A stretch of 64,000 nt of DNA from the NCBI GenBank assembly GCA_947471505.1, contig CANIWM010000022.1, forward strand, positions 1 through 64,000, given 5' to 3'. Made by a program: the position numbers and the translations under genes. The notes beneath the pieces were generated by a model. That model did no database searches, had not been told where the DNA came from, and was given only the letters and a program-made list of their open reading frames with translations. Shown here one piece after another: positions 1-64,000 of this stretch; within the stretch, counting starts at the first letter, position 1, and each line of letters begins with the position of its first letter. The stretch is from Chthoniobacteraceae bacterium (GTDB lineage Bacteria; Verrucomicrobiota; Verrucomicrobiia; Chthoniobacterales; Chthoniobacteraceae).

Positions 1-151
1 CTCCCCACCCAAACAAAACGCGCTGATTTTCTAAAACAGCGACCGCGCAACCACCGCGCGCAGCATCATCGACCTGCCGCCACCGTGAAATCCAACCCGC
101 GCCGCTCCCCCTCGCCCTCAACCCTCAACTGCCGTTTTTAGGTTCAATCCC

Positions 152-526
152 GTGAACGAGGCGAGCCGACAGATGCAGAGTGTGCTCAGCAATCTTCCCA
201 AACAAATCCCCGTCCCTGATATGGAAATGCCCTTCAAGCTGAAGATGGACTCACTCAGCATCAACGGCGGCGACATTCCAAACGGCCTCGGCTGGATCGT
301 GCTCGTGCTGGGGCTCGGCGCGGCGCTTCTGCCGTATGTGGCGACCGCGATGGACGCGCACACGCGGCGATTGCTGACGCTGGTATGCCTCGGCGCAGGC
401 GCGGTGGTTTTGCTCTATGTGCTGACGCAAAATTTCCGCTTCGCCAGCATGGGAATCATCCTCGTCCTCGCAGGCTACGCGCTGGAGTTCTTGGGAACGG
501 TCAAAGACGCGGACGCAAAAACGTAG
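152..526 (+). CDS. Small integral membrane protein, unknown function
   Basis: This 124-residue protein has no family I can name. After a polar N-terminus (about 50 residues, with a PVPDMEMPFKLKMD stretch) it shows three hydrophobic segments, roughly residues 48-66, 73-90 and 96-112, so it should be a small inner-membrane protein. The start is a GTG at 152, since no ATG precedes the conserved-looking part. Its TAG stop lies inside the palindromic repeat that begins at 523, so the last codons may have been set by that insertion. The next gene is convergent on the minus strand. Confidence 0.55.
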   Translation: MNEASRQMQSVLSNLPKQIPVPDMEMPFKLKMDSLSINGGDIPNGLGWIVLVLGLGAALLPYVATAMDAHTRRLLTLVCLGAGAVVLLYVLTQNFRFASMGIILVLAGYALEFLGTVKDADAKT

Positions 527-618
527 CTCGACATTCCAATGTCGAGTTTTGGCACCCTCCATGGGGACAGTTCTCCCTGTAGAGAACGCCCAGTCTCGAC
601 TTTGGAAAGTCGAGCTAC
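523..618. repeat. REP-like paired-hairpin element
   Basis: The two 24-nt ends (523-546 and 595-618) are inverted copies of one another differing at 2 positions. Each end is itself a near-perfect hairpin (CTCGACATT-CC-AATGTCGAG and CTCGACTTT-GG-AAAGTCGAG). The differences are compensatory, so both hairpins stay paired. The element lies between two convergent genes and supplies the stop codon of the upstream one. Confidence 0.75.
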
Positions 619-698
619 GCCGCGCTTCCAACTTTTTGCGCCCGCGTCATCAAAGAACGGTAGGCACGGCGGCTGATCGCCCACGGCGTCACGCAAAT

Positions 699-2573
699 TT
701 ACCCCTGTGCAGCTTTGATGGATTCTAGCTCCGCCCATCTCGCGTAGAGGCGGGCGACGGTGGCTAGTTCCTTCTCCAGCTTGCGCTCCTGTTCGGGGAA
801 CTCCTTCGAGCGCGTGACGAAAAACTGCGGGTCTGCGAGTAGGGCGCTGGTCGCTGCGCTGAGTGCTTCGGCGGCGTGGATTTCGTCTTCGATGGTTTCG
901 AGTTCTTTGCTCTCTTTGTAGGTGAGTTTACGCCCGCGTGCTTTCGGCGCGGCGACGGGCGCTGGCGCTGCTTTCAAGACAGGCGCTGGTGCCGCGAGAC
1001 GGTTGGCTTTTTTCTCCAGATAGTAATCGTAGTCGCCGGGCGTGAACTCGATCACCCCGCCTTCTTCGATGCTTAAAATGTGCGTGCAGACTCGGTTCAG
1101 GAACCAGCGGTCGTGGCTGACGACGAGGGCGCAGCCGGTGAATTGCGCCAGACTCTCCTCCACGAGTTGCAGCGTGGAGAGATCGAGGTCGTTCGTCGGT
1201 TCATCAAGGATAAGGAGGTTGCCGCCGCGGAGGAGGACTTTGCCGAGCGTGAGCCGCGAACGCTCTCCACCGCTGAGGTTGCCGACTTTGCTGTTGATGG
1301 CGTCGTCGGTGAAAAGGAAGCGCCGCAGGTAGGTGCGGACGTGGATTTTCTCCTCGCCCAAGACGACCCAATCCGCCGTGCCCGCGATGGCCGTGAGCAC
1401 GGTGTCTTCGTCGTTCACGACGGCGCGGTTTTGGTCCACGTAATTGATGATCGTGCGCTGGCCGACGGTGACTTTGCCCCACGTCGGCTCCAACTCGCCC
1501 ATGATGACGCGGAGGAGTGTCGTCTTGCCCATGCCGTTGCGCCCGACGATGCCGATGCGGGAGCCCGGCGGCATCTCGAAATCGAGGCGGTCAAAGAGCA
1601 CGCGGTCGCCCATTTTCACGCCCACGCCTTTGAGGTCGAGGATGGTGTTCCCGAGCTTCGGCGGCGGGGGAATAATCATGTCCATCTGCTCATCGCGGGA
1701 GGGTCCGGCCTCGGCAGCCATTTCGTGATAACGGGCGATGCGGTCCACGCTTTTCGTGCGGCGGGCGCTGGGGCCTTTGCGAACCCATTCGAGTTCGCGG
1801 GCGAGGTATTTCTGGCGCTCGTGCTCGCTGCTTTCTTCGCCCGCTTCGCGCTCGGCTTTCGTGGACAGATACTTGGTGTAATTGCCGGGGTAGGAGTAGA
1901 AGGTGCCCGCCTTCAGCTCGACGATGCGGGTCGTCACGCGGTCGAGGAAGAAGCGGTCGTGGGTCACGAAAAGACACGTCCCTTTATACGTGCGCAAAAA
2001 GCCCTCCAGCCACTCCACGCTGTTCGTATCCAGATGGTTCGTCGGCTCGTCGAGGATGAGCAAATCCGGCTGGCCGATGAGCGCGCGGCACAATGCGACG
2101 CGGCGCTTTTCTCCGCCGGAGAGGTTGGCGGCGAGGCGAGTGATGTCGGGCGCGTGGAGGTTGGTGACGAGCGTGGCGAGGCGGGAGTCGAGGTTCCAGC
2201 CGTCGTGCTGTTCGATTTCGTCGAGCAGCTCGGAGGCGCGGTGGTCCTCGGCAGGCGTGGCCTCGTAGTCCGCGATCATCTTCAAAATGTGGGAGGCTCC
2301 GGCGAGGATGTTTTGCTCCACGGTGGCGTTGTCATCCAGCCCAAAGGTCTGCGGCAAATACCCCACAAGCGCATTCCGACGCCGTGTGACTTCGCCGCCG
2401 TCGGGCTCCAAGTCGCCCGCTGCGATGCGGAGAAATGTGGATTTCCCGCAGCCATTGCGACCGACGAGGCCCACGCGCTCGCCCTCGTGGAGCCCAAGCG
2501 TGGACGAATTAAGTAGTGTAGTGATGCCGTAGCGGACGATGAGTCCGTTGGCGGAAAATACAGGTAGTGCCAT
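699..2573 (-). CDS. ABC-F family ATPase (Uup-like), ribosome-associated
   Basis: The 624-residue protein has two ABC ATPase domains and no membrane segments, the hallmark of ABC-F proteins, which act on the ribosome rather than as transporters. Domain 1 has Walker A GRNGCGKST (about residues 38-46), signature LSGGEKRR and Walker B LLILDEPTNHLD. A charged linker with an RKGPSARRTKS stretch follows. Domain 2 has GRNGMGKTT, LSGGERSR and LLILDEPTNDLD. A proline/alanine spacer and a C-terminal coiled coil (about 550-620) match Uup, as does the length (E. coli Uup is about 635). Uup-type proteins are linked to ribosome function and DNA transposition control; the exact role here is inferred. Confidence 0.9.
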   Translation of the reverse strand: MALPVFSANGLIVRYGITTLLNSSTLGLHEGERVGLVGRNGCGKSTFLRIAAGDLEPDGGEVTRRRNALVGYLPQTFGLDDNATVEQNILAGASHILKMIADYEATPAEDHRASELLDEIEQHDGWNLDSRLATLVTNLHAPDITRLAANLSGGEKRRVALCRALIGQPDLLILDEPTNHLDTNSVEWLEGFLRTYKGTCLFVTHDRFFLDRVTTRIVELKAGTFYSYPGNYTKYLSTKAEREAGEESSEHERQKYLARELEWVRKGPSARRTKSVDRIARYHEMAAEAGPSRDEQMDMIIPPPPKLGNTILDLKGVGVKMGDRVLFDRLDFEMPPGSRIGIVGRNGMGKTTLLRVIMGELEPTWGKVTVGQRTIINYVDQNRAVVNDEDTVLTAIAGTADWVVLGEEKIHVRTYLRRFLFTDDAINSKVGNLSGGERSRLTLGKVLLRGGNLLILDEPTNDLDLSTLQLVEESLAQFTGCALVVSHDRWFLNRVCTHILSIEEGGVIEFTPGDYDYYLEKKANRLAAPAPVLKAAPAPVAAPKARGRKLTYKESKELETIEDEIHAAEALSAATSALLADPQFFVTRSKEFPEQERKLEKELATVARLYARWAELESIKAAQG

Positions 2574-2642
2574 TAAAGAGTTGAGGGTTGAGAGTTGAGA
2601 GACTGTTGGCGCTGCGCGCTTGGTCCTGTTCGCGGGCCGTGG

Positions 2643-3659
2643 TCATCGGAACATCTCCCGCAGCGCGTTGAGCTTCGCTAGGGCTTTGCCGGAGTCTATG
2701 GCTTCGGCGGCGAGGGCGATGCCTTCTTTCAGATCGGGTGCGAGGCCGCAGACGACGAGGGCGGCGCCGGCGTTGAGGAGGACCATGTTGCGGCGGTGGC
2801 CGCGGTCACTGCGCTCTAGGATGGCGGTGACGATTTGGGCGTTCTCCGCTCGCTCGCCGCCGAGGAGGTCGGCGGGTTCGCACGGTTCGAGGCCCACTTC
2901 GGCGGGGGTGATGGTGTAGCTTTTCCCGGCGAGGTCGGCGATGTGGCTGGGGCCGGTGAGGGTGAGTTCGTCGGTGCCGTGGCCGTGGACGGTCCACGCG
3001 CCTTTGCGGCCCAACGTGCGGAGTGCGGCGGCGTATTTGGGTAAAAGGTCGGCGCTGTAGGTGCCGACGAGTTGGTAGTCGGGCAGCGCGGGGTTCAGCA
3101 ACGGGCCGAGGAGGTTGAAAATGGTGGTGTGCCCTTCCCTCGCCAGCGCCGCACGAACGGGGCCGATGGCTGCGAAGGCGGGGTGATACGTCCGGGCGAA
3201 AATGAAGGCGACGCCGTGCCGCTCTAGCGCCTCGCGGAGTTGCTCGGGGGAGAGGTCGATTTTCACGCCGAGTTCTTCGAGCACATCGGCGGCTCCGGTC
3301 TTGGAGGTGACGGAGCGATTGCCGTGTTTCATCACGCACGCGCCCGCTGCTGCTGCGACGAACATGACGGTCGTGGAGACGTTGAAAAAACCCTGCTTGT
3401 CGCCGCCGGTGCCGCAGACGTCGAGCGTCGGGCCGGGGAGCGCGGCGCGGTCTAGCTCGGGCGTGATGGCGCGGGCGAGCAGCTCTTTCGTAAAGCCTGC
3501 GAGGTCGTCTGCGGTCTCGCCCTTCGCTCGGAGCGTTTTGAGAAAGTCGGCCTTTTCGCCATCCGCCACCTGCGGCGAAACCAGTGCAGCGACAGCTTGC
3601 GAGATCATCGCGGGAGCGAGTTCGTTGCCGTGTTTGAGGTGCTGCGTGAGCGGTTCCAT
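2643..3659 (-). CDS. trpD: Anthranilate phosphoribosyltransferase
   Basis: TrpD transfers phosphoribose from PRPP to anthranilate in tryptophan synthesis. The 338-residue protein has the glycine-rich PRPP site DVCGTGGDKQGFFNVST and the anthranilate-side KHGNRSVTSKTGAADVLE segment, both highly typical, and the usual length. I start it at the ATG at 3659; a TTG at 3680 would add seven residues but has no better ribosome site and touches the terminator stem. No other trp genes are adjacent, so it stands alone here. The strong hairpin at 3680-3715 separates it from the peroxiredoxin gene. Confidence 0.93.
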   Translation of the reverse strand: MEPLTQHLKHGNELAPAMISQAVAALVSPQVADGEKADFLKTLRAKGETADDLAGFTKELLARAITPELDRAALPGPTLDVCGTGGDKQGFFNVSTTVMFVAAAAGACVMKHGNRSVTSKTGAADVLEELGVKIDLSPEQLREALERHGVAFIFARTYHPAFAAIGPVRAALAREGHTTIFNLLGPLLNPALPDYQLVGTYSADLLPKYAAALRTLGRKGAWTVHGHGTDELTLTGPSHIADLAGKSYTITPAEVGLEPCEPADLLGGERAENAQIVTAILERSDRGHRRNMVLLNAGAALVVCGLAPDLKEGIALAAEAIDSGKALAKLNALREMFR

Positions 3660-3679
3660 ATCTGCGTGATAAGAGGACA

Positions 3680-3715
3680 AAAGCGCGGGGAGAAATCGAG
3701 TTCTCCCCGCGCTTT
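3680..3715 (-). terminator. Strong hairpin terminator after the peroxiredoxin gene
   Basis: A perfect 15-bp stem (3680-3694 with 3701-3715) has a 6-nt loop. Read on the minus strand it is followed by TTTTGTCCTCTT, a modest T-run. It lies just after the stop of the peroxiredoxin gene and before trpD, so it probably terminates the former. Confidence 0.75.
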
Positions 3716-3738
3716 ATAAAGTCCGAGATGTGCCGTGT

Positions 3739-4218
3739 TTACTTCAGCTCTGCGAGCTTGGCCTTGATGGCCTCGAAGTTCGGCAAATCTTTTGGCGTCG
3801 GGGTCTGCTCTGCGTATTGGACGACGCCGTTTTTATCCACGACGAACGCTGCCCGTGCGCTGGTGAGGCCGATACCTGCGAGCGCAGGAAACTCTACGCC
3901 GTAAGCTGCGGTGGTCGTCTTATCGAGGTCGCTGACAAGTTGGATGGTGATGTTCTCTTTCTTCGCCCAAGCCTCTTGTGCGAATGGGCTATCGACGCTG
4001 ATGCCGATGACCGCTGCGCCGAGGTCGGCGTAGGCTCCTATGCCTTGCGTGACGTCGCAAAACTCGGCGGTGCAGACGCCGGTGAAGGCGAGCGGGAAGA
4101 AGAGAATCACCGTATTCTTCTGGCCGAAGTTGGCCGAGAGAGTGACATCCGTGAGGCCATTGGCGTCTTTGGATTTGAGTGTGAAGTTGGGTGCTTTGGA
4201 GCCGACTGCGATTGCCAT
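3739..4218 (-). CDS. Peroxiredoxin, AhpE-like
   Basis: This 159-residue thioredoxin-fold peroxidase reduces hydroperoxides through its peroxidatic cysteine. The active site reads FFPLAFTGVCTAEFC, giving the PxxxTxxC motif with a second Cys five residues on. The later FVVDKNGVV segment is also typical. The FFPLAFTG form is characteristic of the AhpE/BCP branch. The start chosen is MAIAVGSK at 4218; the upstream in-frame extension to 4275 has no family similarity. The gene is monocistronic, bounded downstream by the 3680 hairpin. Confidence 0.88.
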   Translation of the reverse strand: MAIAVGSKAPNFTLKSKDANGLTDVTLSANFGQKNTVILFFPLAFTGVCTAEFCDVTQGIGAYADLGAAVIGISVDSPFAQEAWAKKENITIQLVSDLDKTTTAAYGVEFPALAGIGLTSARAAFVVDKNGVVQYAEQTPTPKDLPNFEAIKAKLAELK

Positions 4219-4433
4219 AAAATGAATTAGTTGTTGTGGTTGTTTCGTTGAAAAGAGCGCGCCTTTTAAGGCCATGCTCTCCGGGCGGCAATCGATAGTT
4301 TTGCTTGCGATGGGAAAAACTCCGCGCCGCCGTGGATTGAGGTTGGCGGGGCGCGGTCCGCCAATAGAGTAATCTCAGGCCAGATAACCATACCGTATCC
4401 CTGAGATTCCTCCGAGCTCTCACGGCTTACTCA

Positions 4434-4457
4434 TTGTCCATTGCCGTGTCTGGACAA
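4434..4457. terminator. Weak inverted repeat downstream of the pseudopilin operon
   Basis: A 7-bp inverted repeat (TTGTCCA at 4434-4440, TGGACAA at 4451-4457) lies 11 nt past the last gene of the minus-strand operon. The stem is short and lacks a clear T-run. The rest of 4219-4468 holds no gene; it must contain the peroxiredoxin promoter. Confidence 0.3.
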
Positions 4458-4468
4458 AGCGAAAATCG

Positions 4469-5173
4469 TTACTTGTTATTGATCACCCGGATGCGTGTCC
4501 CGCTCCGTGATTGACTGTTATTACTGTTGGTCGGTGGCGCACTGGTTCCACCGGGAGGGCGGAAACCATTGATCGTGCCGCTGGGAGGTCGCGGGATGCC
4601 GGTATTGGGGGGTGGGGTATAGCTCCCGTTGGTGGGGCGGGGGATGTTCGTGGTCGGTTGTTGCTGGGGAGTGTTCGGTGGGCGGAAGTTGGGGTTTGGT
4701 GGGTTGATGTTCGGGGCACCGGGCTGGCGCATTCCTTGTTGGACTCCGGGCACGGGGACGCCCACGCTCGCTTGCTTGATGGCGTTTTCGTTAAAGCCGA
4801 CGTCGCCTATGTCGCTGCCTTTTTTGAGCTTCACTTTGCTGGCTCCGAACTTGTCGTCCCACAGTACTTGCACGATGGAGTAGCCGTCTTCGTCGGGTGT
4901 GCTTCCGAGGAGGCGGATGGGCTTGGACTCTTCGCCGAGGCGGACAATGGTGGCTTGGTCCACGCCGTCCACTTTGCCGAGGCCGACGATGAAGAGGTTG
5001 GCGAAGGGATTGACTGGCGGGGGTTCGTCGGTTTTCTCGACTTTTGTCGCGAGGACGAAGGGCGACGTGGTGCGCGTCTCTTCGTAGCGTTCTTTGTTGA
5101 AGCGCTCGGGCACGACGGCGTCTGTGGCTGCGATGGCGGCGGTGGTGAGTGCGAGAAAAGTGATGGTCTTCAT
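4469..5173 (-). CDS. Proline-rich exported protein, last gene of the pseudopilin operon
   Basis: The 234-residue protein starts with MKTITFLALTTAAIAATDA, a signal peptide. The middle (about 40-130) is a compact charged domain (NPFANLFIVGLGKVDG, VQVLWDDKFGASKVKLKKG). The last 100 residues are low-complexity Pro/Asn/Thr/Gln and probably disordered. It overlaps the PilO-like gene by ATGA, so it is co-translated with the secretion genes. By position it could play the GspC/PilP role (linking the inner-membrane platform to the secretin), but I see no diagnostic motif, so this is inference. Confidence 0.6.
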   Translation of the reverse strand: MKTITFLALTTAAIAATDAVVPERFNKERYEETRTTSPFVLATKVEKTDEPPPVNPFANLFIVGLGKVDGVDQATIVRLGEESKPIRLLGSTPDEDGYSIVQVLWDDKFGASKVKLKKGSDIGDVGFNENAIKQASVGVPVPGVQQGMRQPGAPNINPPNPNFRPPNTPQQQPTTNIPRPTNGSYTPPPNTGIPRPPSGTINGFRPPGGTSAPPTNSNNSQSRSGTRIRVINNK

Positions 5174-5703
5174 AGCTTGGCTTCTGTTTTGAACCACTTG
5201 GCGATGGTAAGAGTTGCGCGGAGTTGTGTTTTATCGGCGGGGTCCACTTTGATGTCGCCTTCGAGCGAGATGAACTGGTCGGGCGCTTGCAGCTCCTGCA
5301 GGAAGTCATACATCTGCGTCCACGCGCCCTTCGCTTCGAGTCGGGTGCCGAGGGTGGTGTAATACGGCTGTTTCATCGGCACGCCGGGCTGCGGGGACTC
5401 TAGGGTGACGGTGTATTTTTTGGCGCTGTTTTTAACGGCGTCAATGAGCGTGCGGTTTGCCACGTCGGAGTCGCCCATGGGCTGAAGGGACTCGGTGAGC
5501 CACTTGTCGCGCTGCGCCCAGAGTTCGCGCTGGGATTCCTTCATTTGCAGGCCGCGGAGGTCGCCTTCCACCTTCACGCGGGCACCGGCGAGCGTCTGAT
5601 AGTTGTTCATCAGGAACTTGATGGCGACGATGTTGATGACGAAGAAAATCACGCCTCCGACAATCCAGGAGAGGACTTTTTCGCGTTGGGACATTTGGGT
5701 CAT
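5170..5703 (-). CDS. PilO/GspM-like inner-membrane assembly protein
   Basis: The 177-residue protein has one N-terminal membrane helix (about 11-31, SWIVGGVIFFVINIVAIKFL), a short coiled coil and a C-terminal alpha/beta domain, the layout of PilO and GspM. These proteins bind the GspL/PilN partner and form the platform of type II secretion or type IV pilus machines. It lies directly after the gspL-like gene with an ATGA overlap at both ends, which fixes its start and ties its expression to the cluster. Sequence alone does not separate PilO from GspM. Confidence 0.75.
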   Translation of the reverse strand: MTQMSQREKVLSWIVGGVIFFVINIVAIKFLMNNYQTLAGARVKVEGDLRGLQMKESQRELWAQRDKWLTESLQPMGDSDVANRTLIDAVKNSAKKYTVTLESPQPGVPMKQPYYTTLGTRLEAKGAWTQMYDFLQELQAPDQFISLEGDIKVDPADKTQLRATLTIAKWFKTEAKL

Positions 5704-6920
5704 GGCTTTGGCTTTAGGACGATGGTGAAGGTGACTTTGTTGGTGTTGCCGATGAGCACGTAGGGCGGGTTTTGGATGTCGAAGTAGGTGTTAATGTCGT
5801 CGTCCTTTTTGAGCTTCTGCGTGAAGGCGAATTGCCCATCGGTGCTGGCCTCGCCTTTGAGGGTGAATTCCCGTCCGCTAAAATTGAACGTCGTGAACTC
5901 CACATCCGCCGTGCGAGCGCGGATGAGCGCGTGGAGGACCTCCGCGATAGAGCGCGAAGGCTCGACGACCGGCGCGAGGGCCTTCCAGCGGGCCATCTGG
6001 TCTTTGATTCCGGCGTAGTTTGGCTCCTTCATCGCGAACTCGCGCTGGAGCGTTTGCAGCTTCCGCTTTTGCACGGCGAGGAAGATGAATGCCCCGGCGA
6101 TGAGCAGGAGGTAAAAGACGGCAAACACAAGCAGGCGCTGCTTTACACGCTCGCCACTCTCACGGGAGTTGGCCTCTTGCAGCCAGCTCGGCGGGAGTAA
6201 ATCGAGGCCGGTCTGCGCTTCACCCGTCAGCTCCAGTGGCTCGATAGGTCGCCCGAAATGGGTGGCGAGCGCCCCGATGAGGTCGAGGTCGCCGGGCCAG
6301 ACGAAGATGCGGGTGAAGTCCACCGGCACGCCTTCGAGTTCCGCCGCGATGAGGAGGCCGGGGAGTTCGGCGATGACGGAGTCGGGTTCGGTAAAAGGGA
6401 CGGCTTGCGCCCAGCTCAGCTTGCCCTTTTCAAAGATGGCGAGGACGGTCTGCCCTTGCTCGGGCCAGATGGCGAGGACTGTCTCATCTTGCGGGCACGC
6501 GACGCCGACGCGCAGGGCGTAGAGCGAGATGCGCTCGGGCACGCGGCCACTCTGCCGGAGCGGGGCGCAGATGCTCTCTAGCTGCGTATGCTGCGCAGTG
6601 ACGGAGAGGACGGTGGTTTCGTTCTCCGAATGCCCCAGCGTCTCGAAGCCGTGGCTGACTTCCTCCACGGGGAAAGGGAGCGATTTTTCGAGCTGGAGCT
6701 GGAGCATGTCTGCCAGCTCGGCTTGGTCGGTAGAAGGCAGGCGATGCCGCTCTAGCAGCACGGCTTGGCAGGGCAGCGCGAGGTCTATGTGTGCATTGCC
6801 GGGCACGTAAGAGATCGCCTCGTCGAGCGTCGTGAGTGATTGGTCCTCGCCTCCCATTCGGAGTCTCCAGCCTGTGGCGTCGGGTGTGATGAGCGCATGT
6901 GCGGCTCCGTTCTTTTTCAT
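5700..6920 (-). CDS. gspL: GspL/PilM-like cytoplasmic-domain assembly protein
   Basis: The 406-residue protein has an actin-like cytoplasmic N-terminal half (about 1-250) containing the family-typical LQLQLEKSLPFPVEEVSHGF segment. One membrane helix (about 268-290, LLVFAVFYLLLIAGAFIFLAV) follows, then a periplasmic domain with coiled coil and a ferredoxin-like C-terminus. This is the GspL arrangement (PilM and PilN fused). GspL couples the secretion ATPase to the pseudopilus platform. It overlaps gspK upstream and the PilO/GspM-like gene downstream by ATGA. Confidence 0.8.
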   Translation of the reverse strand: MKKNGAAHALITPDATGWRLRMGGEDQSLTTLDEAISYVPGNAHIDLALPCQAVLLERHRLPSTDQAELADMLQLQLEKSLPFPVEEVSHGFETLGHSENETTVLSVTAQHTQLESICAPLRQSGRVPERISLYALRVGVACPQDETVLAIWPEQGQTVLAIFEKGKLSWAQAVPFTEPDSVIAELPGLLIAAELEGVPVDFTRIFVWPGDLDLIGALATHFGRPIEPLELTGEAQTGLDLLPPSWLQEANSRESGERVKQRLLVFAVFYLLLIAGAFIFLAVQKRKLQTLQREFAMKEPNYAGIKDQMARWKALAPVVEPSRSIAEVLHALIRARTADVEFTTFNFSGREFTLKGEASTDGQFAFTQKLKKDDDINTYFDIQNPPYVLIGNTNKVTFTIVLKPKP

Positions 6921-7960
6921 TCTTTCCAGCTTAAAATGTTTGGGTTCTGCCCACCTTTACGGGCTACGACTTCGATTTGTCTATGGACTTTTCCGCTCCA
7001 GCCCTCGGCGGTGATGTGCCAAGTGTTGTCTTTCAGGCCAATGAGCCCGCCGAGCGCGGAAAATTGCGTCTTATTCATCCCGAGGAAGCCCTGAATCTGG
7101 TCGAGCTTCGTAATCGGCGGGTCGTCCAGTGTGCCGTCAATCCCGTCGGAGCCCTTCCGCCATTCGATATAGCGCTGGATGCCGCCCTCCGCGATGCCGG
7201 GCAGCAGGCGCATGATTTGGAACTCGGCAGCCGTCACATCAATCGGGCCGTTGGAAAACACGGTGAGGTCTTCCTTCCAGCCACCCTGCGAGGTGAGCGC
7301 TTCGCAGTCATAGACTTGCTCCAACTCCTCCACGGTCTGAAATTGCCCACGGTTCGGCGGGTGGTAGCCCTCGGCGTCCTCTTGTCCGTTGATGCGCTTC
7401 ACGTTATCCGCGTCGAGGTAATCGAGGATGCAATCTACGATGTGCTCGCGGTCGTTAAACTCGATGCCGCGATACTCCATCCAGCGCTTAAACATATCGA
7501 TCTTCCGTGGGTCTTCGCCGGTGAAAATGGTATTCAAGTTCAGCTTCCCGCCCTCGCTCACCATCGTCACTCGGAAGCCGGGGTCTGCATTTTCCTGCAT
7601 CGCGAGAGCAGGCGTCTCCTTCGTCACCAGCGGGTGCAGGCCGAGCGCCATACCGCTGTTCGCCATCGCGCGGGCGTCGGTGTCGTTGTAGTTCTGCGTC
7701 GCCGTGATGAGCGTCTGCCGGATGAAAGTGGCATAAACCATCACCGCCCCCGTGAGCACGATCATCGCCCAAAGGACCAGCAGCAGCGCCGCGCCGCGAT
7801 GGGCGAAGGAGCGGCGACATTCCTGTCGCCGTCCTAACAGCGCGAAGCGCCCAATCTCCCCCCGGCACTCCGTCGCACAAAAGAATGCGCTTCGCGGTTG
7901 AAGGTCGGCGACAGGAATGTCGCCGCTCCTTGTTTGATGAGTGGGTAAAGTGCGCATCAT
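6917..7960 (-). CDS. gspK: Type II secretion minor pseudopilin GspK, with an in-frame repeat insertion
   Basis: The 347-residue protein carries the GspK hydrophobic helix RGAALLLVLWAMIVLTGAV and the large globular domain with NLNTIFTG, DCILDYLDAD and YHPPNRGQFQTVEEL. GspK caps the pseudopilus with GspI and GspJ. The leader is abnormal: only MMRTLPTHQ is native-looking, followed by about 43 residues encoded by the palindromic element at 7807-7930, before FAHRG and the helix. No start codon follows the element ahead of the helix, so it is translated unless a rare start is used. Whether prepilin peptidase still processes it is unknown. The start is fixed by the ATGA overlap with gspJ. Confidence 0.85.
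   Translation of the reverse strand: MMRTLPTHQTRSGDIPVADLQPRSAFFCATECRGEIGRFALLGRRQECRRSFAHRGAALLLVLWAMIVLTGAVMVYATFIRQTLITATQNYNDTDARAMANSGMALGLHPLVTKETPALAMQENADPGFRVTMVSEGGKLNLNTIFTGEDPRKIDMFKRWMEYRGIEFNDREHIVDCILDYLDADNVKRINGQEDAEGYHPPNRGQFQTVEELEQVYDCEALTSQGGWKEDLTVFSNGPIDVTAAEFQIMRLLPGIAEGGIQRYIEWRKGSDGIDGTLDDPPITKLDQIQGFLGMNKTQFSALGGLIGLKDNTWHITAEGWSGKVHRQIEVVARKGGQNPNILSWKE
7807..7930. repeat. 124-bp palindromic element inside gspK
   Basis: The two ends (7807-7831 and 7906-7930) are perfect 25-nt inverted repeats, each containing the hairpin GGCGACA-TTCC-TGTCGCC. A second, inner inverted pair CGCGAAGCGC/GCGCTTCGCG lies at 7841-7850 and 7887-7896. The architecture (paired hairpins as inverted ends) matches the element at 523-618, though the sequences differ. 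I see no clear target duplication. The frame is open through the whole element. Confidence 0.85.
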
Positions 7961-8619
7961 TGCGTTTGAGTTGCGATGGCTGACGGGATGCCGATGACGG
8001 CTTCGAGCGGCACGATGTCGCCCTCGCGCATCACGGACATCCGCATATAGCTCGGGCGCGATGTAGAGTCTGTCCAGCTTTCCACTTCCGTATTCACCCG
8101 TGGGTCAAAGAAGCGCAGTCGCAGCGATTGCGCGTTCGGGATGAGCGGAATCCAGTCCGGCTTCGACGCGCCCAAACTCGCCACCAACCCAAGCGCCGTC
8201 TCCTGCATCGCGATCTCTCGCTCAATGCCGATCTCATACTTCGCCGCATTGTCCTTCAGTGGCTTGATTCGCAGCCGCGCGATATATTCACCCTTCGCAG
8301 CCGTCGTCATCAGCCCCGGCCCGCCCTTCGAGCGCCACTCCACGCTATCCACATCCCGCCCGCCGAGCCGCACCGCCTTCGAGAGCAGCGTGGACTGGCC
8401 GCGACCGGGGAAGGAGAAAAACTCCTCTTGAACCATCTCCGTCATCCGCTCCACCGCGAGTTGGCTATTGATCTCCTCCGACGAAATCGAAATCGCCTGA
8501 ATGTTCGAGCGCACAAACTGAAACACGATCACCGAAATCATGGACAAAATCGCCACCGCAAGCACGACCTCTAGGATCGTCATCGCGGCTCGTTTTGGAT
8601 TGGTGTGAAGTGGTCGCAT
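7957..8619 (-). CDS. gspJ: Type II secretion minor pseudopilin GspJ
   Basis: The 220-residue prepilin-like protein starts MRPLHTNPKRAAMTILEVVLAVAILSM, a class III signal with the hydrophobic helix and the conserved Glu at helix position 5. The globular part contains FFDPRVNTEVESW and a C-terminal beta region as in GspJ. It sits between gspI and gspK with ATGA overlaps, the standard H-I-J-K order. The residue before the usual cleavage position is Ala rather than Gly, which is unusual but tolerated in some pseudopilins. The longer in-frame extension to 8802 overlaps gspI and is rejected. Confidence 0.8.
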   Translation of the reverse strand: MRPLHTNPKRAAMTILEVVLAVAILSMISVIVFQFVRSNIQAISISSEEINSQLAVERMTEMVQEEFFSFPGRGQSTLLSKAVRLGGRDVDSVEWRSKGGPGLMTTAAKGEYIARLRIKPLKDNAAKYEIGIEREIAMQETALGLVASLGASKPDWIPLIPNAQSLRLRFFDPRVNTEVESWTDSTSRPSYMRMSVMREGDIVPLEAVIGIPSAIATQTQ

Positions 8620-9026
8620 CAGCGTTGGCGTGGATAAATGTAGAAGGTCAGGTCGCGAGTGATGACGTCTTTCCCCGACTGCCACTTCAGCGCCAGTATA
8701 ACTTGGTAGAGCCCGAAAAGTTCCTGCTCCTTTTCGTTTTTCAGCTCCAGCGGCAGCCGCGTCGTTTCGAGCTGCATCCCCTCCCACGGACCTTTGTCCC
8801 ATTTTTCCGAAGCCTTGTCTGTTAAAGGCACCGCTCCTGCCAAAATCTCCGTCATCCGATTCGCCAGCAACCGCCGCGCAAGCCCTTCCTCCCGGCGAAA
8901 TTTATCCGCCTTCAGACAATTCTCCACGCACCGCCCCAGCGTCAGCACCCCCAGCGCAAACACCACGATAGCCAGCATCGCCTCAAACAACAGAAACCCC
9001 GAACGGATATGGGAAAAACGTTTCAT
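8619..9026 (-). CDS. gspI: Type II secretion minor pseudopilin GspI
   Basis: The 135-residue protein begins MKRFSHIRSGFLLFEAMLAIVVFALGV: a short basic leader, Gly before Phe at the prepilin peptidase site, Glu at position 5 and a long hydrophobic helix. The family LANRMTEI segment follows. In type II secretion GspI nucleates the pseudopilus tip with J and K. The start at 9026 is fixed by ATGA overlap with gspH; the stop overlaps the gspJ start in the same way. An in-frame extension upstream runs into gspH and is not used. Confidence 0.8.
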   Translation of the reverse strand: MKRFSHIRSGFLLFEAMLAIVVFALGVLTLGRCVENCLKADKFRREEGLARRLLANRMTEILAGAVPLTDKASEKWDKGPWEGMQLETTRLPLELKNEKEQELFGLYQVILALKWQSGKDVITRDLTFYIYPRQR

Positions 9027-9523
9027 CGCATCTTCATCTCCGTGATTTCGCCCTTCGCCGTCAGCGGGTGGAAAATCGCCGTCCAAGTCCCCTCCGGACC
9101 ATCGTAAGCCACCGTCACCGGCTCGCACGTCCCGCTCCGCCAGAACGGCCATTCGCCCGGCGTCTCCTTCGGCGGCAACAGCGTCGCAGGCCGCAGCAAC
9201 GTGATCTTCTCATCCTCCCCAATCGCCATCGTCTCCTCGCCCTCCGCAGTGCCTGCCTGCTTCTCCTCCGCAGTCGGCGCATCGGGCTGGAGCAGAATCT
9301 GCCCTTTCTCCCACACCAGCACCCAAGTCCGCTGCTGAGTGATCGCATTCGTCTGTGCCTTATACGCCAGAGTCTCCACCTTCTCGTAGCTCTCCCGCAG
9401 CCGCTTCTCCGCGTTCAGCCCGCGCATACTCGGGATGGCGATCCCCATCACAATGATCGCGATCAATACTGCGAGCATCAGCTCCAGTAGAGTAAAGGCG
9501 GACGTTTTGTGAATGCGTGGCAT
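9023..9523 (-). CDS. gspH: Type II secretion minor pseudopilin GspH
   Basis: The 166-residue protein starts MPRIHKTSAFTLLELMLAVLIAIIVMG, with the FTLLEL prepilin motif. The residue before Phe is Ala rather than the usual Gly. The rest is a small beta-rich domain with an acidic Glu-rich insert (about 90-105). It is the first gene of the H-I-J-K-L-M-like operon. The major pseudopilin GspG, ATPase GspE, platform GspF and secretin GspD are not in this window and must be encoded elsewhere. The promoter should lie in 9524-9608. Confidence 0.78.
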   Translation of the reverse strand: MPRIHKTSAFTLLELMLAVLIAIIVMGIAIPSMRGLNAEKRLRESYEKVETLAYKAQTNAITQQRTWVLVWEKGQILLQPDAPTAEEKQAGTAEGEETMAIGEDEKITLLRPATLLPPKETPGEWPFWRSGTCEPVTVAYDGPEGTWTAIFHPLTAKGEITEMKMR

Positions 9524-9608
9524 TAAAGTGGTGTGAACATGCTCCGATCCTTCTCGATTGGCTAGCATGACCTTTGGACAACGCGCCCACCGAAACGCTC
9601 AATCAAAA

Positions 9609-9723
9609 GCCGCGCTTGCCGCTTCGTTGCTGCGACGCCCTCGTCGCAGGTGGTGCCTGCGACGCCCCGTCGCAATTTAAGGTGGAAGCCCTCCCGCGCT
9701 CAAATGCCGCGCTTGCCGCTTCG
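9609..9723. repeat. Short palindromic element flanked by 18-bp direct repeats
   Basis: Identical 18-nt copies lie at 9609-9626 and 9706-9723. Between them are two similar hairpins, TGCGACG-CCCT-CGTCGCA (9631-9648) and TGCGACG-CCC-CGTCGCA (9658-9674), in the paired-hairpin style of the other small elements. The second 18-nt copy is coding and lies near the end of the radical SAM gene, whose stop at 9677 falls inside the element. Confidence 0.7.
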
Positions 9724-11200
9724 GCTGGAGGCGCTTGGCGACTTGCAGGGTCTCCGGCGTCTCTAAAAATGCGGGGACTCCTTTGCGCCCGATGCGTTGC
9801 CAGTCCCGGATGAGGGCGGCGGCGACTGTGGCGGCGGGGAGTTTCACCTGCTCGATGAGGAACGTGTGGAGCGCCTCGGCGAGAGTTTGCAGCGCGATCT
9901 CGTGCGTGCGGCGGAGGTGCGACCAGAGCCAATCGCTGAGCGCCAGCATTTGTGTAAAAGGCGACGCGCCATCGGACCACGCGAGCGGCAGTGTGTCGGC
10001 GAAGTTCCCGCTGTTGCCGAGCAAGTCCCAGTAGCGCGCGAACCGGCGCATCCGCTGCATGTCGGCGAAGGGGATGTCGCGCGTTTGCAGGATTTCGTAG
10101 GGCGGGCGCGGCGCGTAGGCCATCGTGTATTCCGCATCGTGGCGGACGATGGGCGTGCCGCGCAGGCGCTTGAGGATGCCGACTTGGATTTCCTGCGGGC
10201 GTAGCGCGATGAGCTGATCGAAGCCGCGCCCGAAGCTCTCGATGCCCTCGCCGGGCAGGCCCACGATGAGGTCGGCGTGGATGTGGACTCCGGTGCTGCC
10301 GCGCAGGTAGTGGAAATTGTCGGCGAGGCGCTGGTAGTTTTGGCGGCGCGAGATGTTCTTGGAAGCAAGGTCGTCGAACGTCTGGATGCCCACCTCAAAT
10401 TGCAGCGCGCCGGGCGGGAACTTCGCGATCAAAGTGCGCAGTTGTTCGGGCAAGCGGTCGGGGATCATTTCAAAGTGGACGAACATCCCGTCGATCCAGT
10501 GATCGAGGAAAAACTGGAGGATCGCCGAGCTGGTCGGGAGGTGGAGATTGAACGTGCGGTCCACAAATTTGAACTGCCGCGCGCCACGTTCGAGGAGCCG
10601 CTTCATCTGCCTCAAGAACGGCTCCAGCGCAAAGGCGCGCACCGGGATGTCGAGCGACGAGAGGCAGAACTCGCACGTAAATGGACACCCGCGCGACGCC
10701 TCCACGTAGATGACTCGGTGGGCGAGATCGTGGTCCGTATAAAGGTCGTACGGGTAGGCGAGTTGCTCCAGCTTCGGGAGCAGCGCGGGGATGATCTTCG
10801 CGTGCGATTTCCCCGCGAGGAGGTCGGCGGCGATGGTGGCGAAAGTGAGGTCCGCCTCGCCGGTGATGACGTGGTCCGCGAGGGCGACGATCTCCTGCCC
10901 CTCCGTCTCGTAAGAGACCTCCGGGCCGCCGAGGACGATGCAGATTTCCGGCGCGATGCGCTTGAGTGCGGCGACCACTTCCGTCGTCTCCACGACGTTC
11001 CAAATATACACGCCAAAGCCGACCAGTCGCGGCGCAAGGGCGAGGATGCGCTCGACGATTTCCAGCGGGCGCTGATTGATGTCAAACTCCGCAATCTCCG
11101 CCCGCTCGCGCAGCTCCCCGAGATTCGCCATGAGATAGCGCAGCCCGAAGGAGGCGTGGATGTATTTGGCGTTGAGTGTCGCGAGGACGAGGTCGGGCAT
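9677..11200 (-). CDS. B12-binding-domain radical SAM protein (DUF4080 type)
   Basis: The 507-residue protein has an N-terminal cobalamin-binding-like Rossmann domain (about 1-140, with VGFGVYIWN and VLGGPEVSYE), then a radical SAM core with the [4Fe-4S] motif CPFTCEFC (about 178-185) and DLIVGLPGE, and a C-terminal DUF4080-like region. The substrate is unknown. The start chosen is MPDLVLATLNAKY at 11200, because this family begins almost directly with the LATLNAKY strand; the extension to 11245 is unsupported. The last residues (about KRQARHLSAGGLPP) are encoded within or next to the repeat at 9609-9723 and are probably not ancestral. Confidence 0.82.
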   Translation of the reverse strand: MPDLVLATLNAKYIHASFGLRYLMANLGELRERAEIAEFDINQRPLEIVERILALAPRLVGFGVYIWNVVETTEVVAALKRIAPEICIVLGGPEVSYETEGQEIVALADHVITGEADLTFATIAADLLAGKSHAKIIPALLPKLEQLAYPYDLYTDHDLAHRVIYVEASRGCPFTCEFCLSSLDIPVRAFALEPFLRQMKRLLERGARQFKFVDRTFNLHLPTSSAILQFFLDHWIDGMFVHFEMIPDRLPEQLRTLIAKFPPGALQFEVGIQTFDDLASKNISRRQNYQRLADNFHYLRGSTGVHIHADLIVGLPGEGIESFGRGFDQLIALRPQEIQVGILKRLRGTPIVRHDAEYTMAYAPRPPYEILQTRDIPFADMQRMRRFARYWDLLGNSGNFADTLPLAWSDGASPFTQMLALSDWLWSHLRRTHEIALQTLAEALHTFLIEQVKLPAATVAAALIRDWQRIGRKGVPAFLETPETLQVAKRLQPKRQARHLSAGGLPP

Positions 11201-11290
11201 TGGATTGTGGAAAAGACGAATGCCGGATGCCGAACAGCGCGTCACCGCGAAAGTTCATCATTCGCCATGTCCCGCGCCCGGCCATCCCAG

Positions 11291-12499
11291 CTATTTCTTC
11301 TTCGGATACCACTCGGCGAACTTCGCCAGCGCCCACTCGGTCGTTTGCTCCTTGTGGCAGATGTTGCAGCTATTGGTGGTGCCGTTTTTGACGGTCTCGG
11401 CGGGCGGGACGACGTTGAAGGTGTGGTTGCGGGCTTCGGCGGCGACGGAGTTTTCGCCGGTCTTGGCCATGTGGCATTCGATGCAGATGCTCCCTTTGCT
11501 CGTGGCGGCGTGGTGGGTGTGGTCGGCGAGGAGGGGCTCGGCGAGTTTCTGCGCTTGGCCGGGGCCGTGGCAGGTGAGGCAGAGGGCGTTGGTCGCGGCG
11601 GATTTTACGGTCATGGCGGTGTGCTGGCCGTTGTGCATGTCGTGGCAGTTGGAGCATTGGAGGGCGTTGTCGTGCATGACGCTTTGGACGAACGTATTGC
11701 CCTGCACGCGGTTTTTGTGGGCGGTGCCGCCGGGCCAGAACTCGGGGGTTTGTTTGCCTTCGGGCGCGAAGGCTTTCCAATACTTCCCGAGGTCGTCGCC
11801 GGGGGTGTAGCCGACGGGCCACGCGTAGTCTTTCTGCTCGCCGTGGGGCTTCCCGGCAGCGTGGCAGGCGAGGCAAACGTCCATCGAGCGTTGGCGGGTG
11901 AGGCGCGAGGGGTTCACGATGTCGGCGATGGCGGAAGTCTCGGAATGTTTCTTGCCTGCGCCGTGGCAGCTCTCGCAGGAGATGTTGAGTTCGGCCCATT
12001 TCTGCGTCTTCAAATCGAGGCCGGTGCTGTGGCATCCGGCGCAGAGCTGGAAGTTGGAGCGGCCTTTCCAGTCTTGGTGGTCGGCCCACCACCAGTCGCT
12101 CTTGGCGGTGTAGGGCTGCCACTTTTTTTCCTTCACGCTCCACTGGCCGGGGAAGACGACTTCTTCGCCATTCACCTCGACGAGAAAGCGTTGCTTCCAC
12201 CGCGAGCCGACGACCCATTTGACATCGGCGAGGGCGGGGTGGTGCGGGCTGTCGGCGGTGAAGTCGGCGACGATGGTTTTGTCCGAGGGGCGCTGGACCA
12301 TCTTGCTGTGCGTGGTGGTTTTCCAGCCGTCGAAATACTGCTGGTGGCACGTCGCGCATTTCTCCGCGCCGACGAATTGCGCGTGGTCGAGCGCGGGGAC
12401 TTTGTCGGGCTGGAGGGGAATGGGCGCGCTTTTCCCCGCTGCGAAAACGGCGGTGTGGCAAAGGGCGAGGAACGCGGCGAGAATGGCGGCGAGTTTCAT
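11291..12499 (-). CDS. Exported octaheme cytochrome c
   Basis: The 402-residue protein has a signal peptide (MKLAAILAAFLALCHTAVFA) and eight CxxCH heme motifs: CATCH, CAGCH, CESCH, CLACH, CSNCH, CLTCH, CIECH and CNICH. It should be a periplasmic multiheme electron carrier or reductase. The heme spacing resembles cytochrome c554/NrfA-related proteins, but I cannot assign a substrate. I start at 12499; the in-frame ATG at 12511 would add four residues. Downstream of a large TPR gene on the same strand, 66 nt apart, it may be co-transcribed with it. The spacer 12532-12565 has an AATGACG/CGTCATT inverted repeat. Confidence 0.85.
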   Translation of the reverse strand: MKLAAILAAFLALCHTAVFAAGKSAPIPLQPDKVPALDHAQFVGAEKCATCHQQYFDGWKTTTHSKMVQRPSDKTIVADFTADSPHHPALADVKWVVGSRWKQRFLVEVNGEEVVFPGQWSVKEKKWQPYTAKSDWWWADHQDWKGRSNFQLCAGCHSTGLDLKTQKWAELNISCESCHGAGKKHSETSAIADIVNPSRLTRQRSMDVCLACHAAGKPHGEQKDYAWPVGYTPGDDLGKYWKAFAPEGKQTPEFWPGGTAHKNRVQGNTFVQSVMHDNALQCSNCHDMHNGQHTAMTVKSAATNALCLTCHGPGQAQKLAEPLLADHTHHAATSKGSICIECHMAKTGENSVAAEARNHTFNVVPPAETVKNGTTNSCNICHKEQTTEWALAKFAEWYPKKK

Positions 12500-12565
12500 G
12501 GCGCGGAGCATGTGGAGGGATTCACGGGTTTGGAAATGACGGAGTTCGCCATTCGTCATTCCGCC

Positions 12566-15031
12566 CTAGTTCCAGATGAACTTCTTCAGCCGGAGTTCCT
12601 TCACTTTGGCCTGTGCTTCGGGGGCGCGTGCGCCGGGTATTTTGCCGAGCTTTTCGTAGAGGGTGAAGGCACCGCGCCAGTTGCCGATGCCTTCGAGGAT
12701 GCCGGCGGCGTCGAAGCCTGCTTTGTAGAGCCAGAAGGTTTCTTTTGCGCCGGTGGTGGCGGTGTCGAGGAGGCGGGTGAGGACGACGAGGGCTTCCTGC
12801 TGCCGCCCTAGATCAATGAGCACGCGGCCTTGGCGATAGACGGCTTGATTATGCCACTCCGGGCCCGCGTCGGGAATCGCGGCGAGTTGTGTGTAGGTGG
12901 CGAGTGCGGCTCCGAGCTTGTCGGGTGCGCCTTTGGCGGTGCGGACTAAGTTATCGCCTTTGGCGCAGAGGGTGGCGTGGCGGAGTTCGGGTGGGGCGGG
13001 CGGCTGGGCGTCGAGGATGGTCTGGAAGATGACGGAGGCATCTTGGTCGTTCTGATTTTGGATGAGCCCTTGCTGAAACAAGGCGTGGTAGCGGAGTGGG
13101 CCTTTACGCTCTGCGACTTGGGTGAAGAGGGCGGTGGCGCGTTCGGCACTACTGGGGGTCATGAGCTTGGCGGCGCACTGGCCTGCGAGGAAGAGGGCGC
13201 TCTCGGCGTAGTCGCCGTCGGGCTGCTCGCGGGCGAGTGTCTCGAATTGGGTCTGTGCATTGGCGAAGTCGTTCTCGTGGAAATAGACTTGGGCGAGCTT
13301 CATGCGGACTTCCGGGAGCAGCGGAGACTTGGGGCGCTCGGCGATGAAGCTGCGGGCGAGGCTGGTGATTTTCTCGATCTGCTTTGCGTCGCGCGGCTTC
13401 ACGGCGTCGGCGGCGAAGATGGCGGCGTATTGGTTGCGCTCGGCCTGCCCGCCGGTGGTGTCGGCGCTCTCGGTGGCGCTGGCTTGGGCGAGTTCTTCGG
13501 TGGCTTGGGCGACGTTGCCGCTGGCAAGTTGTAGCTCGGCAAGGACGAGGTGTGCTTCGCCCCGGCGGGGGTGCGCGGGGAAATCCTTGAGGAATGCGCG
13601 GAGCGTGGCGGGGGCGGCGGGGTCTTCCGCGCGGGTCTGGGTGATGCCGGCCTCTAGCATGAGCTCGCCGGTGAGCGGGTCGCCGCTGTGGTTGACGGTG
13701 AACTCGGCGAGGCGCGCTTGGAAGCCGGCGAGATTTTTGAGCCCGAGTTCCGCGAGCGCCGCGTTAAATGCTGCGCCTTTTTGCAAGCGGGACGAGTGCT
13801 CGGCGGCGAGGCGGAAGTAGGTGACGGCGAGCGAGGGGTCGCTCTTTTTATATGCCACCAAGCCCATGCGCATCTCCATCAGCGCGGCGCGCTCTTTATC
13901 CAGCGCGGTGCGCTGTGCGCCCTCCAGTGCCTTGAGCGCTTCTTCCAAGTCTCCGCGCTCTTCGGCGAGGTCTGCCTTTAGCTCGTGGACGTAGGTGGTG
14001 AGGGCGTTCTTGTCTGCCGGGAACCACTGGAGGAAGTTCGCGCACGAGGTGACGGCGACGAGCTTGCGGGACTTCTCCCGCGACTGCATCCGGCACACGT
14101 AGAATTGCGCCAGCGCGCCTCGGCGGGGGAAGTTCGTGCGTTCGTCGCGGTCTGCCATTTTGTGCAGCTCGCCTTCGCGCGGGTTGCGGTCTTGCGCGTT
14201 GATCTGGTCGAGCCGCCGGAAGATCATCTCGATGGCGGGGTTCTCCGGGTTGTCCCAAAGGAATTTCTCCAGCTTCTGCGCCGCGGTTTCGGTGCCGAGG
14301 GTTTTGATGTGGAGGCGCGCATCGGTGCGGGCCAGCTCGACGGCGGCGAGCAAGTTTGGCGTGAGTCCTTCGGGTTCGGCGACGAGGTGGTCTAGCGCGT
14401 CGAGTGCGGGCTGTGGCTGCTCGTTGGCTAAAAGGAGACGCGCCTTAACGTAGTCGCGCCACTTGATGTCCGAGGGCGTCTTCGGCTCGATGCTCCGCAG
14501 CAAATCTTCCACTTCATTCTTGCGCCCAAGCTCCGAGAGCAGCCCGGCGTGCCGCAGCCGCAGGGCGACGCTCGCTTTGCCCGAGCTGGTCAATTTCTCC
14601 AGCACGGCCACCGCCTCGGGTGTGCGACCCAGCACTTGCAGCGACTCCGCCTGCCCGATGGCAGCGGAAGCCGGTGCGTCGCTCGCCTGCGCGAGGTCCT
14701 CGTACAGTGGAAGCGCCTCGCTCCATCGCCCCATGGCAGCCAGCGCGTGCGCCCGGAGGAGTGTCGCCTTTTTCCCTGCGAGTGGCTCCAGCACGGACAG
14801 CGCGTCGGCGGCTTTGCCGGAGCGGAGTTGCGCCTCGCCCAGCAGCAGCGACGCCGCCGCGCGGTCTGCCACGGGGAACGCCGCGTCGCGCATCGCCACC
14901 GTCAATTCTTCGCGTGCGACTTCCGGAATATACTCGTCCAGCGCCCGGCGCGCGGAATCGAGCACGGGATGCCCCGCGGCGGCGGCAGAGGCCAGCGCGA
15001 GGCAGAAAAGCGGGAGCTGATACGGATTCAT
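12566..15031 (-). CDS. Large exported TPR-repeat protein
   Basis: The 821-residue protein begins with a signal-like segment (MNPYQLPLFCLALASAAAAG) and then consists of helical tetratricopeptide-like repeats to its end, for example AHALAAMGRWSEALPLYEDL and EVRMKLAQVYFHENDFANAQ. Such proteins are periplasmic or outer-membrane-associated scaffolds; no catalytic domain is visible. The start is the ATG at 15031, with a GTG three bases upstream as an alternative. The next gene on the same strand is the octaheme cytochrome, so a role in assembling or docking that cytochrome is possible but only inferred. Confidence 0.75.
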   Translation of the reverse strand: MNPYQLPLFCLALASAAAAGHPVLDSARRALDEYIPEVAREELTVAMRDAAFPVADRAAASLLLGEAQLRSGKAADALSVLEPLAGKKATLLRAHALAAMGRWSEALPLYEDLAQASDAPASAAIGQAESLQVLGRTPEAVAVLEKLTSSGKASVALRLRHAGLLSELGRKNEVEDLLRSIEPKTPSDIKWRDYVKARLLLANEQPQPALDALDHLVAEPEGLTPNLLAAVELARTDARLHIKTLGTETAAQKLEKFLWDNPENPAIEMIFRRLDQINAQDRNPREGELHKMADRDERTNFPRRGALAQFYVCRMQSREKSRKLVAVTSCANFLQWFPADKNALTTYVHELKADLAEERGDLEEALKALEGAQRTALDKERAALMEMRMGLVAYKKSDPSLAVTYFRLAAEHSSRLQKGAAFNAALAELGLKNLAGFQARLAEFTVNHSGDPLTGELMLEAGITQTRAEDPAAPATLRAFLKDFPAHPRRGEAHLVLAELQLASGNVAQATEELAQASATESADTTGGQAERNQYAAIFAADAVKPRDAKQIEKITSLARSFIAERPKSPLLPEVRMKLAQVYFHENDFANAQTQFETLAREQPDGDYAESALFLAGQCAAKLMTPSSAERATALFTQVAERKGPLRYHALFQQGLIQNQNDQDASVIFQTILDAQPPAPPELRHATLCAKGDNLVRTAKGAPDKLGAALATYTQLAAIPDAGPEWHNQAVYRQGRVLIDLGRQQEALVVLTRLLDTATTGAKETFWLYKAGFDAAGILEGIGNWRGAFTLYEKLGKIPGARAPEAQAKVKELRLKKFIWN

Positions 15032-15139
15032 CACAGCGCGACTGCATACCGCGCCGAGCGGGCCGCGTCCACAGTGAGAATCGTTGATTGGACTTTTAAG
15101 CGTTGCCAGTCCTCGCCGGGGCAGACTAAACGACGAGCC

Positions 15140-15715
15140 ATGATCGCAGGCATCGCTCTTTTCATTGCAGTAGCAGTTTACCGTCTCCTCCCTTTATTTC
15201 TCGGAGCTACCACCGAGCAGCCGAGCTGGCTACCCGGCTTCTCGCCTGTCGCCGCCATCATGCTCTGTGGCGCGGCGTGCCTGCCACGGCGGATGGCCAT
15301 CGCCATCCCGTTTGGCACCGTGCTGCTCACCGATGTCGTGCTGAATATCTACTACGGTTTCGCGCCATTGAACCTCGGGATGCTCGTGAACGTCCTCGCC
15401 TTCTCCGCCATCGCCGCGCTCGGCTGGCAGCTCCGCAACCGCACCGACGCGAAGACCATGCTCCCCGCCGCCATTGGCACCGCGCTCTTCTTCTACGCAG
15501 TCACCAATACCTACGCATGGTTCACGCTCCCCGCCTACGCGAAGACCCTCGCTGGCTGGCTGCAAGCCCTTACCACTGGCCTGCCCGGCTTCGCCCCGAC
15601 GTGGGCATTCCTTCGCAACGAACTCATCTCCAATCTCCTCTTCACCGCTCTCTTCCTCGCCTGCATCCACCGCGCCGCAGCACCAGCGCCAGAACGCGCG
15701 CCCGCTCGCTGGTAG
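15140..15715 (+). CDS. Multi-pass membrane protein (DUF6580-like)
   Basis: The 191-residue protein has about five hydrophobic segments (residues 1-20, 35-50, 55-75, 80-100 and 110-185). The PVAAIMLCGAACLP motif, TDVVLNIYYGF and the LRNELISNLLFTALF tail resemble the DUF6580 family of putative membrane transport proteins related to ECF-transporter S components. The substrate is unknown. The start at 15140 is the first Met before the first membrane helix; it lies 106 bp from the divergent TPR gene, so the promoters are shared there. The FmdB-like gene follows after 3 nt and is likely co-transcribed. Confidence 0.65.
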   Translation: MIAGIALFIAVAVYRLLPLFLGATTEQPSWLPGFSPVAAIMLCGAACLPRRMAIAIPFGTVLLTDVVLNIYYGFAPLNLGMLVNVLAFSAIAALGWQLRNRTDAKTMLPAAIGTALFFYAVTNTYAWFTLPAYAKTLAGWLQALTTGLPGFAPTWAFLRNELISNLLFTALFLACIHRAAAPAPERAPARW

Positions 15716-15718
15716 TAG

Positions 15719-15964
15719 ATGCCGACCTACGTTTACGAACTCTGCGAAGGTGATTGCAAAGCGTGCGGCGGCACCTTTGAAATCAACCGCCCCATCGACC
15801 GCGCACCGTTGACGAATTGCCCGCTCTGCAAGAAGCCCGTGCGCAAAGTGATCACCAACGTCAACACCCCCAAAGTCACCCGTCCCGTCGGCCCCGCCGA
15901 AGCCCGCAACGCCGGGATGAGCGTCTTCAAAAAGGTCGGCAACGGCGAGTACGAGCGGCAGTAG
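15719..15964 (+). CDS. FmdB-type zinc-ribbon protein
   Basis: The 81-residue protein starts MPTYVYELCEGDCKACGGTFEI and carries two Cys pairs, CKAC and CPLC, that should bind one zinc. FmdB-family proteins are small putative regulators with an unproven role. The Cys spacing fits, though this copy has extra residues between MPTYVYE and the first pair. The C-terminus is short and basic-polar. It lies 3 nt after the membrane protein gene and is convergent with the deacetylase-like gene. Confidence 0.8.
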   Translation: MPTYVYELCEGDCKACGGTFEINRPIDRAPLTNCPLCKKPVRKVITNVNTPKVTRPVGPAEARNAGMSVFKKVGNGEYERQ

Positions 15965-15979
15965 CCAGCACTTCTCCCG

Positions 15980-16702
15980 CTAGAGCCCGACGTATCGCTC
16001 GTAAGTCATCGCCTCGCGCAGCCGTGCAGCGGCAGCGATAAAGCGCGCGATCTGCTCCCAGATGCGCGGGTGTGCGATGTCCACGGGATGAATGGCGATG
16101 CGCATCAGCTCCGCACTTTCCAGCCGGTGAAAAAGGGAGGCGTTCCAGGCGAGGCTCACCGCTCGTCTCCACGCGGCGCGGACGCTCCAGCAGAGGCTCT
16201 GGCTCTGCCACTCGTCGCCGCGCTGGAGGGCGGTGACGGTGCGCAGCCTTGTCGTATAGCCGATCCCCAGCTCGCGGAGGGCGCGCTCGGCTTCCGCGCT
16301 GAGCAGCCATGCGGGGGCGATGAAGCCGCTCGGCTCCACGTTTATCGCGCGGAACTCCTCCCGCGATTTCGCCACCAACTCCCGAGCCTCCGCGAAGCCG
16401 AGGTCGAAGAACTCGCCTTCGCCCGCCGTGTAGTTGCGCGTGATGATTCGGGCCGCCAGCGATTCCCCGGCGCGGGTCGCTCGCTGGTGCGTGTAGCCGT
16501 GCATGACGACCTCATCGCCCGCAGCCACACGGGCGCGCAGCCATTCACAAAAGGCGGCGTCTTTTAGAAAATGCCCGCGCCCGTGGTGGTCGGGGATTAC
16601 GAGCAGCGACACGGGCACATCGAGCGCGGCGAGGATGCGCTGGCATGGCTCCCACGTATACGGGGAGACATCGTGCAGCGAGACGACGAGCGCGCGGCGC
16701 AT
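15980..16702 (-). CDS. DUF2334-type polysaccharide deacetylase-fold protein
   Basis: The 240-residue protein starts MRRALVVSLHDVSPYTWE; SLHDVSP is the signature start of DUF2334, a NodB-fold family. Further fold motifs are VIPDHHGRG, DEVVMHGYTHQ (metal-site His residues), PSGFIAPAWLLS and RIAIHPVDIAHP. The likely activity is hydrolysis of an N-acyl sugar, but the substrate is unknown. It overlaps the end of hldA by ATGA, so the two are translationally coupled, pointing to cell-envelope or LPS-related sugar chemistry. Confidence 0.82.
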   Translation of the reverse strand: MRRALVVSLHDVSPYTWEPCQRILAALDVPVSLLVIPDHHGRGHFLKDAAFCEWLRARVAAGDEVVMHGYTHQRATRAGESLAARIITRNYTAGEGEFFDLGFAEARELVAKSREEFRAINVEPSGFIAPAWLLSAEAERALRELGIGYTTRLRTVTALQRGDEWQSQSLCWSVRAAWRRAVSLAWNASLFHRLESAELMRIAIHPVDIAHPRIWEQIARFIAAAARLREAMTYERYVGL

Positions 16703-17694
16703 CAGCCGGGGAAGCTCGCCAGCACTTCATCCCGCGTCGCCACGGCGGTGCCGGCTTTGGCCACGACGATGCCGCTGGCGTGGTTCGCGATCTCGGCGGC
16801 TTCCTCCGGCGCGGCTCCGTTGGCGAGGGCGGCGGTGAGGACGGCGATGGCGGTGTCGCCTGCGCCGCTGACATCAATGACTTCCTGCGCGCGAGTGGGG
16901 ATGTGGTAAGGCGGGCGGCCTTGCGTAAAGAGCATCATGCCCTGCTCGCTGAGCGTCACCAGCACATGCTCGCAGCGCCACTTCTCCAGCAGCAGCGCGC
17001 CGACTTCCAGCAGCGCGGTGTCGGCAGTCGCGGGCTCCACCGGGTCACTCACGGAGCGGCCCGCCGCGCGGAATGCCTCGCCGCGATTGGGCGTCACGCA
17101 CGTCACATCGTGCCAGCGGATCGCGTTGCTTGGCTTTGGGTCCACGGAGATAATCTTCCCGCTCTGCCGGGCGAGCGCGATCAGCTCATCCACGAGCGAT
17201 TGGTCCAGCAGCCCCTTGTCGTAGTCTTCCAAAATGATCGCATCCAGCGAAGGCAGCAGCGCCGTGAATTGCGCCATCACCTGCACGCGCTGCGCTGCCG
17301 TGAAGCCACGCCTTTTCTCCCGGTCCACCCGCACCACTTGCTGCCCGCGCGCCACGATGCGCGTCTTGCGGATGGTCGTGTAGTCCGGGTCGAAAACCAC
17401 GCAGCCGAGCTGGATGCCGCGCACCTCCAACAGCCCGCGCAAGATGTCCGCATCCTGCCCCGTGCCCGCGAGACTCAGCAGATGCACATGGTCCGCAAAC
17501 TCCCGGAGATTGCGCGCCACATTCGCCGCACCGCCCGCATTAAACGTCTGCCGCTGCACCTCCACAATCGGCACCGGAGCCTCCGGCGAAATGCGGCTTA
17601 CTTTCCCCCAGATAAACTCATCCAGCATCATCTCCCCGACGACGAGGATGCTGCGGGCGGGCGATAGAAGTTGTTCGGCACGGGTGCGATTCAT
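16702..17694 (-). CDS. hldA: D-glycero-beta-D-manno-heptose-7-phosphate kinase (stand-alone)
   Basis: The 330-residue PfkB-family kinase matches the N-terminal half of HldE: ISPEAPVPIVEV, FNAGGAANVARNL, YDKGLL, SVDPKPSNAIRW and the anion-hole/catalytic VIDVSGAGDTAI. It phosphorylates heptose-7-phosphate at C1 in ADP-heptose synthesis for LPS core. The nucleotidyltransferase half is absent, so a separate hldC-type gene is expected elsewhere. The start is the ATG at 17694; the open frame continues upstream to 18168 only as antisense to the dipeptidase gene. It is coupled to the DUF2334 gene. Confidence 0.88.
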   Translation of the reverse strand: MNRTRAEQLLSPARSILVVGEMMLDEFIWGKVSRISPEAPVPIVEVQRQTFNAGGAANVARNLREFADHVHLLSLAGTGQDADILRGLLEVRGIQLGCVVFDPDYTTIRKTRIVARGQQVVRVDREKRRGFTAAQRVQVMAQFTALLPSLDAIILEDYDKGLLDQSLVDELIALARQSGKIISVDPKPSNAIRWHDVTCVTPNRGEAFRAAGRSVSDPVEPATADTALLEVGALLLEKWRCEHVLVTLSEQGMMLFTQGRPPYHIPTRAQEVIDVSGAGDTAIAVLTAALANGAAPEEAAEIANHASGIVVAKAGTAVATRDEVLASFPG

Positions 17695-17757
17695 GGTGGG
17701 AGGAAACCCGGCAAACGCGAAGTTGCCAACTGCGGATTGCGCCTGCACACATCCGAG

Positions 17758-18801
17758 ATGCAACTTTTCGATGCCCACCTTGACCTTTCGATGAACGCCG
17801 TGGAGTGGAACCGCGACCTCTCGCGCTCGCTCGCCGACGTGCGGCGGGATGAGGCGCACATGACGGATAAGCGCGACCGGGGGCGGGGGACGGTGACGCT
17901 GCCGGAGATGCGGCGCGCGGAGATCACGATGTGCGTGGCGACGCTGATCGCTCGGGTGGAAATGAACGCGTGGAGCCCGGTGGCAGGCTGGCGCTCGCAA
18001 GCGCAGGCGTGGGCGGTCACGGAGGGGCAGCTCGCGTGGTATCGGGCGATGGAGGAGGCGGGCCTGATGCGCTGCATCCGCACGCGGGCGGACCTCGATA
18101 AAGAGGGCGATGCGCTGGGCTATGTGCTGTCGCTGGAGGGTGCGGATTCGCTGGTGACGCTTGCCCATTTAGAGAGGAGATACGCCGCCGGGCTGCGCGC
18201 CATCGGCCCCGCGCATTACGGCCCCGGCGTGTATGCGAATGGGACGGATGCGAGCGGGGGCTTCGCGGAGAAGGGGCGGGAGTTGCTCCGCGAGATCGGG
18301 CGGCTGGGGATGATCCTCGATGCGACCCACTTGTGCGACGATTGCTTCTGGGAGGCGCTGGGCCTTTTCTCCGGCCCGGTGTGGGCGAGTCATCATAATG
18401 CGCGGGCGCTGGTGCCGCATAATCGGCAGCTCTCGGATGAGATGTTTCGCGCGCTGATCGAGCGCGGGGCGGTGGTGGGCGTGGCGCTGGATGCGTGGAT
18501 GATCGTGCCCGGCTGGGAGCGGGGGAAGACGACGCCGCAGAGCAGTGGCGTGGTGCTGGCGCATTTGGCCGACCACATTGATCACTTCTGCCAGCTCGCC
18601 GGGAACGCTGCGCACGTAGGCATCGGGAGTGATCTGGATGGTGCGTTCGGCACGGAGCAGACGCCGCAGGATGTGGAGAGCATCGCGGATTTGCAAAAGC
18701 TGTCGGGCATCCTCGCGGGGCGCGGATATTCTGCGGCGGACATCGCGGGGATTTTCGCGGGGAACTTCCTGCGCTTTCTGCGCGCGGCGCTGCCGGAGTG
18801 A
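17758..18801 (+). CDS. Membrane dipeptidase, peptidase family M19
   Basis: The 347-residue protein is a renal-dipeptidase-type TIM-barrel metallopeptidase. Metal-site motifs are FDAHLDL near the N-terminus (HxD), the bridging Glu in LSLEGAD, LDATHLCDD, WASHHNARAL and GIGSDLDGAFG. It should cleave dipeptides, including D-amino-acid ones. There is no signal peptide, so it is cytoplasmic as read. The start MQLFDAHLD at 17758 matches family starts; it lies 63 bp from the divergent hldA start. The 26-bp inverted repeat after it probably terminates it. Confidence 0.88.
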   Translation: MQLFDAHLDLSMNAVEWNRDLSRSLADVRRDEAHMTDKRDRGRGTVTLPEMRRAEITMCVATLIARVEMNAWSPVAGWRSQAQAWAVTEGQLAWYRAMEEAGLMRCIRTRADLDKEGDALGYVLSLEGADSLVTLAHLERRYAAGLRAIGPAHYGPGVYANGTDASGGFAEKGRELLREIGRLGMILDATHLCDDCFWEALGLFSGPVWASHHNARALVPHNRQLSDEMFRALIERGAVVGVALDAWMIVPGWERGKTTPQSSGVVLAHLADHIDHFCQLAGNAAHVGIGSDLDGAFGTEQTPQDVESIADLQKLSGILAGRGYSAADIAGIFAGNFLRFLRAALPE

Positions 18802-18820
18802 GGGGAGGTGTTTCCTTCAA

Positions 18821-18898
18821 CAATCAGCAATCGGAGTTCATCAATCGACATTCCTTCACGGTTCAAATTGTTGATTGATGAACTCCGATTGTTGATTG
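18821..18898. terminator. Long inverted repeat between convergent genes
   Basis: Arms at 18821-18846 and 18873-18898 are inverted copies matching at 25 of 26 positions, separated by 26 nt. It sits between the convergent dipeptidase and folK genes, so it can act as a bidirectional terminator. The unusually long arm and AT-richer composition also fit a small mobile palindrome. Confidence 0.6.
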
Positions 18899-18912
18899 CT
18901 TAAGGTGGGGAA

Positions 18913-19410
18913 CTACAGCGTCCCGACTTCCACCACGGCTGCGGGGTCGGCGAGGGCGGCGTGGAGCTGGTGGATGGTGCTCTGCTGGCCGGGGAGGAGA
19001 AGGTCGGGGCGGATGTCGTGGAGGGGCTGGAGGACGAAGCGCCGGAGGTGGAGCCGAGGGTGAGGGATGACGATCTCGTCGTTGGCGAGGACGAGGTTGC
19101 CGACGTAGAGGATGTCGAGGTCGAGGGTGCGCGGGGCGTTGCGGGGGCGCTTGGAGGGGCGGCCCATGGTGGCTTCGATTTGCTGGAGGGCGTCGAGGAG
19201 TGCGTGGGGCTGGTGGGCATAGTCCACTTCGAGGACGGCGTTGAGGAATGCGCCCGCGTCGGGCCCGGTGCCGACGGGCTCTGTCTCATAGACCCGCGAG
19301 GCGAGGAGCGGCCCGGTGACGCCGGGGAGCGCGAGGACGGCGTCGCGTCCAGCGCGCAGGTTGCGCAGGCGGTCGCCGAGATTGGAGCCGAGGGCGATGC
19401 CGGTGCGCAT
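18913..19410 (-). CDS. folK: 2-amino-4-hydroxy-6-hydroxymethyldihydropteridine pyrophosphokinase
   Basis: The 165-residue protein is HPPK of folate synthesis, transferring pyrophosphate from ATP to hydroxymethyl-dihydropterin. Signatures are IALGSNLGDR, YETEPVG, FLNAVLEVD and the block RNAPRTLDLDILYVG followed by IPHPRLHLRRFVLQPL. The length is typical. The start at 19410 shares one base with the dapB stop (TAATG), so it is coupled to dapB; the in-frame extension to 19470 lies within dapB. Confidence 0.93.
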   Translation of the reverse strand: MRTGIALGSNLGDRLRNLRAGRDAVLALPGVTGPLLASRVYETEPVGTGPDAGAFLNAVLEVDYAHQPHALLDALQQIEATMGRPSKRPRNAPRTLDLDILYVGNLVLANDEIVIPHPRLHLRRFVLQPLHDIRPDLLLPGQQSTIHQLHAALADPAAVVEVGTL

Positions 19411-20147
19411 TACTTCAGCCCGAGGACATCGCGCATGTCGTAAAGACCTGCCGGTTTCCCGTGGGCCCAAGTCGCGGCGCGGATCGCTCCACGGGCGAAG
19501 ATGTCGCGGCTGCTGGCTTTGTGCGTGAGTTCTACGCGCTCGCCGAGTGCGGCGAAGAGGACGGTGTGGTCGCCCACGACATCGCCGCCACGGATGGCGT
19601 GCATCCCGATCTCGCCCTGCGTCCGCGCGCCGACATCGCCGAAGCGCCCGTGCCGGACGTCGTCGTTGTATTGGAGGCTGCGGACTTCGGCGAGGGTCTC
19701 GGCGAGCATCTTGGCGGTGCCGCTGGGCGCGTCCTTTTTCATCCGGTGATGGGTCTCGGTGATCTCTAAATCGAAGTCCGGGCCGAGGATTTCCGCAGCC
19801 CGCCGGGTGAGCCAGAGGAGGGTGTTCACGCCGGTGGAGTAATTGCCGGAATAGACGATGGGGATGTGCGCCGCTGCCTCGCGGATACGCGCTACGCCAG
19901 CGTCGGAGATGCCGGTGGTGCCGATGACGAGGGTCTTCTTTCCCGCGATGCAGGCGGCAAGGACGCCCTCCAGCGCGGAGTGGTGGCTGAAGTCAATGCA
20001 GGCGTCGGACTGCGCGAGCCCGGCGAGGAAGTCGTCGCCAGCATCGGTGGCGGCGGAGACGGTGGTGTTCGCAAACTCTGCGGCGCAGGCGATGAGGGCG
20101 AGGCCCATGCGACCACGGGAGCCGTTGATGTGAAGTCGGAGCGCCAT
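19410..20147 (-). CDS. dapB: 4-hydroxy-tetrahydrodipicolinate reductase
   Basis: The 245-residue DapB reduces the dihydrodipicolinate precursor in lysine and meso-diaminopimelate synthesis. The N-terminal nucleotide site reads INGSRGRMG, a variant of GxxGxMG. IDFSHHSALEG, LVIGTTGIS, YSGNYSTGVN and the catalytic ETHHRMKKDAPSGTA are all present. The start is MALRLHING at 20147, just after the DUF6572-like gene. It is the middle gene of a three-gene minus-strand unit. Confidence 0.95.
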   Translation of the reverse strand: MALRLHINGSRGRMGLALIACAAEFANTTVSAATDAGDDFLAGLAQSDACIDFSHHSALEGVLAACIAGKKTLVIGTTGISDAGVARIREAAAHIPIVYSGNYSTGVNTLLWLTRRAAEILGPDFDLEITETHHRMKKDAPSGTAKMLAETLAEVRSLQYNDDVRHGRFGDVGARTQGEIGMHAIRGGDVVGDHTVLFAALGERVELTHKASSRDIFARGAIRAATWAHGKPAGLYDMRDVLGLK

Positions 20148-20149
20148 AT

Positions 20150-20581
20150 TTAGTGGCAGCCGCAGCCGGTCCCGCATCCACCTTCGCTGCTATCGTTCGG
20201 GCCTTGGAGCCCTTCGACGCTGAAGCCGATGCCTTGCAGGGAAATCTGCTCACGCACGCGGAGGAGCAAGTCGGTGACCGGGGCTGGTGGCTCTTCGGCG
20301 CAGGCGAGGGTGATGCGGAGCTTCTTGCCCGCTGCTTGCGGGAGTTGCTCTTCCATTTCGCCATCGAGGACGAACGACATGTAGGCGTTCAGCTTCTCCT
20401 GGAGCTGGATGAGTTGCGAGTCGCCGCCAGACCAAGGGCGCGGCTCAAACATCACGAGGACAAACTCGCCCGTCGCCGGGTCCACGCCGAGTGCATCGAG
20501 CACGGCGGGATTTTGCACGCCGTTGGTCGTGGCGGCTTCTTCGTTTTGACAGCAGTTTTCGGATTCACAGGATTCGCTCAT
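20150..20581 (-). CDS. Small Cys-rich-ended protein, DUF6572-like
   Basis: The 143-residue protein has a central domain (about 25-115) with LVMFEPRPWSG, LQEKLNAYMSFVLDGEM and KKLRITLACAEEP, which I associate with DUF6572, a family of unknown function. Both ends carry cysteines: CESENCC at the start and GGCGTGCGCH at the end, suggesting metal binding. It lies 2 nt before dapB and is the first gene of the unit with dapB and folK. Function unknown. Confidence 0.6.
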   Translation of the reverse strand: MSESCESENCCQNEEAATTNGVQNPAVLDALGVDPATGEFVLVMFEPRPWSGGDSQLIQLQEKLNAYMSFVLDGEMEEQLPQAAGKKLRITLACAEEPPAPVTDLLLRVREQISLQGIGFSVEGLQGPNDSSEGGCGTGCGCH

Positions 20582-20686
20582 CCGCGAGCAATGCCGTGGC
20601 GGGGCGGCGGTGTCAAAGGAGTCTTCACTCGGCGGGGCCGTGATCGGGCATTGCCAGCGCCGGGGCGGCTGGTGATTCTCTGCGGT

Positions 20687-22204
20687 ATGAAATTCGTTTC
20701 GATGCTTCTATTAACAACGGTCGGTGTGTGCGTGAGCGCTCCTGCGGAGGTGCCGACATTTACCGAGCATGTCGCGCCGGTGGTCTTTGCTAAATGCGCG
20801 GGGTGCCATCGCGATGGGCAGGTGGCTCCGTTCTCCCTGCTCGATTACGCGCAGGTGAAGAAGCGCGCGAAGCAGATTACGGAGGTGACGGGCGACCGTG
20901 TGATGCCGCCGTGGCACGCGGATCGCGGGGCAGTGGATTATGCAAACGACCGCTCGCTTTCCGATGCGGAGATCGCGCTGATCCGCCGCTGGGTGCAAGC
21001 GGGCACGCCGGAGGGCGACGTGGCGAAACTCCCGGCGCTGCCGAAGTTCGACCCCGGCTGGCAGCTCGGGAAGCCGGACATCGTGGCGGAGATGCCGGAG
21101 GCTTTCACTGTGCCTGCGGAGGGGCGGGATATTTATCGGAACTTTGTGATGCCGCTGAACCTCGAAGAGGATACGTGGGTGAACGCGATTGAGTTTAAGC
21201 CGGGTGCACCGAGCGCGGTGCATCACGTCCTGTATTACCTCGATCTGAAAGGCAAAGCGCGTGTGGCCGATGAGGCAGACCCGGAGCCCGGCTATAACGG
21301 GATGGGGCGGAGCAACGGGAACTTCCGCTACCTCGGCGGCTGGGACGTGGGCACGCAGACGGCGCCTGTGCCATACGGGCTGGCGTGGTTTTTACCGAAG
21401 GGGGCGGACCTCGTCATCCAGGTCCACTATCACCCGAATGGGAAGGCCGTGCAGGACCGCTCGGCAGTCGGCTTTCACGTCTCGAAGGTGCCGACTTCGC
21501 GGCCTTGGACGATTGTGCCGGTGCCGCCGTTCTTCGGGATCATGTCGGGCATCAATATCCCGGCGGGGGAGAAGAACTACGTGAAGCAGAGCAGCATGGT
21601 TTTACCCGTGGATGTGGAGGCGATTGCGGTGAATGCGCACGCGCATTTCCTCGGCAAGCAGATGGAGATGACGGCGACGCTGCCGAGCGGCGAGAAGAAG
21701 CTGCTGCTGAAAATGTCGGACTGGGACTTCGCGTGGCAGGAGGATTACGCGTTCAAAGAGCCGGTGAAACTCCCCGCTGGCACGAGGCTCGACGCGCGCA
21801 TCTCGTGGGACAACAGCGACACGAACCCGCGCCAAACGCTGCACCCGCCGAAGGACATCCACTGGGGGCCGACTTCGACGGACGAGATGGGGACGATCAC
21901 ACTCACGGTGATGCTGAATACGGCGGAGGAAAAGAAGTCCCTCCATTCGGAGCTGAAGCGGCGGCTGACGGCGCAGTTCATCGAGCGCATTTTCGAGAAC
22001 GACAATTCCACGTTGGGCGCGGTGCGCTCGCAGATTTCGCAGGAGGTCAAAGTCCCAAACGGCGGAGGGTTCGCGATGATGCGCGTTTTTGTGCTGCCGC
22101 TGGATAAGAATAAGGACGGTGTGCTCGACGAGGAGGAGTTGAAGCCGGGCGTGGACTTCATGCTGCCGAACATGCGCGGGTTCGGGGAGATCGGCTTCGA
22201 CTAG
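20687..22204 (+). CDS. Exported cytochrome c / type II copper monooxygenase-like protein
   Basis: The 505-residue protein has a signal peptide, one heme motif CAGCH (about 37-41, with the later MPPW Met ligand region), then a domain resembling ascorbate-dependent copper type II monooxygenases (PHM/DBH). Candidate copper ligands are HHVLYY, VIQVHYHP and VNAHAHFLGK. Near the C-terminus DKNKDGVLDEEEL is EF-hand-like. Such fusions are common in Planctomycetes and Verrucomicrobia; the substrate is unknown. It is followed 3 nt later by a redoxin gene that probably supplies or receives electrons. Confidence 0.78.
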   Translation: MKFVSMLLLTTVGVCVSAPAEVPTFTEHVAPVVFAKCAGCHRDGQVAPFSLLDYAQVKKRAKQITEVTGDRVMPPWHADRGAVDYANDRSLSDAEIALIRRWVQAGTPEGDVAKLPALPKFDPGWQLGKPDIVAEMPEAFTVPAEGRDIYRNFVMPLNLEEDTWVNAIEFKPGAPSAVHHVLYYLDLKGKARVADEADPEPGYNGMGRSNGNFRYLGGWDVGTQTAPVPYGLAWFLPKGADLVIQVHYHPNGKAVQDRSAVGFHVSKVPTSRPWTIVPVPPFFGIMSGINIPAGEKNYVKQSSMVLPVDVEAIAVNAHAHFLGKQMEMTATLPSGEKKLLLKMSDWDFAWQEDYAFKEPVKLPAGTRLDARISWDNSDTNPRQTLHPPKDIHWGPTSTDEMGTITLTVMLNTAEEKKSLHSELKRRLTAQFIERIFENDNSTLGAVRSQISQEVKVPNGGGFAMMRVFVLPLDKNKDGVLDEEELKPGVDFMLPNMRGFGEIGFD

Positions 22205-22207
22205 GCG

Positions 22208-22714
22208 ATGGCCGCATTTCTCCGAGTGCTGGCGCTCATCGCGTGCTGGGGCAGCGCGCTCGCTGCCGATGGGCAGAAGGCGACGGTGTATATTTTCCTG
22301 ATGCACGACTGCCCGGTGGCCAACGCAATGGCTCCCGAGCTGGCGCGGCTCGCGACGGAGTTTGAGCCGAAGGGCGTGCGCTTTTTCGGTGTGTATGCGG
22401 AGGAGAGCGCTGCAGAGATCGCCACGCATCGCAAGGAATACGCGCTGCCATTCCCCGGCCTGCGCGATGGCAAAGGCGAGCTGGCCAAGCGCGCCGGGGC
22501 GACGCGAGTGCCGGAGGCGGCGGTCTTTTCGCCGAGCGGGGAACTGCTCTACCGGGGCCGCATAGACGACCGCGCTGTGAAGCTCGGCGTGACGAGGCCC
22601 GTCCCGCAGCGGCACGACTTACGGCTGGCTCTTGAGGCGATCCTCGCCGGGGGGAAGCCGGAGCGGAAGTTCACCGAAGCCGTCGGGTGCTACCTGCCGT
22701 CTGTGGCGAAGTAG
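22208..22714 (+). CDS. Exported redoxin / thioredoxin-fold protein
   Basis: The 168-residue protein has a signal peptide (ALIACWGSALA) and a thioredoxin fold with FLMHDCPVANAMAPELARL. The active site is CPVA, with one cysteine rather than CxxC, as in the redoxin group often paired with copper/heme proteins. The cis-proline region is TRVPEAAVF. Another Cys lies near the C-terminus (VGCYLPS). The tight spacing after the cytochrome/monooxygenase gene indicates a common transcript. Confidence 0.75.
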   Translation: MAAFLRVLALIACWGSALAADGQKATVYIFLMHDCPVANAMAPELARLATEFEPKGVRFFGVYAEESAAEIATHRKEYALPFPGLRDGKGELAKRAGATRVPEAAVFSPSGELLYRGRIDDRAVKLGVTRPVPQRHDLRLALEAILAGGKPERKFTEAVGCYLPSVAK

Positions 22715-22795
22715 CCAAGGCTCGCGGTGGCCGAGGCTGCCTTTCCTCTTGCGAGCGCGGCTTGTGTGGTTACTAGTCCCAGTTACTTGCCTGCT

Positions 22796-25700
22796 ATGAC
22801 TCCGAGAATCAACCGTCTGCTCCCGTTTGTCCTTATTGCTCTTTTAGCGTGCGCTGGTGGTGCCCGTGGGGAAGCGATCCTTCAATACTTCAACACGTCG
22901 TGGAAGGAGATCGAGCGCCGTATCCCGGAGGTCGCCGAGGCGGGCTATACGTCGCTGTGGCTGCCGAATCCGTGCAAGGGCGGCTCGGGAGCGTATTCGG
23001 TGGGGTATGATCCGTTCGATCGGTTCGACCTTGGAGACCAGAACCAGTCGGGCACGGTGGCGACGCGCTATGGGACAAAGGCGGACTTACTGCGGCTGGT
23101 GGAGGTGGCGCAGCGATTCGGGGTGCGCGTGTATTTTGACAACGTGATGGCCCATAACGCCGGGCCGCTCGATAATGTGGCCGCGGGTATCCTTTTCCCG
23201 AGCATTCCGGGTTTTGTGCCGGAGGACTTTCACCTCATTCGGAAGAGCGGGGGCGGCTGGCGGAAGGCGAGTGATAGTATTGATTACAACGACGAGTGGC
23301 AGGTGTTGAACCGCAACCCGTTCGCATGGGACATCGCCCAAGAGGATCCGAACACGAGCTTTGATCCGGTGGGGCAATCGGAGGGGCTGGATTACCCGAA
23401 GTGGATCGGAATCCGGCATCCGGGGAAGACGTGGCTTTATCCTGACACGGACTTGCCGGGCGTGACCGATGGGGAGGGCGTCGTCTTCCGGCCGTTTGCG
23501 AACAAGGAGCCTTACGTGGATGCGAATGGGAACGGGCGCTTTGACTGGACGGATACAAATGGAAACGGCCAGCACGATGTCGGTGAGGCCAGCGAGGCGT
23601 TCACGGATACCGGAGTGGACCCGAGCGTTCCTGCGCATCAGACGACGGCGTGGGGCTTTGGAGATGGGCGCTACAATATGGGAAATCCGGTGGCAGAGGA
23701 CGTGAACGGGATGCTCATCCGCTCAATCCGCTGGACCATCGATCAGACAGGTTGCGATGGATTTCGGCTCGATGCGGTCAAGCACGTGCCGAGTTACTTC
23801 TTCGGGCTGCAATCGGGCGCGAAAGACCCATCAAGCGCGGGCTACCTCGGGAATGCGCAGGCGCAGTTTAACCTCACCCACGGCTACTCCGACTGGTCGA
23901 GCCACCGGAACTCAGCCTACTCGACGGAGGCCGTGCGGGATGACCTGATGCTCTTCGGCGAACACCTCGGCGCGCCGCCAAATCCGAACGGGTATCTGGA
24001 CGCGGGAATGCGAATCGCGAACGATGACTTCGTGAACAACGTCGGAGGGTTCGCGGGGATCGGGTCGAGCATGGTGAACTACGATCAACCCGGCCGGTTC
24101 ACCTTCGGAGTCGATGGCGGCGTGATGTATTGCCTGAGCCACGACAATAACTACATGTCGGACAGCGAGCGCCCCGCCGCCCACCAATACATGCTGACCC
24201 GGGCCGGGGTGCCGATCGTCTATACCGATGGCTTTAACATCGCCGGTGGGCCGGACTATTTCCCGAAGCCATCGTACGTTCCCTTTCTCGGGCAGTATGG
24301 GAAGACTTACGTGACGGGCTCGCTGGCGCTGCGGCGTGATTTTATTCGCGGCGATCAATATCCGCGCTGGTCCTCGCAGAATGTTTGCGGGTGGGAATTC
24401 CGCGACTATCGCGAAAATCTCAGCATGTCCGCGGCGGACGCGATGACGCTCGTGGTCGTTCACGCCCGCAATTACATCGGTGGGCAGCAGATGCCGTTCG
24501 GTACGACATTCCCCGCCGGCGCGCGGCTGAAAAACTACTCGCCGAGCAGTGGCGCATTTTACGTCACCGTGGGCAACGACAGTTTCCTTCGGGGCGATGA
24601 CAACAATATCGTGATCGTGCCGAGCAATGGATACTTCGCGTTTTCGTACGATACGCCGGAGCTGCCGAATGTCTGGCAGGGCTCGGGCACGGTGCATCCC
24701 GTCGATATTTTCGTGAACGGCGTGCAGGCTTCGACCATCGGCGTGCAGCGCAAAGACGGCGCGAATGGCGATCCAAATTACAACTACACGGCGCAGATTC
24801 CGGTCGTTCGAAGCGGGACAAATCTGAGCTTCATCGCGCGGGCTGACGGCTCTGCCGAAAACATTCTCTTGGCACTCGATGGTGGCGTCGATTTGAACTC
24901 GCAAATCCCGATCGGACCCTCCGGCGCGGATAAGCGCGACAATGCGCCGGGCGCGGTGACGGATCCATTTCTCGGGTTCGAGCAAATGCAGTACGTGCGA
25001 CGTGTGGCTGAGAAATTCGCTGCGCAGGATGTCGCTCGAAATGTGATCGGTTCCCAAGGCTCGGAGACGTGGCGCGCGACGATTGGCGCGGGCTTCGATG
25101 TCGGCTCGCCGAATCTCGGCGGTGGAGTCAATACGAGCACGAGCACGGCAGTTTTTGTGTATCACAACCCCGCGCTAAATCGTGATGGCGTGACGACAAC
25201 GCCGCAATTTACACCGCAGCCCGCGTCCGCTGCCGGACAGCCAATCACCGTGCGAGTGAAGACGGGCTATCAGTTTAATGTGAACCAATCGTGGCTCTAC
25301 TACACTACCGACGGCTCCGCGCCGGAAGGCTCTGCTGGTGTTCCTTCGGGGACAACGCGGGTGGTTTCGATGGCGTTTGAAAGTGCGGGCGCAGACGATC
25401 CAGGGGCGCTCCACACAGATTGGTGGAAAGGCACGATCCCCGCACAAAACTCGGGCACCGTGCTGCGCTATAAAATCGGCTCGCTGCACAACAATGCGGC
25501 CAGTCGTTTCCCTTTCAGCGCTGCGGATGTGAACGTGAAGAAACGGATGGAAACGGTTTTTCAAATTCCGAACTTCAACGCGACGACCTGCACCGTCTTC
25601 CCTCACAGCGACAATGGCGAACGGCGTACGGGATTAAGCGAGGGCTTTCACTCGCTTCGCACCCGCTCTTTTCTGAGCCGCTCGGGAAAAGCGTCACTTT

Positions 25701-26842
25701 ACAAGACGAGCACGCAGACGTTTTACTACGACACCCAGCGCCCTGCGGGAGTCGTGCTCTTTCCGACGGAGAACGCGACCATCGCGGGGACGGCGTACGG
25801 CTTCGTAGTGTTGACCGATGCGAGCACGACGAGTGTGCAGTTTAACATCCTCGACTCCAGCGGGGCGAACGACTCCGTGGCGAATGGGAATGGTGCGGGT
25901 AATTGGGCATCAGCCACCGAAGTCACACCATCGCAGCTCGGCACGACTGGGTACGCCCGCGAGTGGCGCTTCGACTACAAGAGCCTCCCGACGAGTCTCG
26001 ATGCGATCGTGAGCGTGCGTCTGCGCGAGGCGTCATCTTCTAGCAGTAATGCGATCACGGATGACAGCGTCGGATGGTTCACGACGCTCACACGCAATGT
26101 TCACACGGGCTCCAACGTGAATCTCCACATCGCGTATCCTGCCGTGGACGGCACGGTGGTCGATTCGAACTACGTGGCTAAAGTGTATTTCGACAAGAGT
26201 CTCGGCACGGCTGTCACCGATGCACAATTGATCAACGAATTCACGCTCACGCTGGATGGAACGCTCATTCCGCGCTCCGGTTACAGCATCATTCGGGATG
26301 AAACCGGGACCGAAAGCGCGTTGGCGTTTCACTTCCCGAATTTCTACACGGGCAATCCGGATGATCTCCACGAACTCCGCACCACGCATCAGCGTGGGGA
26401 TATTACCCTGAGCGACACGCGCGATGTCAAAGCAGCGCCCGGCGCAATCATCGACAGCGATGGCGATGGCCTGCCGGATTATTGGGAAAATCAAAACCAT
26501 CTCGATCCCAACAATCCGGATGGAGACGAAGGAGCAGAAAGCGACAAGGATGGCGACGGCGTCTCCGCAATCTTGGAGTTTCTCGCCGACTTCAATCCCG
26601 CGAATCCGAATGATGGCCAGCTTCTCACGCCGATCATCTCGCCCGTCGGGGCTACCAAACGGCTGCAATTTCCCGTCATCCCCAACCGGCGCTATCAAGT
26701 GGAAACGACAACGGACTTCGCGAACTGGGTAAACGCCGGCGCGAGTTTCACGGTGAGCAGTGCGAATCCAGCCTACTTGTGGACGGACCCTTCCACCGCG
26801 ACTCCCAACCGCTTTTACCGCGTCCGGATCAGCCTGCCTTAA
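22796..26842 (+). CDS. Secreted GH13 alpha-amylase-family protein
   Basis: The 1348-residue protein has a signal peptide (FVLIALLACAGGARG) and a GH13 catalytic barrel. The four conserved regions are visible: FDNVMAHNAG (about 115-123), the nucleophile in GFRLDAVKHV (about 320), the acid/base in LMLFGEHLG (about 383) and CLSHDNNYM (about 444). Beta-sandwich modules follow, then a calcium-binding-like DSDGDGLPDYWE stretch and a terminal module (VETTTDFANW to FYRVRIS) shared with two other proteins in this window. It should act on alpha-glucans outside the cell. Another GH13 gene follows after 6 nt. Confidence 0.85.
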   Translation: MTPRINRLLPFVLIALLACAGGARGEAILQYFNTSWKEIERRIPEVAEAGYTSLWLPNPCKGGSGAYSVGYDPFDRFDLGDQNQSGTVATRYGTKADLLRLVEVAQRFGVRVYFDNVMAHNAGPLDNVAAGILFPSIPGFVPEDFHLIRKSGGGWRKASDSIDYNDEWQVLNRNPFAWDIAQEDPNTSFDPVGQSEGLDYPKWIGIRHPGKTWLYPDTDLPGVTDGEGVVFRPFANKEPYVDANGNGRFDWTDTNGNGQHDVGEASEAFTDTGVDPSVPAHQTTAWGFGDGRYNMGNPVAEDVNGMLIRSIRWTIDQTGCDGFRLDAVKHVPSYFFGLQSGAKDPSSAGYLGNAQAQFNLTHGYSDWSSHRNSAYSTEAVRDDLMLFGEHLGAPPNPNGYLDAGMRIANDDFVNNVGGFAGIGSSMVNYDQPGRFTFGVDGGVMYCLSHDNNYMSDSERPAAHQYMLTRAGVPIVYTDGFNIAGGPDYFPKPSYVPFLGQYGKTYVTGSLALRRDFIRGDQYPRWSSQNVCGWEFRDYRENLSMSAADAMTLVVVHARNYIGGQQMPFGTTFPAGARLKNYSPSSGAFYVTVGNDSFLRGDDNNIVIVPSNGYFAFSYDTPELPNVWQGSGTVHPVDIFVNGVQASTIGVQRKDGANGDPNYNYTAQIPVVRSGTNLSFIARADGSAENILLALDGGVDLNSQIPIGPSGADKRDNAPGAVTDPFLGFEQMQYVRRVAEKFAAQDVARNVIGSQGSETWRATIGAGFDVGSPNLGGGVNTSTSTAVFVYHNPALNRDGVTTTPQFTPQPASAAGQPITVRVKTGYQFNVNQSWLYYTTDGSAPEGSAGVPSGTTRVVSMAFESAGADDPGALHTDWWKGTIPAQNSGTVLRYKIGSLHNNAASRFPFSAADVNVKKRMETVFQIPNFNATTCTVFPHSDNGERRTGLSEGFHSLRTRSFLSRSGKASLYKTSTQTFYYDTQRPAGVVLFPTENATIAGTAYGFVVLTDASTTSVQFNILDSSGANDSVANGNGAGNWASATEVTPSQLGTTGYAREWRFDYKSLPTSLDAIVSVRLREASSSSSNAITDDSVGWFTTLTRNVHTGSNVNLHIAYPAVDGTVVDSNYVAKVYFDKSLGTAVTDAQLINEFTLTLDGTLIPRSGYSIIRDETGTESALAFHFPNFYTGNPDDLHELRTTHQRGDITLSDTRDVKAAPGAIIDSDGDGLPDYWENQNHLDPNNPDGDEGAESDKDGDGVSAILEFLADFNPANPNDGQLLTPIISPVGATKRLQFPVIPNRRYQVETTTDFANWVNAGASFTVSSANPAYLWTDPSTATPNRFYRVRISLP

Positions 26843-26848
26843 ATCGTG

Positions 26849-29800
26849 ATGCACAAGAGTTTCATCGCCGTCGCCCTCGGGTTGCTCGGACTTTCGTTGG
26901 AGGCATCCACATTAAAAATCAGCGCAAACTCCACTGTGCGGCTGGCAGGTGAAGTGGAGGGCGATTACGCGTCGGCGCATGTTCATGTCGATGAAGTCGT
27001 CGGCGATACGGTGCCATTCACCATCTTTTTTGACCCGCAGACACTCGGGGTTCAGACGTGCGAGGTTTACACGAATTTGAATCGCCGCGACAGGGCGGGC
27101 GGGGATGCGGATGGCGACGGGGTGGAAGACGGCATCAAGCCCCCGGCAAATGTGCCAGTGGGCAGTGATGCACACTATTTCAAAGCATATACGATGACCG
27201 GAGTGAGCGGTGGCTACCTACTCACGCTCGCCGCGAATAAGACCGGCGCGTATCGCCTCACCGTGCGCTGGCGATTGACGTCGGATTCGCCGGGAACCTA
27301 CCGGTATTACAATAACGACGACGCGGGAGGGAAACGGGACTACGCGATCGTGGTGAGTCCGAAAAAGGCGCGCGACATCATCATGTATGAAGTGAACCCG
27401 TTGACGATTATCGCCACAGGCACAGGTTCTTCCCAGCGCGGGACTTTTGCGGACCTTGCGAACGGTCTGACTGGCGGCGCAGGCACGCCACGTTTCAGCC
27501 TCAACTACGTGAAAGACCTTGGCGCGAACATGCTGTGGTTTCAGCCCATTCATCCCAACGGAATTGCGGGCCGGCAGACGGACCCGGCCACGGGGCAGGC
27601 GTTTGAGGTCGGCTCGCCTTACGCGGTGAAGAACTTTTTCGAAGTCATGCCGCTCATGGCGAAAGCGTTCACGCCCGGCGGCACCCCTGCGACGAACGAC
27701 ACTCCTGCGGGCCGCGGGCAGGCGATGGGGGAGTTTCAGAGCTTTAGCGCGGCGGCGGATGCGGCGGCGGTGGACATCATGCTGGATGCGCCGTTTAACC
27801 ATACGAGTTACGACGTGGAGCTTGCAGCAGCAGGCCAGACGTTCTGGGGAAACGGGGGGAGTTCGGCGGCGTCGGAGATTCGCAATGTGGAGGCGCGATT
27901 CTTTTCGCGAACCGGCGCTTATGACATGCGGGCGTCCGGCGCGGGCAACATCGCCATCGCGCCCGACCGCATCGCGGAGTTTGCGTTCTCGGATACTTTC
28001 GATGTGTATTTCGGACGGTACGCGGCGCTGGTGTCCGGAACGACCGGCGGACATCTGAGCACGGGAGATTGGTTCGATTCCACAGTCGGCAGCGAGTCGT
28101 CGGGCGGCGGAGGCAACGGTCACTTCGACGCTGTGACGCAAAAGGTCTGGCGCTATTTCGCGGCGTACGTGGACTTCTGGCTGACGCAGACTGGCTACCC
28201 CGCGAACGCTGCTGGAGCGTCGCTGAATTCGACGGTCGGGATTGACGGGCTGCGCGCCGATTTCGGGCAGGGGCTTCCGCCGCAGACGTGGGAATACATC
28301 GTCAACAAAACGCGCTCGCGAAAATGGAACTTTGTTTTCATGGCCGAGAGCCTCGACGGCGGCGCGGTGACTTATCGCAGCTCTCGGCACTTCGATATTT
28401 TGAATGAGAACATCGTCTTCCCGCTCCACGAGGCTACGACGACGAGCGCCTTCAGGACGATCTACGAAGACCGGCGGTCGGCGTATGGTCAGGCGGGCGT
28501 GCTCTTGAATACATCGAGCCACGACGAGGATCATTACAACGACCCGTGGCAGGCATTGGTGCGGTACGCGGTGAACGGAACCATCGACGGTGCGCCGCTC
28601 ATTTTCCCAGGGCAGGAGCTTGGGCTCAGCGGCACGATTGTCCCGCCAAGTCATACCAATGGGACGGGCACATTTGGCTACGACCGGTATGAGATCAACG
28701 TTGGCAAGCCGATCCCGCATTTTAAGAAATACAACTCGCTCATGCCGCTGTGGCGTCAGACGGACCCAGCGCATGGGAGCTATAACTACGGCATCGCGCA
28801 GCTCCATCCGGTCCATGCCGCAATCGGCCAGGCCCGAGCAGGCTCCAAAGCGCTCCGGTCATCCAACCGCTACTTCCTCGATCGGACGGAAGGGCAGGGG
28901 AGATACGAGGAGATATTCAGCGTGGCGAAGTACGAAACGGCAAACGCATCGCCCGCAAACTCGGATGTGGTCTTCGGGTTCGTGAACTTAATCCGTAACG
29001 CGGGGCAGGACCGGACGTTCAATGTGAACATCACGCAGAACAGCACGAATCTCTTCGGCATCAAAAGCGGACGCACCTACAACGTGCGGAACGTCGCGGC
29101 CTACACCGGTGTGGACTCCAATCGGCGCAATACTTTGCTATGGGGCGCGGGGCGCACGGGCAGCGATGTGCTCGCGAGCGGTGTCCGTGTCATCATGAAT
29201 GCGGTCCCGACGGTCAACGCAGCATGGACGTCGGCACCTTACGAAGCGCAATACCTCAAACTGCTCGACACGACCGCCCCGACTGCGACACCGGCACAGC
29301 CGACAGGCCCGAATGTCTTCGCATACGCTATCGGTAGCGCTGTGACTTTCACCTGGCCTGCGATCGCCGCCGACAGCGAGGGCATCGCGCCTTCCTACCG
29401 TCTCAGCGTGAGTATCAATGGAGGCGCTCCTACGAACGTTGTCACCGCGTCTCCGAGCTACACGGTGAATGCGGCTGAGGGTCAGACCGTTGTTGTTTCG
29501 GTGCAGGCTGTGAATCCTGACGACCCGATACAGAGTGGACCTGCGAGTGTCGCATCGAGCTCCATCAAACTCCTTGCCAGCGCTGGAGATGAGGATGGTG
29601 ATGGACAAAGCAACGCGGCCGAGCACGCCGCAGGAATTAACCCGCTTAACAACGCGTCGGTGTTCAAAATCACTGCGACTTCGCGCCCGACAGCGACTTC
29701 CGTCACGGTGACGTGGGCGAGTGCCGCCGGCAGGAATTACGAGGTGTGGGCGACCACGGACCTCTCGCTACCGTTCGCGAAAGTCAGCGGAGTGGCCCCG

Positions 29801-29887
29801 ATCTCCAGCGCAGGAAGTTCGACAAGTTATACCGATTCTTCAGCCGACGGATCGACGAAGTTCTATCAAGTAAGGACCGTGCCGTAG
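26849..29887 (+). CDS. Secreted GH13 alpha-amylase-family protein, second of a tandem pair
   Basis: The 1012-residue protein has a signal peptide, an N-terminal beta domain (about 20-160) and a GH13 barrel starting near ARDIIMYEVNPL. Conserved regions are MLDAPFNHTS (about 310), GIDGLRADF with the nucleophile (about 463), FMAESLDGG with the acid/base (about 495) and SSHDEDHYND (about 555). The C-terminus has a fibronectin-like segment, a DEDGDGQSNAAEH calcium-type motif and the shared terminal module ending FYQVRTVP. The ATG at 26849 is preferred to the GTG just before it. It differs clearly from the upstream GH13, so this is not a recent duplication. Confidence 0.83.
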   Translation: MHKSFIAVALGLLGLSLEASTLKISANSTVRLAGEVEGDYASAHVHVDEVVGDTVPFTIFFDPQTLGVQTCEVYTNLNRRDRAGGDADGDGVEDGIKPPANVPVGSDAHYFKAYTMTGVSGGYLLTLAANKTGAYRLTVRWRLTSDSPGTYRYYNNDDAGGKRDYAIVVSPKKARDIIMYEVNPLTIIATGTGSSQRGTFADLANGLTGGAGTPRFSLNYVKDLGANMLWFQPIHPNGIAGRQTDPATGQAFEVGSPYAVKNFFEVMPLMAKAFTPGGTPATNDTPAGRGQAMGEFQSFSAAADAAAVDIMLDAPFNHTSYDVELAAAGQTFWGNGGSSAASEIRNVEARFFSRTGAYDMRASGAGNIAIAPDRIAEFAFSDTFDVYFGRYAALVSGTTGGHLSTGDWFDSTVGSESSGGGGNGHFDAVTQKVWRYFAAYVDFWLTQTGYPANAAGASLNSTVGIDGLRADFGQGLPPQTWEYIVNKTRSRKWNFVFMAESLDGGAVTYRSSRHFDILNENIVFPLHEATTTSAFRTIYEDRRSAYGQAGVLLNTSSHDEDHYNDPWQALVRYAVNGTIDGAPLIFPGQELGLSGTIVPPSHTNGTGTFGYDRYEINVGKPIPHFKKYNSLMPLWRQTDPAHGSYNYGIAQLHPVHAAIGQARAGSKALRSSNRYFLDRTEGQGRYEEIFSVAKYETANASPANSDVVFGFVNLIRNAGQDRTFNVNITQNSTNLFGIKSGRTYNVRNVAAYTGVDSNRRNTLLWGAGRTGSDVLASGVRVIMNAVPTVNAAWTSAPYEAQYLKLLDTTAPTATPAQPTGPNVFAYAIGSAVTFTWPAIAADSEGIAPSYRLSVSINGGAPTNVVTASPSYTVNAAEGQTVVVSVQAVNPDDPIQSGPASVASSSIKLLASAGDEDGDGQSNAAEHAAGINPLNNASVFKITATSRPTATSVTVTWASAAGRNYEVWATTDLSLPFAKVSGVAPISSAGSSTSYTDSSADGSTKFYQVRTVP

Positions 29888-29951
29888 CCGTCTTCCTCCC
29901 CACTGGCGGCGAGCTTGCCCATCGTCGGCGCGTACTCGTAGTATCAAGCCG

Positions 29952-31970
29952 ATGTCTCAACAGAACTTCAGCCGCTATCGTCGGTGCCTTTCCTCTTTTT
30001 TGCTGGCGCTTACTTTTTCACTGCAATCGTTTGCGGTGAATCCGCCCGCGCCTTTTTCCCGCTCGCCGTATCTTCAGTCTGCGAGCCCTTCGTCGATGAA
30101 TATCGTCTGGCGGACTGAGGGGCCGATGGATCCTGTGGTTCGGTATGGGAAAGAGCAGGGGACTCTCGATAAAGAGGTGCGCGGTGCGGTAGTGCGGGCG
30201 TCGTTGGGGGGAAATGGAACGCCTGTTTTGCCGAAGTGGGAGCCTCTGCGGACTCCGGCGAACCTCGCGCTTCCAAAGCTGCACTCGGCCCCGGTGGGGA
30301 CGTTTCAGTATGAGGTGAAACTCAAGGACTTGGAGACGGAGACGACTTACTTCTACGCTGTCTATAATGGCGGGAAGCGGCTCACAGAGGACGACGGCTC
30401 GTTCCGCTTCACCACGCACCCGAAGTCCGGCTCGGACAGGCCCGTGCGGTTTTGGGTCATCGGCGATGGCGGCACTGGGCGCAGCGAACAAGCGGCGGTT
30501 CACGACGCGATGCGCAAGACAGTGGAAAGCGAAAAGCACCCGCTGGATTTCTGGCTTCACGTTGGCGATATGGCCTACACCACGGGACGTGACAATGAGT
30601 TCCAGTCCCGCTTTTTCGAGATGTACGACAGCACATTGCGCAACAAAGTGTGCTGGCCCGCGATGGGAAATCACGAGGGTTTTAATGCGAACGGGAAGAC
30701 CGGTGTGGGGCCGTATTACGATGCTTACGTCACGCCCACTCGCGCCGAGGCGGGCGGCGTGGCGTCTGGCACGGAGGCTTACTATTCCTTCGATTACGCG
30801 AACGTTCATTTTATCTGCCTCGACTCGCACGACCTCAGCCGCAAGCCCGGCGACCCGATGGCGAGCTGGCTGAAGGCGGACCTCGAAAAGGCAAAGGCAG
30901 ATTGGCTCATCGCCTTCTGGCACCACCCTCCTTACACCAAAGGCAGCCACGATAGCGACAAAGAGACGGACCTCACTGAGATGCGCAAACTCATCATGCC
31001 CATCTGCGAGGCGGGCGGCGTGGACGTCGTGCTCACCGGGCACTCCCACATCTATGAGCGCTCCATGCTCATGGATGGCGCGTATGGCACGCCCACCTTT
31101 GCGGATAACGTGATCCTCGATGATGGCGATGGCGATCCGGATGGCGACGGCGCGTATCGCAAGAGCAAAGGCATCCACGCCCACGAAGGCACTGTCCAAG
31201 TCGTTACCGGCAACGCGGGCGCAACCCTCGGTCGCAACGGCACCATGCCCGTCATGCGCCGCATCATCCTCGAACACGGCGGCGTCCTCGTGGATGTAAA
31301 AGGCGACACGCTCACCGGGCGGATGATCAATCGCGACGGCGCAGAATCCGATCTCTTCAGCGTAGTGAAGCGCGGCAAAGTAACCCCCACACGCCTCACT
31401 CTTCCGTGGGTCCCGGCGGAATACAAAAAGCCCGACATCGCACTGAAGGGCGTCGGGGGGCCATCCGTGGATCGTAAGGTCCTCATCGCGCCGGGAGCCG
31501 AGTGGCAGTTCACCTTTGACCAGCCCGTGCGCGGGAAAGAGTGGACTCAGCCCGTCTTCCCAGCCGAGGGCTGGAAGCGCGGCCCGGCGGGCTTCGGCTA
31601 CGGCAAGCTCCCATTCCGCACTGACGTTCGCGAGATGCGGCGAAAGGCCACCGTCCTTTACGCGCGTAGCGAATTCCGCATCGAGCAAGTGGACCGTGTC
31701 ACCGAGTTGGGGCTGGAGATCGACTTCAGCGACGCCTTCATCGCCTACATCAACGGCAACGAAGTCATCCGCAGCGGCGTAGGCCGGAGCAGCGGGCGCA
31801 ACGCCCAGAATATCAAAGTGCGTGAGCAAAAAGGCCCCCAATTTTTCGCACTCCCCGACGCCCTCAAAATCCTCAAGGACGGCGTCAACGTCCTCTCCAT
31901 CGAAGCCCACAACAGCAGCGCCGAAAAAGTGGACTTCCTTCTTAGCCCCACCCTTCTACTCGAAGACTAA
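29952..31970 (+). CDS. Exported purple acid phosphatase-like metallophosphoesterase
   Basis: The 672-residue protein has a signal peptide, a fibronectin-like N-terminal domain (about 38-145) with the PAP-typical RSPYLQSASPSSMNIVWRTE, then a calcineurin-like domain with the metal motifs VIGDGGTG, VGDMAY, MGNHEGFN, FWHHPPYTKGSH and VLTGHSHIYER. It should hydrolyse phosphoesters outside the cytoplasm. A DDGDGDPDGDG insert may bind calcium. The last 150 residues form another beta domain. The next gene starts directly after its stop. Confidence 0.85.
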   Translation: MSQQNFSRYRRCLSSFLLALTFSLQSFAVNPPAPFSRSPYLQSASPSSMNIVWRTEGPMDPVVRYGKEQGTLDKEVRGAVVRASLGGNGTPVLPKWEPLRTPANLALPKLHSAPVGTFQYEVKLKDLETETTYFYAVYNGGKRLTEDDGSFRFTTHPKSGSDRPVRFWVIGDGGTGRSEQAAVHDAMRKTVESEKHPLDFWLHVGDMAYTTGRDNEFQSRFFEMYDSTLRNKVCWPAMGNHEGFNANGKTGVGPYYDAYVTPTRAEAGGVASGTEAYYSFDYANVHFICLDSHDLSRKPGDPMASWLKADLEKAKADWLIAFWHHPPYTKGSHDSDKETDLTEMRKLIMPICEAGGVDVVLTGHSHIYERSMLMDGAYGTPTFADNVILDDGDGDPDGDGAYRKSKGIHAHEGTVQVVTGNAGATLGRNGTMPVMRRIILEHGGVLVDVKGDTLTGRMINRDGAESDLFSVVKRGKVTPTRLTLPWVPAEYKKPDIALKGVGGPSVDRKVLIAPGAEWQFTFDQPVRGKEWTQPVFPAEGWKRGPAGFGYGKLPFRTDVREMRRKATVLYARSEFRIEQVDRVTELGLEIDFSDAFIAYINGNEVIRSGVGRSSGRNAQNIKVREQKGPQFFALPDALKILKDGVNVLSIEAHNSSAEKVDFLLSPTLLLED

Positions 31971-32882
31971 ATGCGCGCCGCACTCGTCACACTTGGCGTT
32001 ATCCTTTGCGCAGTCCCGCTCTTCGCACACGAAGGCCCCGAGGGAGAAATCGAAGAGCTCACCGAGCGCATGAAGCGCAACGGCGAAACCGCCAGTCTTC
32101 TCACCGAACGCGCCATCGAATACCGCGTCATCGGCAAGCTCCCCGAAGCCACCAAAGACCTCGAACTCGCCCTCGCCTTCGCCCCAGATTCCATCGGCGC
32201 ACACCGCGAACTCGCCCGCGTGCTCTTCCTCGGCGGGAAAGCGAACGAGGCCATCGCCATCATTGTGCGCGGGCTCGCCGTGAAGACCAACGAACCCTCC
32301 GACCTCGCCTCCCTGCGGATGCTGCGCGCCGAGATTTACCGCTCCCAAAACGAAAACAAAAAAGCCCTCGAAGATTGCGACGCCGGCCTTCGCCTCCATA
32401 AGCAGAACCCCGAGTGGTATCTCCTCCGCAGCGACATCCAAAAGCGCCTCAAAGCCCACAAAGAACGGCTCGCCGGGCTCGACGAAGGTATCCGCGAAAC
32501 CGGCGCAGGCGTCTTGGAAATCGAGCGCATCGAAACACAACTCGACGCCGGGCAATGGAACGCTGCCCTTCCGCTCATCGAAGCCGAACTCCGCGACTCC
32601 CGCATCAAAAGCTCCTGGCTCATCCGCCGCGCCCGTGCCCTCATCGGGCTCGGCAAAAAAGCAGAAGCCGAAACCGACCTGAAAAACGCCTTCGAAGAAA
32701 TCGCCAAACGCCTCAACCCCAAAAACCCCGACGTGCCGCTCCTTCTCGACAAAGCCCTCGTGCACGAACTTCTCGGTGAAAAGAAAGACGCCCTCCGTGC
32801 CTACGAGGAAGCTCGCGATAAAGGCGCGACCGACAGCGTGAACGACCGCATCAAGGCTCTGCTAGAAACACCGGAGAAATAG
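31971..32882 (+). CDS. Exported TPR-repeat protein
   Basis: The 303-residue protein has a signal peptide (VILCAVPLFAHEG) and then TPR-like helical repeats, for example LTERAIEYRVIGKLPEATKDLELAL and LEDCDAGLRLHKQNPEWYLLRS. It has no catalytic motif. Its ATG follows the stop of the phosphatase gene with zero spacing (TAAATG), so the two are translated from one message. It probably serves as a partner or scaffold; this is inference. Confidence 0.75.
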   Translation: MRAALVTLGVILCAVPLFAHEGPEGEIEELTERMKRNGETASLLTERAIEYRVIGKLPEATKDLELALAFAPDSIGAHRELARVLFLGGKANEAIAIIVRGLAVKTNEPSDLASLRMLRAEIYRSQNENKKALEDCDAGLRLHKQNPEWYLLRSDIQKRLKAHKERLAGLDEGIRETGAGVLEIERIETQLDAGQWNAALPLIEAELRDSRIKSSWLIRRARALIGLGKKAEAETDLKNAFEEIAKRLNPKNPDVPLLLDKALVHELLGEKKDALRAYEEARDKGATDSVNDRIKALLETPEK

Positions 32883-32893
32883 AGCCGTCCACT

Positions 32894-33844
32894 TTACGAC
32901 GTAGCTCCCGTGCAAGACGACCCAGCGCCCGCCGTGCAGGCGAGGCAGTGAAAGCCCGTCAGGATTTCCCGGTCGTCCAGATACTCCGGCGTGATGTCCC
33001 ACAGATACAGCGGCTTCCCGTTGCGAATCTGCATGTTGAGCATCTGGTTGAAGTCGCAGTCGTACACCTCCCCGCGCCAGCCGATGCTCACCGTGCTGCG
33101 GCACATCAGCCCATCCACCGTGCCGGGGTTAAACGCCTGCACGAGCGTCTCTATGTATTCGTCGAATTTCCCCTGCTCCCGCAAGTCCTCCGCGAACCGT
33201 GCGATGGGCTGATTCGTGATCGTGAAGAGCCGCGAAAAGACGATGCCGTAGCGCGCCTTCAGCTCCTCTTTATAGTCCGCCTCCAGCTCGGCCTGCGGCG
33301 GCGGGAGCTTGGTGCCGAGAGGATTAAAGACGAGCGACAGCGGCAGCTTTGGGTTCGTCCCGTAGCCTTGCGCGTTCAGCTTTTTCAAAGCCGAGATGCT
33401 CTTTGCGAACACACCGTCTCCGCGCTGCGAGTCCACATTTTCGCCGATGTAACACGGCAGCGATGCCACGACTTCCACCTCATGTTTCGCGAGGTATTCC
33501 GGCAGCCAGGAAAACGCGCCCGTCTCGATGATGGTGAGATTATTCCGGTCCATCACATGCGCGCCCGCCGCCTTCGCCGTCTCCACGAAATACCGGAAGT
33601 GCTCGCTCAGCTCCGGCGCTCCGCCCGTGATGTCCACCGTCTCCGGGCGATGCTCCGTGATCCACGCGCCCACGCGCCGCGCGTCTTCATCGGAGATCAT
33701 CTCCGTCCTCCACGGCGACGCATCTACATGGCAGTGGCGGCACGTCTGGTTGCACTTGCGCCCGACGTTGATTTGCAGCGTGCGCAGCTTGCCGCGACGA
33801 AGATTGAGGCCGTGAGTGGAGAGCTGTTGGTCGAAGCGGTTCAT
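32894..33844 (-). CDS. arsS: Arsenosugar biosynthesis radical SAM protein ArsS
   Basis: The 316-residue protein has the radical SAM motif CNQTCRHCHVDASPWRTE, where CHVDASP is diagnostic for ArsS. DITGGAPELSEHFR and VVASLPCYIGENVDSQRG support it. ArsS attaches a deoxyadenosyl group in the arsenosugar pathway. The C-terminal Cys cluster CLACTAGAGSSCTG fits the family; some relatives are selenoproteins, but no in-frame TGA is seen here. The usual arsM partner is not adjacent. Confidence 0.88.
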   Translation of the reverse strand: MNRFDQQLSTHGLNLRRGKLRTLQINVGRKCNQTCRHCHVDASPWRTEMISDEDARRVGAWITEHRPETVDITGGAPELSEHFRYFVETAKAAGAHVMDRNNLTIIETGAFSWLPEYLAKHEVEVVASLPCYIGENVDSQRGDGVFAKSISALKKLNAQGYGTNPKLPLSLVFNPLGTKLPPPQAELEADYKEELKARYGIVFSRLFTITNQPIARFAEDLREQGKFDEYIETLVQAFNPGTVDGLMCRSTVSIGWRGEVYDCDFNQMLNMQIRNGKPLYLWDITPEYLDDREILTGFHCLACTAGAGSSCTGATS

Positions 33845-33848
33845 CGCC

Positions 33849-34664
33849 TTACTTCGCGAAGAACGGGTTATTCCTCTGCTCCTCGCCCACGCTGGTCAGC
33901 GGGCCGTGGCCGGGGCAAATCACCGTCTCCGGCATCAGCGTGAAAATCTCATCCACGTTGCACTTCAGCGCAGCCGCATAGCTCACTTTTCCGCCGCCCA
34001 TACTGCCGGCAAAAATCGAATCTCCCACCACTGCGACCGGTCGCCCGAGGCCCGTCACCACATACGTCACTCCGCCCGGAGAATGGCCCCAGGTCAGGCG
34101 CGTATCGATCTTTAGTGAGCCGAGGTGCCAGCTATGGCCGACGGAGAAAACATTTGTCCCATCCACCGGCTCGCGATTGCCGGACCACACCGACGCGCCC
34201 GTCTTTTCGCGCAACCGGTCGAGGTCGAAGATATGATCGCCGTGCGTGTGCGTAATGAAGATGTGCTTAATCGTCAGCCCGCGCTTGCGTGCCTCGTCGA
34301 TCATCCCGCTGGCATCCGCGCCCGTATCGAAAACCGCCGCCTCCTTCGTTGCCGGGTCCCACACGAGGTAGGCATTCACCGTCATGTCCTCGAACGGCGT
34401 GTTAAACATCGCCAGCCCATCCAGCGTGACGTTTGCCGGTGCATACCGCTTCTCCGCCAGCGCCTGTAGCGCCGCCGCGTTCAGGCCCAGCAGCGGAGCG
34501 ATGCGCGCCGCCGTATCGAGGGAGAATTCCCCGTCGCAAAGCGCCTGCAATTTTGCGCCGTCCACACCCGCTTGCGCTGCAAGTGCGTTGTGTTCGATTT
34601 GCAAGCCGCGCATGGCTTTGCCGATGATGTCCGTGTAGCTGTCTTCGAGTGGAATAGTTACCAT
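33849..34664 (-). CDS. MBL-fold hydrolase with an N-terminal helical domain
   Basis: The 271-residue protein has a metallo-beta-lactamase fold with FITHTHGDHIFDL, the HSPGG region, VVGDSIF and CPGHGP. These zinc motifs resemble glyoxalase II-type hydrolases. The first 75 residues look like an XRE-type helical domain (LQIEHNALAAQAGVDGAKLQALCDG), a recurring fusion in this subfamily. I start at the ATG at 34664, which has GGAGG immediately upstream though the spacing is very short; an in-frame GTG at 34700 is possible. The gene lies 4 nt upstream of arsS and is probably co-transcribed; the substrate is unknown. Confidence 0.78.
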   Translation of the reverse strand: MVTIPLEDSYTDIIGKAMRGLQIEHNALAAQAGVDGAKLQALCDGEFSLDTAARIAPLLGLNAAALQALAEKRYAPANVTLDGLAMFNTPFEDMTVNAYLVWDPATKEAAVFDTGADASGMIDEARKRGLTIKHIFITHTHGDHIFDLDRLREKTGASVWSGNREPVDGTNVFSVGHSWHLGSLKIDTRLTWGHSPGGVTYVVTGLGRPVAVVGDSIFAGSMGGGKVSYAAALKCNVDEIFTLMPETVICPGHGPLTSVGEEQRNNPFFAK

Positions 34665-34767
34665 TCCTCCGCAAATAGAGAAGCCACCGCCGTCGCGCAA
34701 CGCTCAACATGGTTTGAATGAGGAAGTTCGCCGAGTTCGGCATTCGTCATTTTCCATCGCCGGGCGA

Positions 34768-35169
34768 TCAGTCCGCAAATAGCGGCTTGAACCCCGCCTG
34801 ATTGAAATGGTGATCCCGAGTCAGCGCGTCTTCGATTTCCTCGTCCTTCATCACCACAAATGAAACGCAGTCTGTCAGCGACCACTCTTTGTCGAGACGG
34901 GACGCGTAAAGCGCGAATCCGCGTTCATAGAGTGAGTCATTGTCGCCGATGATGCGGAAGCTCGCATCGTGTTCTAGCCGTTGGAGGAATCTCACTGTAG
35001 CAGCTCGAATAGGAGAGCCGCCCAAGGCATTTGCGACTTCCGCAAGCACCCACCGCGTCGTCACAAACTGCTCCCGATACGATGCCGCGAAACGGAGCAC
35101 GCGCTTGTGATGCTCATCGCGCCGATCGAGCAGTGCTAAAAAGTAGAACGTATCCGCGAAAACAACCAT
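34768..35169 (-). CDS. PIN-domain ribonuclease toxin
   Basis: The 133-residue protein has the PIN layout of acidic residues: FADTFYFLALLD at the start, the Glu in VLAEVANAL, SLTDCVSFVVMK and the final Asp in ALTRDHHF. PIN toxins of the VapC type cleave RNA. The gene abuts a 72-residue upstream gene with no gap, the standard antitoxin-toxin order. The 34665-34767 spacer carries an AATGACGAATG-type repeat. Confidence 0.82.
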   Translation of the reverse strand: MVVFADTFYFLALLDRRDEHHKRVLRFAASYREQFVTTRWVLAEVANALGGSPIRAATVRFLQRLEHDASFRIIGDNDSLYERGFALYASRLDKEWSLTDCVSFVVMKDEEIEDALTRDHHFNQAGFKPLFAD

Positions 35170-35388
35170 CTACCCGTTTCGTTTCGGCGCACCGGAGGCG
35201 TAATGATCATGCTCCGCCGCAAGGTCAGTCGGCCCGTCCTCCCACACCCCGATAAACTCTGCATACCGCTCCGCAAACGTCTCGCGCGGAATGGTGCGCG
35301 CCTCAATGCTCACCTCGGTCCCGTCCGGCCAATGCACGCCCGGTGGGAGCTTGATTGTGTCGTTTTGAACAATGGCAGTGATGCTCAT
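35170..35388 (-). CDS. Antitoxin of the PIN-domain pair
   Basis: The 72-residue protein starts MSITAIVQNDTIKLPPGVHWPDG, a small beta-fold found in antitoxins of the DUF104/AF2212 and SpoVT-AbrB-like groups. The acidic C-terminus would bind the toxin. The in-frame extension to 35472 is unsupported. The stop abuts the toxin start. The promoter must lie in the 110-bp space shared with the divergent S9 peptidase gene, where such antitoxins usually autorepress. Confidence 0.72.
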   Translation of the reverse strand: MSITAIVQNDTIKLPPGVHWPDGTEVSIEARTIPRETFAERYAEFIGVWEDGPTDLAAEHDHYASGAPKRNG

Positions 35389-35498
35389 GCCCGGAAGGTG
35401 CCCGAAGTTAAGCGGAGCGTCAACTTTGGGAATTGAACGCTCAACATTCCCATCACAGCAGCCTTGCACCACTCGCCGACATTCCGCACACCTCGCGG

Positions 35499-37796
35499 AT
35501 GCTCACTCGTCTCGCTCTCTTTAGCTTATTTGCAATCACCGCCGCCGCCCAAGGCACTAAGGCCGACTACGAACGCGCTCTTTCATTCCCAAAGCGCACG
35601 GACGTTCCCGTGCCCCGCAGTCGTGTAGAGCCGCAGTGGCAGGGCGATACGTTCACCTATCGCGTCGAGATCGCGCCGGGGAAGTTCGAGTCGGTATTCG
35701 TCGATTGCGTAAAGGGCACACGCTCCCTCGATGCCGATGCGGCCAAGCGCCCGCCCGCGCCGCTCCCCGCCGACCGCAAGCCGCGCCCCAGCCGCACCAT
35801 TGATGGCGCGGGCGACACGAGCATCACCTTCACCAACAAAACTGCGGGCGACGTTCAGCTCTTCTGGCTCGACCACGACGCCAAGCGCCAGCCTTACGCA
35901 CGGCTCAAAGCGGGCGAGACCCACAAGCAGCACACCTTCCCCGGCCACGTCTGGCTCGCAGAGGCAGCGGGCGGCGTCGTGCTCGGCGTGTATGAAGGCC
36001 GCGCCGACGAAGCGAAGGTGGAACTCCGCGAAGCCCCGCCAGCAAAGGAACCGGAGGCAAATCCGCAGCCGCCGAAAGCCCTCTCCGAGTGGAAGCCGTT
36101 CATCCGCGACTTCAACGTGTGGGTGGAAAATCGCGGGACGATGGAAGAAGTGCAGCTCTCTCGCGATGGGACGAAAGACGACGCATTCTCCGAGCCCATC
36201 CAGCTCTCCCCGGACGGCAAACGGCTCGTCGCCATGCAGGTAAAGCCCGAGCAGGAGCACCTCGTCTCCTTCATCGAATCGTCGCCCAAGGATCAGCTCC
36301 AGCCCAAGCTCCACCAGCACCAATACATCAAGCCCGGCGACCGCATCCGGCAGGAAAAAGTCCGCCTCTTCGACCTCACGAGCCGCGCCCCCATCGCCCT
36401 CGACACCGCCCTATTTCCCAAGCCCTGGGACATCAGCGATCTGCGCTGGGCCGCAGACAGCTCCCACTTCACTTTCCTCTATAATGAGCGCGGGCACCAA
36501 GTCCTCCGCATCGTCAAAGTGACCGCCAGCGGCGCAGCCACCACGCTTGTTGAAGACACCAGCCCCACCTTCATCGACTACTCGCAAAAGCACTGGCACC
36601 AATGGCTCGGCGACGACCTCCTCTGGGCCAGCGAGCGCGATGGCTGGAACCACCTCTACCGCTTCGACGCCACCACCGGCACCTTGAAGAATCGCATCAC
36701 CACGGGCCCGTGGAATGTCCGCAGGGTCGAGCGCGTCGAGGGCGGCAAACTCCTGCTCCGCGTCATGGGCATCCTCCCCGAGCAAGACCCTTACTTCGTC
36801 CACCTCGCCCGCGTAAATCTCGACGGCACCGGCTTCACCCTCCTCACCGGCGGCGACGGCGCACGCACAGAAAAGTGCTCCTTTTTCTCCCCCGATAGCA
36901 AGTGGCTCGTGGACACATTCTCCCGCGTCGATATGCCTCCCGTCACCGAACTCCGCAACGCCGAGACCGGCAAACTCATCTGCGAACTGGAACGCGCCAA
37001 CGCTGACGGGCTCTTGGCCGCAGGCTGGACGCTCCCCGAGCGCTTCAGCGCAAAAGGGCGCGATGGAAAGACCGACATCTACGGCATCATCATCCGCCCT
37101 TCCAACTTCGACCCCGCCAAAAAATACCCCGTCATCGAAGAAATCTACGCCGGCCCCCACGGCGCATTCGTCCCCAAATCATGGGGCCGCGCCACCCGCC
37201 AGCACGCCCTCGCTGAGCTTGGCTTCATCGTCGTGCAAATCGACGGCATGGGCACCAACTGGCGCGGCAAAGCCTTTCAGGATGTCGCATGGCGCAACCT
37301 CAACGACGCAGGCTTCCCCGACCGCATCGCATGGATGAACTCCGCCGCAAAAACACGCCCGTGGATGGACCTCACCCGCGTCGGCATCTACGGCGGCAGC
37401 GCAGGCGGGCAAAACGCCCTCGCCGGATTACTCCACCACGGCGACTTCTACAAAGTCGGCGTCTCCGACTGCGGCTGCCACGATAACCGCATGGACAAAA
37501 TCTGGTGGAACGAAGCATGGCTCGGCGAAGTCGGCCCATGGTACGCCGAAAACTCCAACGTCACCCACGCCGCCAAACTCACCGGCAAACTCCTCCTCAT
37601 CGTCGGCGAAGTGGACACCAACGTGGACCCCGCCAGCACCATGCAAGTCGCCAACGCCCTCATCAAAGCAGACAAAGATTTCGACCTCCTCATCATGCCC
37701 TCCACCAACCACGGCTCCGCCGAGACTCCCTACGCCAGCCGCCGCCGCATGGACTTCTTCGTCCGCCACCTCCTCCACGTAGAGCCGCGCAGCTAG
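35499..37796 (+). CDS. Exported S9 family prolyl oligopeptidase (DPP IV type)
   Basis: The 765-residue protein has a signal peptide (LALFSLFAITAAAQG), a beta-propeller domain with DLRWAADSSHFTFLYNERGHQ and SERDGWNHLYRFD, and a C-terminal alpha/beta hydrolase. The nucleophile is in YGGSAGGQNAL, the Asp probably in VGEVDTNVDP and the His in STNHGSAETPY. It should remove dipeptides from proline-containing peptides outside the cytoplasm. The ATG at 35499 is chosen because the signal peptide starts there. Confidence 0.88.
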   Translation: MLTRLALFSLFAITAAAQGTKADYERALSFPKRTDVPVPRSRVEPQWQGDTFTYRVEIAPGKFESVFVDCVKGTRSLDADAAKRPPAPLPADRKPRPSRTIDGAGDTSITFTNKTAGDVQLFWLDHDAKRQPYARLKAGETHKQHTFPGHVWLAEAAGGVVLGVYEGRADEAKVELREAPPAKEPEANPQPPKALSEWKPFIRDFNVWVENRGTMEEVQLSRDGTKDDAFSEPIQLSPDGKRLVAMQVKPEQEHLVSFIESSPKDQLQPKLHQHQYIKPGDRIRQEKVRLFDLTSRAPIALDTALFPKPWDISDLRWAADSSHFTFLYNERGHQVLRIVKVTASGAATTLVEDTSPTFIDYSQKHWHQWLGDDLLWASERDGWNHLYRFDATTGTLKNRITTGPWNVRRVERVEGGKLLLRVMGILPEQDPYFVHLARVNLDGTGFTLLTGGDGARTEKCSFFSPDSKWLVDTFSRVDMPPVTELRNAETGKLICELERANADGLLAAGWTLPERFSAKGRDGKTDIYGIIIRPSNFDPAKKYPVIEEIYAGPHGAFVPKSWGRATRQHALAELGFIVVQIDGMGTNWRGKAFQDVAWRNLNDAGFPDRIAWMNSAAKTRPWMDLTRVGIYGGSAGGQNALAGLLHHGDFYKVGVSDCGCHDNRMDKIWWNEAWLGEVGPWYAENSNVTHAAKLTGKLLLIVGEVDTNVDPASTMQVANALIKADKDFDLLIMPSTNHGSAETPYASRRRMDFFVRHLLHVEPRS

Positions 37797-37937
37797 ACCT
37801 AGAAAAGCTGTTGATGCCTCACACAAAGGCACAAAGACACAAAGATGAAGCATTTCAAAGAACGCCTAGCGCGCTCGGGAGTGATCAAAAGTGGAATGGA
37901 GCGCGTGTGACTGTAGGGCCGAAGGTCTGGCAATGTA

Positions 37938-38113
37938 ATAGCCCAGGCAAAGCGAGGAACGAGCGCAGGCCTGGGTTCCGTTCGAGGTGGGATGCAGCCC
38001 TGAAAGGGCGTGATTATCGCGTGCTACCGGTTTCATCACGCCCTTTCAGGGCTCGCATCTCTCTTCACTCTCGACCCAGGGCTGCGCTCCTACGTCGCTG
38101 ACCCTGGGGCTAC
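37938..38113. repeat. Large imperfect palindrome (REP/MITE-like)
   Basis: The core is a perfect 19-bp inverted repeat (37996-38014 with 38035-38053) around GCCCTGAAAGGGCGTGAT. The next layer (37961-37976 with 38074-38089) matches at 15 of 16 positions, and a looser outer layer reaches 37938 and 38113. No open frame of note lies inside. It occupies most of the 393-bp gap between the S9 peptidase gene and the first island gene. Confidence 0.75.
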
Positions 38114-38189
38114 GTTGGGTATTTGTGCTTGGGTTGTTGAGCGGCACATTCCTCTGCACGAGAGAGTGTTACCGGCCTATCACTACTCG

Positions 38190-38435
38190 ATGCCGTCTAT
38201 CCACTCGAAGGGTGAACCGAAGACGCTTGTGGAGGCTGTTCGGGCGAAGCGGATTGGAATGAAGATGACGCTTCGGCAGTTTGGGAAGATTGTCGGGCGG
38301 CACTTCTGTGCGGTTTCGGAATGGGAACGCGGGGTGAATCGCCCGAATGCGGAGAGTCGGCAGAAGCTGGTTGATTGGCTGGGATATGACCCGGAGATGG
38401 ATCAAGAACGACGAAAGCGGGAGCCTCGGTTTTGA
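38190..38435 (+). CDS. XRE-family helix-turn-helix protein
   Basis: The 81-residue protein carries one HTH of the Cro/C1 type (about 12-66: LVEAVRAKRIGMKMTLRQFG to AVSEWERGVNRPNAESRQKL). The tail is basic. It should be a DNA-binding regulator. Its TGA stop lies inside the loop of the terminator at 38414-38447. It is the first gene of the plasmid-like island and is convergent with the coiled-coil protein gene. Confidence 0.75.
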   Translation: MPSIHSKGEPKTLVEAVRAKRIGMKMTLRQFGKIVGRHFCAVSEWERGVNRPNAESRQKLVDWLGYDPEMDQERRKREPRF

Positions 38436-38447
38436 GGCTCCCGCTTT
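38414..38447. terminator. Bidirectional intrinsic terminator
   Basis: A perfect 14-bp stem (38414-38427 with 38434-38447) with loop GGTTTT is followed by TTGG on the plus strand, and the stem itself ends in CTTT and AAAG. It lies between two convergent genes and overlaps the end of the upstream one. Confidence 0.8.
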
Positions 38448-38475
38448 TGGAAGTGATTTTCGTTTTCGGAAATGC

Positions 38476-39240
38476 CTACGAGGTGGCTTCGACTTGGGAG
38501 TGGATTTCGGCTTCATGTGTCGTTTCCGTATCGTTCGGGACTGCTCGGAAATGTTCGGTAGGTTTCGGAAGTTCGCGGTGTGATTGGACGGGTGTGCCGA
38601 GTTGGAGAACTTGCGATTCGAGTTCGCCGATTCGTCGGCTGTCGGAAATGAGGCGTTCGATGTATGCGCGACGTTCCTCGTCTTTCCGAATGAGTTCGTC
38701 GTTGAGTCGGGTGAGCAGTTGTTCTTTCACTCGGTTGGTGATTTCCAAGTCCATTACCTTTCGACGGAGGTCGCGGGTTTCTTCGTCGTCTGGTTCGGAA
38801 GGGCGATGGCTTTTTTCGGAAGCGGCGTTTCCGACGGGTTCGGATTGTTTCGGCAATTCGGGATCAGGTTGCGGAGCGGGTGCAGGGCGTTTTGCTATCT
38901 CCTCTCCGATTGCCAGTGTCACGCTTTGTGGGGTGATGAAGTAGCGGCCTTCGTTTTCATCGAAGAAGGCGTCGAGTCGGGCGACTCCCTGCCGGTTGAG
39001 TTGGCACCAGTTGATGATGCTTCGTTCGGTTCGCGGTGCGCCACCCTTTTCAAAGAGTCGGGCGACTTCTTGCACGGTGAGCGTGTGATTTTGCGTTCGT
39101 TCGGACATCTTCCGAACGGTGCGGAAAGGTTCCGAAGCTTTCGGAATGGTTCTGAACGTTGCCGAATCTTGCGGAAGATTTCCGAAAGGTGCGGAAGGCT
39201 GCGGAACGTTTCCGAAGTCTTCCGAAGTGGGTTGATCCAT
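38476..39240 (-). CDS. DNA-binding coiled-coil protein with decapeptide repeats
   Basis: This 254-residue protein has three parts. Residues 1-46 are four tandem decapeptides of the form SxxFxx(V/L/I)(P/R)xx (SAPFGNLPQD, SATFRTIPKA, SEPFRTVRKM). Residues 50-115 form a MerR-like winged-helix domain (LTVQEVARLFEKGGAPRTER, then FDENEGRYFITPQSV). Residues 150-215 are a charged coiled coil, and the end returns to the repeat (TEHFRAVPND). The HTH-plus-coiled-coil layout resembles plasmid KfrA-like proteins, and I recall similar uncharacterised plasmid proteins. The underlying DNA is a 10-bp phased repeat. Function unknown; plasmid maintenance is inferred. Confidence 0.7.
   Translation of the reverse strand: MDQPTSEDFGNVPQPSAPFGNLPQDSATFRTIPKASEPFRTVRKMSERTQNHTLTVQEVARLFEKGGAPRTERSIINWCQLNRQGVARLDAFFDENEGRYFITPQSVTLAIGEEIAKRPAPAPQPDPELPKQSEPVGNAASEKSHRPSEPDDEETRDLRRKVMDLEITNRVKEQLLTRLNDELIRKDEERRAYIERLISDSRRIGELESQVLQLGTPVQSHRELPKPTEHFRAVPNDTETTHEAEIHSQVEATS
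38521..38570. repeat. 10-bp phased repeat array, 3' end of the coiled-coil gene
   Basis: Five consecutive decamers follow NNNTTC(C/G)GNA with one substitution (CTCGGAA in unit 3), exactly in register, with a degenerate sixth to 38580. The core TTCSGNA is the same as in the larger array at 39101-39230, in the same orientation. A shorter run with three 10-bp-spaced copies lies at 38829-38855. Confidence 0.8.
39101..39230. repeat. 13-unit 10-bp phased repeat array, 5' end of the coiled-coil gene
   Basis: Thirteen consecutive decamers follow (T/G)C(C/G)GAANNNT without a single spacing error. GAA is kept at positions 4-6 in twelve of thirteen, and T at position 10 in twelve of thirteen. Three decamers make ten codons, which is why the protein shows a decapeptide repeat. 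Two further CGGAA copies, 10 bp apart, lie upstream of the gene at 39266-39280 and again at 39349-39363. Confidence 0.92.
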
Positions 39241-39315
39241 GTGGTTTCAATGAGTTGATAAATCGCGGAATGGTTCGGAAAGAACTGGCTGAGGCTTCCG
39301 CGTTGCACATTTGAA

Positions 39316-39321
39316 ATTATA
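39316..39321 (-). promoter_or_regulatory. Candidate -10 box of the coiled-coil gene
   Basis: The minus strand reads TATAAT exactly here, 75 bases upstream of the gene start. I see no good -35 at standard spacing. The box lies between CGGAA-type repeat copies at 39266-39280 and 39349-39363, so the encoded DNA-binding protein may regulate it. Confidence 0.4.
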
Positions 39322-39464
39322 GCATGTCCGTGTCGAAAACGCTCGATGCGGAACGCTTCGGAAATGGTGGAAAACTCGATGTCTGCGACGCATCGAAAAA
39401 TGTGCGCCCTTTTCGGTAGTTGGAAGCCTTGCGGCGGGGCAGCGAGTCTGCTAAGATTTATTGC

Positions 39465-39746
39465 ATGACAACACTCACAGTCACAATCCGAGATGAAGAC
39501 CAGCACTTCATCGAATCTGCGATGAAAAGCGGACGCTACGTTTCTGAAAGCGAAGCGGTGGCCGATGCGTTTGCGGAACTCCGCAGCCGAGAGGCGATGC
39601 GTCAGGCGCGTCTTGCTGAACTCCGCTCTCAGGTGCAGGCGGGGATCGATGAAATCGAACGTGGTGAAGGCGAAGTATGGGACATGGAGAAAACCAAAGC
39701 TGAAGCCAGGGCATTATTCGCAGCACGTAAGTCAACCGCTGCGTAA
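39465..39746 (+). CDS. ParD-type antitoxin
   Basis: The 93-residue protein starts MTTLTVTIRDEDQHFIESAM, a ribbon-helix-helix DNA-binding segment followed by SGRYVSESEAVADAFAEL, as in ParD/CopG antitoxins. The C-terminal half is acidic and helical (IDEIERGEGEVWDM) for toxin binding. It lies 2 nt before the ParE-like toxin gene. Expression is probably autorepressed. Such modules stabilise plasmids, which fits the island setting. Confidence 0.82.
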   Translation: MTTLTVTIRDEDQHFIESAMKSGRYVSESEAVADAFAELRSREAMRQARLAELRSQVQAGIDEIERGEGEVWDMEKTKAEARALFAARKSTAA

Positions 39747-39748
39747 AG

Positions 39749-40045
39749 ATGCCGAACATCATTCGTTCTCCGCTGGCAAACGCGGACATCATTGAAATCT
39801 GGAACTACATTGCCGAGGATAATCCGGCAGCCGCAGACCGACTACTCGCAAAGTTCGACGACACTTTTCGACGAATTTTACACCAACCCGGAATCGGAAG
39901 AACGACCGACGAACTTGGCTCGGGCCTGCGGATGTTTCCGATAGGCTCCTACCTGATCTTTTACCGTGAACACGGAGCCGACGTGACGGTATTTCGCATA
40001 TTGCACGGCGCTCGCGACATCACGGCGGACTTTTTTACGGAGTAA
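39749..40045 (+). CDS. ParE/RelE-fold toxin
   Basis: The 98-residue protein shows the RelE/ParE pattern: SPLANADIIEIWNYIAEDNPAAADRL at the N-terminus and GSYLIFYREHGADVTVFRILHGARDI at the C-terminus. That pattern is typical of ParE, which inhibits DNA gyrase. The length and antitoxin-first order are standard. No truncation is visible, so the pair may be active. Confidence 0.85.
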   Translation: MPNIIRSPLANADIIEIWNYIAEDNPAAADRLLAKFDDTFRRILHQPGIGRTTDELGSGLRMFPIGSYLIFYREHGADVTVFRILHGARDITADFFTE

Positions 40046-40106
40046 ACTTCCGTTGTCCCCACCGCTCGGATTTCCGATCCGTGCGGGAGTACGTTACAAT
40101 GGTGGT

Positions 40107-40463
40107 ATGGAAGAAAAACCGCGCTACGAGCGCGACTTCAAAGGCGTTTGGATTCCCCGTGAGATTTGGCTCTCGGAGGAACTTTCGTTGATGGAAAAAG
40201 TTCTGTTCGTTGAAATTCACAGCCTCGACAACGAGCGTGGTTGTTTTGCATCGAATCGCCATTTTTCTGAGTTCTTCGGCGTGAGTGAGCGGCAGATTGC
40301 GACTTACATCGCGTCTTTGAAAAAGAAGGGGTTTATCGAATCGACGGTCGTGAATGGCTTCGAGCGCACGATCCGGGTGACTGGAAAATACGCGTATCCC
40401 AATTCAACGGAGCGCAAGAAGCTGCGGATGAATATGGATCGCCTTGCCGATGGAATGCGCTAG
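40107..40463 (+). CDS. HTH replication-type protein (plasmid/phage Rep or O-like N-terminal domain)
   Basis: The 118-residue protein is a winged-helix domain of the HTH_36 kind (GVWIPREIWLSEELSLMEKVLFVEIHSLD, FASNRHFSEFFGVSERQIATYI, LKKKGFIESTVVNGFERTIRV). This domain forms the N-terminus of many plasmid and phage replication initiators. The protein ends early compared with such initiators. Just after its stop lie 23-bp-spaced repeats and a DnaA box, so it is a good candidate for the island's Rep protein. It may have lost a C-terminal part. Confidence 0.7.
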   Translation: MEEKPRYERDFKGVWIPREIWLSEELSLMEKVLFVEIHSLDNERGCFASNRHFSEFFGVSERQIATYIASLKKKGFIESTVVNGFERTIRVTGKYAYPNSTERKKLRMNMDRLADGMR

Positions 40464-40474
40464 GGCACACGACG

Positions 40475-40637
40475 GGGAAGTGGGGATAACTTCAGCAGGG
40501 GTATGAAGCAAACTGCATGGGGGGCATGAAGCTGAGTTCATCCGGGGGGTGAAGAAACCTTCCACATAATAATACAATTAGTAATACAGTGAATAAAACG
40601 GGGCAGACTTTTAAAAAAGGAAGGGGGCTGTGGATAA
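40475..40637. other. Candidate plasmid origin: iteron-like repeats, AT-rich stretch, DnaA box
   Basis: Three copies of a GGGGNNTGAAG motif start at 40498, 40521 and 40544, exactly 23 bp apart, with a weaker fourth at 40475. An AT-rich run (40563-40599) follows, and then TGTGGATAA at 40629-40637, the exact complement of the DnaA box TTATCCACA. This order beside a Rep-like gene is the standard layout of an iteron origin. The rest of the gap, 40638-40939, shows no gene; a TACAAT at 40786-40791 could be a -10 box for ardC. Confidence 0.55.
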
Positions 40638-40939
40638 CTTCACAGCCGGTGACTGACGAAAGTTGGTCGTGGTTGTTTTGGCTTTTGTGCGAACCGGAAA
40701 TTCTTCACGCGCTGACGGTGAAGGAACTGCCGGTGATTGAGTTTTGAGAGCAGCGGGTGATTTGGAGAGCACGCGGGAGGCGTGATACAATCAGCCCGGA
40801 ACCGCAGTCGGTGAAACTTTGGTTGTTGGACTGAAGTCCGCCTGAACCGTCGCATGGCGAGTACCGAGAGGTATTCCCACGACGCGCTCAGGTTGGCTTC
40901 AACTCACAATCAAAACCAACAAAGAAAGGCACACCGACT

Positions 40940-41887
40940 ATGGGCCACAAACCGGCTCGCACAGATCCTTATCAACTCGTCACAGACACAATCATTGCTC
41001 ACCTCGAACGCGGAGTCGTTCCGTGGCGCTGCCCTTGGAATCGCTCCACCGGCAGACCGCGAAACTTCTCCACCGGACGCGAGTATCAGGGCGTCAACGT
41101 CCTGCTGCTCGGCATCCAACGATTCGCTTCACCGTGGTGGCTCACGTTCCGACAGGCGCAAGAACGCGGAGGCTGCGTTCGCAAAGGCGAGCGCGGTTCC
41201 ACCGTTATGAAATGGGGACGCCACAATCGCACCGTGAAAAACGGCGACGGCACCGAGGATGAAAAGAAAACTTTCTTCCTCAAAACCTACTGCGTTTTCA
41301 ACGCCTGCCAAATCGACGGCATCCTTTTTCCGGCGACGGAAGAAGGATCGCAGGTCGATTCAAAAGAGCGCATCGCACGGGCAGAAATATTTGCCCGCGA
41401 AATGCCGCAGCCGCCGACCATCGTCGAAGGCCGCAGCACGCAAGCGAGTTACCGAGTTCGCGCAGATACCGTGCAGATGCCTGCACTGGAGCGGTTTGAG
41501 CGGGCAGAGGATTATTACCTCACGCTCTTTCACGAGCTGACTCACGCGACCGGACACGCCTCGCGGCTCAATCGCAAAAGCGTAATCGAAAGCGACGGAT
41601 TCGGCGGCGAAGTTTATTCGCAAGAGGAACTCGTTGCTGAAATCGGCGCGGCATTTCTCGGCACCGAAGCGGACATCATCCGCGACGAGCACGAGCAATC
41701 TGCTTCGTATCTTCGCGGCTGGCTCGACGCTCTAAAAGAGCCCGATGCGCGACGCTGGATTGTCCAAGCGGCAACACAGGCCGGACGGGCTGCGGATTAC
41801 ATCCTTGGCCGTTCGCGCACATCACCCGAGGTGACATCCGACGACCGTCCGCAGTCCATCGTCGCGGAAGCGTTCTGTGGTGAATGA
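40940..41887 (+). CDS. ardC: ArdC-like antirestriction protein (ssDNA-binding domain plus zincin)
   Basis: The 315-residue protein has the ArdC N-terminal domain (about 8-130: DPYQLVTDTIIAHLERGVVP, PWRCPWN, GREYQGVNVLLL, CVRKGERGSTV and FNACQIDG) and a C-terminal polyvalent metallopeptidase domain with the zinc motif HELTHATGH and a downstream EELVAEIGAAFL helix. ArdC proteins enter recipients with conjugating DNA and protect it from restriction. All key residues appear intact. An AAAGG Shine-Dalgarno-like site precedes the ATG. Confidence 0.88.
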   Translation: MGHKPARTDPYQLVTDTIIAHLERGVVPWRCPWNRSTGRPRNFSTGREYQGVNVLLLGIQRFASPWWLTFRQAQERGGCVRKGERGSTVMKWGRHNRTVKNGDGTEDEKKTFFLKTYCVFNACQIDGILFPATEEGSQVDSKERIARAEIFAREMPQPPTIVEGRSTQASYRVRADTVQMPALERFERAEDYYLTLFHELTHATGHASRLNRKSVIESDGFGGEVYSQEELVAEIGAAFLGTEADIIRDEHEQSASYLRGWLDALKEPDARRWIVQAATQAGRAADYILGRSRTSPEVTSDDRPQSIVAEAFCGE

Positions 41888-42018
41888 ATCAGCGGGCCTT
41901 TTTCCACACGGAGAGAGGCCCGTTTTCCCAATCCGGTGGTGCGCAGAATAAACCGCATTTGTTTTCACAGAGTCATTTTCACGACTCCGGCAAACGCGGC
42001 TTTTACTGCACATCACAC

Positions 42019-42330
42019 ATGATTCATTCAACCACCGACGAGCCACCACCGAGCCCGTCACCACACGCGAAGTTCCCACTCGGACGAGTAGTCGCCACAC
42101 CGGGCGCACTCGCCTCCATGAGCCCGGAGGAAATCGCAGAGGCCATCCGCAGGCACGTCTCGGGAGATTGGGGAGAACTCGACCCGCACGACATCGCCGA
42201 AAACGAACTCGGCCTCCGCGAAGGGTTCCGATTGCTCTCCGTTTATCGAACGAAGGCAGGGGAGCGGTTCTACATCATCACTGAAGCCGACCGCTCAGCG
42301 ACGACAGTGCTTCTGCCAGACGAGTATTAA
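42019..42330 (+). CDS. Small plasmid-type conserved protein
   Basis: The 103-residue protein has the conserved core FPLGRVVATPGALA, then SGDWGELDPHDIAENELGLREGFRLLSVYRTKAGERFYIITEADRSATTVLLPDEY. I recognise this ending from many small plasmid proteins, often mislabelled as restriction subunits; no methylase or nuclease motif is present. The proline-rich first 20 residues are variable. The start at 42019 is chosen over an in-frame extension to 41884 that lacks the pattern. A strong terminator follows. Confidence 0.7.
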   Translation: MIHSTTDEPPPSPSPHAKFPLGRVVATPGALASMSPEEIAEAIRRHVSGDWGELDPHDIAENELGLREGFRLLSVYRTKAGERFYIITEADRSATTVLLPDEY

Positions 42331-42333
42331 AAC

Positions 42334-42367
42334 AAAAGGCTGCTTCCAAAATTGGAGGCAGCCTTTT
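42334..42367 (+). terminator. Intrinsic terminator after the small plasmid-type gene
   Basis: AAAAGGCTGC and GCAGCCTTTT pair, with an inner TTCCAAAATTGGA hairpin, giving a long stem that ends in TTTT on both strands. It begins 4 nt after the stop. The 42368-42582 stretch downstream shows no gene. Confidence 0.8.
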
Positions 42368-42549
42368 CCGTATTCCAAACCACGCCACACGAAGCAACGG
42401 CTGTAAAGATGCCGGCCTTCAAAGTTGTGTCCGCGCGGCGGTATATCCCGCCAACAATTTCGCTCAGATCGCGGCGTGAAAATTTCCACCGAAAACAACT
42501 TCTCAAAATGACCCGCAAAATACGGCCTTGTTGAGCCATATTTTAGAAT

Positions 42550-42579
42550 CATGTCGCCAAAGTAATCTTGTGCGACATG
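42550..42579 (-). terminator. Inverted repeat downstream of the membrane-anchored protein gene
   Basis: CATGTCGC (42550-42557) and GCGACATG (42572-42579) form an 8-bp stem with a 14-nt loop, just past the stop of the minus-strand gene. The T-run is weak. Confidence 0.35.
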
Positions 42580-42582
42580 CAA

Positions 42583-43077
42583 TTATGCTGCCCTTTTCGT
42601 GTCATCTTCGTTCTTCAAGCACGCGTCCACAAAGGACACGAAATCCATATCCTGATACCGCTTCGATTTCTCCCAAACGTAAGCCGGAATTGGGAGCGCG
42701 AGCGTTTCTCTGACGTCCGCCGAAACAGCGTCGTCATCGAATTGCATTCCGAGCGCACGAGCTTTGAACGCCGCCCGCAAATGTAGAATCAATGAGTGAA
42801 CAAATAGCTCTTCGTGAGTCGTGACCGGCTCGCGCACGAGATTGACGTGCGATTTCAAAATCCGCGTGAGTTCGTCCTGTTCGTAAAGTTTCCACCAGAT
42901 CGCTCGATGCGCGTTTGTAAGCGTGAACAAATTCCCGATTCTTCGCTCCTTTGTGTCTTCGCGGATGGAGTGAACCGCAGTCAAAATACCGAAGACGATG
43001 CTAAGCGTTTGCAATAATTCAAACCAGTGACTTCCCATCCATCCAAGGGTTTCCATCCTTGGATTGTACCACACCAA
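42583..43077 (-). CDS. Membrane-anchored hypothetical protein
   Basis: The 164-residue protein has one hydrophobic helix near the N-terminus (about 15-38, MGSHWFELLQTLSIVFGILTAV) followed by a cytoplasmic, helical, charged region. The phrase IREDTKERRIGNLFTLTNAHRAIW recurs in single-helix proteins of unknown role found on mobile regions. The start could be 43077 or the internal METLGWMG at 43056. It ends with basic residues. Function unknown. Confidence 0.6.
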   Translation of the reverse strand: MVWYNPRMETLGWMGSHWFELLQTLSIVFGILTAVHSIREDTKERRIGNLFTLTNAHRAIWWKLYEQDELTRILKSHVNLVREPVTTHEELFVHSLILHLRAAFKARALGMQFDDDAVSADVRETLALPIPAYVWEKSKRYQDMDFVSFVDACLKNEDDTKRAA

Positions 43078-43088
43078 TTTGGGAAAAT

Positions 43089-43334
43089 CTACAGCGTCTC
43101 CGGGATGTCGGACTTGGCGAGCACCAGCGTTTTGCGCGGGATGCGAATAATTCGCTCATCCGGGCCACAACCGGCACCGAATTTAAGATTCTCGATTGTT
43201 GCTTCGGTGATGTCCACGCCGATGACCGCGAAGTCACCATTTTCGAGTTCGAGGATGTCAGGGCACCCGCGAAGTGAAGAGGTTTGTGCCCCGTTTGCGT
43301 GCGGGTCTGGCCCGATGCGTCGTATGATGTTCAT
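43089..43334 (-). CDS. Small conserved hypothetical protein
   Basis: The 81-residue protein reads MNIIRRIGPDPHANGAQT, then GCPDILELENGDFAVIGVDIT, then GAGCGPDERIIRIPRKTLVLAKSDIPE. I recall very similar small proteins in actinobacteria, encoded beside XRE-type regulators; here too an XRE gene starts divergently 63 bp away. The role is unknown, but the paired layout suggests a regulator with its partner, as in small defence or TA-like modules. The start at 43334 matches those relatives. Confidence 0.65.
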   Translation of the reverse strand: MNIIRRIGPDPHANGAQTSSLRGCPDILELENGDFAVIGVDITEATIENLKFGAGCGPDERIIRIPRKTLVLAKSDIPETL

Positions 43335-43397
43335 AGCGGGCGAACTCTCACGATAGTTAGATGCTGGGTCAAGCCGATTTTTCAATACTTCCGGTTC

Positions 43398-43646
43398 GTG
43401 CTCAAAGATTCTGTCGTCAAAGCGTTCTGCGTTTCCTTTTCAAAAGCTCTCAAGACTGAGCGCGAGAAAAAGAAACTCTCAATGAATGCAGTCGCACAAA
43501 TGGCGGGTATCTCCCAACAGATGGTCAGCTACATCGAACGTGGAATGCGGAGCCCATCGCTCGAAACGCTGTATCGCCTCAGCCACGCTCTTGAAATCAA
43601 TCCGTGGGTTTTGATTCAACGCGCTGCTCGTGAGTCGGAAGACTGA
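43398..43646 (+). CDS. XRE-family regulator, divergent from the small conserved gene
   Basis: The 82-residue protein is a Cro/C1-type HTH: SFSKALKTEREKKKLSMNAV, then AQMAGISQQMVSYIERGMRSPSLETLYRLSHALEINP. The likely start is a GTG at 43398; no ATG lies close, and the longer in-frame extension runs back across the divergent gene. An inverted repeat GTCCTT/AAGGAC just past the stop could terminate it. It probably controls the divergent promoter. Confidence 0.75.
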   Translation: MLKDSVVKAFCVSFSKALKTEREKKKLSMNAVAQMAGISQQMVSYIERGMRSPSLETLYRLSHALEINPWVLIQRAARESED

Positions 43647-43667
43647 TTGTCCTTTACCAAGGACTGC

Positions 43668-44044
43668 CGCTATCGCCCCGGCAAACGCTTCTACATACAT
43701 GGTATGTAGCCCCGCGCGAAATCCGCGCGACTGATTCACGGCGCAACGTCCGCGTTTACTGACTCCACAAAGGTTGTCGGCAACGCCCGACTTCGCGCGA
43801 TTTCCTCCGGCTATCGGGTTTACCTCCATTAACCACTACGGCACACCAAATCACGCGAAGTCGGCCGCACCGGGCTATCGCCCTACCGACAACCTTTGTG
43901 GAACTACTTCCATAAAGGACAACCTCGCTATCGCGACCGCCCACCCTACCGGGCGGACGAAAACTTCGCGCACAGCGCGGGCTATCGCCACTACTTCGCC
44001 GGACTGAAATCGCGCCCCGCATTTTGTCCTCGCGAGTGCTATCG
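43668..44044. repeat. Six GCTATCG repeats with nested inverted repeats: candidate oriT or oriV
   Basis: GCTATCG occurs at 43668, 43810, 43874, 43927, 43981 and 44038; the last five are spaced 64, 53, 54 and 57 bp. The array contains a perfect 16-bp inverted repeat (43765-43780 with 43886-43901) with an inner 15/16 inverted repeat (43788-43803 with 43848-43863). A palindrome CTACATAC-ATG-GTATGTAG lies at 43691-43709. The whole 43647-44115 gap has no convincing gene and sits directly before the replication-relaxation gene. Confidence 0.6.
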
Positions 44045-44115
44045 CACCGCACACACTTGTTCGCCATCGGCGCACCGATTTTGCCGCGACTCTCGTTGTC
44101 TGTTAAAATGAAAGC

Positions 44116-45030
44116 ATGACAGCCCTTCGACACCCTCGCTTTCAGCGGGCGGAAAATTTCCCGCCGATGGAACTCACTCCGCGTGACGCGGAGATTCTTC
44201 GGCTTGTGCAGCGGCATCGCTTTTTGCGTTCGCATCAACTCGCCGCGCTGATTGGCGGGAGTCGTCAGCAACTCCTTCGTCGCTTGCAGTCGCTCTATCA
44301 TCACGGATTCGTGGAGCGACCATTGTCGCAAATCGAATACTACCAGCGCGGAGGCTCGCAGAGCATGGTCTATGGACTCGCAAATCGCGGAGCCGCGCAC
44401 CTCGCGCGTGCCGATGGACACAGCATTCCCCGTCTCGATTGGAACGCCCGCAATCGCCACACCACTCGCCTCTTTCTCGAACATGCGCTGATGATTTCCG
44501 AAATCATCGTCGCGCTCGAAATCGCCGCACGCAGCATTCCCGGCGTTCGCATTTTGCATCACGACGAATCGTCGAAATGGAAAATCCCGATGCGCGGAAG
44601 TGCGCCCGTCACCGTCATCCCCGATGCCCTCTTTTTCATCGAGCACACACGCTCCGACGGCACCGCCGACACCATCCTCTTCGCACTGGAGTCCGACCGT
44701 GGCACCATGCCCGTGCAAAGCGCCAACCGTTCGCGCAGCTCCATCGCCCGCAAGCTCACCGCCTATGAAGCGAGCTGGCGTGCAAACATCTTCCGCCAGC
44801 TATTCGACGCGACTCGCGTGCAAATCCTCAACATCACCACCAGCGCCGCGAGGCTTGCATCCATTACCGAGCACGCACGCTCGCACGTCAGCGCCGCCGG
44901 GCTTTTTCACTTCGCCACACTCGCGCAACTCACCGCTTCACCCACGCAGTTTCTCGCCGCGCTCGTGGACAACAAAACGCCCGCTACCGCGCAAAGCATG
45001 TTCGAGTTCACCCCGCTGCCCGCCACGTAA
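44116..45030 (+). CDS. Replication-relaxation family protein
   Basis: The 304-residue protein begins with a winged-helix domain (about 18-100: ELTPRDAEILRLVQRHRFLR, HQLAALIGGSRQQLLRRLQSL, GFVERP, MVYGLANRGAAHLA). A nuclease-like core follows (about 110-260) with IPDALFFIEH and FALESDRGTMPVQ, resembling the PD-(D/E)xK-like pattern of the replication-relaxation family. This family is thought to act in plasmid replication or transfer initiation, but its chemistry is not settled. It lies after the repeat-rich gap and before the VirD4/HerA-like ATPase gene, the position of a relaxase. Confidence 0.72.
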   Translation: MTALRHPRFQRAENFPPMELTPRDAEILRLVQRHRFLRSHQLAALIGGSRQQLLRRLQSLYHHGFVERPLSQIEYYQRGGSQSMVYGLANRGAAHLARADGHSIPRLDWNARNRHTTRLFLEHALMISEIIVALEIAARSIPGVRILHHDESSKWKIPMRGSAPVTVIPDALFFIEHTRSDGTADTILFALESDRGTMPVQSANRSRSSIARKLTAYEASWRANIFRQLFDATRVQILNITTSAARLASITEHARSHVSAAGLFHFATLAQLTASPTQFLAALVDNKTPATAQSMFEFTPLPAT

Positions 45031-45197
45031 TTTTCAGGCATCGCAGCCAGTCTCCATTACCTCATCCGCTCGCCCTCGTGCGTTGTTGCGGGTGGAAGCA
45101 ATTCGCTTCGGATAAAACCTCACGCCAAGCTGATAAGACACGGCAGCGCGGCGCGGTGTTCCCTCCGAATGCAGGAGTGGCGGCTGGCTCCGGCACC

Positions 45198-46577
45198 ATG
45201 AACAACGAAAACTTCACACACATCGGCACACGCGAGATTTGGGGCGCACAACACCCCGTGGTTCTTTCGCTGCCCGACCGCCGCCAACACCTCTACGTGA
45301 TCGGCAAAACGGGCTCGGGAAAAACAACCCTGCTCCGCAATCTCATCATCCAACACCTCGCCGCCGGACACGGCATCGGCCTCATTGACCCACACGGCGA
45401 CCTCGCCGAAGAACTCCTCGATTGCATACCGCCGCACCGCGCCGACGACCTCGTATATTTCAATCCCGGCGACCTCGAATTCCCCATCGCCATGAACCCA
45501 CTCGCCATGAACCCACTCGCCATGAACCCACTCGCCATGAACCCACTCGCCAACGTCCCGCCCGACGAACGTCATCTCGTCGCAAGCGGCATCGTAGCTT
45601 CGTTTAAGAGCATCTGGCGCGACTCCTGGGGGCCAAGACTCGAATACATTTTATACAACGCCATCGCCGCCCTGCTCGATTGCCCAAACACTTCCCTGCT
45701 CGGCGTCAACCGAATGCTCACCGACGCCAAGTATCGCCGCCGAATCGTCGCCAAAGTGCGCGACCCATTCATCCGCGCATTCTGGCTCGAAGAATACGAA
45801 AATTACGACCCTCGTTTCCAACGTGAAGCCATCGCCCCGATTCAGAACAAGCTCGGCCAATTCATCCAAAACCCCGTCGTCCGCAACATCCTCGGTCAAG
45901 TGCGAAACAAAGTGAGCATCCCCTTCATGATGGACACCGGACGCATCTTCATCGCAAACCTCAGCAAAGGCCGTATCGGAGCCGACAAATCCAGCCTTCT
46001 CGGAAGCCTGCTCACCACCCAATTTCAACTCGCCGCAATGTCCCGAGTGAACCAGACCGAACAATCCCGCCGCGACTTTTTCCTCTTCATAGACGAGTTC
46101 CAAAACTTCACCACCGATTCATTCGCAAGCATCCTCTCCGAAGCCCGCAAATACCGGCTATGCCTCACGCTCTCCCACCAATACATCGAACAACTCCCCG
46201 ACCCAATCCGCGCCGCAATCTTCGGCAACGTCGGCTCACTCATTTCATTCCGAGTCGGCAACACCGACGCCCAAGCACTCACCCGTGAATTCGGCACCGC
46301 TTTCGTTCCAGAAACATTCACGGGCCTCGACCGCTTCCGCATCATCGCCCGCCTCAACGAAGACGGCCAAACCCGCGAACCCTTCCAAGCCGCCACACTC
46401 GCCCCGATAGATTTCACGATCAGTCGCCGCGAAAAACTCATCGCTCGCTCCCGCGAAAAATACGCTGCACCCCGAGCAATCGTGGAAGCAAAAGTAGAGC
46501 GATGGATGCGCTCCCCGATTGATGTCGGAAAGAAAAAACCCGGAGGCAGCATCCCATTCTTGGCAGTTCGAGTATAG
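45198..46577 (+). CDS. VirD4/TraG/HerA-like coupling ATPase without membrane anchor
   Basis: The 459-residue ATPase has Walker A VIGKTGSGKTT (about 34-44), GLIDPHGDLAEELL, Walker B FLFIDEFQNF (about 295) and the C-terminal LSHQYIEQLPDPIRAAIFGN and VGSLISFRVGNTDA regions of T4 coupling proteins. There is no N-terminal membrane helix, so it is either cytosolic or recruited by a partner. It contains a fourfold MNPLA repeat. The start MNNENFTHIG at 45198 is chosen because the upstream 40 codons lack family sense. With the previous gene it forms a minimal DNA-processing pair. Confidence 0.82.
   Translation: MNNENFTHIGTREIWGAQHPVVLSLPDRRQHLYVIGKTGSGKTTLLRNLIIQHLAAGHGIGLIDPHGDLAEELLDCIPPHRADDLVYFNPGDLEFPIAMNPLAMNPLAMNPLAMNPLANVPPDERHLVASGIVASFKSIWRDSWGPRLEYILYNAIAALLDCPNTSLLGVNRMLTDAKYRRRIVAKVRDPFIRAFWLEEYENYDPRFQREAIAPIQNKLGQFIQNPVVRNILGQVRNKVSIPFMMDTGRIFIANLSKGRIGADKSSLLGSLLTTQFQLAAMSRVNQTEQSRRDFFLFIDEFQNFTTDSFASILSEARKYRLCLTLSHQYIEQLPDPIRAAIFGNVGSLISFRVGNTDAQALTREFGTAFVPETFTGLDRFRIIARLNEDGQTREPFQAATLAPIDFTISRREKLIARSREKYAAPRAIVEAKVERWMRSPIDVGKKKPGGSIPFLAVRV
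45492..45551 (+). repeat. Four exact 15-bp tandem repeats inside the ATPase gene
   Basis: ATGAACCCACTCGCC occurs four times without change, encoding MNPLA four times. The family normally has one such unit (PIAMNPLANVPPDERH). The exact identity points to recent slippage, in frame. Confidence 0.92.
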
Positions 46578-46581
46578 AAAC

Positions 46582-46844
46582 GCAGATGGCCAGTATTCCC
46601 CCCGTCCGCTCATCGAGAGCATCGTCGAAGTCACCAAGCCCGCGTCTCGCGAAATCATTCACGATCCCGCGTGCGGCACGCTCGGCTTCCTAATCATGGC
46701 CGACTGCTCTATCAAGGAGAAGAACGACGACCTCTTTGAACTCTCGGAGAAGGAGCAGGAGTTCCAGAAGCATCACGCTTTCGTGGGCATGGAGCTTGTG
46801 CCCGACACCCACCGTCTTGCGCTGATGAATGCGCTTCTCCATGA
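46582..46844 (+). pseudogene. Fragment of a type I restriction methylase (hsdM)
   Basis: About 86 codons read GQYSPRPLIESIVEV, HDPACGTLGFLIMAD, LFELSEKEQEFQKHHAF and VGMELVPDTHRLALMNALLHD, clear HsdM sequence around the SAM-binding motif. The N-terminal specificity part and the NPPF catalytic region are missing. Two signature sites are damaged: GQYFTPRPL is shortened to GQYSPRPL, and CGTGGF has become CGTLGF. The fragment ends abruptly at a foreign junction at 46844/46845. It is a relic, not a working gene. Confidence 0.85.
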
Positions 46845-46915
46845 TTCAACAGTCTGCGCATCACGGAAATCATGTACAATCCATCCGGCGGGCTCACAGA
46901 ATCGGACTTCGTCGT
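46845..46915 (+). pseudogene. Fragment of an LTD-domain gene, exact 46-nt copy
   Basis: Bases 46845-46890 are identical to 57896-57941 in the LTD/CotH gene. Translated in that frame they give NSLRITEIMYNPSG, the start of a lamin-tail domain, continuing as GLTESDFVV before it diverges. No complete gene remains here. The following stretch to 47178 shows no supported gene. Confidence 0.85.
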
Positions 46916-47178
46916 GCGACTCAGCAGCCGTTCTGCGTGGCGGTCATTCTTCCGCGAAAACGCCAAACGCGCTGACGGCGCATCTGACCGCCGATGATGC
47001 GTTTTTCCAAATCGCGGACAAGAAAAGGCTGTGCCGACGCAGCCACCCCTGACCACGTCGGCACTTACCTCGGTGCAGGCCCTCGTGTCCCCCACCAAGA
47101 GGACACGCGACTTCTGCACGCCGTTCCAGAATGAGCGCTACCCGTCAAAGCGCAACTCACCCCAAATTGAAAAACCCC

Positions 47179-47868
47179 TTACTCCCGGCGGCGGCGGAAG
47201 CCTGCGAGCGCTGCGAGCCCTCCGAGTAGCAGGACTGCGCTGCCGGGCTCGGGGACGACAGTCGCATCCAGGCTCATCTGCGCAACCGTAGTGTCGTTTG
47301 CCCAGGATGCGTCCGGCACTCCGTCGGTGACTCCCCGAAATTTCGCGGCGTTGCCGATGGTCCAGCCAAAAGAAGAAGTGTCATTGGTGCTGCTGGTCTC
47401 AGACCAATGGAACAACCCGTTCGAGCCGCTGGAGGGCACCGTCCCGACGGCCCAATAGGTTGTGCTTGCTGTCAATAGGAATGATGGCGCGGTGTAGGTA
47501 TAAAGGCCGTCCGTAGCGGGGTCGGCGTCACCAACCAGCGTAAGTAGTGAAGATCCGGGTGAGCCGCCGACGTTGCTCCAGAGTTGAAGCGAAAAACCTC
47601 CGCCACTTTCGCCAGTATCCATCTTGATCGTGATGCTGTTGAGCGTCGCGGCAAGGGATCCGGTGGTGAAGGATTGTGCGCCATTGAGACCGTCTCTGGG
47701 ATCCGGGTCAATGGCGAAGTCATAGATGATGAGACTGGAACTGGACGTCTCGTCGAGGTTTGAGACCACGATTGCGGCTGAGGCAAGTGGTGCTTTGGAT
47801 AGCAAGGTGGCGATAAGAACGGCGGTAAGCGCCTTCGTGCTCATTGCAACGGTTTGTCTGTTAATCAT
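47179..47868 (-). CDS. PEP-CTERM exported protein
   Basis: The 229-residue protein has a signal peptide (TALTAVLIATLLSKAPLASA region), a beta-rich body of the choice-of-anchor type (SLIIYDFAIDPDPRD, FSLQLWSNVGGSPGSS, TTYWAVGTVPSSGSNGLFHW) and a C-terminal PEP-CTERM sorting signal VPEPGSAVLLLGGLAALAGF with RRRR. Exosortase would cut this signal during export to the surface. The start is 47868 (MINRQTVAM); 47844 is an alternative. Substrate or role unknown. Confidence 0.85.
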   Translation of the reverse strand: MINRQTVAMSTKALTAVLIATLLSKAPLASAAIVVSNLDETSSSSLIIYDFAIDPDPRDGLNGAQSFTTGSLAATLNSITIKMDTGESGGGFSLQLWSNVGGSPGSSLLTLVGDADPATDGLYTYTAPSFLLTASTTYWAVGTVPSSGSNGLFHWSETSSTNDTSSFGWTIGNAAKFRGVTDGVPDASWANDTTVAQMSLDATVVPEPGSAVLLLGGLAALAGFRRRRE

Positions 47869-47930
47869 GGTGTGTTGGTTTGTCGTGTTGAGAAAACTGC
47901 GGAGCATCGCCTAGACCTCAGGCGTATGGT

Positions 47931-50900
47931 TTAGGCTTTTCGTTCGTTGCAAGAGGGGCGACGACGCAAGAATAGGAGCGTCCCGGACAGCAGGAGCAGC
48001 GCGGACGAAGGCTCGGGGACGACTTGAAGCGTCACGGCGGTGGTCGCATTGTCCACGCCGTTGTAGCTGATGCGGTATGTGTTTAGCCCGAGCGTGAAGT
48101 CCGAGTCGTCAGCACGGCCTGTGAAGACGCCGCCGTCCCATATGCCGCTGTAGTCGATGAATGTGAAGACCTGGCCGACCGTGAGCGGCGTGCCGGAGAC
48201 GTTAAAGTCCGTGATGCTCAGCGTTGCGCCGCCGAGAAGGCTGAGGTCGCCGGCGACGTTGGCCAAGTCGCTGGTGATGGCGGTGGTGTTGATTTCCAAG
48301 CCGAATGCACCGCCGGTGAATGTCAGCGCTCCGGTGTTTAGCGTGCCGACGCTGCTGCCGGGGGCGATGGTGCCGCCGGTCGCTACGGTGACTGCGCCGG
48401 TGGTACCGCCGCTTCCGCCGAGCGTGCCCCCATTTACAGTGGTCGTGCTGCCGCTGATGCTGCCGGAGACGAGCAATGTTCCCGCGCTGATCGTGGTGGT
48501 ACCTGTGTAGGTGTTCGTGCCGGAGAGCACCTGCGTGCCGAGGCCGGTCTTGGTCACGCTCAACTGCGAGCCATCGCTGATCACGCCGGCGTAGGTGTTG
48601 GAGACGCCCGTGCCGGGGTTGAGGGTGAGGCTGTAGAGGCTGCCGAAGTAGCCGGTGGTGATGACCGATGAGAGGTTCGTGCTTCCCTTGAGGCCGCCAA
48701 GGGAGAGGGCATTCAGACCGGTGATCGTGATGGCACCCGCGCCAGTGGTGTCGAGCGCGCTGTTTTGCAGGGCCTGGCTGTTCCCGAGAATGAGCGTCCC
48801 CGCGGTCACCTTGGTATCCCCGCTGAACGTGCTGGCCGCCGTGAGCTGGAGGACGCCGGCGCCGGTCTTGTTGAAGCCGCCGCCTGTGCCGGTGATCTGC
48901 GAGGTGATCAAGACATCCACGGCCATCGCGCCATCGGCCACGTCGAGGGTGCGGACTACCGAGCCGAGACTCAGCGTGCGCGCGCCCGGCGTGGTTCCAC
49001 CGATCTGGATGCTCCGATTGGTGGTGCCGCCTGAGACGAACGAGATATCCCCGCCAGAGCCACTGAGGGCGAGATTCATGTCGAGGGTCTTGGTCGTGTT
49101 CGACCCGCTGTTGTTTATACTCAGCACATTCCCCGAGGTGCCGGCCAGGGTCAGCGTGCCATTGGAGGAGTTGTTGAAGCCGGTGTTGCCGCCCGTGATG
49201 CCGCTGGTGAGGCTGGCCACCGTCTCGTTGAATCCGTTCAGGTTGAGGGTTCCGCCCTCCATGATGATCGGCGCGCTGTCATTGATCTGATTGGATGCCA
49301 GCCACTTGTAGTTCGCGGCAGGGTTACTGGTGGATATATTGATCCCTCCGGTGCCGATCGCGTCCACCCCGTCGGTTTTGTTGAATTCAACCAGACCATT
49401 TGTGCCGAACTCAACCCGGAAGGAGCCGGTGAAGGTGTTCGGTGTGGTGCCGGAGAGGCGCAGCGTGGCGGCACCATCGTTGGATCCGCCCCCGGTGATG
49501 GAGGTTGCGGCCCCGCTGATGGCCCCGTTGACTTCAAGGGTTGTCGCCGCGCCGTAGGCGTTTGGCCGGAGATCGAATCTCGCCGTGGCGTTGGTGAAGT
49601 TCAAGTTGGCGTTGATCACGGAGGTTATCGCCGTGCCGGTCGTGGCACTCAGGTTGATGGGGGTGGCCGACGACAGGGTCAGCGTGCTGTTGTTGCCACC
49701 GGAGATGGTGGCGCCGGGCTCCATGTTCACGCTGGTGATCGTCTCGTTGAAGCCGTTTAGATCGAGCGTGCCCCCGGACTTCATGGTCATCGCGTTGGCA
49801 TTGTTGATCCGATCGGAAGCGCCCAATCTCACGGTGCCCCCGTTGATGGCCATAGCAGTGCCGGCGGTGCTCATATCGGCGTTGAGCACGAGCGCGCCCT
49901 GGTTGACCGTGATGTTGCCCGTGGCGGTTTGTGTCCCGCCGACGGTCAAAGTCCCGGAACCGCTCTTGGTGAGACCTCCAGGGATGGTGCTGTTGATCGT
50001 CAAATTGCCCGAGCCCATCTGCTGGACAACCGTCTCGCTGCCGTTGCCAAACGAGCCGGTGCCTTGAATCGTGAAATCGTTGGACCCGGTCAGCAGGACG
50101 CCCCTATTGCTCAAGGTCACGGTCTTGCCGTTCAGGTCGAGGAAGTTGGCGCCCGTGGCGCTGGAGGTGTCGATCGTCAGTGTGTTATAGCTTGGGGCCG
50201 CAGCAGTGAGCGAGAGATACGGGCTTCCCGTCGTGCTGGTGCTGCTCGGGGCGGTGATGAAATCCGTGCCGGAAGCATTGCTGGCATCGACCAGCGAGGT
50301 CTGGCCGGTCAGACGAACCACGTTGGTGCCGTCGTAGCGGGCAAAGCCGGTGCCGCTTGCGTCCTTCACCGTGGCCCAGCCGAGCGTGGCCGCAGCCGCC
50401 GTGGTGGTGATGGCGTTGCCACTGGCGTTCCCGCTCAAGCCCTGAGAGAGGTCGATGTTGATCGTGGCGCCGTTGGCGCGGGAACCGAGCCCGGTGGAAG
50501 TCAGCGCCAGAGTCGTGGAGCCGCTGCTGTCGTTGTTGTTGACCACGATGCGGCTCAGGCCGGCCGCGTTGGTCATGACCACGGACTGGCTATTGGTCGC
50601 GGAACCGCCCGCGCCCTTGAGAGTGAGCCCGCCGGCGCTCATGACCAGCGATTTGCCGTTATTGATGATGTTGCTCGTCGGGGCGCCTGCGGCGCTGAAG
50701 TCGAGCACGAGCGTGCCGGCCTTGAGCGTTGTCGCGCCGGTGTAGGTGTTCGCTTGTGTAAGCGTGACGTTATTGCCCCAGATGGTGAGACCGTTGACCC
50801 CGGTGCCCGCCCCATTTGCGACGACTCCGGCGATCACGGTATCGCCCGTGCCGCCGATGGTCAGGAAACGGGGGTTGGCACTTACATCGTTGGTGATATT

Positions 50901-52790
50901 CACAGCGCCCAAGGTCAGCTTCTTGCCGCTGGCCAGGGTGTTTCCAATGGCGCGATCATTGCCGGTGTTGCCGGTGACCGTTCCGTTGATGGTGATATCC
51001 TGCGACCCTTGGAACACCGCGCCAACGTTGCCTGGGGCGGCGCTCACGAGGACGTTGTTGGAGAGCGTGCGCCCGGCATTCAGGGCCTCGATCCGGCCCG
51101 TCGTGAGGGTGAGCAGGCCGCTGGCCAAGCCACCGTTGCTGGCGCTATTGAGCTGCAACAGGGTCGGCGAAATACCGCCATTGCCGCCAGCGACCGTTGT
51201 TGCGCCCCCACCTGAGTTGGAGCCGGAGAGGATCAAGGTGCCAGCGAGAAGCGCCGTCTGGCCGTTGTAGGTGTTGTTGCCGGAGAGCGTGAGCGTGCCC
51301 GTTGGCAGTCCCGTTGCCGTTGCCTGGACAAAGTTCGTTCCACTGTAGGTCAGACCGCGCGTGGTGCCGCCGCCGTTTGAGATGATACCGGCGACCTCGG
51401 TAGCGCCCGTGCCACCAAAGACGGTCGTCATGCTGGCGGTGGCGGCGTTGTTAAGCACGAAGTTTGTGAACTTCAGCGTTTTTCCCGCGGCGATATTGTT
51501 GAGGATCAACTGGTTGTCGTTCGTGTGGTTCACCGTGGCCGTGCCGGTGAACTCGATGCTGCTGTTCCCGCTGAACGTGTAGCCGCTGCCGCCGCTGGCG
51601 CTCTTGAATTCCAACGTGTTGGCGATCGCGTTCGCGCCCGTGAGATCCGTCGAAGCCTGGAACGTGGATACCCCACTCTGCCATGACATCGCCCCGGTTC
51701 CGAGCGCGTTTTGGTGCCCCACGATCACCGTGATAGCACTCGATGAACCGATGGTCACCGCCCCGGTCAAATTGGCCCCGGCCGCTTCCTTGATCTGGAG
51801 CGTGCCGCCGCCGCCGAGGAGATTTACAGCCTGGCCCGAGGTGCTAGCGTCGAGCTTTCGCAGCGTCAACCTCCCCCCGCTATTAACTTGGATCGAGGCC
51901 GCTGCATGATTTATGCTGAAGACCCCTGTCGTTTCGCCGACGCCAGTGGACCATACAAAACTGTTTTGATTAAGGTTGATGTTGTTGGCGAAGGTGACCG
52001 GCGCGCCGCTGGTATTGCCCGCCGACCCGTTTCTCCACGCTAACGCGCCCGTGCCGAGGGCGTTGTTGTGATTGATGTAGAGCGCGCCGCTGTTGGTAGT
52101 CGGACTGTCCACGCCGCCAGTAAACGTGTTGTTGCCGGAGAGCACCCACGTGCCGGCCCCGGTTTTGACGAGGGCCAATGACGACGCCGAGCCATTGGAG
52201 ATATTGCCGCTGATGGTGTTGATGCCCGTGTTCGCGCCGCCCACGGTCAGCGTCACTGTGCTGGTGGTCGTCCCGCCGGAAATCGCGCCGCCGAAGTTCA
52301 GGGTGTTGGTCGCGTTGGTGTTGTTGTTGGCAAAGGTGTAAGCGCCCGCTGTGGTCGCGCTGGCTGGCGTCAAGACGAGCGGTGCGTTGATGGAAATGGC
52401 TTTCCCCGTGCCCGTGAGGGTGGACAGGATCTGAATCGTGCCGCTATTAGAGAGAGTCAGATTATAGCCTCTGGTGGCCCCGATTGCGAAGCCGCCGGAG
52501 GCCGTGCCTGCACTGGTGTCGAAGGAAACGCTCGTCAGCGTCTGGTCGCCTACGGCATTCGTGACCGAGGTGAGGGTCGTGTTGAAAAGGGCCGTGTCCG
52601 CTGCAGCCGGCGGACCGCCAGGTGGCCAATTGCCAGAATCGTCCCAGTCGCCGCCGTCCGCGCCGATCCAAGTGAAAGTGGCGACGTGAGCTGTGGAGAC
52701 GAGGCCGAGGAAGATGGCGCTTCGCCCGAGGAATCGCGATATGGACTTGGAGAGTGGAACGATGGAATGTCGGCGACGGTAAGACTTCAT
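47931..52790 (-). CDS. Giant beta-strand-repeat surface protein with PEP-CTERM tail
   Basis: The 1619-residue protein has a basic N-terminus and signal peptide, FTWIGADGGDWDDSGNWPPGG, and then many autotransporter-associated beta-strand repeats (GAGTWVLSGNNTFTGGVDS, GTQVLSGTNTYTGTTTISAG, GTLTLSGNNTYNGQTALLAG). These should form a long beta-helix. The end is not a beta-barrel but a PEP-CTERM signal, VPEPSSALLLLSGTLLFLRRR, so it is secreted by the exosortase route. It is probably an adhesin or matrix protein. The Gly/Thr/Asn-rich repeats also create long meaningless open frames on the other strand. Confidence 0.88.
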   Translation of the reverse strand: MKSYRRRHSIVPLSKSISRFLGRSAIFLGLVSTAHVATFTWIGADGGDWDDSGNWPPGGPPAAADTALFNTTLTSVTNAVGDQTLTSVSFDTSAGTASGGFAIGATRGYNLTLSNSGTIQILSTLTGTGKAISINAPLVLTPASATTAGAYTFANNNTNATNTLNFGGAISGGTTTSTVTLTVGGANTGINTISGNISNGSASSLALVKTGAGTWVLSGNNTFTGGVDSPTTNSGALYINHNNALGTGALAWRNGSAGNTSGAPVTFANNINLNQNSFVWSTGVGETTGVFSINHAAASIQVNSGGRLTLRKLDASTSGQAVNLLGGGGTLQIKEAAGANLTGAVTIGSSSAITVIVGHQNALGTGAMSWQSGVSTFQASTDLTGANAIANTLEFKSASGGSGYTFSGNSSIEFTGTATVNHTNDNQLILNNIAAGKTLKFTNFVLNNAATASMTTVFGGTGATEVAGIISNGGGTTRGLTYSGTNFVQATATGLPTGTLTLSGNNTYNGQTALLAGTLILSGSNSGGGATTVAGGNGGISPTLLQLNSASNGGLASGLLTLTTGRIEALNAGRTLSNNVLVSAAPGNVGAVFQGSQDITINGTVTGNTGNDRAIGNTLASGKKLTLGAVNITNDVSANPRFLTIGGTGDTVIAGVVANGAGTGVNGLTIWGNNVTLTQANTYTGATTLKAGTLVLDFSAAGAPTSNIINNGKSLVMSAGGLTLKGAGGSATNSQSVVMTNAAGLSRIVVNNNDSSGSTTLALTSTGLGSRANGATINIDLSQGLSGNASGNAITTTAAAATLGWATVKDASGTGFARYDGTNVVRLTGQTSLVDASNASGTDFITAPSSTSTTGSPYLSLTAAAPSYNTLTIDTSSATGANFLDLNGKTVTLSNRGVLLTGSNDFTIQGTGSFGNGSETVVQQMGSGNLTINSTIPGGLTKSGSGTLTVGGTQTATGNITVNQGALVLNADMSTAGTAMAINGGTVRLGASDRINNANAMTMKSGGTLDLNGFNETITSVNMEPGATISGGNNSTLTLSSATPINLSATTGTAITSVINANLNFTNATARFDLRPNAYGAATTLEVNGAISGAATSITGGGSNDGAATLRLSGTTPNTFTGSFRVEFGTNGLVEFNKTDGVDAIGTGGINISTSNPAANYKWLASNQINDSAPIIMEGGTLNLNGFNETVASLTSGITGGNTGFNNSSNGTLTLAGTSGNVLSINNSGSNTTKTLDMNLALSGSGGDISFVSGGTTNRSIQIGGTTPGARTLSLGSVVRTLDVADGAMAVDVLITSQITGTGGGFNKTGAGVLQLTAASTFSGDTKVTAGTLILGNSQALQNSALDTTGAGAITITGLNALSLGGLKGSTNLSSVITTGYFGSLYSLTLNPGTGVSNTYAGVISDGSQLSVTKTGLGTQVLSGTNTYTGTTTISAGTLLVSGSISGSTTTVNGGTLGGSGGTTGAVTVATGGTIAPGSSVGTLNTGALTFTGGAFGLEINTTAITSDLANVAGDLSLLGGATLSITDFNVSGTPLTVGQVFTFIDYSGIWDGGVFTGRADDSDFTLGLNTYRISYNGVDNATTAVTLQVVPEPSSALLLLSGTLLFLRRRPSCNERKA

Positions 52791-53002
52791 GGTTTAGGAT
52801 TGGTTTTTGTATTGGGTTGGATTTTTCCCGCGCATGGCTGTCTGCGCGGAACTGGAAAGGAAGCCATCGTGGACAACGGCCCCTCTGTGAAGTGACTCGG
52901 GCGCACAAAAGGTTACGAACTTTTTTTGATTATCCTAAATGGCCGTTCAGGAAAGGCTGGAATCCGGTGCGGTCCCCGCATCGAGCCGAACGTGCCCATG
53001 CC

Positions 53003-53183
53003 CCCCTGCTCAGTGAATTGATGCAGGCGACCTCCATTGCGATCCCGGAAAAAGTCGGTAACCTTCCGCCCCCTTTTAACACCACTATGGTGCACGATAA
53101 CTCCGACCAGAATAGACGACGCCTTCGACGGCTTCACCCACGTCGGCGAGTCGCTCAATCTTTCCCCGGTGAAAATCGGGCTC
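53003..53183 (+). pseudogene. Scar of a lost sigma-factor/DUF1587 operon copy
   Basis: Bases 53003-53119 closely match the leader and first codons of the sigma-factor gene (58759-58897), including TGATGCAGGCGA, GATCCCGGAAAAAGT, CTTTTAACAC and the codons MxHDNSDQxRR. Bases 53120-53183 match 62139-62203 of the DUF1592-type gene (DAFDGFTHVGESLNLSPV here, DAFEGFTNIGEALNLSTV there). Everything between was deleted. The frame happens to stay open into the LTD/CotH gene, so a fused start at 53087 cannot be excluded. The rest of 52791-53203 shows no gene but must hold two divergent promoters. Confidence 0.8.
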
Positions 53184-53203
53184 TCTCGCTTACGAATCGC
53201 CGA

Positions 53204-56200
53204 ATGCAGCTTCGATCCCTGAACATACCCATCCTCGTTCTCGCCGGATTCGCCCGCTTCGCATTTGCAGAACAAGTCGTCGTCTCCGAGATCATGTACA
53301 ATCCGCCCGGCGCGCTTCCGGAGTTTATCGAACTCTCGAACATCACGGCGACGCCGCTCGACATGGCGCTTTGGCGGTTCAGCGACGGCGTTGATTTTAC
53401 ATTTCCGAATTTCAGCGCGGGCACGCCTTCCGCGCATTTGCTGCTGCCGTATGAGAAGATTTTGATCTCCTCGGCAGGCGATGCTGCAACGCGGGCGGCG
53501 TATCCGGGGATTCCAGGCGGAGTTCGGATTTTCGGGCCGTGGAGCGTGACGAAGGCGCTCGGCAATAGTGGCGACCGCATCACGGTGAAAGACAAGAATG
53601 GCGTGGTGGTTTGCACGGTGAATTACAGCGATGGAGGGAAATGGCCGGTATCGCCGGATGGCACCGGGCACTCGCTGGTGCTTGCAGACGAAAATCAGGC
53701 CATCGACGACTGGCGTGTGTGGCGAGCAAGTACGAATCGTCTGGGCTCGCCCGGCGTTGCGGACCCGGCGGCTCCGGCTGCGGGACTGGCGATCAACGAG
53801 GTGCATTTTAGCACGGTGACAGGGCGCGTGGATTGGGTGGAACTGCGGAACAACTCGGCGACGACGACGGTCTCGGCGGCGACGATGATTCTCTCTGCCG
53901 CGACGGATTTATCCAGCCCCGTCGCGCTTTCCGGAAACGTGACGCCCGGCGCAGTGGTGTCGTTCAACGTGGATTTTGCGCCGGACAATGGAGGAAATGT
54001 GCGGGTGCATCTCGCCGAGGCGGGCAATGTGCGCGATGCGGTGAAGCTCACGCGTGTGGCCGGGCGACCGTCCCAGCAGGTCTTCCCGGCGGGCGGGAAG
54101 CAGTGGTTCACGGATACGACGGACACGCGCAATGCGCAGAATAATCCGGCAAGGAACACGAATATCGTGATCAATGAAATCATGGCCGACCCGCCGAGCG
54201 GTCAGCGCGACGGGGAGTTCATCGAGCTCTACAACAAAGGCGTGGCGGCGGTGAATATCGGCGGCTGGCGGCTCGATGATGATGTGGATATGAGCATCCC
54301 GGCGAACACGATGATCGCACCGGGAGGCTACCTCGTGCTCGCGGCGAACTCGGCTTTTTTAAATGCAAACTACAGCGGGCTTTCGTCGGTCGGGAATTGG
54401 AACGGCTCGCTTTCCAACAGCGGGAGCCGTGTGCAACTGAAGGACGAGTTTGGAAACTTGGTGGATGAAGTGGACTACCGTTTCGGTGGTGAATGGCCGG
54501 AGCTCGCGGCGGGCGACGGGAGCTCGCTCGAACTCGTGAATCCGGAATCGAATAACGCGGTAGGTTCGTCGTGGAGCGATAGCGATGAGAGCGCAAAGAG
54601 CACATTCAGTTCGTTCACAATCAATGGTGGGAATTACAAGCGGATCGCGCATACCGGAGTGACGGACGACGAAATCCTGATGTGGCTTGTCGGCGACGGA
54701 CACATGATCATCCGCAATGCGCAACTCCGCCCGACCGCTGGCGGCGCGGACCTTTTTACGAACGCAAACGTCACCACTCTGAACCCGAACAACACGGACG
54801 GCTGGCGTTCGCACGGCAATCATTGGCCGACCTACCACGACGCGGAGGGTGTCCATATTTTGGCAGGCGGTGGAGGCGACAATAAAGCGAACCACGCGGA
54901 GAAAGACGCGACGGGGATGGTGGCGAATACGGACTACACACTGACGTTTGAGGCGCGCTGGGTGTATGGAAAACCGCGCATCGTCGCGCAGAGCTGGGAC
55001 ATGTCGTGGGGCGGAACGGTGCTCGCGCCGACGCCGCAGAATCTCGGCACGCCGGGCGCGCGGAACTCGCGCTTTGTCGCCGCTGCGCCGCCGGAGGTGA
55101 CGTGGCTGAATCACAGCCCGGCTACCCCTGCGACCGGCTCGACGGTGACCGTCACGGCGAAAGTTTCCGCATCGTCTGCGGTAGCAAGTGTGGAGCTTTG
55201 GCACCGGCTCGACAACGCGACTTACACAGGCACTTGGAACACGACGACGATGGTGGACAACGGCTCCAGCGGCGACACGCTCGCAGGCGATGGCGTCTAT
55301 TCCGCGCAAGTCCCGCTCGCGACTTTCGGCTACAACACAGTGGGTACAATGGTGGAATTTTATGTCCACGCGATCTCTGGAAACGGACAGACAACGGACC
55401 TCCCGCGCGGGTCAACGAGCGGTGTTCCTTTCCCGACAGCGCAGCTCAAGCGCGGCATGTGGGTCGTCGATAATCAGACGACGAGCACTGAACTGCGCAG
55501 GCTTCGCGTGGTCATACCTGCCTACTGGCTCGCCGCGCTCGATACGCCCGACGTGCCCAGCGACCCGACCGGCTCGGCCCTTCCGCCGACTGGCGGCGGC
55601 TCGGTCACTTACAACTACAAATTCCCGAAACACAACAGCCACTACTTCCCTTGCACGCTCGTGATGAACGACAGCGAAGTGTATTACGGTGCGAGCGTCC
55701 ACAAGACCGGCAGTCCATTTACACGGGGCACAAACAACAGCCTCGACCGTGGTCGCGTGACACTTCCGGGCGACCGTCCGTATCGTGGTCACGGCAAGAT
55801 TTATTGGGACAACGACGGCGCGGGGACCACGATGCACCACAACCGGGTGAGCCGCTATCTCCTGTATCTATGCGGCATCCCGGCGAATGAGAACGAAATC
55901 CTAAAAGTCACACGGAACAGTGCCGGCTACGCGGTTCGCGAATCGAATGAGGTATTCGACAAGGACATGCTGAACCGCATTTGGGACAACGGGAGCTCGG
56001 GCTACTTTTACGAAAACGACGATGCGCATGTGATCAGCGACAACGGAAATGTGCGACTCAACAGCGTCGAAACGGCGTGGGACTACAATCCGCCGAATCG
56101 GCCCGGCGCGGAGAATCCCGTGAGCTACCACAACAACTTCGTGCCCGGCTCGCGCGAGGTGGAATACGACTTCGCGCCTGTCTATGAGTGGAACAAACAA

Positions 56201-58696
56201 ATCGAAGCAAACACCGCGACGACCGAGCAACTCGAGCGCATGGCAGACACTCGCGCGATGGCCGCGTATGCTGCAGTGCGCGGATACACTTCGGATTGGG
56301 ACAGCATGACACTGCAACGCGCGAAGAACGGCTATTTCTACAGTCGTCCCGCCGACCACAAATGGATGCTCATCCACTGGGACAGCGATCTGGCGTTTCA
56401 AAACGGGCAGATCAACACGCCATTCATCGGCGCGGAGACCAACGTGCCGAACTACTACAACCGCTCGTTCGTAAGACGGCAGGTGTATTTTTACATGACA
56501 AAGCTCATGGGCGAGTTTGCGCTGAACGGACCGCGCCTCGGTGCATGGCTCGCTGCGGAGGAAGCCGCTTCGCCGTCTTTCACGATCCCCTCGACCTACG
56601 CGACCTGGCCGACGACCAACTCGCCATCCGCACCGATCCAAACCCGCGTTGATTTAATGCTATCAGTCATCGGCGGGGCGCTTACGGCTCCGTTTGCGCT
56701 CACCGCTCCACCAGCGACGACGACAGGTACTGTGCTGGCGATTTCCGGAACCGCGCCCGCGAACATATTCCGGGTAGAATGCGTGGGCCATCCAGAGTCA
56801 ACGTTTGCGTGGACGGGCACGAGCGCATCGGACACTGCACCTTGGAGTATCTCCGGACTACGCCTACGCACCGGGGCAAATACGCTCACCTTCCGCGCTT
56901 ACGATGAGGACGGCGTGCAAATCGGGGCGGACCTCACACAAAGCATCACGAAGACAAACAACGCTCCGCCTTACATGACGGCGACTGTGAGCCCCGGCTC
57001 TCAGAATGCGGCGCTCGGCGAGACTGTCGTGATTGATGCATCGGGCAGCTTCGACCCGGATGGCCCGGCGCTCACTTACACGTGGACGATTTCGCCATCC
57101 GTCGGCTTCACGACCGTCGCCTCCACAGCCGCGAGTCGGACGATTCAATTCACAACGCCGGGCAGTTATTCGTTTTCGATTAGGGGCTCGGACGGTATCG
57201 CGAATCAAACGGTCATCCGGGACATCACTGCATTCAGCAACTCGGACTTTACTTCCTTCGGCAGCGACTATCTCGACCCGACCTTTACGACGAGCAATGT
57301 CAAACTGCTCGACAATTACGCACCGGATTCGTGGTACTCGCTGAACGAAACGAGCGGCAGCATCGCGCTGAATCTGACGGACACAATCACCCGTCCTCTT
57401 ACGAATACCGCTCCGACATTTCCAATCATCACCCGGACGCTGCCCGCGACGACGAACTGGATATTGCAGACAAGCATCACGCCGGAGAACCGCGCATATG
57501 GCAACTTCCTCAGCGGGCTTTACCTTGAGACCGTCGAGGGTGACGTGGCTACGCGCTATGCATTCGGTTACGAGGGCGGGCTGAACTGGAAGGTATTCAA
57601 AGCCATCGGTGGCGGTGCATACGCTCAGTTTGGATCGACCGTCGCCTACACACCACCCGATACGACGCTGCGCATCCGCCGGAGTGCGAACAATCTCTTG
57701 TTCGAATACCGCCTCAACGGCGTTCAGTGGGCAAACGTCGCCACCTCCTCGATGGTCGCGGGAAGCTCTGTAATCCGCGGCGGCATCTTCAGTGCGACCG
57801 GCACGGTAGGCGCAGCACCGAGCGCACCAGGCGTCGGCATTCGCACTGCGTTCGACTACTTGCTGTTCGGCGATCCGGGAAATACCGCGGACCTTTTCAA
57901 CAGTCTGCGCATCACGGAAATCATGTACAATCCATCCGGCGCGGGCGGGGTTGAATTTATCGAACTGAAGAACATTGGTGCGTCGGCGATCAGTCTGAAC
58001 GGCGCGTATTTCGACCAGGGCGATCCATTTTCCAATGCTGCCGGGACCGGTCCGTTCACATTTGGAGCGACGACACTTCAGCCAGGCCAATACTGTGTCG
58101 TGACGAACAACATGACGGGATTTATCGCGCAATACGGAAACGGCGCCCTCATCGCCGGCCAATACAGCGGTTCGCTAAACAACGACGGCGAACACATCGT
58201 GCTCCGCGATTCTGATGGGAACGCGGTGCATGATTTCAACTACAGCGACCTCGCGCCGTGGCCCGTCAGCGCCGACGGCGGCGGTCCCAGCATCGAAGTC
58301 CTCAGCACCACGCTCGCGCTCTACGGAAGCGGAACCAACTGGCGTGCAAGCCAGGAAACTGGGGGCTCGCCGGGCTATCTCGGGTTTGCCACCGACTCGG
58401 ATGGAGACGGCACTCCCGATGTCGTGGAACTCGCGTTTGGCAGCAACCCCGGCAGCGCCACGAGCACACCGCAGCCTCCGACCGCCACACGCGACGCAGG
58501 GACTGGAGGCGTGACCATCACGTGGACCTCGCTGACCGGAAAACCGTATCTAGTCGAATACCGCGACGACCTCATCGCCGGAACATGGCAAACGCTGGCA
58601 ACGGTGAACGCCGCAAGCGCATCATCGAGCTACATCGACACAACCGCCAACGCCGCACCGCGACGCTTTTACCGGATCAAAGCGCAATTCCCATAA
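53204..58696 (+). CDS. Giant exported LTD/CotH surface protein
   Basis: The 1830-residue protein begins MQLRSLNIPILVLAGFARFA, a clear signal peptide, which sets the start. It has three lamin-tail domains starting at about 25 (VVVSEIMYNPPG), 320 (IVINEIMADPPSG) and 1568 (LRITEIMYNPSG). A CotH kinase-like domain (about 810-1065) has YFYSRPADHKWMLIHWDSDL, and a PKD-like domain starts near 1277 (IDASGSFDPDGP). The end has DSDGDGTPDVVELAFGSNP and the shared terminal module ending FYRIKAQFP. CotH phosphorylates proteins in spores; the role in such chimeras is unknown. Confidence 0.87.
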   Translation: MQLRSLNIPILVLAGFARFAFAEQVVVSEIMYNPPGALPEFIELSNITATPLDMALWRFSDGVDFTFPNFSAGTPSAHLLLPYEKILISSAGDAATRAAYPGIPGGVRIFGPWSVTKALGNSGDRITVKDKNGVVVCTVNYSDGGKWPVSPDGTGHSLVLADENQAIDDWRVWRASTNRLGSPGVADPAAPAAGLAINEVHFSTVTGRVDWVELRNNSATTTVSAATMILSAATDLSSPVALSGNVTPGAVVSFNVDFAPDNGGNVRVHLAEAGNVRDAVKLTRVAGRPSQQVFPAGGKQWFTDTTDTRNAQNNPARNTNIVINEIMADPPSGQRDGEFIELYNKGVAAVNIGGWRLDDDVDMSIPANTMIAPGGYLVLAANSAFLNANYSGLSSVGNWNGSLSNSGSRVQLKDEFGNLVDEVDYRFGGEWPELAAGDGSSLELVNPESNNAVGSSWSDSDESAKSTFSSFTINGGNYKRIAHTGVTDDEILMWLVGDGHMIIRNAQLRPTAGGADLFTNANVTTLNPNNTDGWRSHGNHWPTYHDAEGVHILAGGGGDNKANHAEKDATGMVANTDYTLTFEARWVYGKPRIVAQSWDMSWGGTVLAPTPQNLGTPGARNSRFVAAAPPEVTWLNHSPATPATGSTVTVTAKVSASSAVASVELWHRLDNATYTGTWNTTTMVDNGSSGDTLAGDGVYSAQVPLATFGYNTVGTMVEFYVHAISGNGQTTDLPRGSTSGVPFPTAQLKRGMWVVDNQTTSTELRRLRVVIPAYWLAALDTPDVPSDPTGSALPPTGGGSVTYNYKFPKHNSHYFPCTLVMNDSEVYYGASVHKTGSPFTRGTNNSLDRGRVTLPGDRPYRGHGKIYWDNDGAGTTMHHNRVSRYLLYLCGIPANENEILKVTRNSAGYAVRESNEVFDKDMLNRIWDNGSSGYFYENDDAHVISDNGNVRLNSVETAWDYNPPNRPGAENPVSYHNNFVPGSREVEYDFAPVYEWNKQIEANTATTEQLERMADTRAMAAYAAVRGYTSDWDSMTLQRAKNGYFYSRPADHKWMLIHWDSDLAFQNGQINTPFIGAETNVPNYYNRSFVRRQVYFYMTKLMGEFALNGPRLGAWLAAEEAASPSFTIPSTYATWPTTNSPSAPIQTRVDLMLSVIGGALTAPFALTAPPATTTGTVLAISGTAPANIFRVECVGHPESTFAWTGTSASDTAPWSISGLRLRTGANTLTFRAYDEDGVQIGADLTQSITKTNNAPPYMTATVSPGSQNAALGETVVIDASGSFDPDGPALTYTWTISPSVGFTTVASTAASRTIQFTTPGSYSFSIRGSDGIANQTVIRDITAFSNSDFTSFGSDYLDPTFTTSNVKLLDNYAPDSWYSLNETSGSIALNLTDTITRPLTNTAPTFPIITRTLPATTNWILQTSITPENRAYGNFLSGLYLETVEGDVATRYAFGYEGGLNWKVFKAIGGGAYAQFGSTVAYTPPDTTLRIRRSANNLLFEYRLNGVQWANVATSSMVAGSSVIRGGIFSATGTVGAAPSAPGVGIRTAFDYLLFGDPGNTADLFNSLRITEIMYNPSGAGGVEFIELKNIGASAISLNGAYFDQGDPFSNAAGTGPFTFGATTLQPGQYCVVTNNMTGFIAQYGNGALIAGQYSGSLNNDGEHIVLRDSDGNAVHDFNYSDLAPWPVSADGGGPSIEVLSTTLALYGSGTNWRASQETGGSPGYLGFATDSDGDGTPDVVELAFGSNPGSATSTPQPPTATRDAGTGGVTITWTSLTGKPYLVEYRDDLIAGTWQTLATVNAASASSSYIDTTANAAPRRFYRIKAQFP

Positions 58697-58758
58697 GGGG
58701 GAATTGTTTCGCATAGTCTGAACGCCGACTTGTCTTGCCTCACGTCCCCGCTGTCGTG

Positions 58759-58862
58759 CCCCCTGCCCAGTGAAGTGATGCAGGCGACTTTCTTTTCGAT
58801 CCCGGAAAAAGTTGGTAACTTTCCGCCGCCTTTTAACACTACTATGGCCTTTTAACACTTCT
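58759..58862 (+). promoter_or_regulatory. Conserved leader/promoter region of the ECF sigma gene
   Basis: This stretch is repeated upstream of the LTD/CotH gene, with strong conservation of GATCCCGGAAAAAGT, GGTAAC, TTCCGCC and CCTTTTAACAC. GGTAAC resembles an ECF-type -35 element and would suit autoregulation, but no -10 is certain. The conservation may simply reflect duplication. Confidence 0.45.
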
Positions 58863-58866
58863 ATGA
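58829..58866 (+). repeat. 19-bp tandem duplication across the sigma-factor start
   Basis: Two 19-nt units (58829-58847 and 58848-58866) differ at only 2 positions, and each ends in an ATG. The first ATG (58843) opens a three-codon reading frame ending in TAA; the second (58863) starts the sigma gene. The sister copy at 53071-53090 has a single unit. Confidence 0.8.
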
Positions 58867-59429
58867 CGCACGATAACTCCGACCAAGACAGACGGACCTC
58901 CGACGACGCCCTCGATCGTCAGGTGCGTGCGTTCCTCGATTGTCGGTCGTTGATCGAGGGGCACATTGCCGCGCTCGTGCGGGATCGGGCGTTGGCGGAT
59001 GATGTCTTTCAGGAAGTATGGGTGCGTTTCGAGCGCGTGACGCGCCGCGGCGAAGTCATCGCCAATGTGCCTGCGTGGTGCCGGGCGGCGGCGCGGCTCG
59101 TGGCCCTCGAGAGCTGGCGCGAGCAGCGGCGCGAGCAAGGGACGCCCGATCCCGAACTCCTCGCGCTGGTGGACCGCGCCTATGAGGAGCAGGACGGGCA
59201 GGAAGAACTGTGGCGCACGAAATCAGAGGCCCTAGGCGCGTGCATTGATGAACTCCCGCCGCGCTCACGTGATCTCGTCGTCCGCCGTTACCGCAAGGGC
59301 GACCCCATTTCCAACATCGCCGGGCAACTCGGCCAGAGCGTTGCGAGTTTAAAGACCGCGCTCTGCCGCCTGCGCCTCGCTCTCGGCGATTGCGTGCGCA
59401 AGAAACTCAACCATTTGGAGGCCATCTGA
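58863..59429 (+). CDS. ECF-type RNA polymerase sigma factor
   Basis: The 188-residue protein has sigma region 2 (about 24-85: FLDCRSLIEGHIAALVRDRA, LADDVFQEVWVRF, VPAWCRAAARLVALESWREQ) and region 4 (about 130-185: LGACIDELPPRSRDLVVRRY, ISNIAGQLGQSVASLKTALCRLRLAL). This is the form common in Planctomycetes and Verrucomicrobia. It directs transcription of genes linked to the FecR-type partner. The start is the second of two tandem ATGs. The anti-sigma gene begins 1 nt after its stop. Confidence 0.9.
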   Translation: MTHDNSDQDRRTSDDALDRQVRAFLDCRSLIEGHIAALVRDRALADDVFQEVWVRFERVTRRGEVIANVPAWCRAAARLVALESWREQRREQGTPDPELLALVDRAYEEQDGQEELWRTKSEALGACIDELPPRSRDLVVRRYRKGDPISNIAGQLGQSVASLKTALCRLRLALGDCVRKKLNHLEAI

Positions 59430-59430
59430 T

Positions 59431-60921
59431 ATGAACAAGCAGCGACTGGAAGAACTCCTCCTCGCGTGGGAAGAAGATCGGCTGACGACGGAAGAGTCGG
59501 CCGAACTTAAGCAACTCCTGACCGCACACCCCGAGGCCCGGCAGCGGCTCGTGGAGACCGGTGTGCTCGAGAGCGTGGCGGGAGCACGGGTGCGAGCGTG
59601 GGAAAAATTCGGGGCGGGCGCGGTGGCCAAGCCCGGCAATGTGATCGAATCGCCGCGTCTCGGATGGTTCCGCTGGGTGCCGTTCGCCGCGGCCGCGTGC
59701 GCCGCCATTTTCGCGGTCGTGATGTGGAAGATGGGCCGCCCTGCTTCGAGGGAGGTGGCGCACGAAGCCGGCTACGTGGCGGAGTTGGCTGGCACGGAAG
59801 CGGCCGTGTGGGCTGAGGGCACGCCCCCATTGCATGCGGGGGAAAACTTGAAGCCATCGACGCTCGAGCTGGTTTCCGGGCGGATCGAGTTGCACTTCAT
59901 GGAAGGTGCCAGCGTGGCGGTTCAGGGTCCGGCGAAGATCGAACTGGTCAGCGACAAGCGGATGAGGCTTATCAGCGGGCGACTCTCGGCGGATGTCCCG
60001 ACCCGCGCCATTGGCTTCACCGTGGACACGCCGGTGTCGGAGGTGCGTGACCTGGGTACGCGCTTCGGCGTGGCGGTGACGGATAGCGGCGCGACGGAAA
60101 CGCACGTTTTCGAAGGCGAAGTGGATGTCATGCCGAATGCCGCCGCGGATCGGACCGGCATTGTCAGGCGGCTTCTGGCCGATCAAGGACTGGCTTTGGC
60201 GAAGGGTCAAAAGACGCCGGTCACGATTGTGGCAAATCCCGCCGCGTTCCCGCTGCCGGAGCGGATCGTGCCGGTTCCCTTGCCGTGTGCGGGCTTCGAT
60301 CTCAACGCACCGGGCTGGAACGCGGGCAACGCCTTCCCTCCTGAGGAATTCGGTGTGTGGGAGGGCGACTATATCATCCGCGTCGGTGCGGATCGGGCGA
60401 TCGTGCCCAAAGGTGGCACGGGCATGCTACGTTTCATGGGGGCGATGCGGCCAGGATACCCGCCGGCCAAAGCCGGGGCAGCTTCCGAACTCTACTGCTG
60501 GATCGATTTGCGCCCGTATCAGGCGAAGTGGAAGGGGCGGCGCATCACCGCGGAGTTTTCCGCGTGGTTCAATCGCATTTCGTCCCCTGAGAGCAGCCTC
60601 ACCGCGCCCACCGTCATCGCGGCGACCTTTGGCCCGGGCATCCAGCCGGGCATGGCGGCTTGGGATGCGCGGCTCTACCCCAATAACCCAATGCACGCAC
60701 TTTCCAACTGCGATGCGGAGATCCGCAGCGACGACGATCCGGCCACTTGGGAGCAGGCCACAGCGCGGGTGACCATCGCCCCCGAGGCCGAGCTGTTGCT
60801 GCTCTCGGTCCGGGTGCGTTCGGACGTAGAGACTCCTGCGGACCGGCGGTTCGACGATGTTTATGCCGACGAACCGACGCTCACGTTCCGAGTCGGCGAC
60901 GCAATCCCGAATCCCCGCTAA
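59431..60921 (+). CDS. FecR-type transmembrane anti-sigma regulator
   Basis: The 496-residue protein has a cytoplasmic anti-sigma part (about 1-70), one membrane helix (about 74-97, WVPFAAAACAAIFAVVMW), a periplasmic FecR domain (about 110-235: AVWAEGTPPLHAGE, LELVSGRIELHF, GFTVDTPVSEVRDLGTRFGV, THVFEGEVDV) and a long C-terminal beta domain of unknown function. It should hold the upstream sigma factor until an external signal arrives. It is co-transcribed with the sigma gene, and the SGNH hydrolase gene follows after 15 nt. Confidence 0.88.
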   Translation: MNKQRLEELLLAWEEDRLTTEESAELKQLLTAHPEARQRLVETGVLESVAGARVRAWEKFGAGAVAKPGNVIESPRLGWFRWVPFAAAACAAIFAVVMWKMGRPASREVAHEAGYVAELAGTEAAVWAEGTPPLHAGENLKPSTLELVSGRIELHFMEGASVAVQGPAKIELVSDKRMRLISGRLSADVPTRAIGFTVDTPVSEVRDLGTRFGVAVTDSGATETHVFEGEVDVMPNAAADRTGIVRRLLADQGLALAKGQKTPVTIVANPAAFPLPERIVPVPLPCAGFDLNAPGWNAGNAFPPEEFGVWEGDYIIRVGADRAIVPKGGTGMLRFMGAMRPGYPPAKAGAASELYCWIDLRPYQAKWKGRRITAEFSAWFNRISSPESSLTAPTVIAATFGPGIQPGMAAWDARLYPNNPMHALSNCDAEIRSDDDPATWEQATARVTIAPEAELLLLSVRVRSDVETPADRRFDDVYADEPTLTFRVGDAIPNPR

Positions 60922-60936
60922 CCGCCGGCAAGTTTC

Positions 60937-61674
60937 ATGAAACTCTCCCTTCTCATCATCACCGCATTTTTGTCCCTGCCGCTGGCGCCCGCCTGGACTG
61001 CCGAATCCGCAAACCCGCCGCCCGTCCCGCTCAAGTCCGACTCGAAGGAGTGGCGATTTTATCCCGCTGCCCGCGAAGCCGGGAAAGCCCGCGTTCTGCT
61101 CATTGGCGACTCGATCATGAACGCCTACCGCCATCGCGTGTCGGCGGGGCTCAAGGATCGGGCAACCGTGGATGTGTGGCTCACGCCCATCACCATCAAA
61201 TCGCCGGAATTGCACGAGGACCTCCGGACGGTTCTGGAGCAGGGCCCGTATGACGTGGTGCATTTCAACATCGGCCTCCACGAGTGGATGAAGGGCTTCA
61301 TCCCCGAGGGCCAATACGAGCCGTTGCTCCGCGCCTACGTGAAAACGCTCAAGGACCACGCCGGCCACGCAACGCTCATCTGGGCGAGCACGACGCAGAT
61401 GACGGTGAAGGACCAGCCCACCGCGCTCGACCCCGACAACAATCCCAGGATCGTCGAGCGCAACGCCATCGCCGCCCGCGTCATGCAGGAATCCGGGATC
61501 GCCGTGAATGATCTCTACACGCTCATGAGCGGTAAACTCGCGCTCGCCAAGGGCGACAAATACCACTGGACCCCGGAAGGCTCCGCGGTCCACGCCGACG
61601 CGGTGACTGCGGCCATCGGCGCGGTCTTGGATACACGATTCCCGGTCACGACTCCCGCACCTGCTTCACGATGA
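60937..61674 (+). CDS. Exported SGNH/GDSL hydrolase
   Basis: The 245-residue protein has a signal peptide (ITAFLSLPLAPAWTAES) and the SGNH pattern: the serine in VLLIGDSIMNAYRHRV, the Gly/Asn region in VVHFNIGLHEWMKG, IWASTTQM, and the catalytic Asp/His in GDKYHWTPEG. It should act on esters, such as acetyl groups on polysaccharides. Its stop overlaps the start of the next gene by ATGA. Its place between FecR and a DUF1592 protein suggests polysaccharide use outside the cell. Confidence 0.85.
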   Translation: MKLSLLIITAFLSLPLAPAWTAESANPPPVPLKSDSKEWRFYPAAREAGKARVLLIGDSIMNAYRHRVSAGLKDRATVDVWLTPITIKSPELHEDLRTVLEQGPYDVVHFNIGLHEWMKGFIPEGQYEPLLRAYVKTLKDHAGHATLIWASTTQMTVKDQPTALDPDNNPRIVERNAIAARVMQESGIAVNDLYTLMSGKLALAKGDKYHWTPEGSAVHADAVTAAIGAVLDTRFPVTTPAPASR

Positions 61675-64000
61675 AAATTTCGCAAACAACCGCCCTAGCA
61701 CTCGGCTCGGTTCTCACCCTGACGACGATCAGCCTCGGCGCAGAGGCGAAGGCACCGCTGGCTCCTGTGAAAGCGATTGCCGCGTTTGCCGGGACGCACT
61801 GCGTCGAGTGCCATGACAAGGACGAGCAGAAGGGCGGCTTCGACATGGAGGATCTTTTGAAGAGCCCCACGGTCGAAAAGAATCCCGCCGCGTGGCACTC
61901 CGTGCTCGAGCGTATCGCCTCGCGCGACATGCCGCCGAAAAAACGCAAGGAACGCCCCAGCGAATCGGAGTATCAGCAGAGCGAGAACTGGCTGCGTTCC
62001 CAGATCGAGGCGCATGAGGCTTTCGCAGCCACCCAGCGTCCCCGACCGATGCGCCGGCTCAACAGCGAGGAATACAATCGCAGCATCCAGGAGGTGTTCG
62101 GAATACCGGGAATCAAGCCGGCGGCAGACTTTCCACCGGACGATGCGTTCGAGGGTTTCACGAACATCGGCGAGGCGCTCAATCTTTCCACCGTGCTGAT
62201 CGAGCAATATCTCAGTGCGGGACGCAAGGTGGCCGATTTCGCGGTCGTGGAGGGGCAGCAACCGGCGTCGAAAACACGGGTTTACACGCATCCCCAGACC
62301 GAGCGGGGCAAGACCAAGCCAGCCAACTACGCGGGCGATCTCAAAGGGCATGATCCCGGTGGTGCGGTCAACAAGATGGGGTGGGTCGGCGATCACTTGT
62401 ACGTCGATAATGGCAATATGCCCGCAGGGACCTACACGGTGGGTCTGCATGCGACGCCGAAGAACCTCGCGGGCCGCCCCACTTACATTCCGAACTTCCA
62501 GTACCTCGTGAACGACGTGTGGGCGTATCAAGGCGACGTCCCGATCCGGGAGGGCGTGCCGATGAAGCAGGAGTTCCACGTCACGGAGCTAAGCGGCAGA
62601 CTGGAGGTTGATTTCCGCTGGGTGAACGGCTTCCCGGACAACAATGACTTGCGCAGTCAAGGTTTGCGCCTGCCGGAATGGTCAGACAAAGAAGCGCACA
62701 ACCAAAAGGAGGTTTGGAACTATCTCCGCTATGTATGGGAGCCGCAGGTCAAAGCTAACCCCGCCACACCGTATCCGTTTCCCTACTTCGAAGATTACTA
62801 TCTCGAAATAGAAGGCCCGCTTTATCCGGATGGCTGGCCGCTCTCGCGATTCCAGCGCGAAAATGCCGAGGCCATCGCGGCCAAGGACTCAAAGCGGGTC
62901 GCGCAATGGCTGCTGCCCAAGCTCTACCGGCGGCCGGCCGCAATGAATGACATCGCCGAGTTTGCTGCGTTTGTGGAACAGTCAGAAAAGGCGCTCGCGG
63001 ATGCCAAACCGACGCCGCTGCCCGTGGAGCGCCGTTTTCCGGAGGCCTTACGTCTGGGCATCCAGCAGACGCTCATCTCGCCGCATTTCCTGTTCATCGT
63101 GGAGCCTGGCCCCGTGGGCCGTCCGCTCACCGATCCCGAACTGGCCACGCGCCTCGCCTATTTCCTGTGGAGCGCGCCGCCGGATGCCGAGCTGGCGAAG
63201 CTGGCCGCAGATGGCAAGCTCCGCCCGGCGCTCGCCGCGCAGACCAAGCGGATGCTCGCCGACCCGCGAAGTACGGCCTTCGTCGAGCGCTTCACGCAGG
63301 AGTGGCTCGGCCTGGCGAAGCTCTCGACGATCATGCCCGAGCCGTCGCTCTTCAAGCGCTTCGATAAACAGGCGATGCTGTCGCAGGACATGGCCGCCGA
63401 ACCACGCGCCATGCTTGGTCATCTACTGCGGGAAAACGCATCGCTCTACGATCTGCTCGACGCGAATTATGCGTTCATCAACGACCGCCTCGCGGACTTC
63501 TACCACCTGCCTTCGCTGTGGTCGATGTTCCCCATGAAGCGCGATGGCTTCGCTCCCATATCCGGCGGCGACATGCGCAAAGTGACGCTGCCCGACAAAC
63601 GTCGCGGCGGCCTGGTGGGCATGGCCGGAGTCCTCGCGCTGACGAGTGAGAACAGCCGCACTTCGGCGGTTAGACGCGGCGTCTGGATTCTGGAAAAAAT
63701 CTTCAACCGCACGCCACCTCCGCCGCCACCGAACGTGAACGGCGTCCTGCCTCCGACGAGCGAAGGCACGACGGCGGTGGAAAAGATCAAGCTCCATCGC
63801 AACGCTCCCAATTGCGCCGGCTGCCATCAACGCATCGACCCACTGGGCGTCGCGCTGGAGAACTACGACACCATCGGCGAGTGGCGCGACACGGAACCGC
63901 CGTGGATCGATCCCGCCAATCCCAACTCCACGCTCGAAGCCGTCCGGGCGAAGCTGAAGCTCAAGCAGTATGATCCGCTGCCGACTTACCCCATCGACGT
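61671..64000 (+). CDS. DUF1587/1592/1588-type exported cytochrome, 3' end outside the window
   Basis: The 776 visible codons begin with a signal peptide, then a heme motif CVECHDKDEQKGGFDM (about 44-48), a DUF1587 domain (RRLNSEEYNRSIQEVFGI, then DDAFEGFTNIGEALNLS), a beta domain, DUF1592 (LAYFLWSAPPDAELAKLA, FTQEWLGL, NYAFINDRLADFYHL, KRRGGLVGMAGVLALTS) and DUF1588 with a second heme CAGCHQRIDPLG. The DUF1585 end is cut off by the window. The family is found in Planctomycetes and Verrucomicrobia, usually followed by a DUF1552 gene. The ATG overlaps the SGNH stop. Confidence 0.9.
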   Translation, partial: MKISQTTALALGSVLTLTTISLGAEAKAPLAPVKAIAAFAGTHCVECHDKDEQKGGFDMEDLLKSPTVEKNPAAWHSVLERIASRDMPPKKRKERPSESEYQQSENWLRSQIEAHEAFAATQRPRPMRRLNSEEYNRSIQEVFGIPGIKPAADFPPDDAFEGFTNIGEALNLSTVLIEQYLSAGRKVADFAVVEGQQPASKTRVYTHPQTERGKTKPANYAGDLKGHDPGGAVNKMGWVGDHLYVDNGNMPAGTYTVGLHATPKNLAGRPTYIPNFQYLVNDVWAYQGDVPIREGVPMKQEFHVTELSGRLEVDFRWVNGFPDNNDLRSQGLRLPEWSDKEAHNQKEVWNYLRYVWEPQVKANPATPYPFPYFEDYYLEIEGPLYPDGWPLSRFQRENAEAIAAKDSKRVAQWLLPKLYRRPAAMNDIAEFAAFVEQSEKALADAKPTPLPVERRFPEALRLGIQQTLISPHFLFIVEPGPVGRPLTDPELATRLAYFLWSAPPDAELAKLAADGKLRPALAAQTKRMLADPRSTAFVERFTQEWLGLAKLSTIMPEPSLFKRFDKQAMLSQDMAAEPRAMLGHLLRENASLYDLLDANYAFINDRLADFYHLPSLWSMFPMKRDGFAPISGGDMRKVTLPDKRRGGLVGMAGVLALTSENSRTSAVRRGVWILEKIFNRTPPPPPPNVNGVLPPTSEGTTAVEKIKLHRNAPNCAGCHQRIDPLGVALENYDTIGEWRDTEPPWIDPANPNSTLEAVRAKLKLKQYDPLPTYPID

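Follow-up and report, generated by a model that had tools for sequence, protein, structure and literature searches.

A strictly phased row of short repeats inside a protein-coding gene raises two questions, namely whether selection acts on the DNA or on the encoded peptide, and what such a row would do for the genome that carries it. We addressed both in a 64,000-nucleotide stretch of DNA from a Chthoniobacteraceae bacterium (Verrucomicrobiota; GenBank assembly GCA_947471505.1, contig CANIWM010000022.1, positions 1 to 64,000 of the forward strand; hereafter the window), in which the array lies in an open reading frame on the minus strand (38476-39240) that encodes a protein of 254 amino acids (hereafter the array gene and the array protein).

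Layout of the array

Read on the gene strand, the repeat unit is TTC(C/G)G(A/C)A (TTCSGMA) followed by N3, i.e. a heptamer every 10 bp. The main array (39100-39226, minus strand; codons 5-47 of the 254) holds 12 consecutive units that fit TTCNGNA (39110-39226, one of the cores being TTCAGAA) and a degenerate thirteenth with one mismatch (GTCCGAA, 39100-39106), and with these small corrections the 13 consecutive phased decamers free of spacing errors that had been reported in the preliminary description are confirmed. The view that all cores face the same side of the DNA holds roughly, but with a pitch of 10.0 bp and DNA of 10.5 bp per turn the register shifts by about 17 degrees per unit, and across 13 units the rotation adds up to slightly more than half a turn. 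Likewise, the array said to close the gene is real (38524-38570, plus strand; recovered by the genome scan and by the site scan), but it is a weaker match, composed of five units that fit with at most one change, at a 10-bp pitch and in the opposite orientation, in the part that codes for the C-terminal tail. Beyond what had been described, the site scan recovered a mid-gene cluster of five sites in the linker-coding part (38794-38855, minus strand; spacings of 10, 10, 14 and 21 bp) and three sites in the promoter region (39274-39280, 39347-39353 and 39357-39363).

Four phased units were matched nine times in the window and not once in 100 shuffles of it. Within the 6.07-Mb genome, allowing up to two mismatches, the four-unit pattern was found at the main array and the 3' end of the array gene only.

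Homologues and distribution

Twelve homologous genes keep the array, the 11 homologues being 41-69% identical to the window protein. They come from an order-level sample of 213 genomes (five carriers and one fragment) and from a class-level sample (seven more array-bearing genes from six genomes, together with a few partial matches); a phylum-wide sample of 388 genomes returned the window's own match and one weak partial match. Six of the order's 213 genomes contain the exact four-unit array, and the array gene is present in five of them, a coincidence that argues for the array protein as the binder of its own array; the sixth occurrence is an unrelated perfect simple repeat. The G025 copy (L006) keeps six units and has its ATG out of frame with the conserved domain (L006 2080-2180, minus strand), as would follow if the number of units lost were no multiple of three; an assembly error is the alternative.

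No relatives of the array protein were found in the annotated plasmid and phage collections or in the viral contigs. Three viral contigs with a bare array (L080, L082 and L083) were set aside as they look like simple repeats, and so were most of the contigs L085-L099, whose common feature is an operator-like block of four units belonging to a phage group and not the array gene. This common block (TTCCGAA-N3-TTCCGAA-N3-TTCGGAA-N3-TTCGGAA, at a 10-bp pitch and operator-like in appearance) recurs in the phage contigs L086-L099 (e.g. L086 5167-5203). Two further arrays of TTCGGAA/TTCCGAA at a 10-bp pitch lie within phage genes, one in a replisome-organiser gene, after the initiator domain (L084 3-458, minus strand), and the other in an unnamed gene (L081 5779-6630).

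Conservation at the level of double-stranded DNA

As 10 cannot be divided evenly by 3, each unit is read in another frame than the one before it, and the DNA and peptide causes of conservation can be separated. In 131 units from the 12 genes, unit positions 3, 5 and 7 were each kept in 130, whatever their codon position, and the spacer positions were near random (0.1-0.3 bits); because the motif served to delimit this set, the exact percentages are biased upward. A set of 58 units from five genes, chosen by position alone as contiguous stretches, had C at position 3 and G at position 5 in every unit (58/58), whether these fell on the first, second or third codon base. The pitch was equally rigid: neighbouring strict sites followed each other at 10 bp in 99 of 109 cases, at 20 bp in eight, and at 30 bp and 32 bp in one case each. 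Random synonymous recoding with each gene's own codon usage never reached the array, neither in 5000 trials on five genes nor in 2000 trials for each of the 12. Between the window and its homologue L003, fourfold sites were identical at 11 of 14 positions in the array, as opposed to 13 of 26 in the winged helix and 3 of 12 in the long helix, and for the encoded peptide the order of array and winged helix was reversed (19/42 identical residues in the array, 56/69 in the winged helix).

The defects of the imperfect units point in the same direction. The two frequent forms, TTCCGCA and TGCGGAA, are reverse complements of each other, defects of the left and right half-sites nearly exclude one another (both in 2 of 130 units; Fisher p = 4e-4), and the middle base shifts with the side of the defect. 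One-sided defects and reverse-complement forms are properties of a double-stranded DNA site, unlike those of a codon or an RNA strand. We conclude that the array is an array of double-stranded DNA sites, conserved at the DNA level.

The preliminary description had offered, as an alternative to a DNA function, that the repeated decapeptide is selected and the DNA pattern secondary. The array does encode a repeated S[EA]xFxx[VLI]Pxx peptide, but homologues that keep the decapeptide and lose the DNA core, which this alternative predicts, are the reverse of those found: the core bases persist regardless of codon position, the synonymous sites (far more conserved in the array than elsewhere in the gene) are frozen, the defects are strand-symmetric and the array peptide is predicted by AlphaFold2 to be disordered. 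The DNA function is thus strongly supported, and selection on the peptide is hardly credible. An RNA structure in the mRNA leader deserves as little credence. Folding of the array RNA does surpass that of dinucleotide shuffles (z -2.8 to -4.9), but permuted units fold equally well or better in 12 of 12 genes, which makes the strong folding a by-product of near-palindromic units. Moreover, sites occur also upstream of the presumed promoter and hairpins do not need an exact 10-bp pitch.

Predicted fold of the array protein

The AlphaFold2 prediction, run with 12 sequences, agrees with the winged helix and coiled coil proposed earlier, in that it gives a confident, MerR-like winged helix at about residues 51-120 (38881-39090, minus strand) and a high-confidence 64-residue helix at residues 151-214 (38596-38790, minus strand). 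The N-terminus, linker and tail were modelled with low confidence (the tail mostly at pLDDT <50) and are probably disordered; the three site clusters map to these three segments.

In the VIA comparison, used here with caution, the best structural matches were to MerR-like proteins, among them BldC bound to DNA (Z 6.6, 55 residues, rmsd 2.5), RacA bound to DNA (Z 5.6), the pSK1 Par-centromere complex (Z 4.6, 53 residues, rmsd 2.6) and SoxR; such middling values (best 6.6) indicate a fold class, not a function. Among the best-matched proteins are binders of phased direct repeats or of centromeres, and Xis proteins were also among the structural matches. A Foldseek search against the PDB gave no significant match (many of its rows were EF-hand proteins), the protein falls into no Pfam or NCBIfam family, and no initiator domain was matched in it by Pfam, PHROGs or NCBIfam. 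KfrA_N was absent from the Pfam matches of all 12 members, and pSK1 Par (8csh) appeared at E 4.6 in one search and was absent from a second, neither amounting to a significant sequence relationship.

An integrative mobile element

The gene neighbourhood was compared with those of the relatives by domain matches. Adjacent to the 3' end of the array gene lies a small HTH_3-like gene (38010-38435, plus strand) that is kept in near relatives; on the other side, all on the plus strand, follow a ParD/ParE toxin-antitoxin pair (39465-40045), an HTH_36 protein similar to the N-terminal region of replication initiators from phages (40107-40463), an ArdC-type antirestriction protein (40940-41887), a Replic_Relax counterpart (44116-45030, an open reading frame similar by eye to Pfam-matched proteins of L067, L070 and L072) and a TrwB/TraD-like coupling ATPase (45078-46577). 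HTH_36, ArdC, the small HTH gene, the Replic_Relax counterpart and the ATPase are common to the window and its relatives, which additionally carry a primase and, in one of them (L067), an integrase. These shared neighbours mark the locus as an integrative mobile element, either whole or as a remnant.

The ParDE pair separates the array gene from the rest of the element in the near relatives L048, L050 and L051 as well, and was not found in distant relatives. HTH_36 stands beside the array gene in most of the relatives read. In L070, L071 and L072 the array gene is seemingly the last gene before chromosome-like genes. Next to the array gene in the window no integrase or att site was found, and a repeat search for att sites gave nothing convincing.

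Several other features of the region were recorded. A perfect 19-nt inverted repeat, AGCCCTGAAAGGGCGTGAT (37996-38053), lies near the presumed edge of the element, beside the small HTH gene. The TrwB-like gene contains a 15-bp tandem repeat of about 4.7 copies (45482-45556), which encodes MNPLA repeats and may vary in copy number, and a short, probably truncated N6 DNA methylase gene (46519-47052) is situated at the far side of the element. In L003 (2836-4361) a nucleotidyltransferase adjoins a prokaryotic STING domain protein near the HTH_36 gene, probably as a CBASS defence pair.

Sites at the promoter

In the window, one TTCCGAA site (39274-39280) lies downstream of the presumed promoter and a TTCCGAA-N3-TTCCGCA pair, 10 bp apart (39347-39363), upstream of it (all read on the gene strand). 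A sigma-70 scan found no consensus promoter; the upstream TATAAT box was recognised by eye. Within the 200 bp upstream of the 12 genes we counted 19 strong sites (2.45 expected from the local background), distributed over 10 of the 12 loci; L057 and L066 had none. Such a distribution would be expected of autoregulation, and it is the best evidence that the sequences offer for the array protein, rather than another, as reader of the sites: in the loci where ParDE lies between the two genes, the strong sites stay with the promoter of the array gene and not with the HTH_36 gene. The upstream regions also held five DnaA-like boxes (0.47 expected), in 5 of the 12 loci. The window's own upstream region had no such box, and no strongly AT-rich stretch was seen within 250 bp upstream.

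Function of the array

From these patterns we infer the identity of the binder, the formation of a filament and the biological job of the array, whose sites themselves are observed. Our preferred reading, to which we assign a probability of roughly 0.6, is that the array represents cis-acting iterons of a Verrucomicrobiota integrative element, placed inside the gene of their likely binder and with a role in maintenance. The winged helix would bind cooperatively, one heptamer per helical turn, and thereby set protomers in a row on the array; connected through the long helix, these would build up a larger nucleoprotein complex that covers the 5' part of the gene. With sites on both sides of the promoter, the array protein would repress its own gene. 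The complex would most likely serve the maintenance of the element, either through centromere-like partition or as a replication origin in conjunction with the initiator-like HTH_36 neighbour, and the disordered N-terminus, linker and tail would for the most part be an incidental product of the DNA sites. Against this stand the middling structural matches, the fact that MerR-like winged helices do many jobs, the absence of copies from the annotated plasmids searched and the lack of a strong promoter site in L057 and L066.

The preliminary description had offered, as one reading, a protein that polymerises on an array within its own gene, with the array acting as a centromere or silencer. Such polymerisation may take place, and a centromere or silencer is one among several viable readings, an origin-like role being about as well supported. 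For partition speaks the predicted domain order (winged helix, long helix, disordered tail); the loci read showed no recognisable ParA, ParM or TubZ-type motor next to the array gene, so partition could then only proceed in the single-protein manner. For replication speak the HTH_36 neighbour, the DnaA-like boxes of the relatives and a viral gene discussed below. A bolder form of the preferred reading, which we hold at somewhat under even odds, is that the whole maintenance site (centromere or origin) is contained in the gene of its reader and spread over three disordered segments, most of the disordered sequence being a by-product of the sites, and that a filament nucleates on the N-terminal array and bridges to the other clusters and to the promoter, all this in a family of Verrucomicrobiota elements.

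HTH_36 could be the binder instead of the array protein. The sites would then be origin iterons read by this neighbour, with the array gene as a mere host of the sites or as a partner, and we regard this as unlikely, if far from negligible. It would account for the constant company of the two genes in most relatives, for the likeness of HTH_36 to initiator N-termini and for the excess of DnaA-like boxes upstream; a TTCGGAA array of equal 10-bp pitch is present in the linker of a viral replisome-organiser gene, and origins inside initiator genes have been known before (PMC5703833, PMC6316719). It fits poorly with the strong sites that remain at the array gene's promoter where ParDE intervenes, with the window's lack of an upstream DnaA-like box and with G025 and the L068 copy, in or beside which HTH_36 was not found though both have the array.

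That the sites form nothing but an unusually long autoregulatory or silencing operator, with no part in replication or segregation, appears improbable to us. The promoter sites of 10 of the 12 loci would be expected of it, and five 9-bp repeats mediate the self-repression of KfrA of plasmid RA3 (PMC7783346), but most of the sites lie inside the gene, in three clusters, and exceed what repression would need.

We consider it quite improbable that the protein controls excision, i.e. that it is a recombination directionality factor whose winged helix forms filaments on an array near the end of the element. RdfS-type winged helices do form filaments (PMC11963761), and the structural matches to Xis proteins and the terminal position of the array gene in L070, L071 and L072 are in line with it, but the gene has neither an integrase nor an att site next to it in the window. 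Furthermore, recombination directionality factors are usually small and devoid of a long helix.

The locus is a clear natural instance of a single stretch of DNA with two codes, of which the one for DNA sites seems to prevail over the one for protein; the predicted disorder of the encoded segments makes this tolerable. A recurring rule is suggested, by which arrays of binding sites come to lie in disordered parts of the proteins that read them (phage and plasmid initiators, and now a MerR-like family). The locus also provides a concrete candidate maintenance locus for an unstudied group of mobile elements in Verrucomicrobiota, and it makes a 10-bp phase independent of the codon phase a simple criterion for finding more such loci.

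Comparison with known systems

The segregation proteins pSK1 Par, RacA and RocS resemble the array protein in domain order and, more tentatively, in predicted fold. RacA and pSK1 Par consist of a wHTH, a coiled coil and a disordered C-terminal domain (PMC11500499), and counterparts of the long central helix (151-214) and the disordered C-terminus are present in the AlphaFold2 model. The array protein differs from them by its lack of a significant sequence match and by an extra, predictedly disordered N-terminus. None of the three is known to have sites inside its own gene in three clusters.

KfrA of plasmid RA3 is, as the array protein is predicted to be, a helical DNA-binding autoregulator with short direct repeats at its promoter and a link to plasmid maintenance (PMC7783346); its repeats, however, measure 9 bp, are five in number and are located at the promoter, and the array protein has no Pfam match to KfrA_N. 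BldC of Streptomyces, a MerR-like winged helix that binds head-to-tail to a variable number of direct repeats (PMC5859096), is among the best structural matches, a likeness that is one of fold only, as BldC is a 68-residue regulator without a coiled coil, whose sites lie in promoters and contain an AT-rich element.

In the ParR/parC and TubR/tubC systems, too, the centromere-binding protein assembles on rows of direct repeats, which measure 10 bp in a ParR system (review PMC5016525), whereas the folds are different, a motor partner is involved and the repeats lie outside the gene (tubC upstream of the operon, those of parC flanking the promoter).

Precedents for the layout are origins inside genes, which share with the array phased repeats under DNA-level constraint within coding sequence: in pSK41-type RepA_N plasmids the initiator binds repeats in the linker-coding part of its own gene (PMC5703833), and in phage SPP1 oriL likewise lies inside the gene of its initiator, gene 38 (PMC6316719). 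The sites of the array gene outnumber the four Rep boxes of pSK41, are strictly 10-bp phased and extend over the parts coding for N-terminus, linker and tail, and, in contrast to both systems, the array protein belongs to no known initiator family, an initiator match being confined to the neighbouring HTH_36. Origins inside genes are therefore not new in themselves; what looks new here is the protein family and the unusually regular layout over three segments.

Follow-up and report, generated by a model that had tools for sequence, protein, structure and literature searches.

In the 64,000-nt stretch of DNA analyzed here (the window), the 469-bp gene-free gap between the stop of an HTH gene (43646) and the start of a Replic_Relax gene (44116) contains a structured noncoding element that is present in ~29 verrucomicrobial loci, where its constant neighbor is a gene for a TraD/TrwB/HerA-like ATPase. 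The gap probably serves an integrative mobile element in cis as a DNA-processing origin, most likely one that resembles an origin of transfer (oriT). The element is new in that it is absent from Rfam and no description of it was found in the open-access literature searched. If this reading is true, a mobile-element family widespread in the Verrucomicrobiota, a phylum in which gene-transfer machinery has been little studied, would gain a candidate origin, and there would be a natural data set for a DNA fold that is conserved, in place of a base sequence, across the class and beyond. Two further questions could then be put: how an origin is recognized and processed by MOB_C-type nickases, which apparently do not stay covalently attached to DNA, and whether the hairpins serve as start sites for the primase that the element encodes. 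The features of the region, all on the + strand, are as follows.

43647-44100 (+): structured noncoding element, candidate nick/transfer origin, at its full extent; conserved in relatives, with low fold z-scores and without an Rfam match
43649-43664 (+): hairpin-forming sequence GTCCTTTACCAAGGAC
43691-43709 (+): 5' hairpin CTACATAC-ATG-GTATGTAG, exact in 15 further verrucomicrobial elements retrieved using that hairpin as the query
43713-43729 (+): second hairpin, CGCGCG-AAATC-CGCGCG; GGGC...GCCC and the like in relatives
43764-43780 (+): outer helix, 5' arm, in perfect 17-bp pairing with 43886-43902
43784-43803 (+): inner helix, 5' arm, including CCGACTTCGCGC; inverted repeat with covariation and without G.T pairs
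43848-43867 (+): inner helix, 3' arm; inverted repeat with covariation
43872-43883 (+): TATC tetraloop hairpin GGGC-TATC-GCCC, holding a GCTATCG copy
43886-43902 (+): outer helix, 3' arm, pairing with 43764-43780
43925-43936 (+): TATC tetraloop hairpin TCGC-TATC-GCGA, holding a GCTATCG copy
43980-43989 (+): TATC tetraloop hairpin GGC-TATC-GCC, holding a GCTATCG copy
44036-44047 (+): TATC tetraloop hairpin GTGC-TATC-GCAC, holding a GCTATCG copy
44081-44109 (+): promoter TTGCCG-17-TAAAAT with extended TG, at the 3' edge of the element and directed away from it
44116-45030 (+): Replic_Relax protein of 304 aa, MOB_C-type relaxase candidate (PF13814, E 8e-29), with winged-helix and restriction-nuclease-like domains
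45043-45056 (+): ATPase leader hairpin, 5' arm, part of a separate RNA-type structure
45178-45191 (+): ATPase leader hairpin, 3' arm, lying between GGAG and the ATG at 45198
45198-46577 (+): TraD/TrwB/HerA-like ATPase, the element's constant partner (PF10412, E 7e-10; PF01935; PF12696)

Repeats and small hairpins in the gap

The preliminary description of this DNA had drawn attention to the size of the gap, to six copies of the heptamer GCTATCG, five of them 53-64 bp apart, and to a perfect 16-bp inverted repeat enclosing a 15/16-bp one. The gap size holds, as does the array: GCTATCG starts on the + strand at 43669, 43810, 43874, 43927, 43981, and 44038, with successive spacings of 141, 64, 53, 54, and 57 bp, so that four of the five spacings fall within the range given. 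The heptamer occurs 394 times on one strand of the 6.07-Mb genome, or ~0.03 times per 469 bp, and six copies in the gap are therefore far beyond chance. The nested repeats are slightly better than had been claimed, in that a perfect 17-bp inverted repeat (43764-43780/43886-43902) encloses a 20-nt inverted repeat with 90% pairing (43784-43803/43848-43867). At the 5' edge of the element, TTGTCCTTTA (43647-43656) also matches TAAAGGACAA at 43913-43922.

The heptamer itself is the loop (TANC) plus the closing pairs of a repeated small hairpin whose stems vary independently. Across the 29 elements, there are 32 perfect hairpins with a stem of ≥4 bp and a TANC loop, 19 of them with TATC, against an expectation of 0.8 and a maximum of 4 in 200 base-composition shuffles. 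Because the stems differ between these hairpins (gggc/gccc, tcgc/gcga, and gtgc/gcac in the window; ggat/atcc, ggct/agcc, and ggaac/gttcc in other elements), GCTATCG is to be read as loop and closing pairs, and its spacing is no conserved code. The exact spacing was considered as a signature of the element and rejected, as relatives differ in both copy number and spacing. Thus, the array is present in the window, but neither the exact heptamer nor its regular spacing is kept in relatives, whereas the TANC-loop hairpins are.

Recurrence of the element and its gene module

A DNA search recovered the element from two relatives, with identities of 82% and 74%. Exact-pattern searching with the 19-base hairpin CTACATACATGGTATGTAG gave matches in many verrucomicrobial assemblies, and 15 of the matched loci carry the element through its core. 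Perfect conservation of CTACATACATGGTATGTAG among these copies is partly a selection effect, since the query was exact; copies found without the pattern have changed 5' hairpin arms, for example CCCCGACATAC-CG-GTATGTCGGGG in L115. Four pattern matches (L022, L031, L035, and L036) were dropped, being similar to one another, from other phyla, and with nothing else in common with the element, and L030 retains just ~50 bases of the 5' part. The genome palsa_1396 has no fewer than seven copies, whole or partial, and several of them are at contig ends, as is usual for repeated sequences; the compared genomes are draft assemblies. In two palsa_1396 copies, the sequence breaks off close to the apex of the long hairpin, with one retaining the 5' half and the other the 3' half (L070 and L071).

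A search with the Replic_Relax protein, which is independent of the DNA element, found carriers within the phylum and in 21 of 384 genomes of the class. When a covariance model of the core was scanned over stretches fetched around the Replic_Relax genes, 10 of the 12 new loci with an intact ATPase gene were found to carry the element upstream of that gene and on the same strand (L106, L109, L113, L114, L115, L116, L119, L062, L063, and L064), a count that leaves out the loci already known from the DNA pattern. The separation between element and ATPase gene is ~1 kb in L113 and ~7 kb in L116. By the same core model, the element is absent from the other two loci with an intact ATPase (L107 and L117) and from two loci whose ATPase genes are truncated (L110 and L120), and only its last 29 positions are found at a contig end in L111 (E 0.3). 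The comparison of regions upstream of homologous Replic_Relax/ATPase loci, which the preliminary description had proposed, thus recovered a related element. It had named unrelated upstream gaps and a motif equally common throughout the genome as evidence against its reading; instead, the element recurs 5' of the ATPase gene and GCTATCG is scarce genome-wide. Outside these genomes, element DNA had no match in phage and plasmid collections; a viral collection gave no match to the 19-base pattern and two distant Replic_Relax fragments, both without the element; a Bradyrhizobium plasmid with a distant Replic_Relax homolog also lacks it; and a protein-only scan of genome contigs yielded no find.

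The ATPase gene follows the element in 13 pattern-derived loci, the window included. Farther along in relatives lie the genes for Replic_Relax and for a DnaG-like primase that has zinc ribbon and Toprim domains. The placement of the gap directly upstream of Replic_Relax and an ATPase, to which the preliminary description had pointed, is true of the window, but the constant partner is the ATPase, and only the window and its close relative L025 have Replic_Relax directly 3' of the element. In these two loci, the order is rearranged to HTH gene, element, Replic_Relax, and ATPase, and the DnaG-like primase was not seen beside the module. Other recurrent genes encode a small HTH protein just before Replic_Relax, a 98-aa protein, a 164-aa protein, and ArdC. 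In three palsa_1396 loci (L065, L066, and L068), different genes lie 3' of the ATPase, that of L068 being patatin-like by look, and in L065 and L066, Replic_Relax comes after the differing genes, as if these occupied a cargo slot.

Folding at the DNA or RNA level

Compared with dinucleotide-preserving shuffles, the gap folds with z-scores of -6.2 (+ strand) and -7.7 (- strand) as RNA and of -7.4 as DNA, and no Rfam family matches anywhere in the window. The inner helix was compared among relatives. In 20 distinct sequences (240 cells), 97.5% of cells are paired, and 50 have changed on both sides while none has changed on one side only. No shuffle matched the observed percentage paired, double-change count, or covariation score, and pairing dropped to 25-39% when the register was slid. 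Over 29 sequences, the inner helix has 462 Watson-Crick cells and no G.T cell; another 11 A.C cells and 10 of other kinds are located near the end of the helix, and a one-base bulge in the clade of the window accounts for some of them. A symmetric count of G.T and A.C cells over whole local alignments was discarded, as these ran across junctions.

The leader hairpin of the ATPase gene, present at the same loci, served as an internal control. Its arms (5' like AAAACCAGTCGCCA, 3' TGGCGACTGGTTTT) are conserved in ~22 loci with G-U pairs and compensatory changes, and the hairpin resembles a switch that controls translation of the ATPase. Here, 18 G.T cells were counted against 280 Watson-Crick cells, and the contrast with the inner helix gives a Fisher p of 3e-8, a value that ignores relatedness among the sequences. 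In each of the 29 copies of the main element, moreover, one strand folds about as well as the other, and an extended -10 pattern is found 3' of the core in 12 of the 29 (0.5 in shuffles, with a maximum of 3).

A helix under selection as RNA should show G-U intermediates, and the inner helix shows none, which argues against a sense-strand RNA. A sense-strand RNA had been a candidate on the grounds that the first folds and the RNAalifold consensus were RNA-like, but the absent wobble pairs and the strand symmetry told against it. Together with the promoter at the 3' edge, these two observations favor selection as DNA hairpins, i.e., a structure whose relevance is at the DNA level, whether in single-stranded or in extruded form. 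Template-switching repair between the arms could also keep them perfect, and would likewise need DNA hairpins.

Encoded proteins and probable function of the element

The Replic_Relax protein of the window matches PF13814 with 101.5 bits (cut-off, 25.3) and also matches phrog_9381, a phage family annotated as "replication initiation by nicking". The best solved match in a Foldseek search with its AlphaFold model (pLDDT 78, pTM 0.80) was the restriction enzyme BstEII (E 5e-6), the sole match below 0.001, with low TM-scores; weaker matches were to the nicking endonuclease Nt.BspD6I, EndoMS, and MarR-type winged helices. The model is suggestive of a winged helix joined to a restriction-nuclease-like (PD-(D/E)XK) fold, and the invariant residues include P169-D170, E192, D194, and K213. 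PF13814 has been scored as the MobC relaxase of integrative mobilizable elements with their own VirD4 coupling protein (PMC5357655; PMC5704250), and MOB_C relaxases are related to restriction endonucleases (PMC12857230). In the ATPase, the TrwB/TraD-like core is recognized by PF10412 and PF12696, while no NCBIfam model reaches its cut-off. Its Walker A motif lies near residue 30, with no hydrophobic segment ahead of it on direct reading of the sequence; in this, it appears to differ from VirD4, which has an N-terminal membrane domain. The window's ATPase has an in-frame tandem repeat at ~45490-45555 (AMNPL repeated) that is missing from all aligned relatives.

These neighbors suggest how an oriT-like element may work. 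Replic_Relax would bind the hairpin array, for which the small GCTATCG/TANC hairpins are plausible repeated binding units, and would nick one strand near it; the ATPase may then drive the freed strand, and the hairpins on the single strand could assist in termination or, together with the primase of the element, in second-strand priming. Two features of known oriTs are found here, namely a noncoding region beside genes for a relaxase-type protein (Replic_Relax) and a coupling-type ATPase, and inverted or direct repeats that are kept among related elements. The oriTs of the MOB_C (Replic_Relax/TraX/MobC) group, as in pAD1, CloDF13, and streptococcal integrative elements with MobC and VirD4, likewise combine a PF13814-type relaxase, a coupling-type ATPase, and a repeat-bearing noncoding region near the mobilization genes (PMC5357655, PMC12857230, PMC5704250). 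CloDF13 MobC apparently does not remain covalently attached (PMC9299015). In pAD1, the site bound by TraX consists of five direct repeats at a distance of 70-120 bp from nic (PMC12857230). As described, that site is unlike the element analyzed here, in which nested hairpins and tetraloop hairpins with covariation at the DNA level extend over ~450 bp, and the present family differs from MOB_C elements further in adding a DnaG-like primase and in having no known transfer pore. On conjugative plasmids, single-strand initiation sites and ssDNA promoters are folded single-stranded DNA on which synthesis starts after transfer. The element is much longer than these, adjoins a translocase gene, and comes with its own primase. 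A more specific proposal, which we put forward tentatively and hold to be doubtful as a whole, is an origin of a new type whose recognition depends on shape. It would consist of an array of DNA hairpins, with TANC tetraloops, that surrounds a long double helix and evolves under strict Watson-Crick covariation; in integrative elements across the Verrucomicrobiota, a winged-helix/restriction-fold protein would bind and nick it, and the primase of the element would copy it.

The origin-of-transfer or second-origin reading of the preliminary description remains the best-supported class (a conserved, noncoding, hairpin-rich element 5' of a coupling-type ATPase, with Replic_Relax in the elements), but VirB4, which would mark a conjugative element with its own T4SS, was not found in 11 carrier genomes by PF03135, nor over the cut-off by TIGR00929 or PF12846 in 10 genomes. 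The element therefore has no known helper pore. Together with the lack of an evident membrane segment in the ATPase, this makes a strong rival of a replication origin (double- and/or single-strand) of an excised plasmid- or phage-like form, at which Replic_Relax would nick or open the DNA and the DnaG-like primase would start synthesis with no conjugation. The primase encoded with the module and the phrog_9381 match also point this way. We nevertheless consider it unlikely, as others have assigned Replic_Relax to the MOB_C relaxases (PMC5357655), the constant neighbor is a TraD/TrwB-type ATPase that a replication origin does not need, and ArdC is typical of conjugative elements.

The same strong covariation and repeated tetraloop hairpins resemble a structured RNA family, and the element could be a large noncoding RNA needed by the mobile element. 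A precedent exists in SGI1, whose sgm-sRNA, likewise a noncoding determinant beside mobilization genes, is required for mobilization and encoded beside oriT (PMC9299015). That molecule acts as RNA, whereas the element has no G.U pairs in its covarying inner helix, though the adjacent leader hairpin has them, and lies upstream of an operon promoter that reads away from it. Neither an Rfam match, nor G-U-type single changes, nor a better-folding sense strand was found, and an RNA appears improbable. Slightly less probable still is a regulatory operator or a site-specific recombination/attachment region, whose palindromes would bind regulators or an integrase and whose repeats would be kept perfect by template switching. 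Such a region would fit the position just upstream of the operon promoter, the tyrosine integrase gene ~190 bp upstream of the core in L062, and the several copies broken near the hairpin apex. At >400 bp, however, with nested helices and repeated tetraloop hairpins, the element exceeds the usual operator, and the genes upstream of it are conserved as well, so that it does not look like the end of a mobile element.

Several further features of the island were noted around the candidate origin. The ArdC antirestriction protein is encoded at 40940-41887, 1.8 kb upstream of the element, and homologs are found near the module in ~10 relatives. A ParD/ParE toxin-antitoxin pair lies at 39420-40045 in the same island. 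Directly after the ATPase gene, 46519-47052 encodes what reads from its sequence as an N6-adenine methylase-like fragment, which suggests that the island may have been cut or rearranged there. On the minus strand, 38476-39240 encodes a protein with no Pfam or PHROGs match and with N-terminal repeated FGN(L/V)PQ/FRT(I/V)P-like units, a counterpart of which is encoded near the element in L102, L026, L114, L109, and L106.
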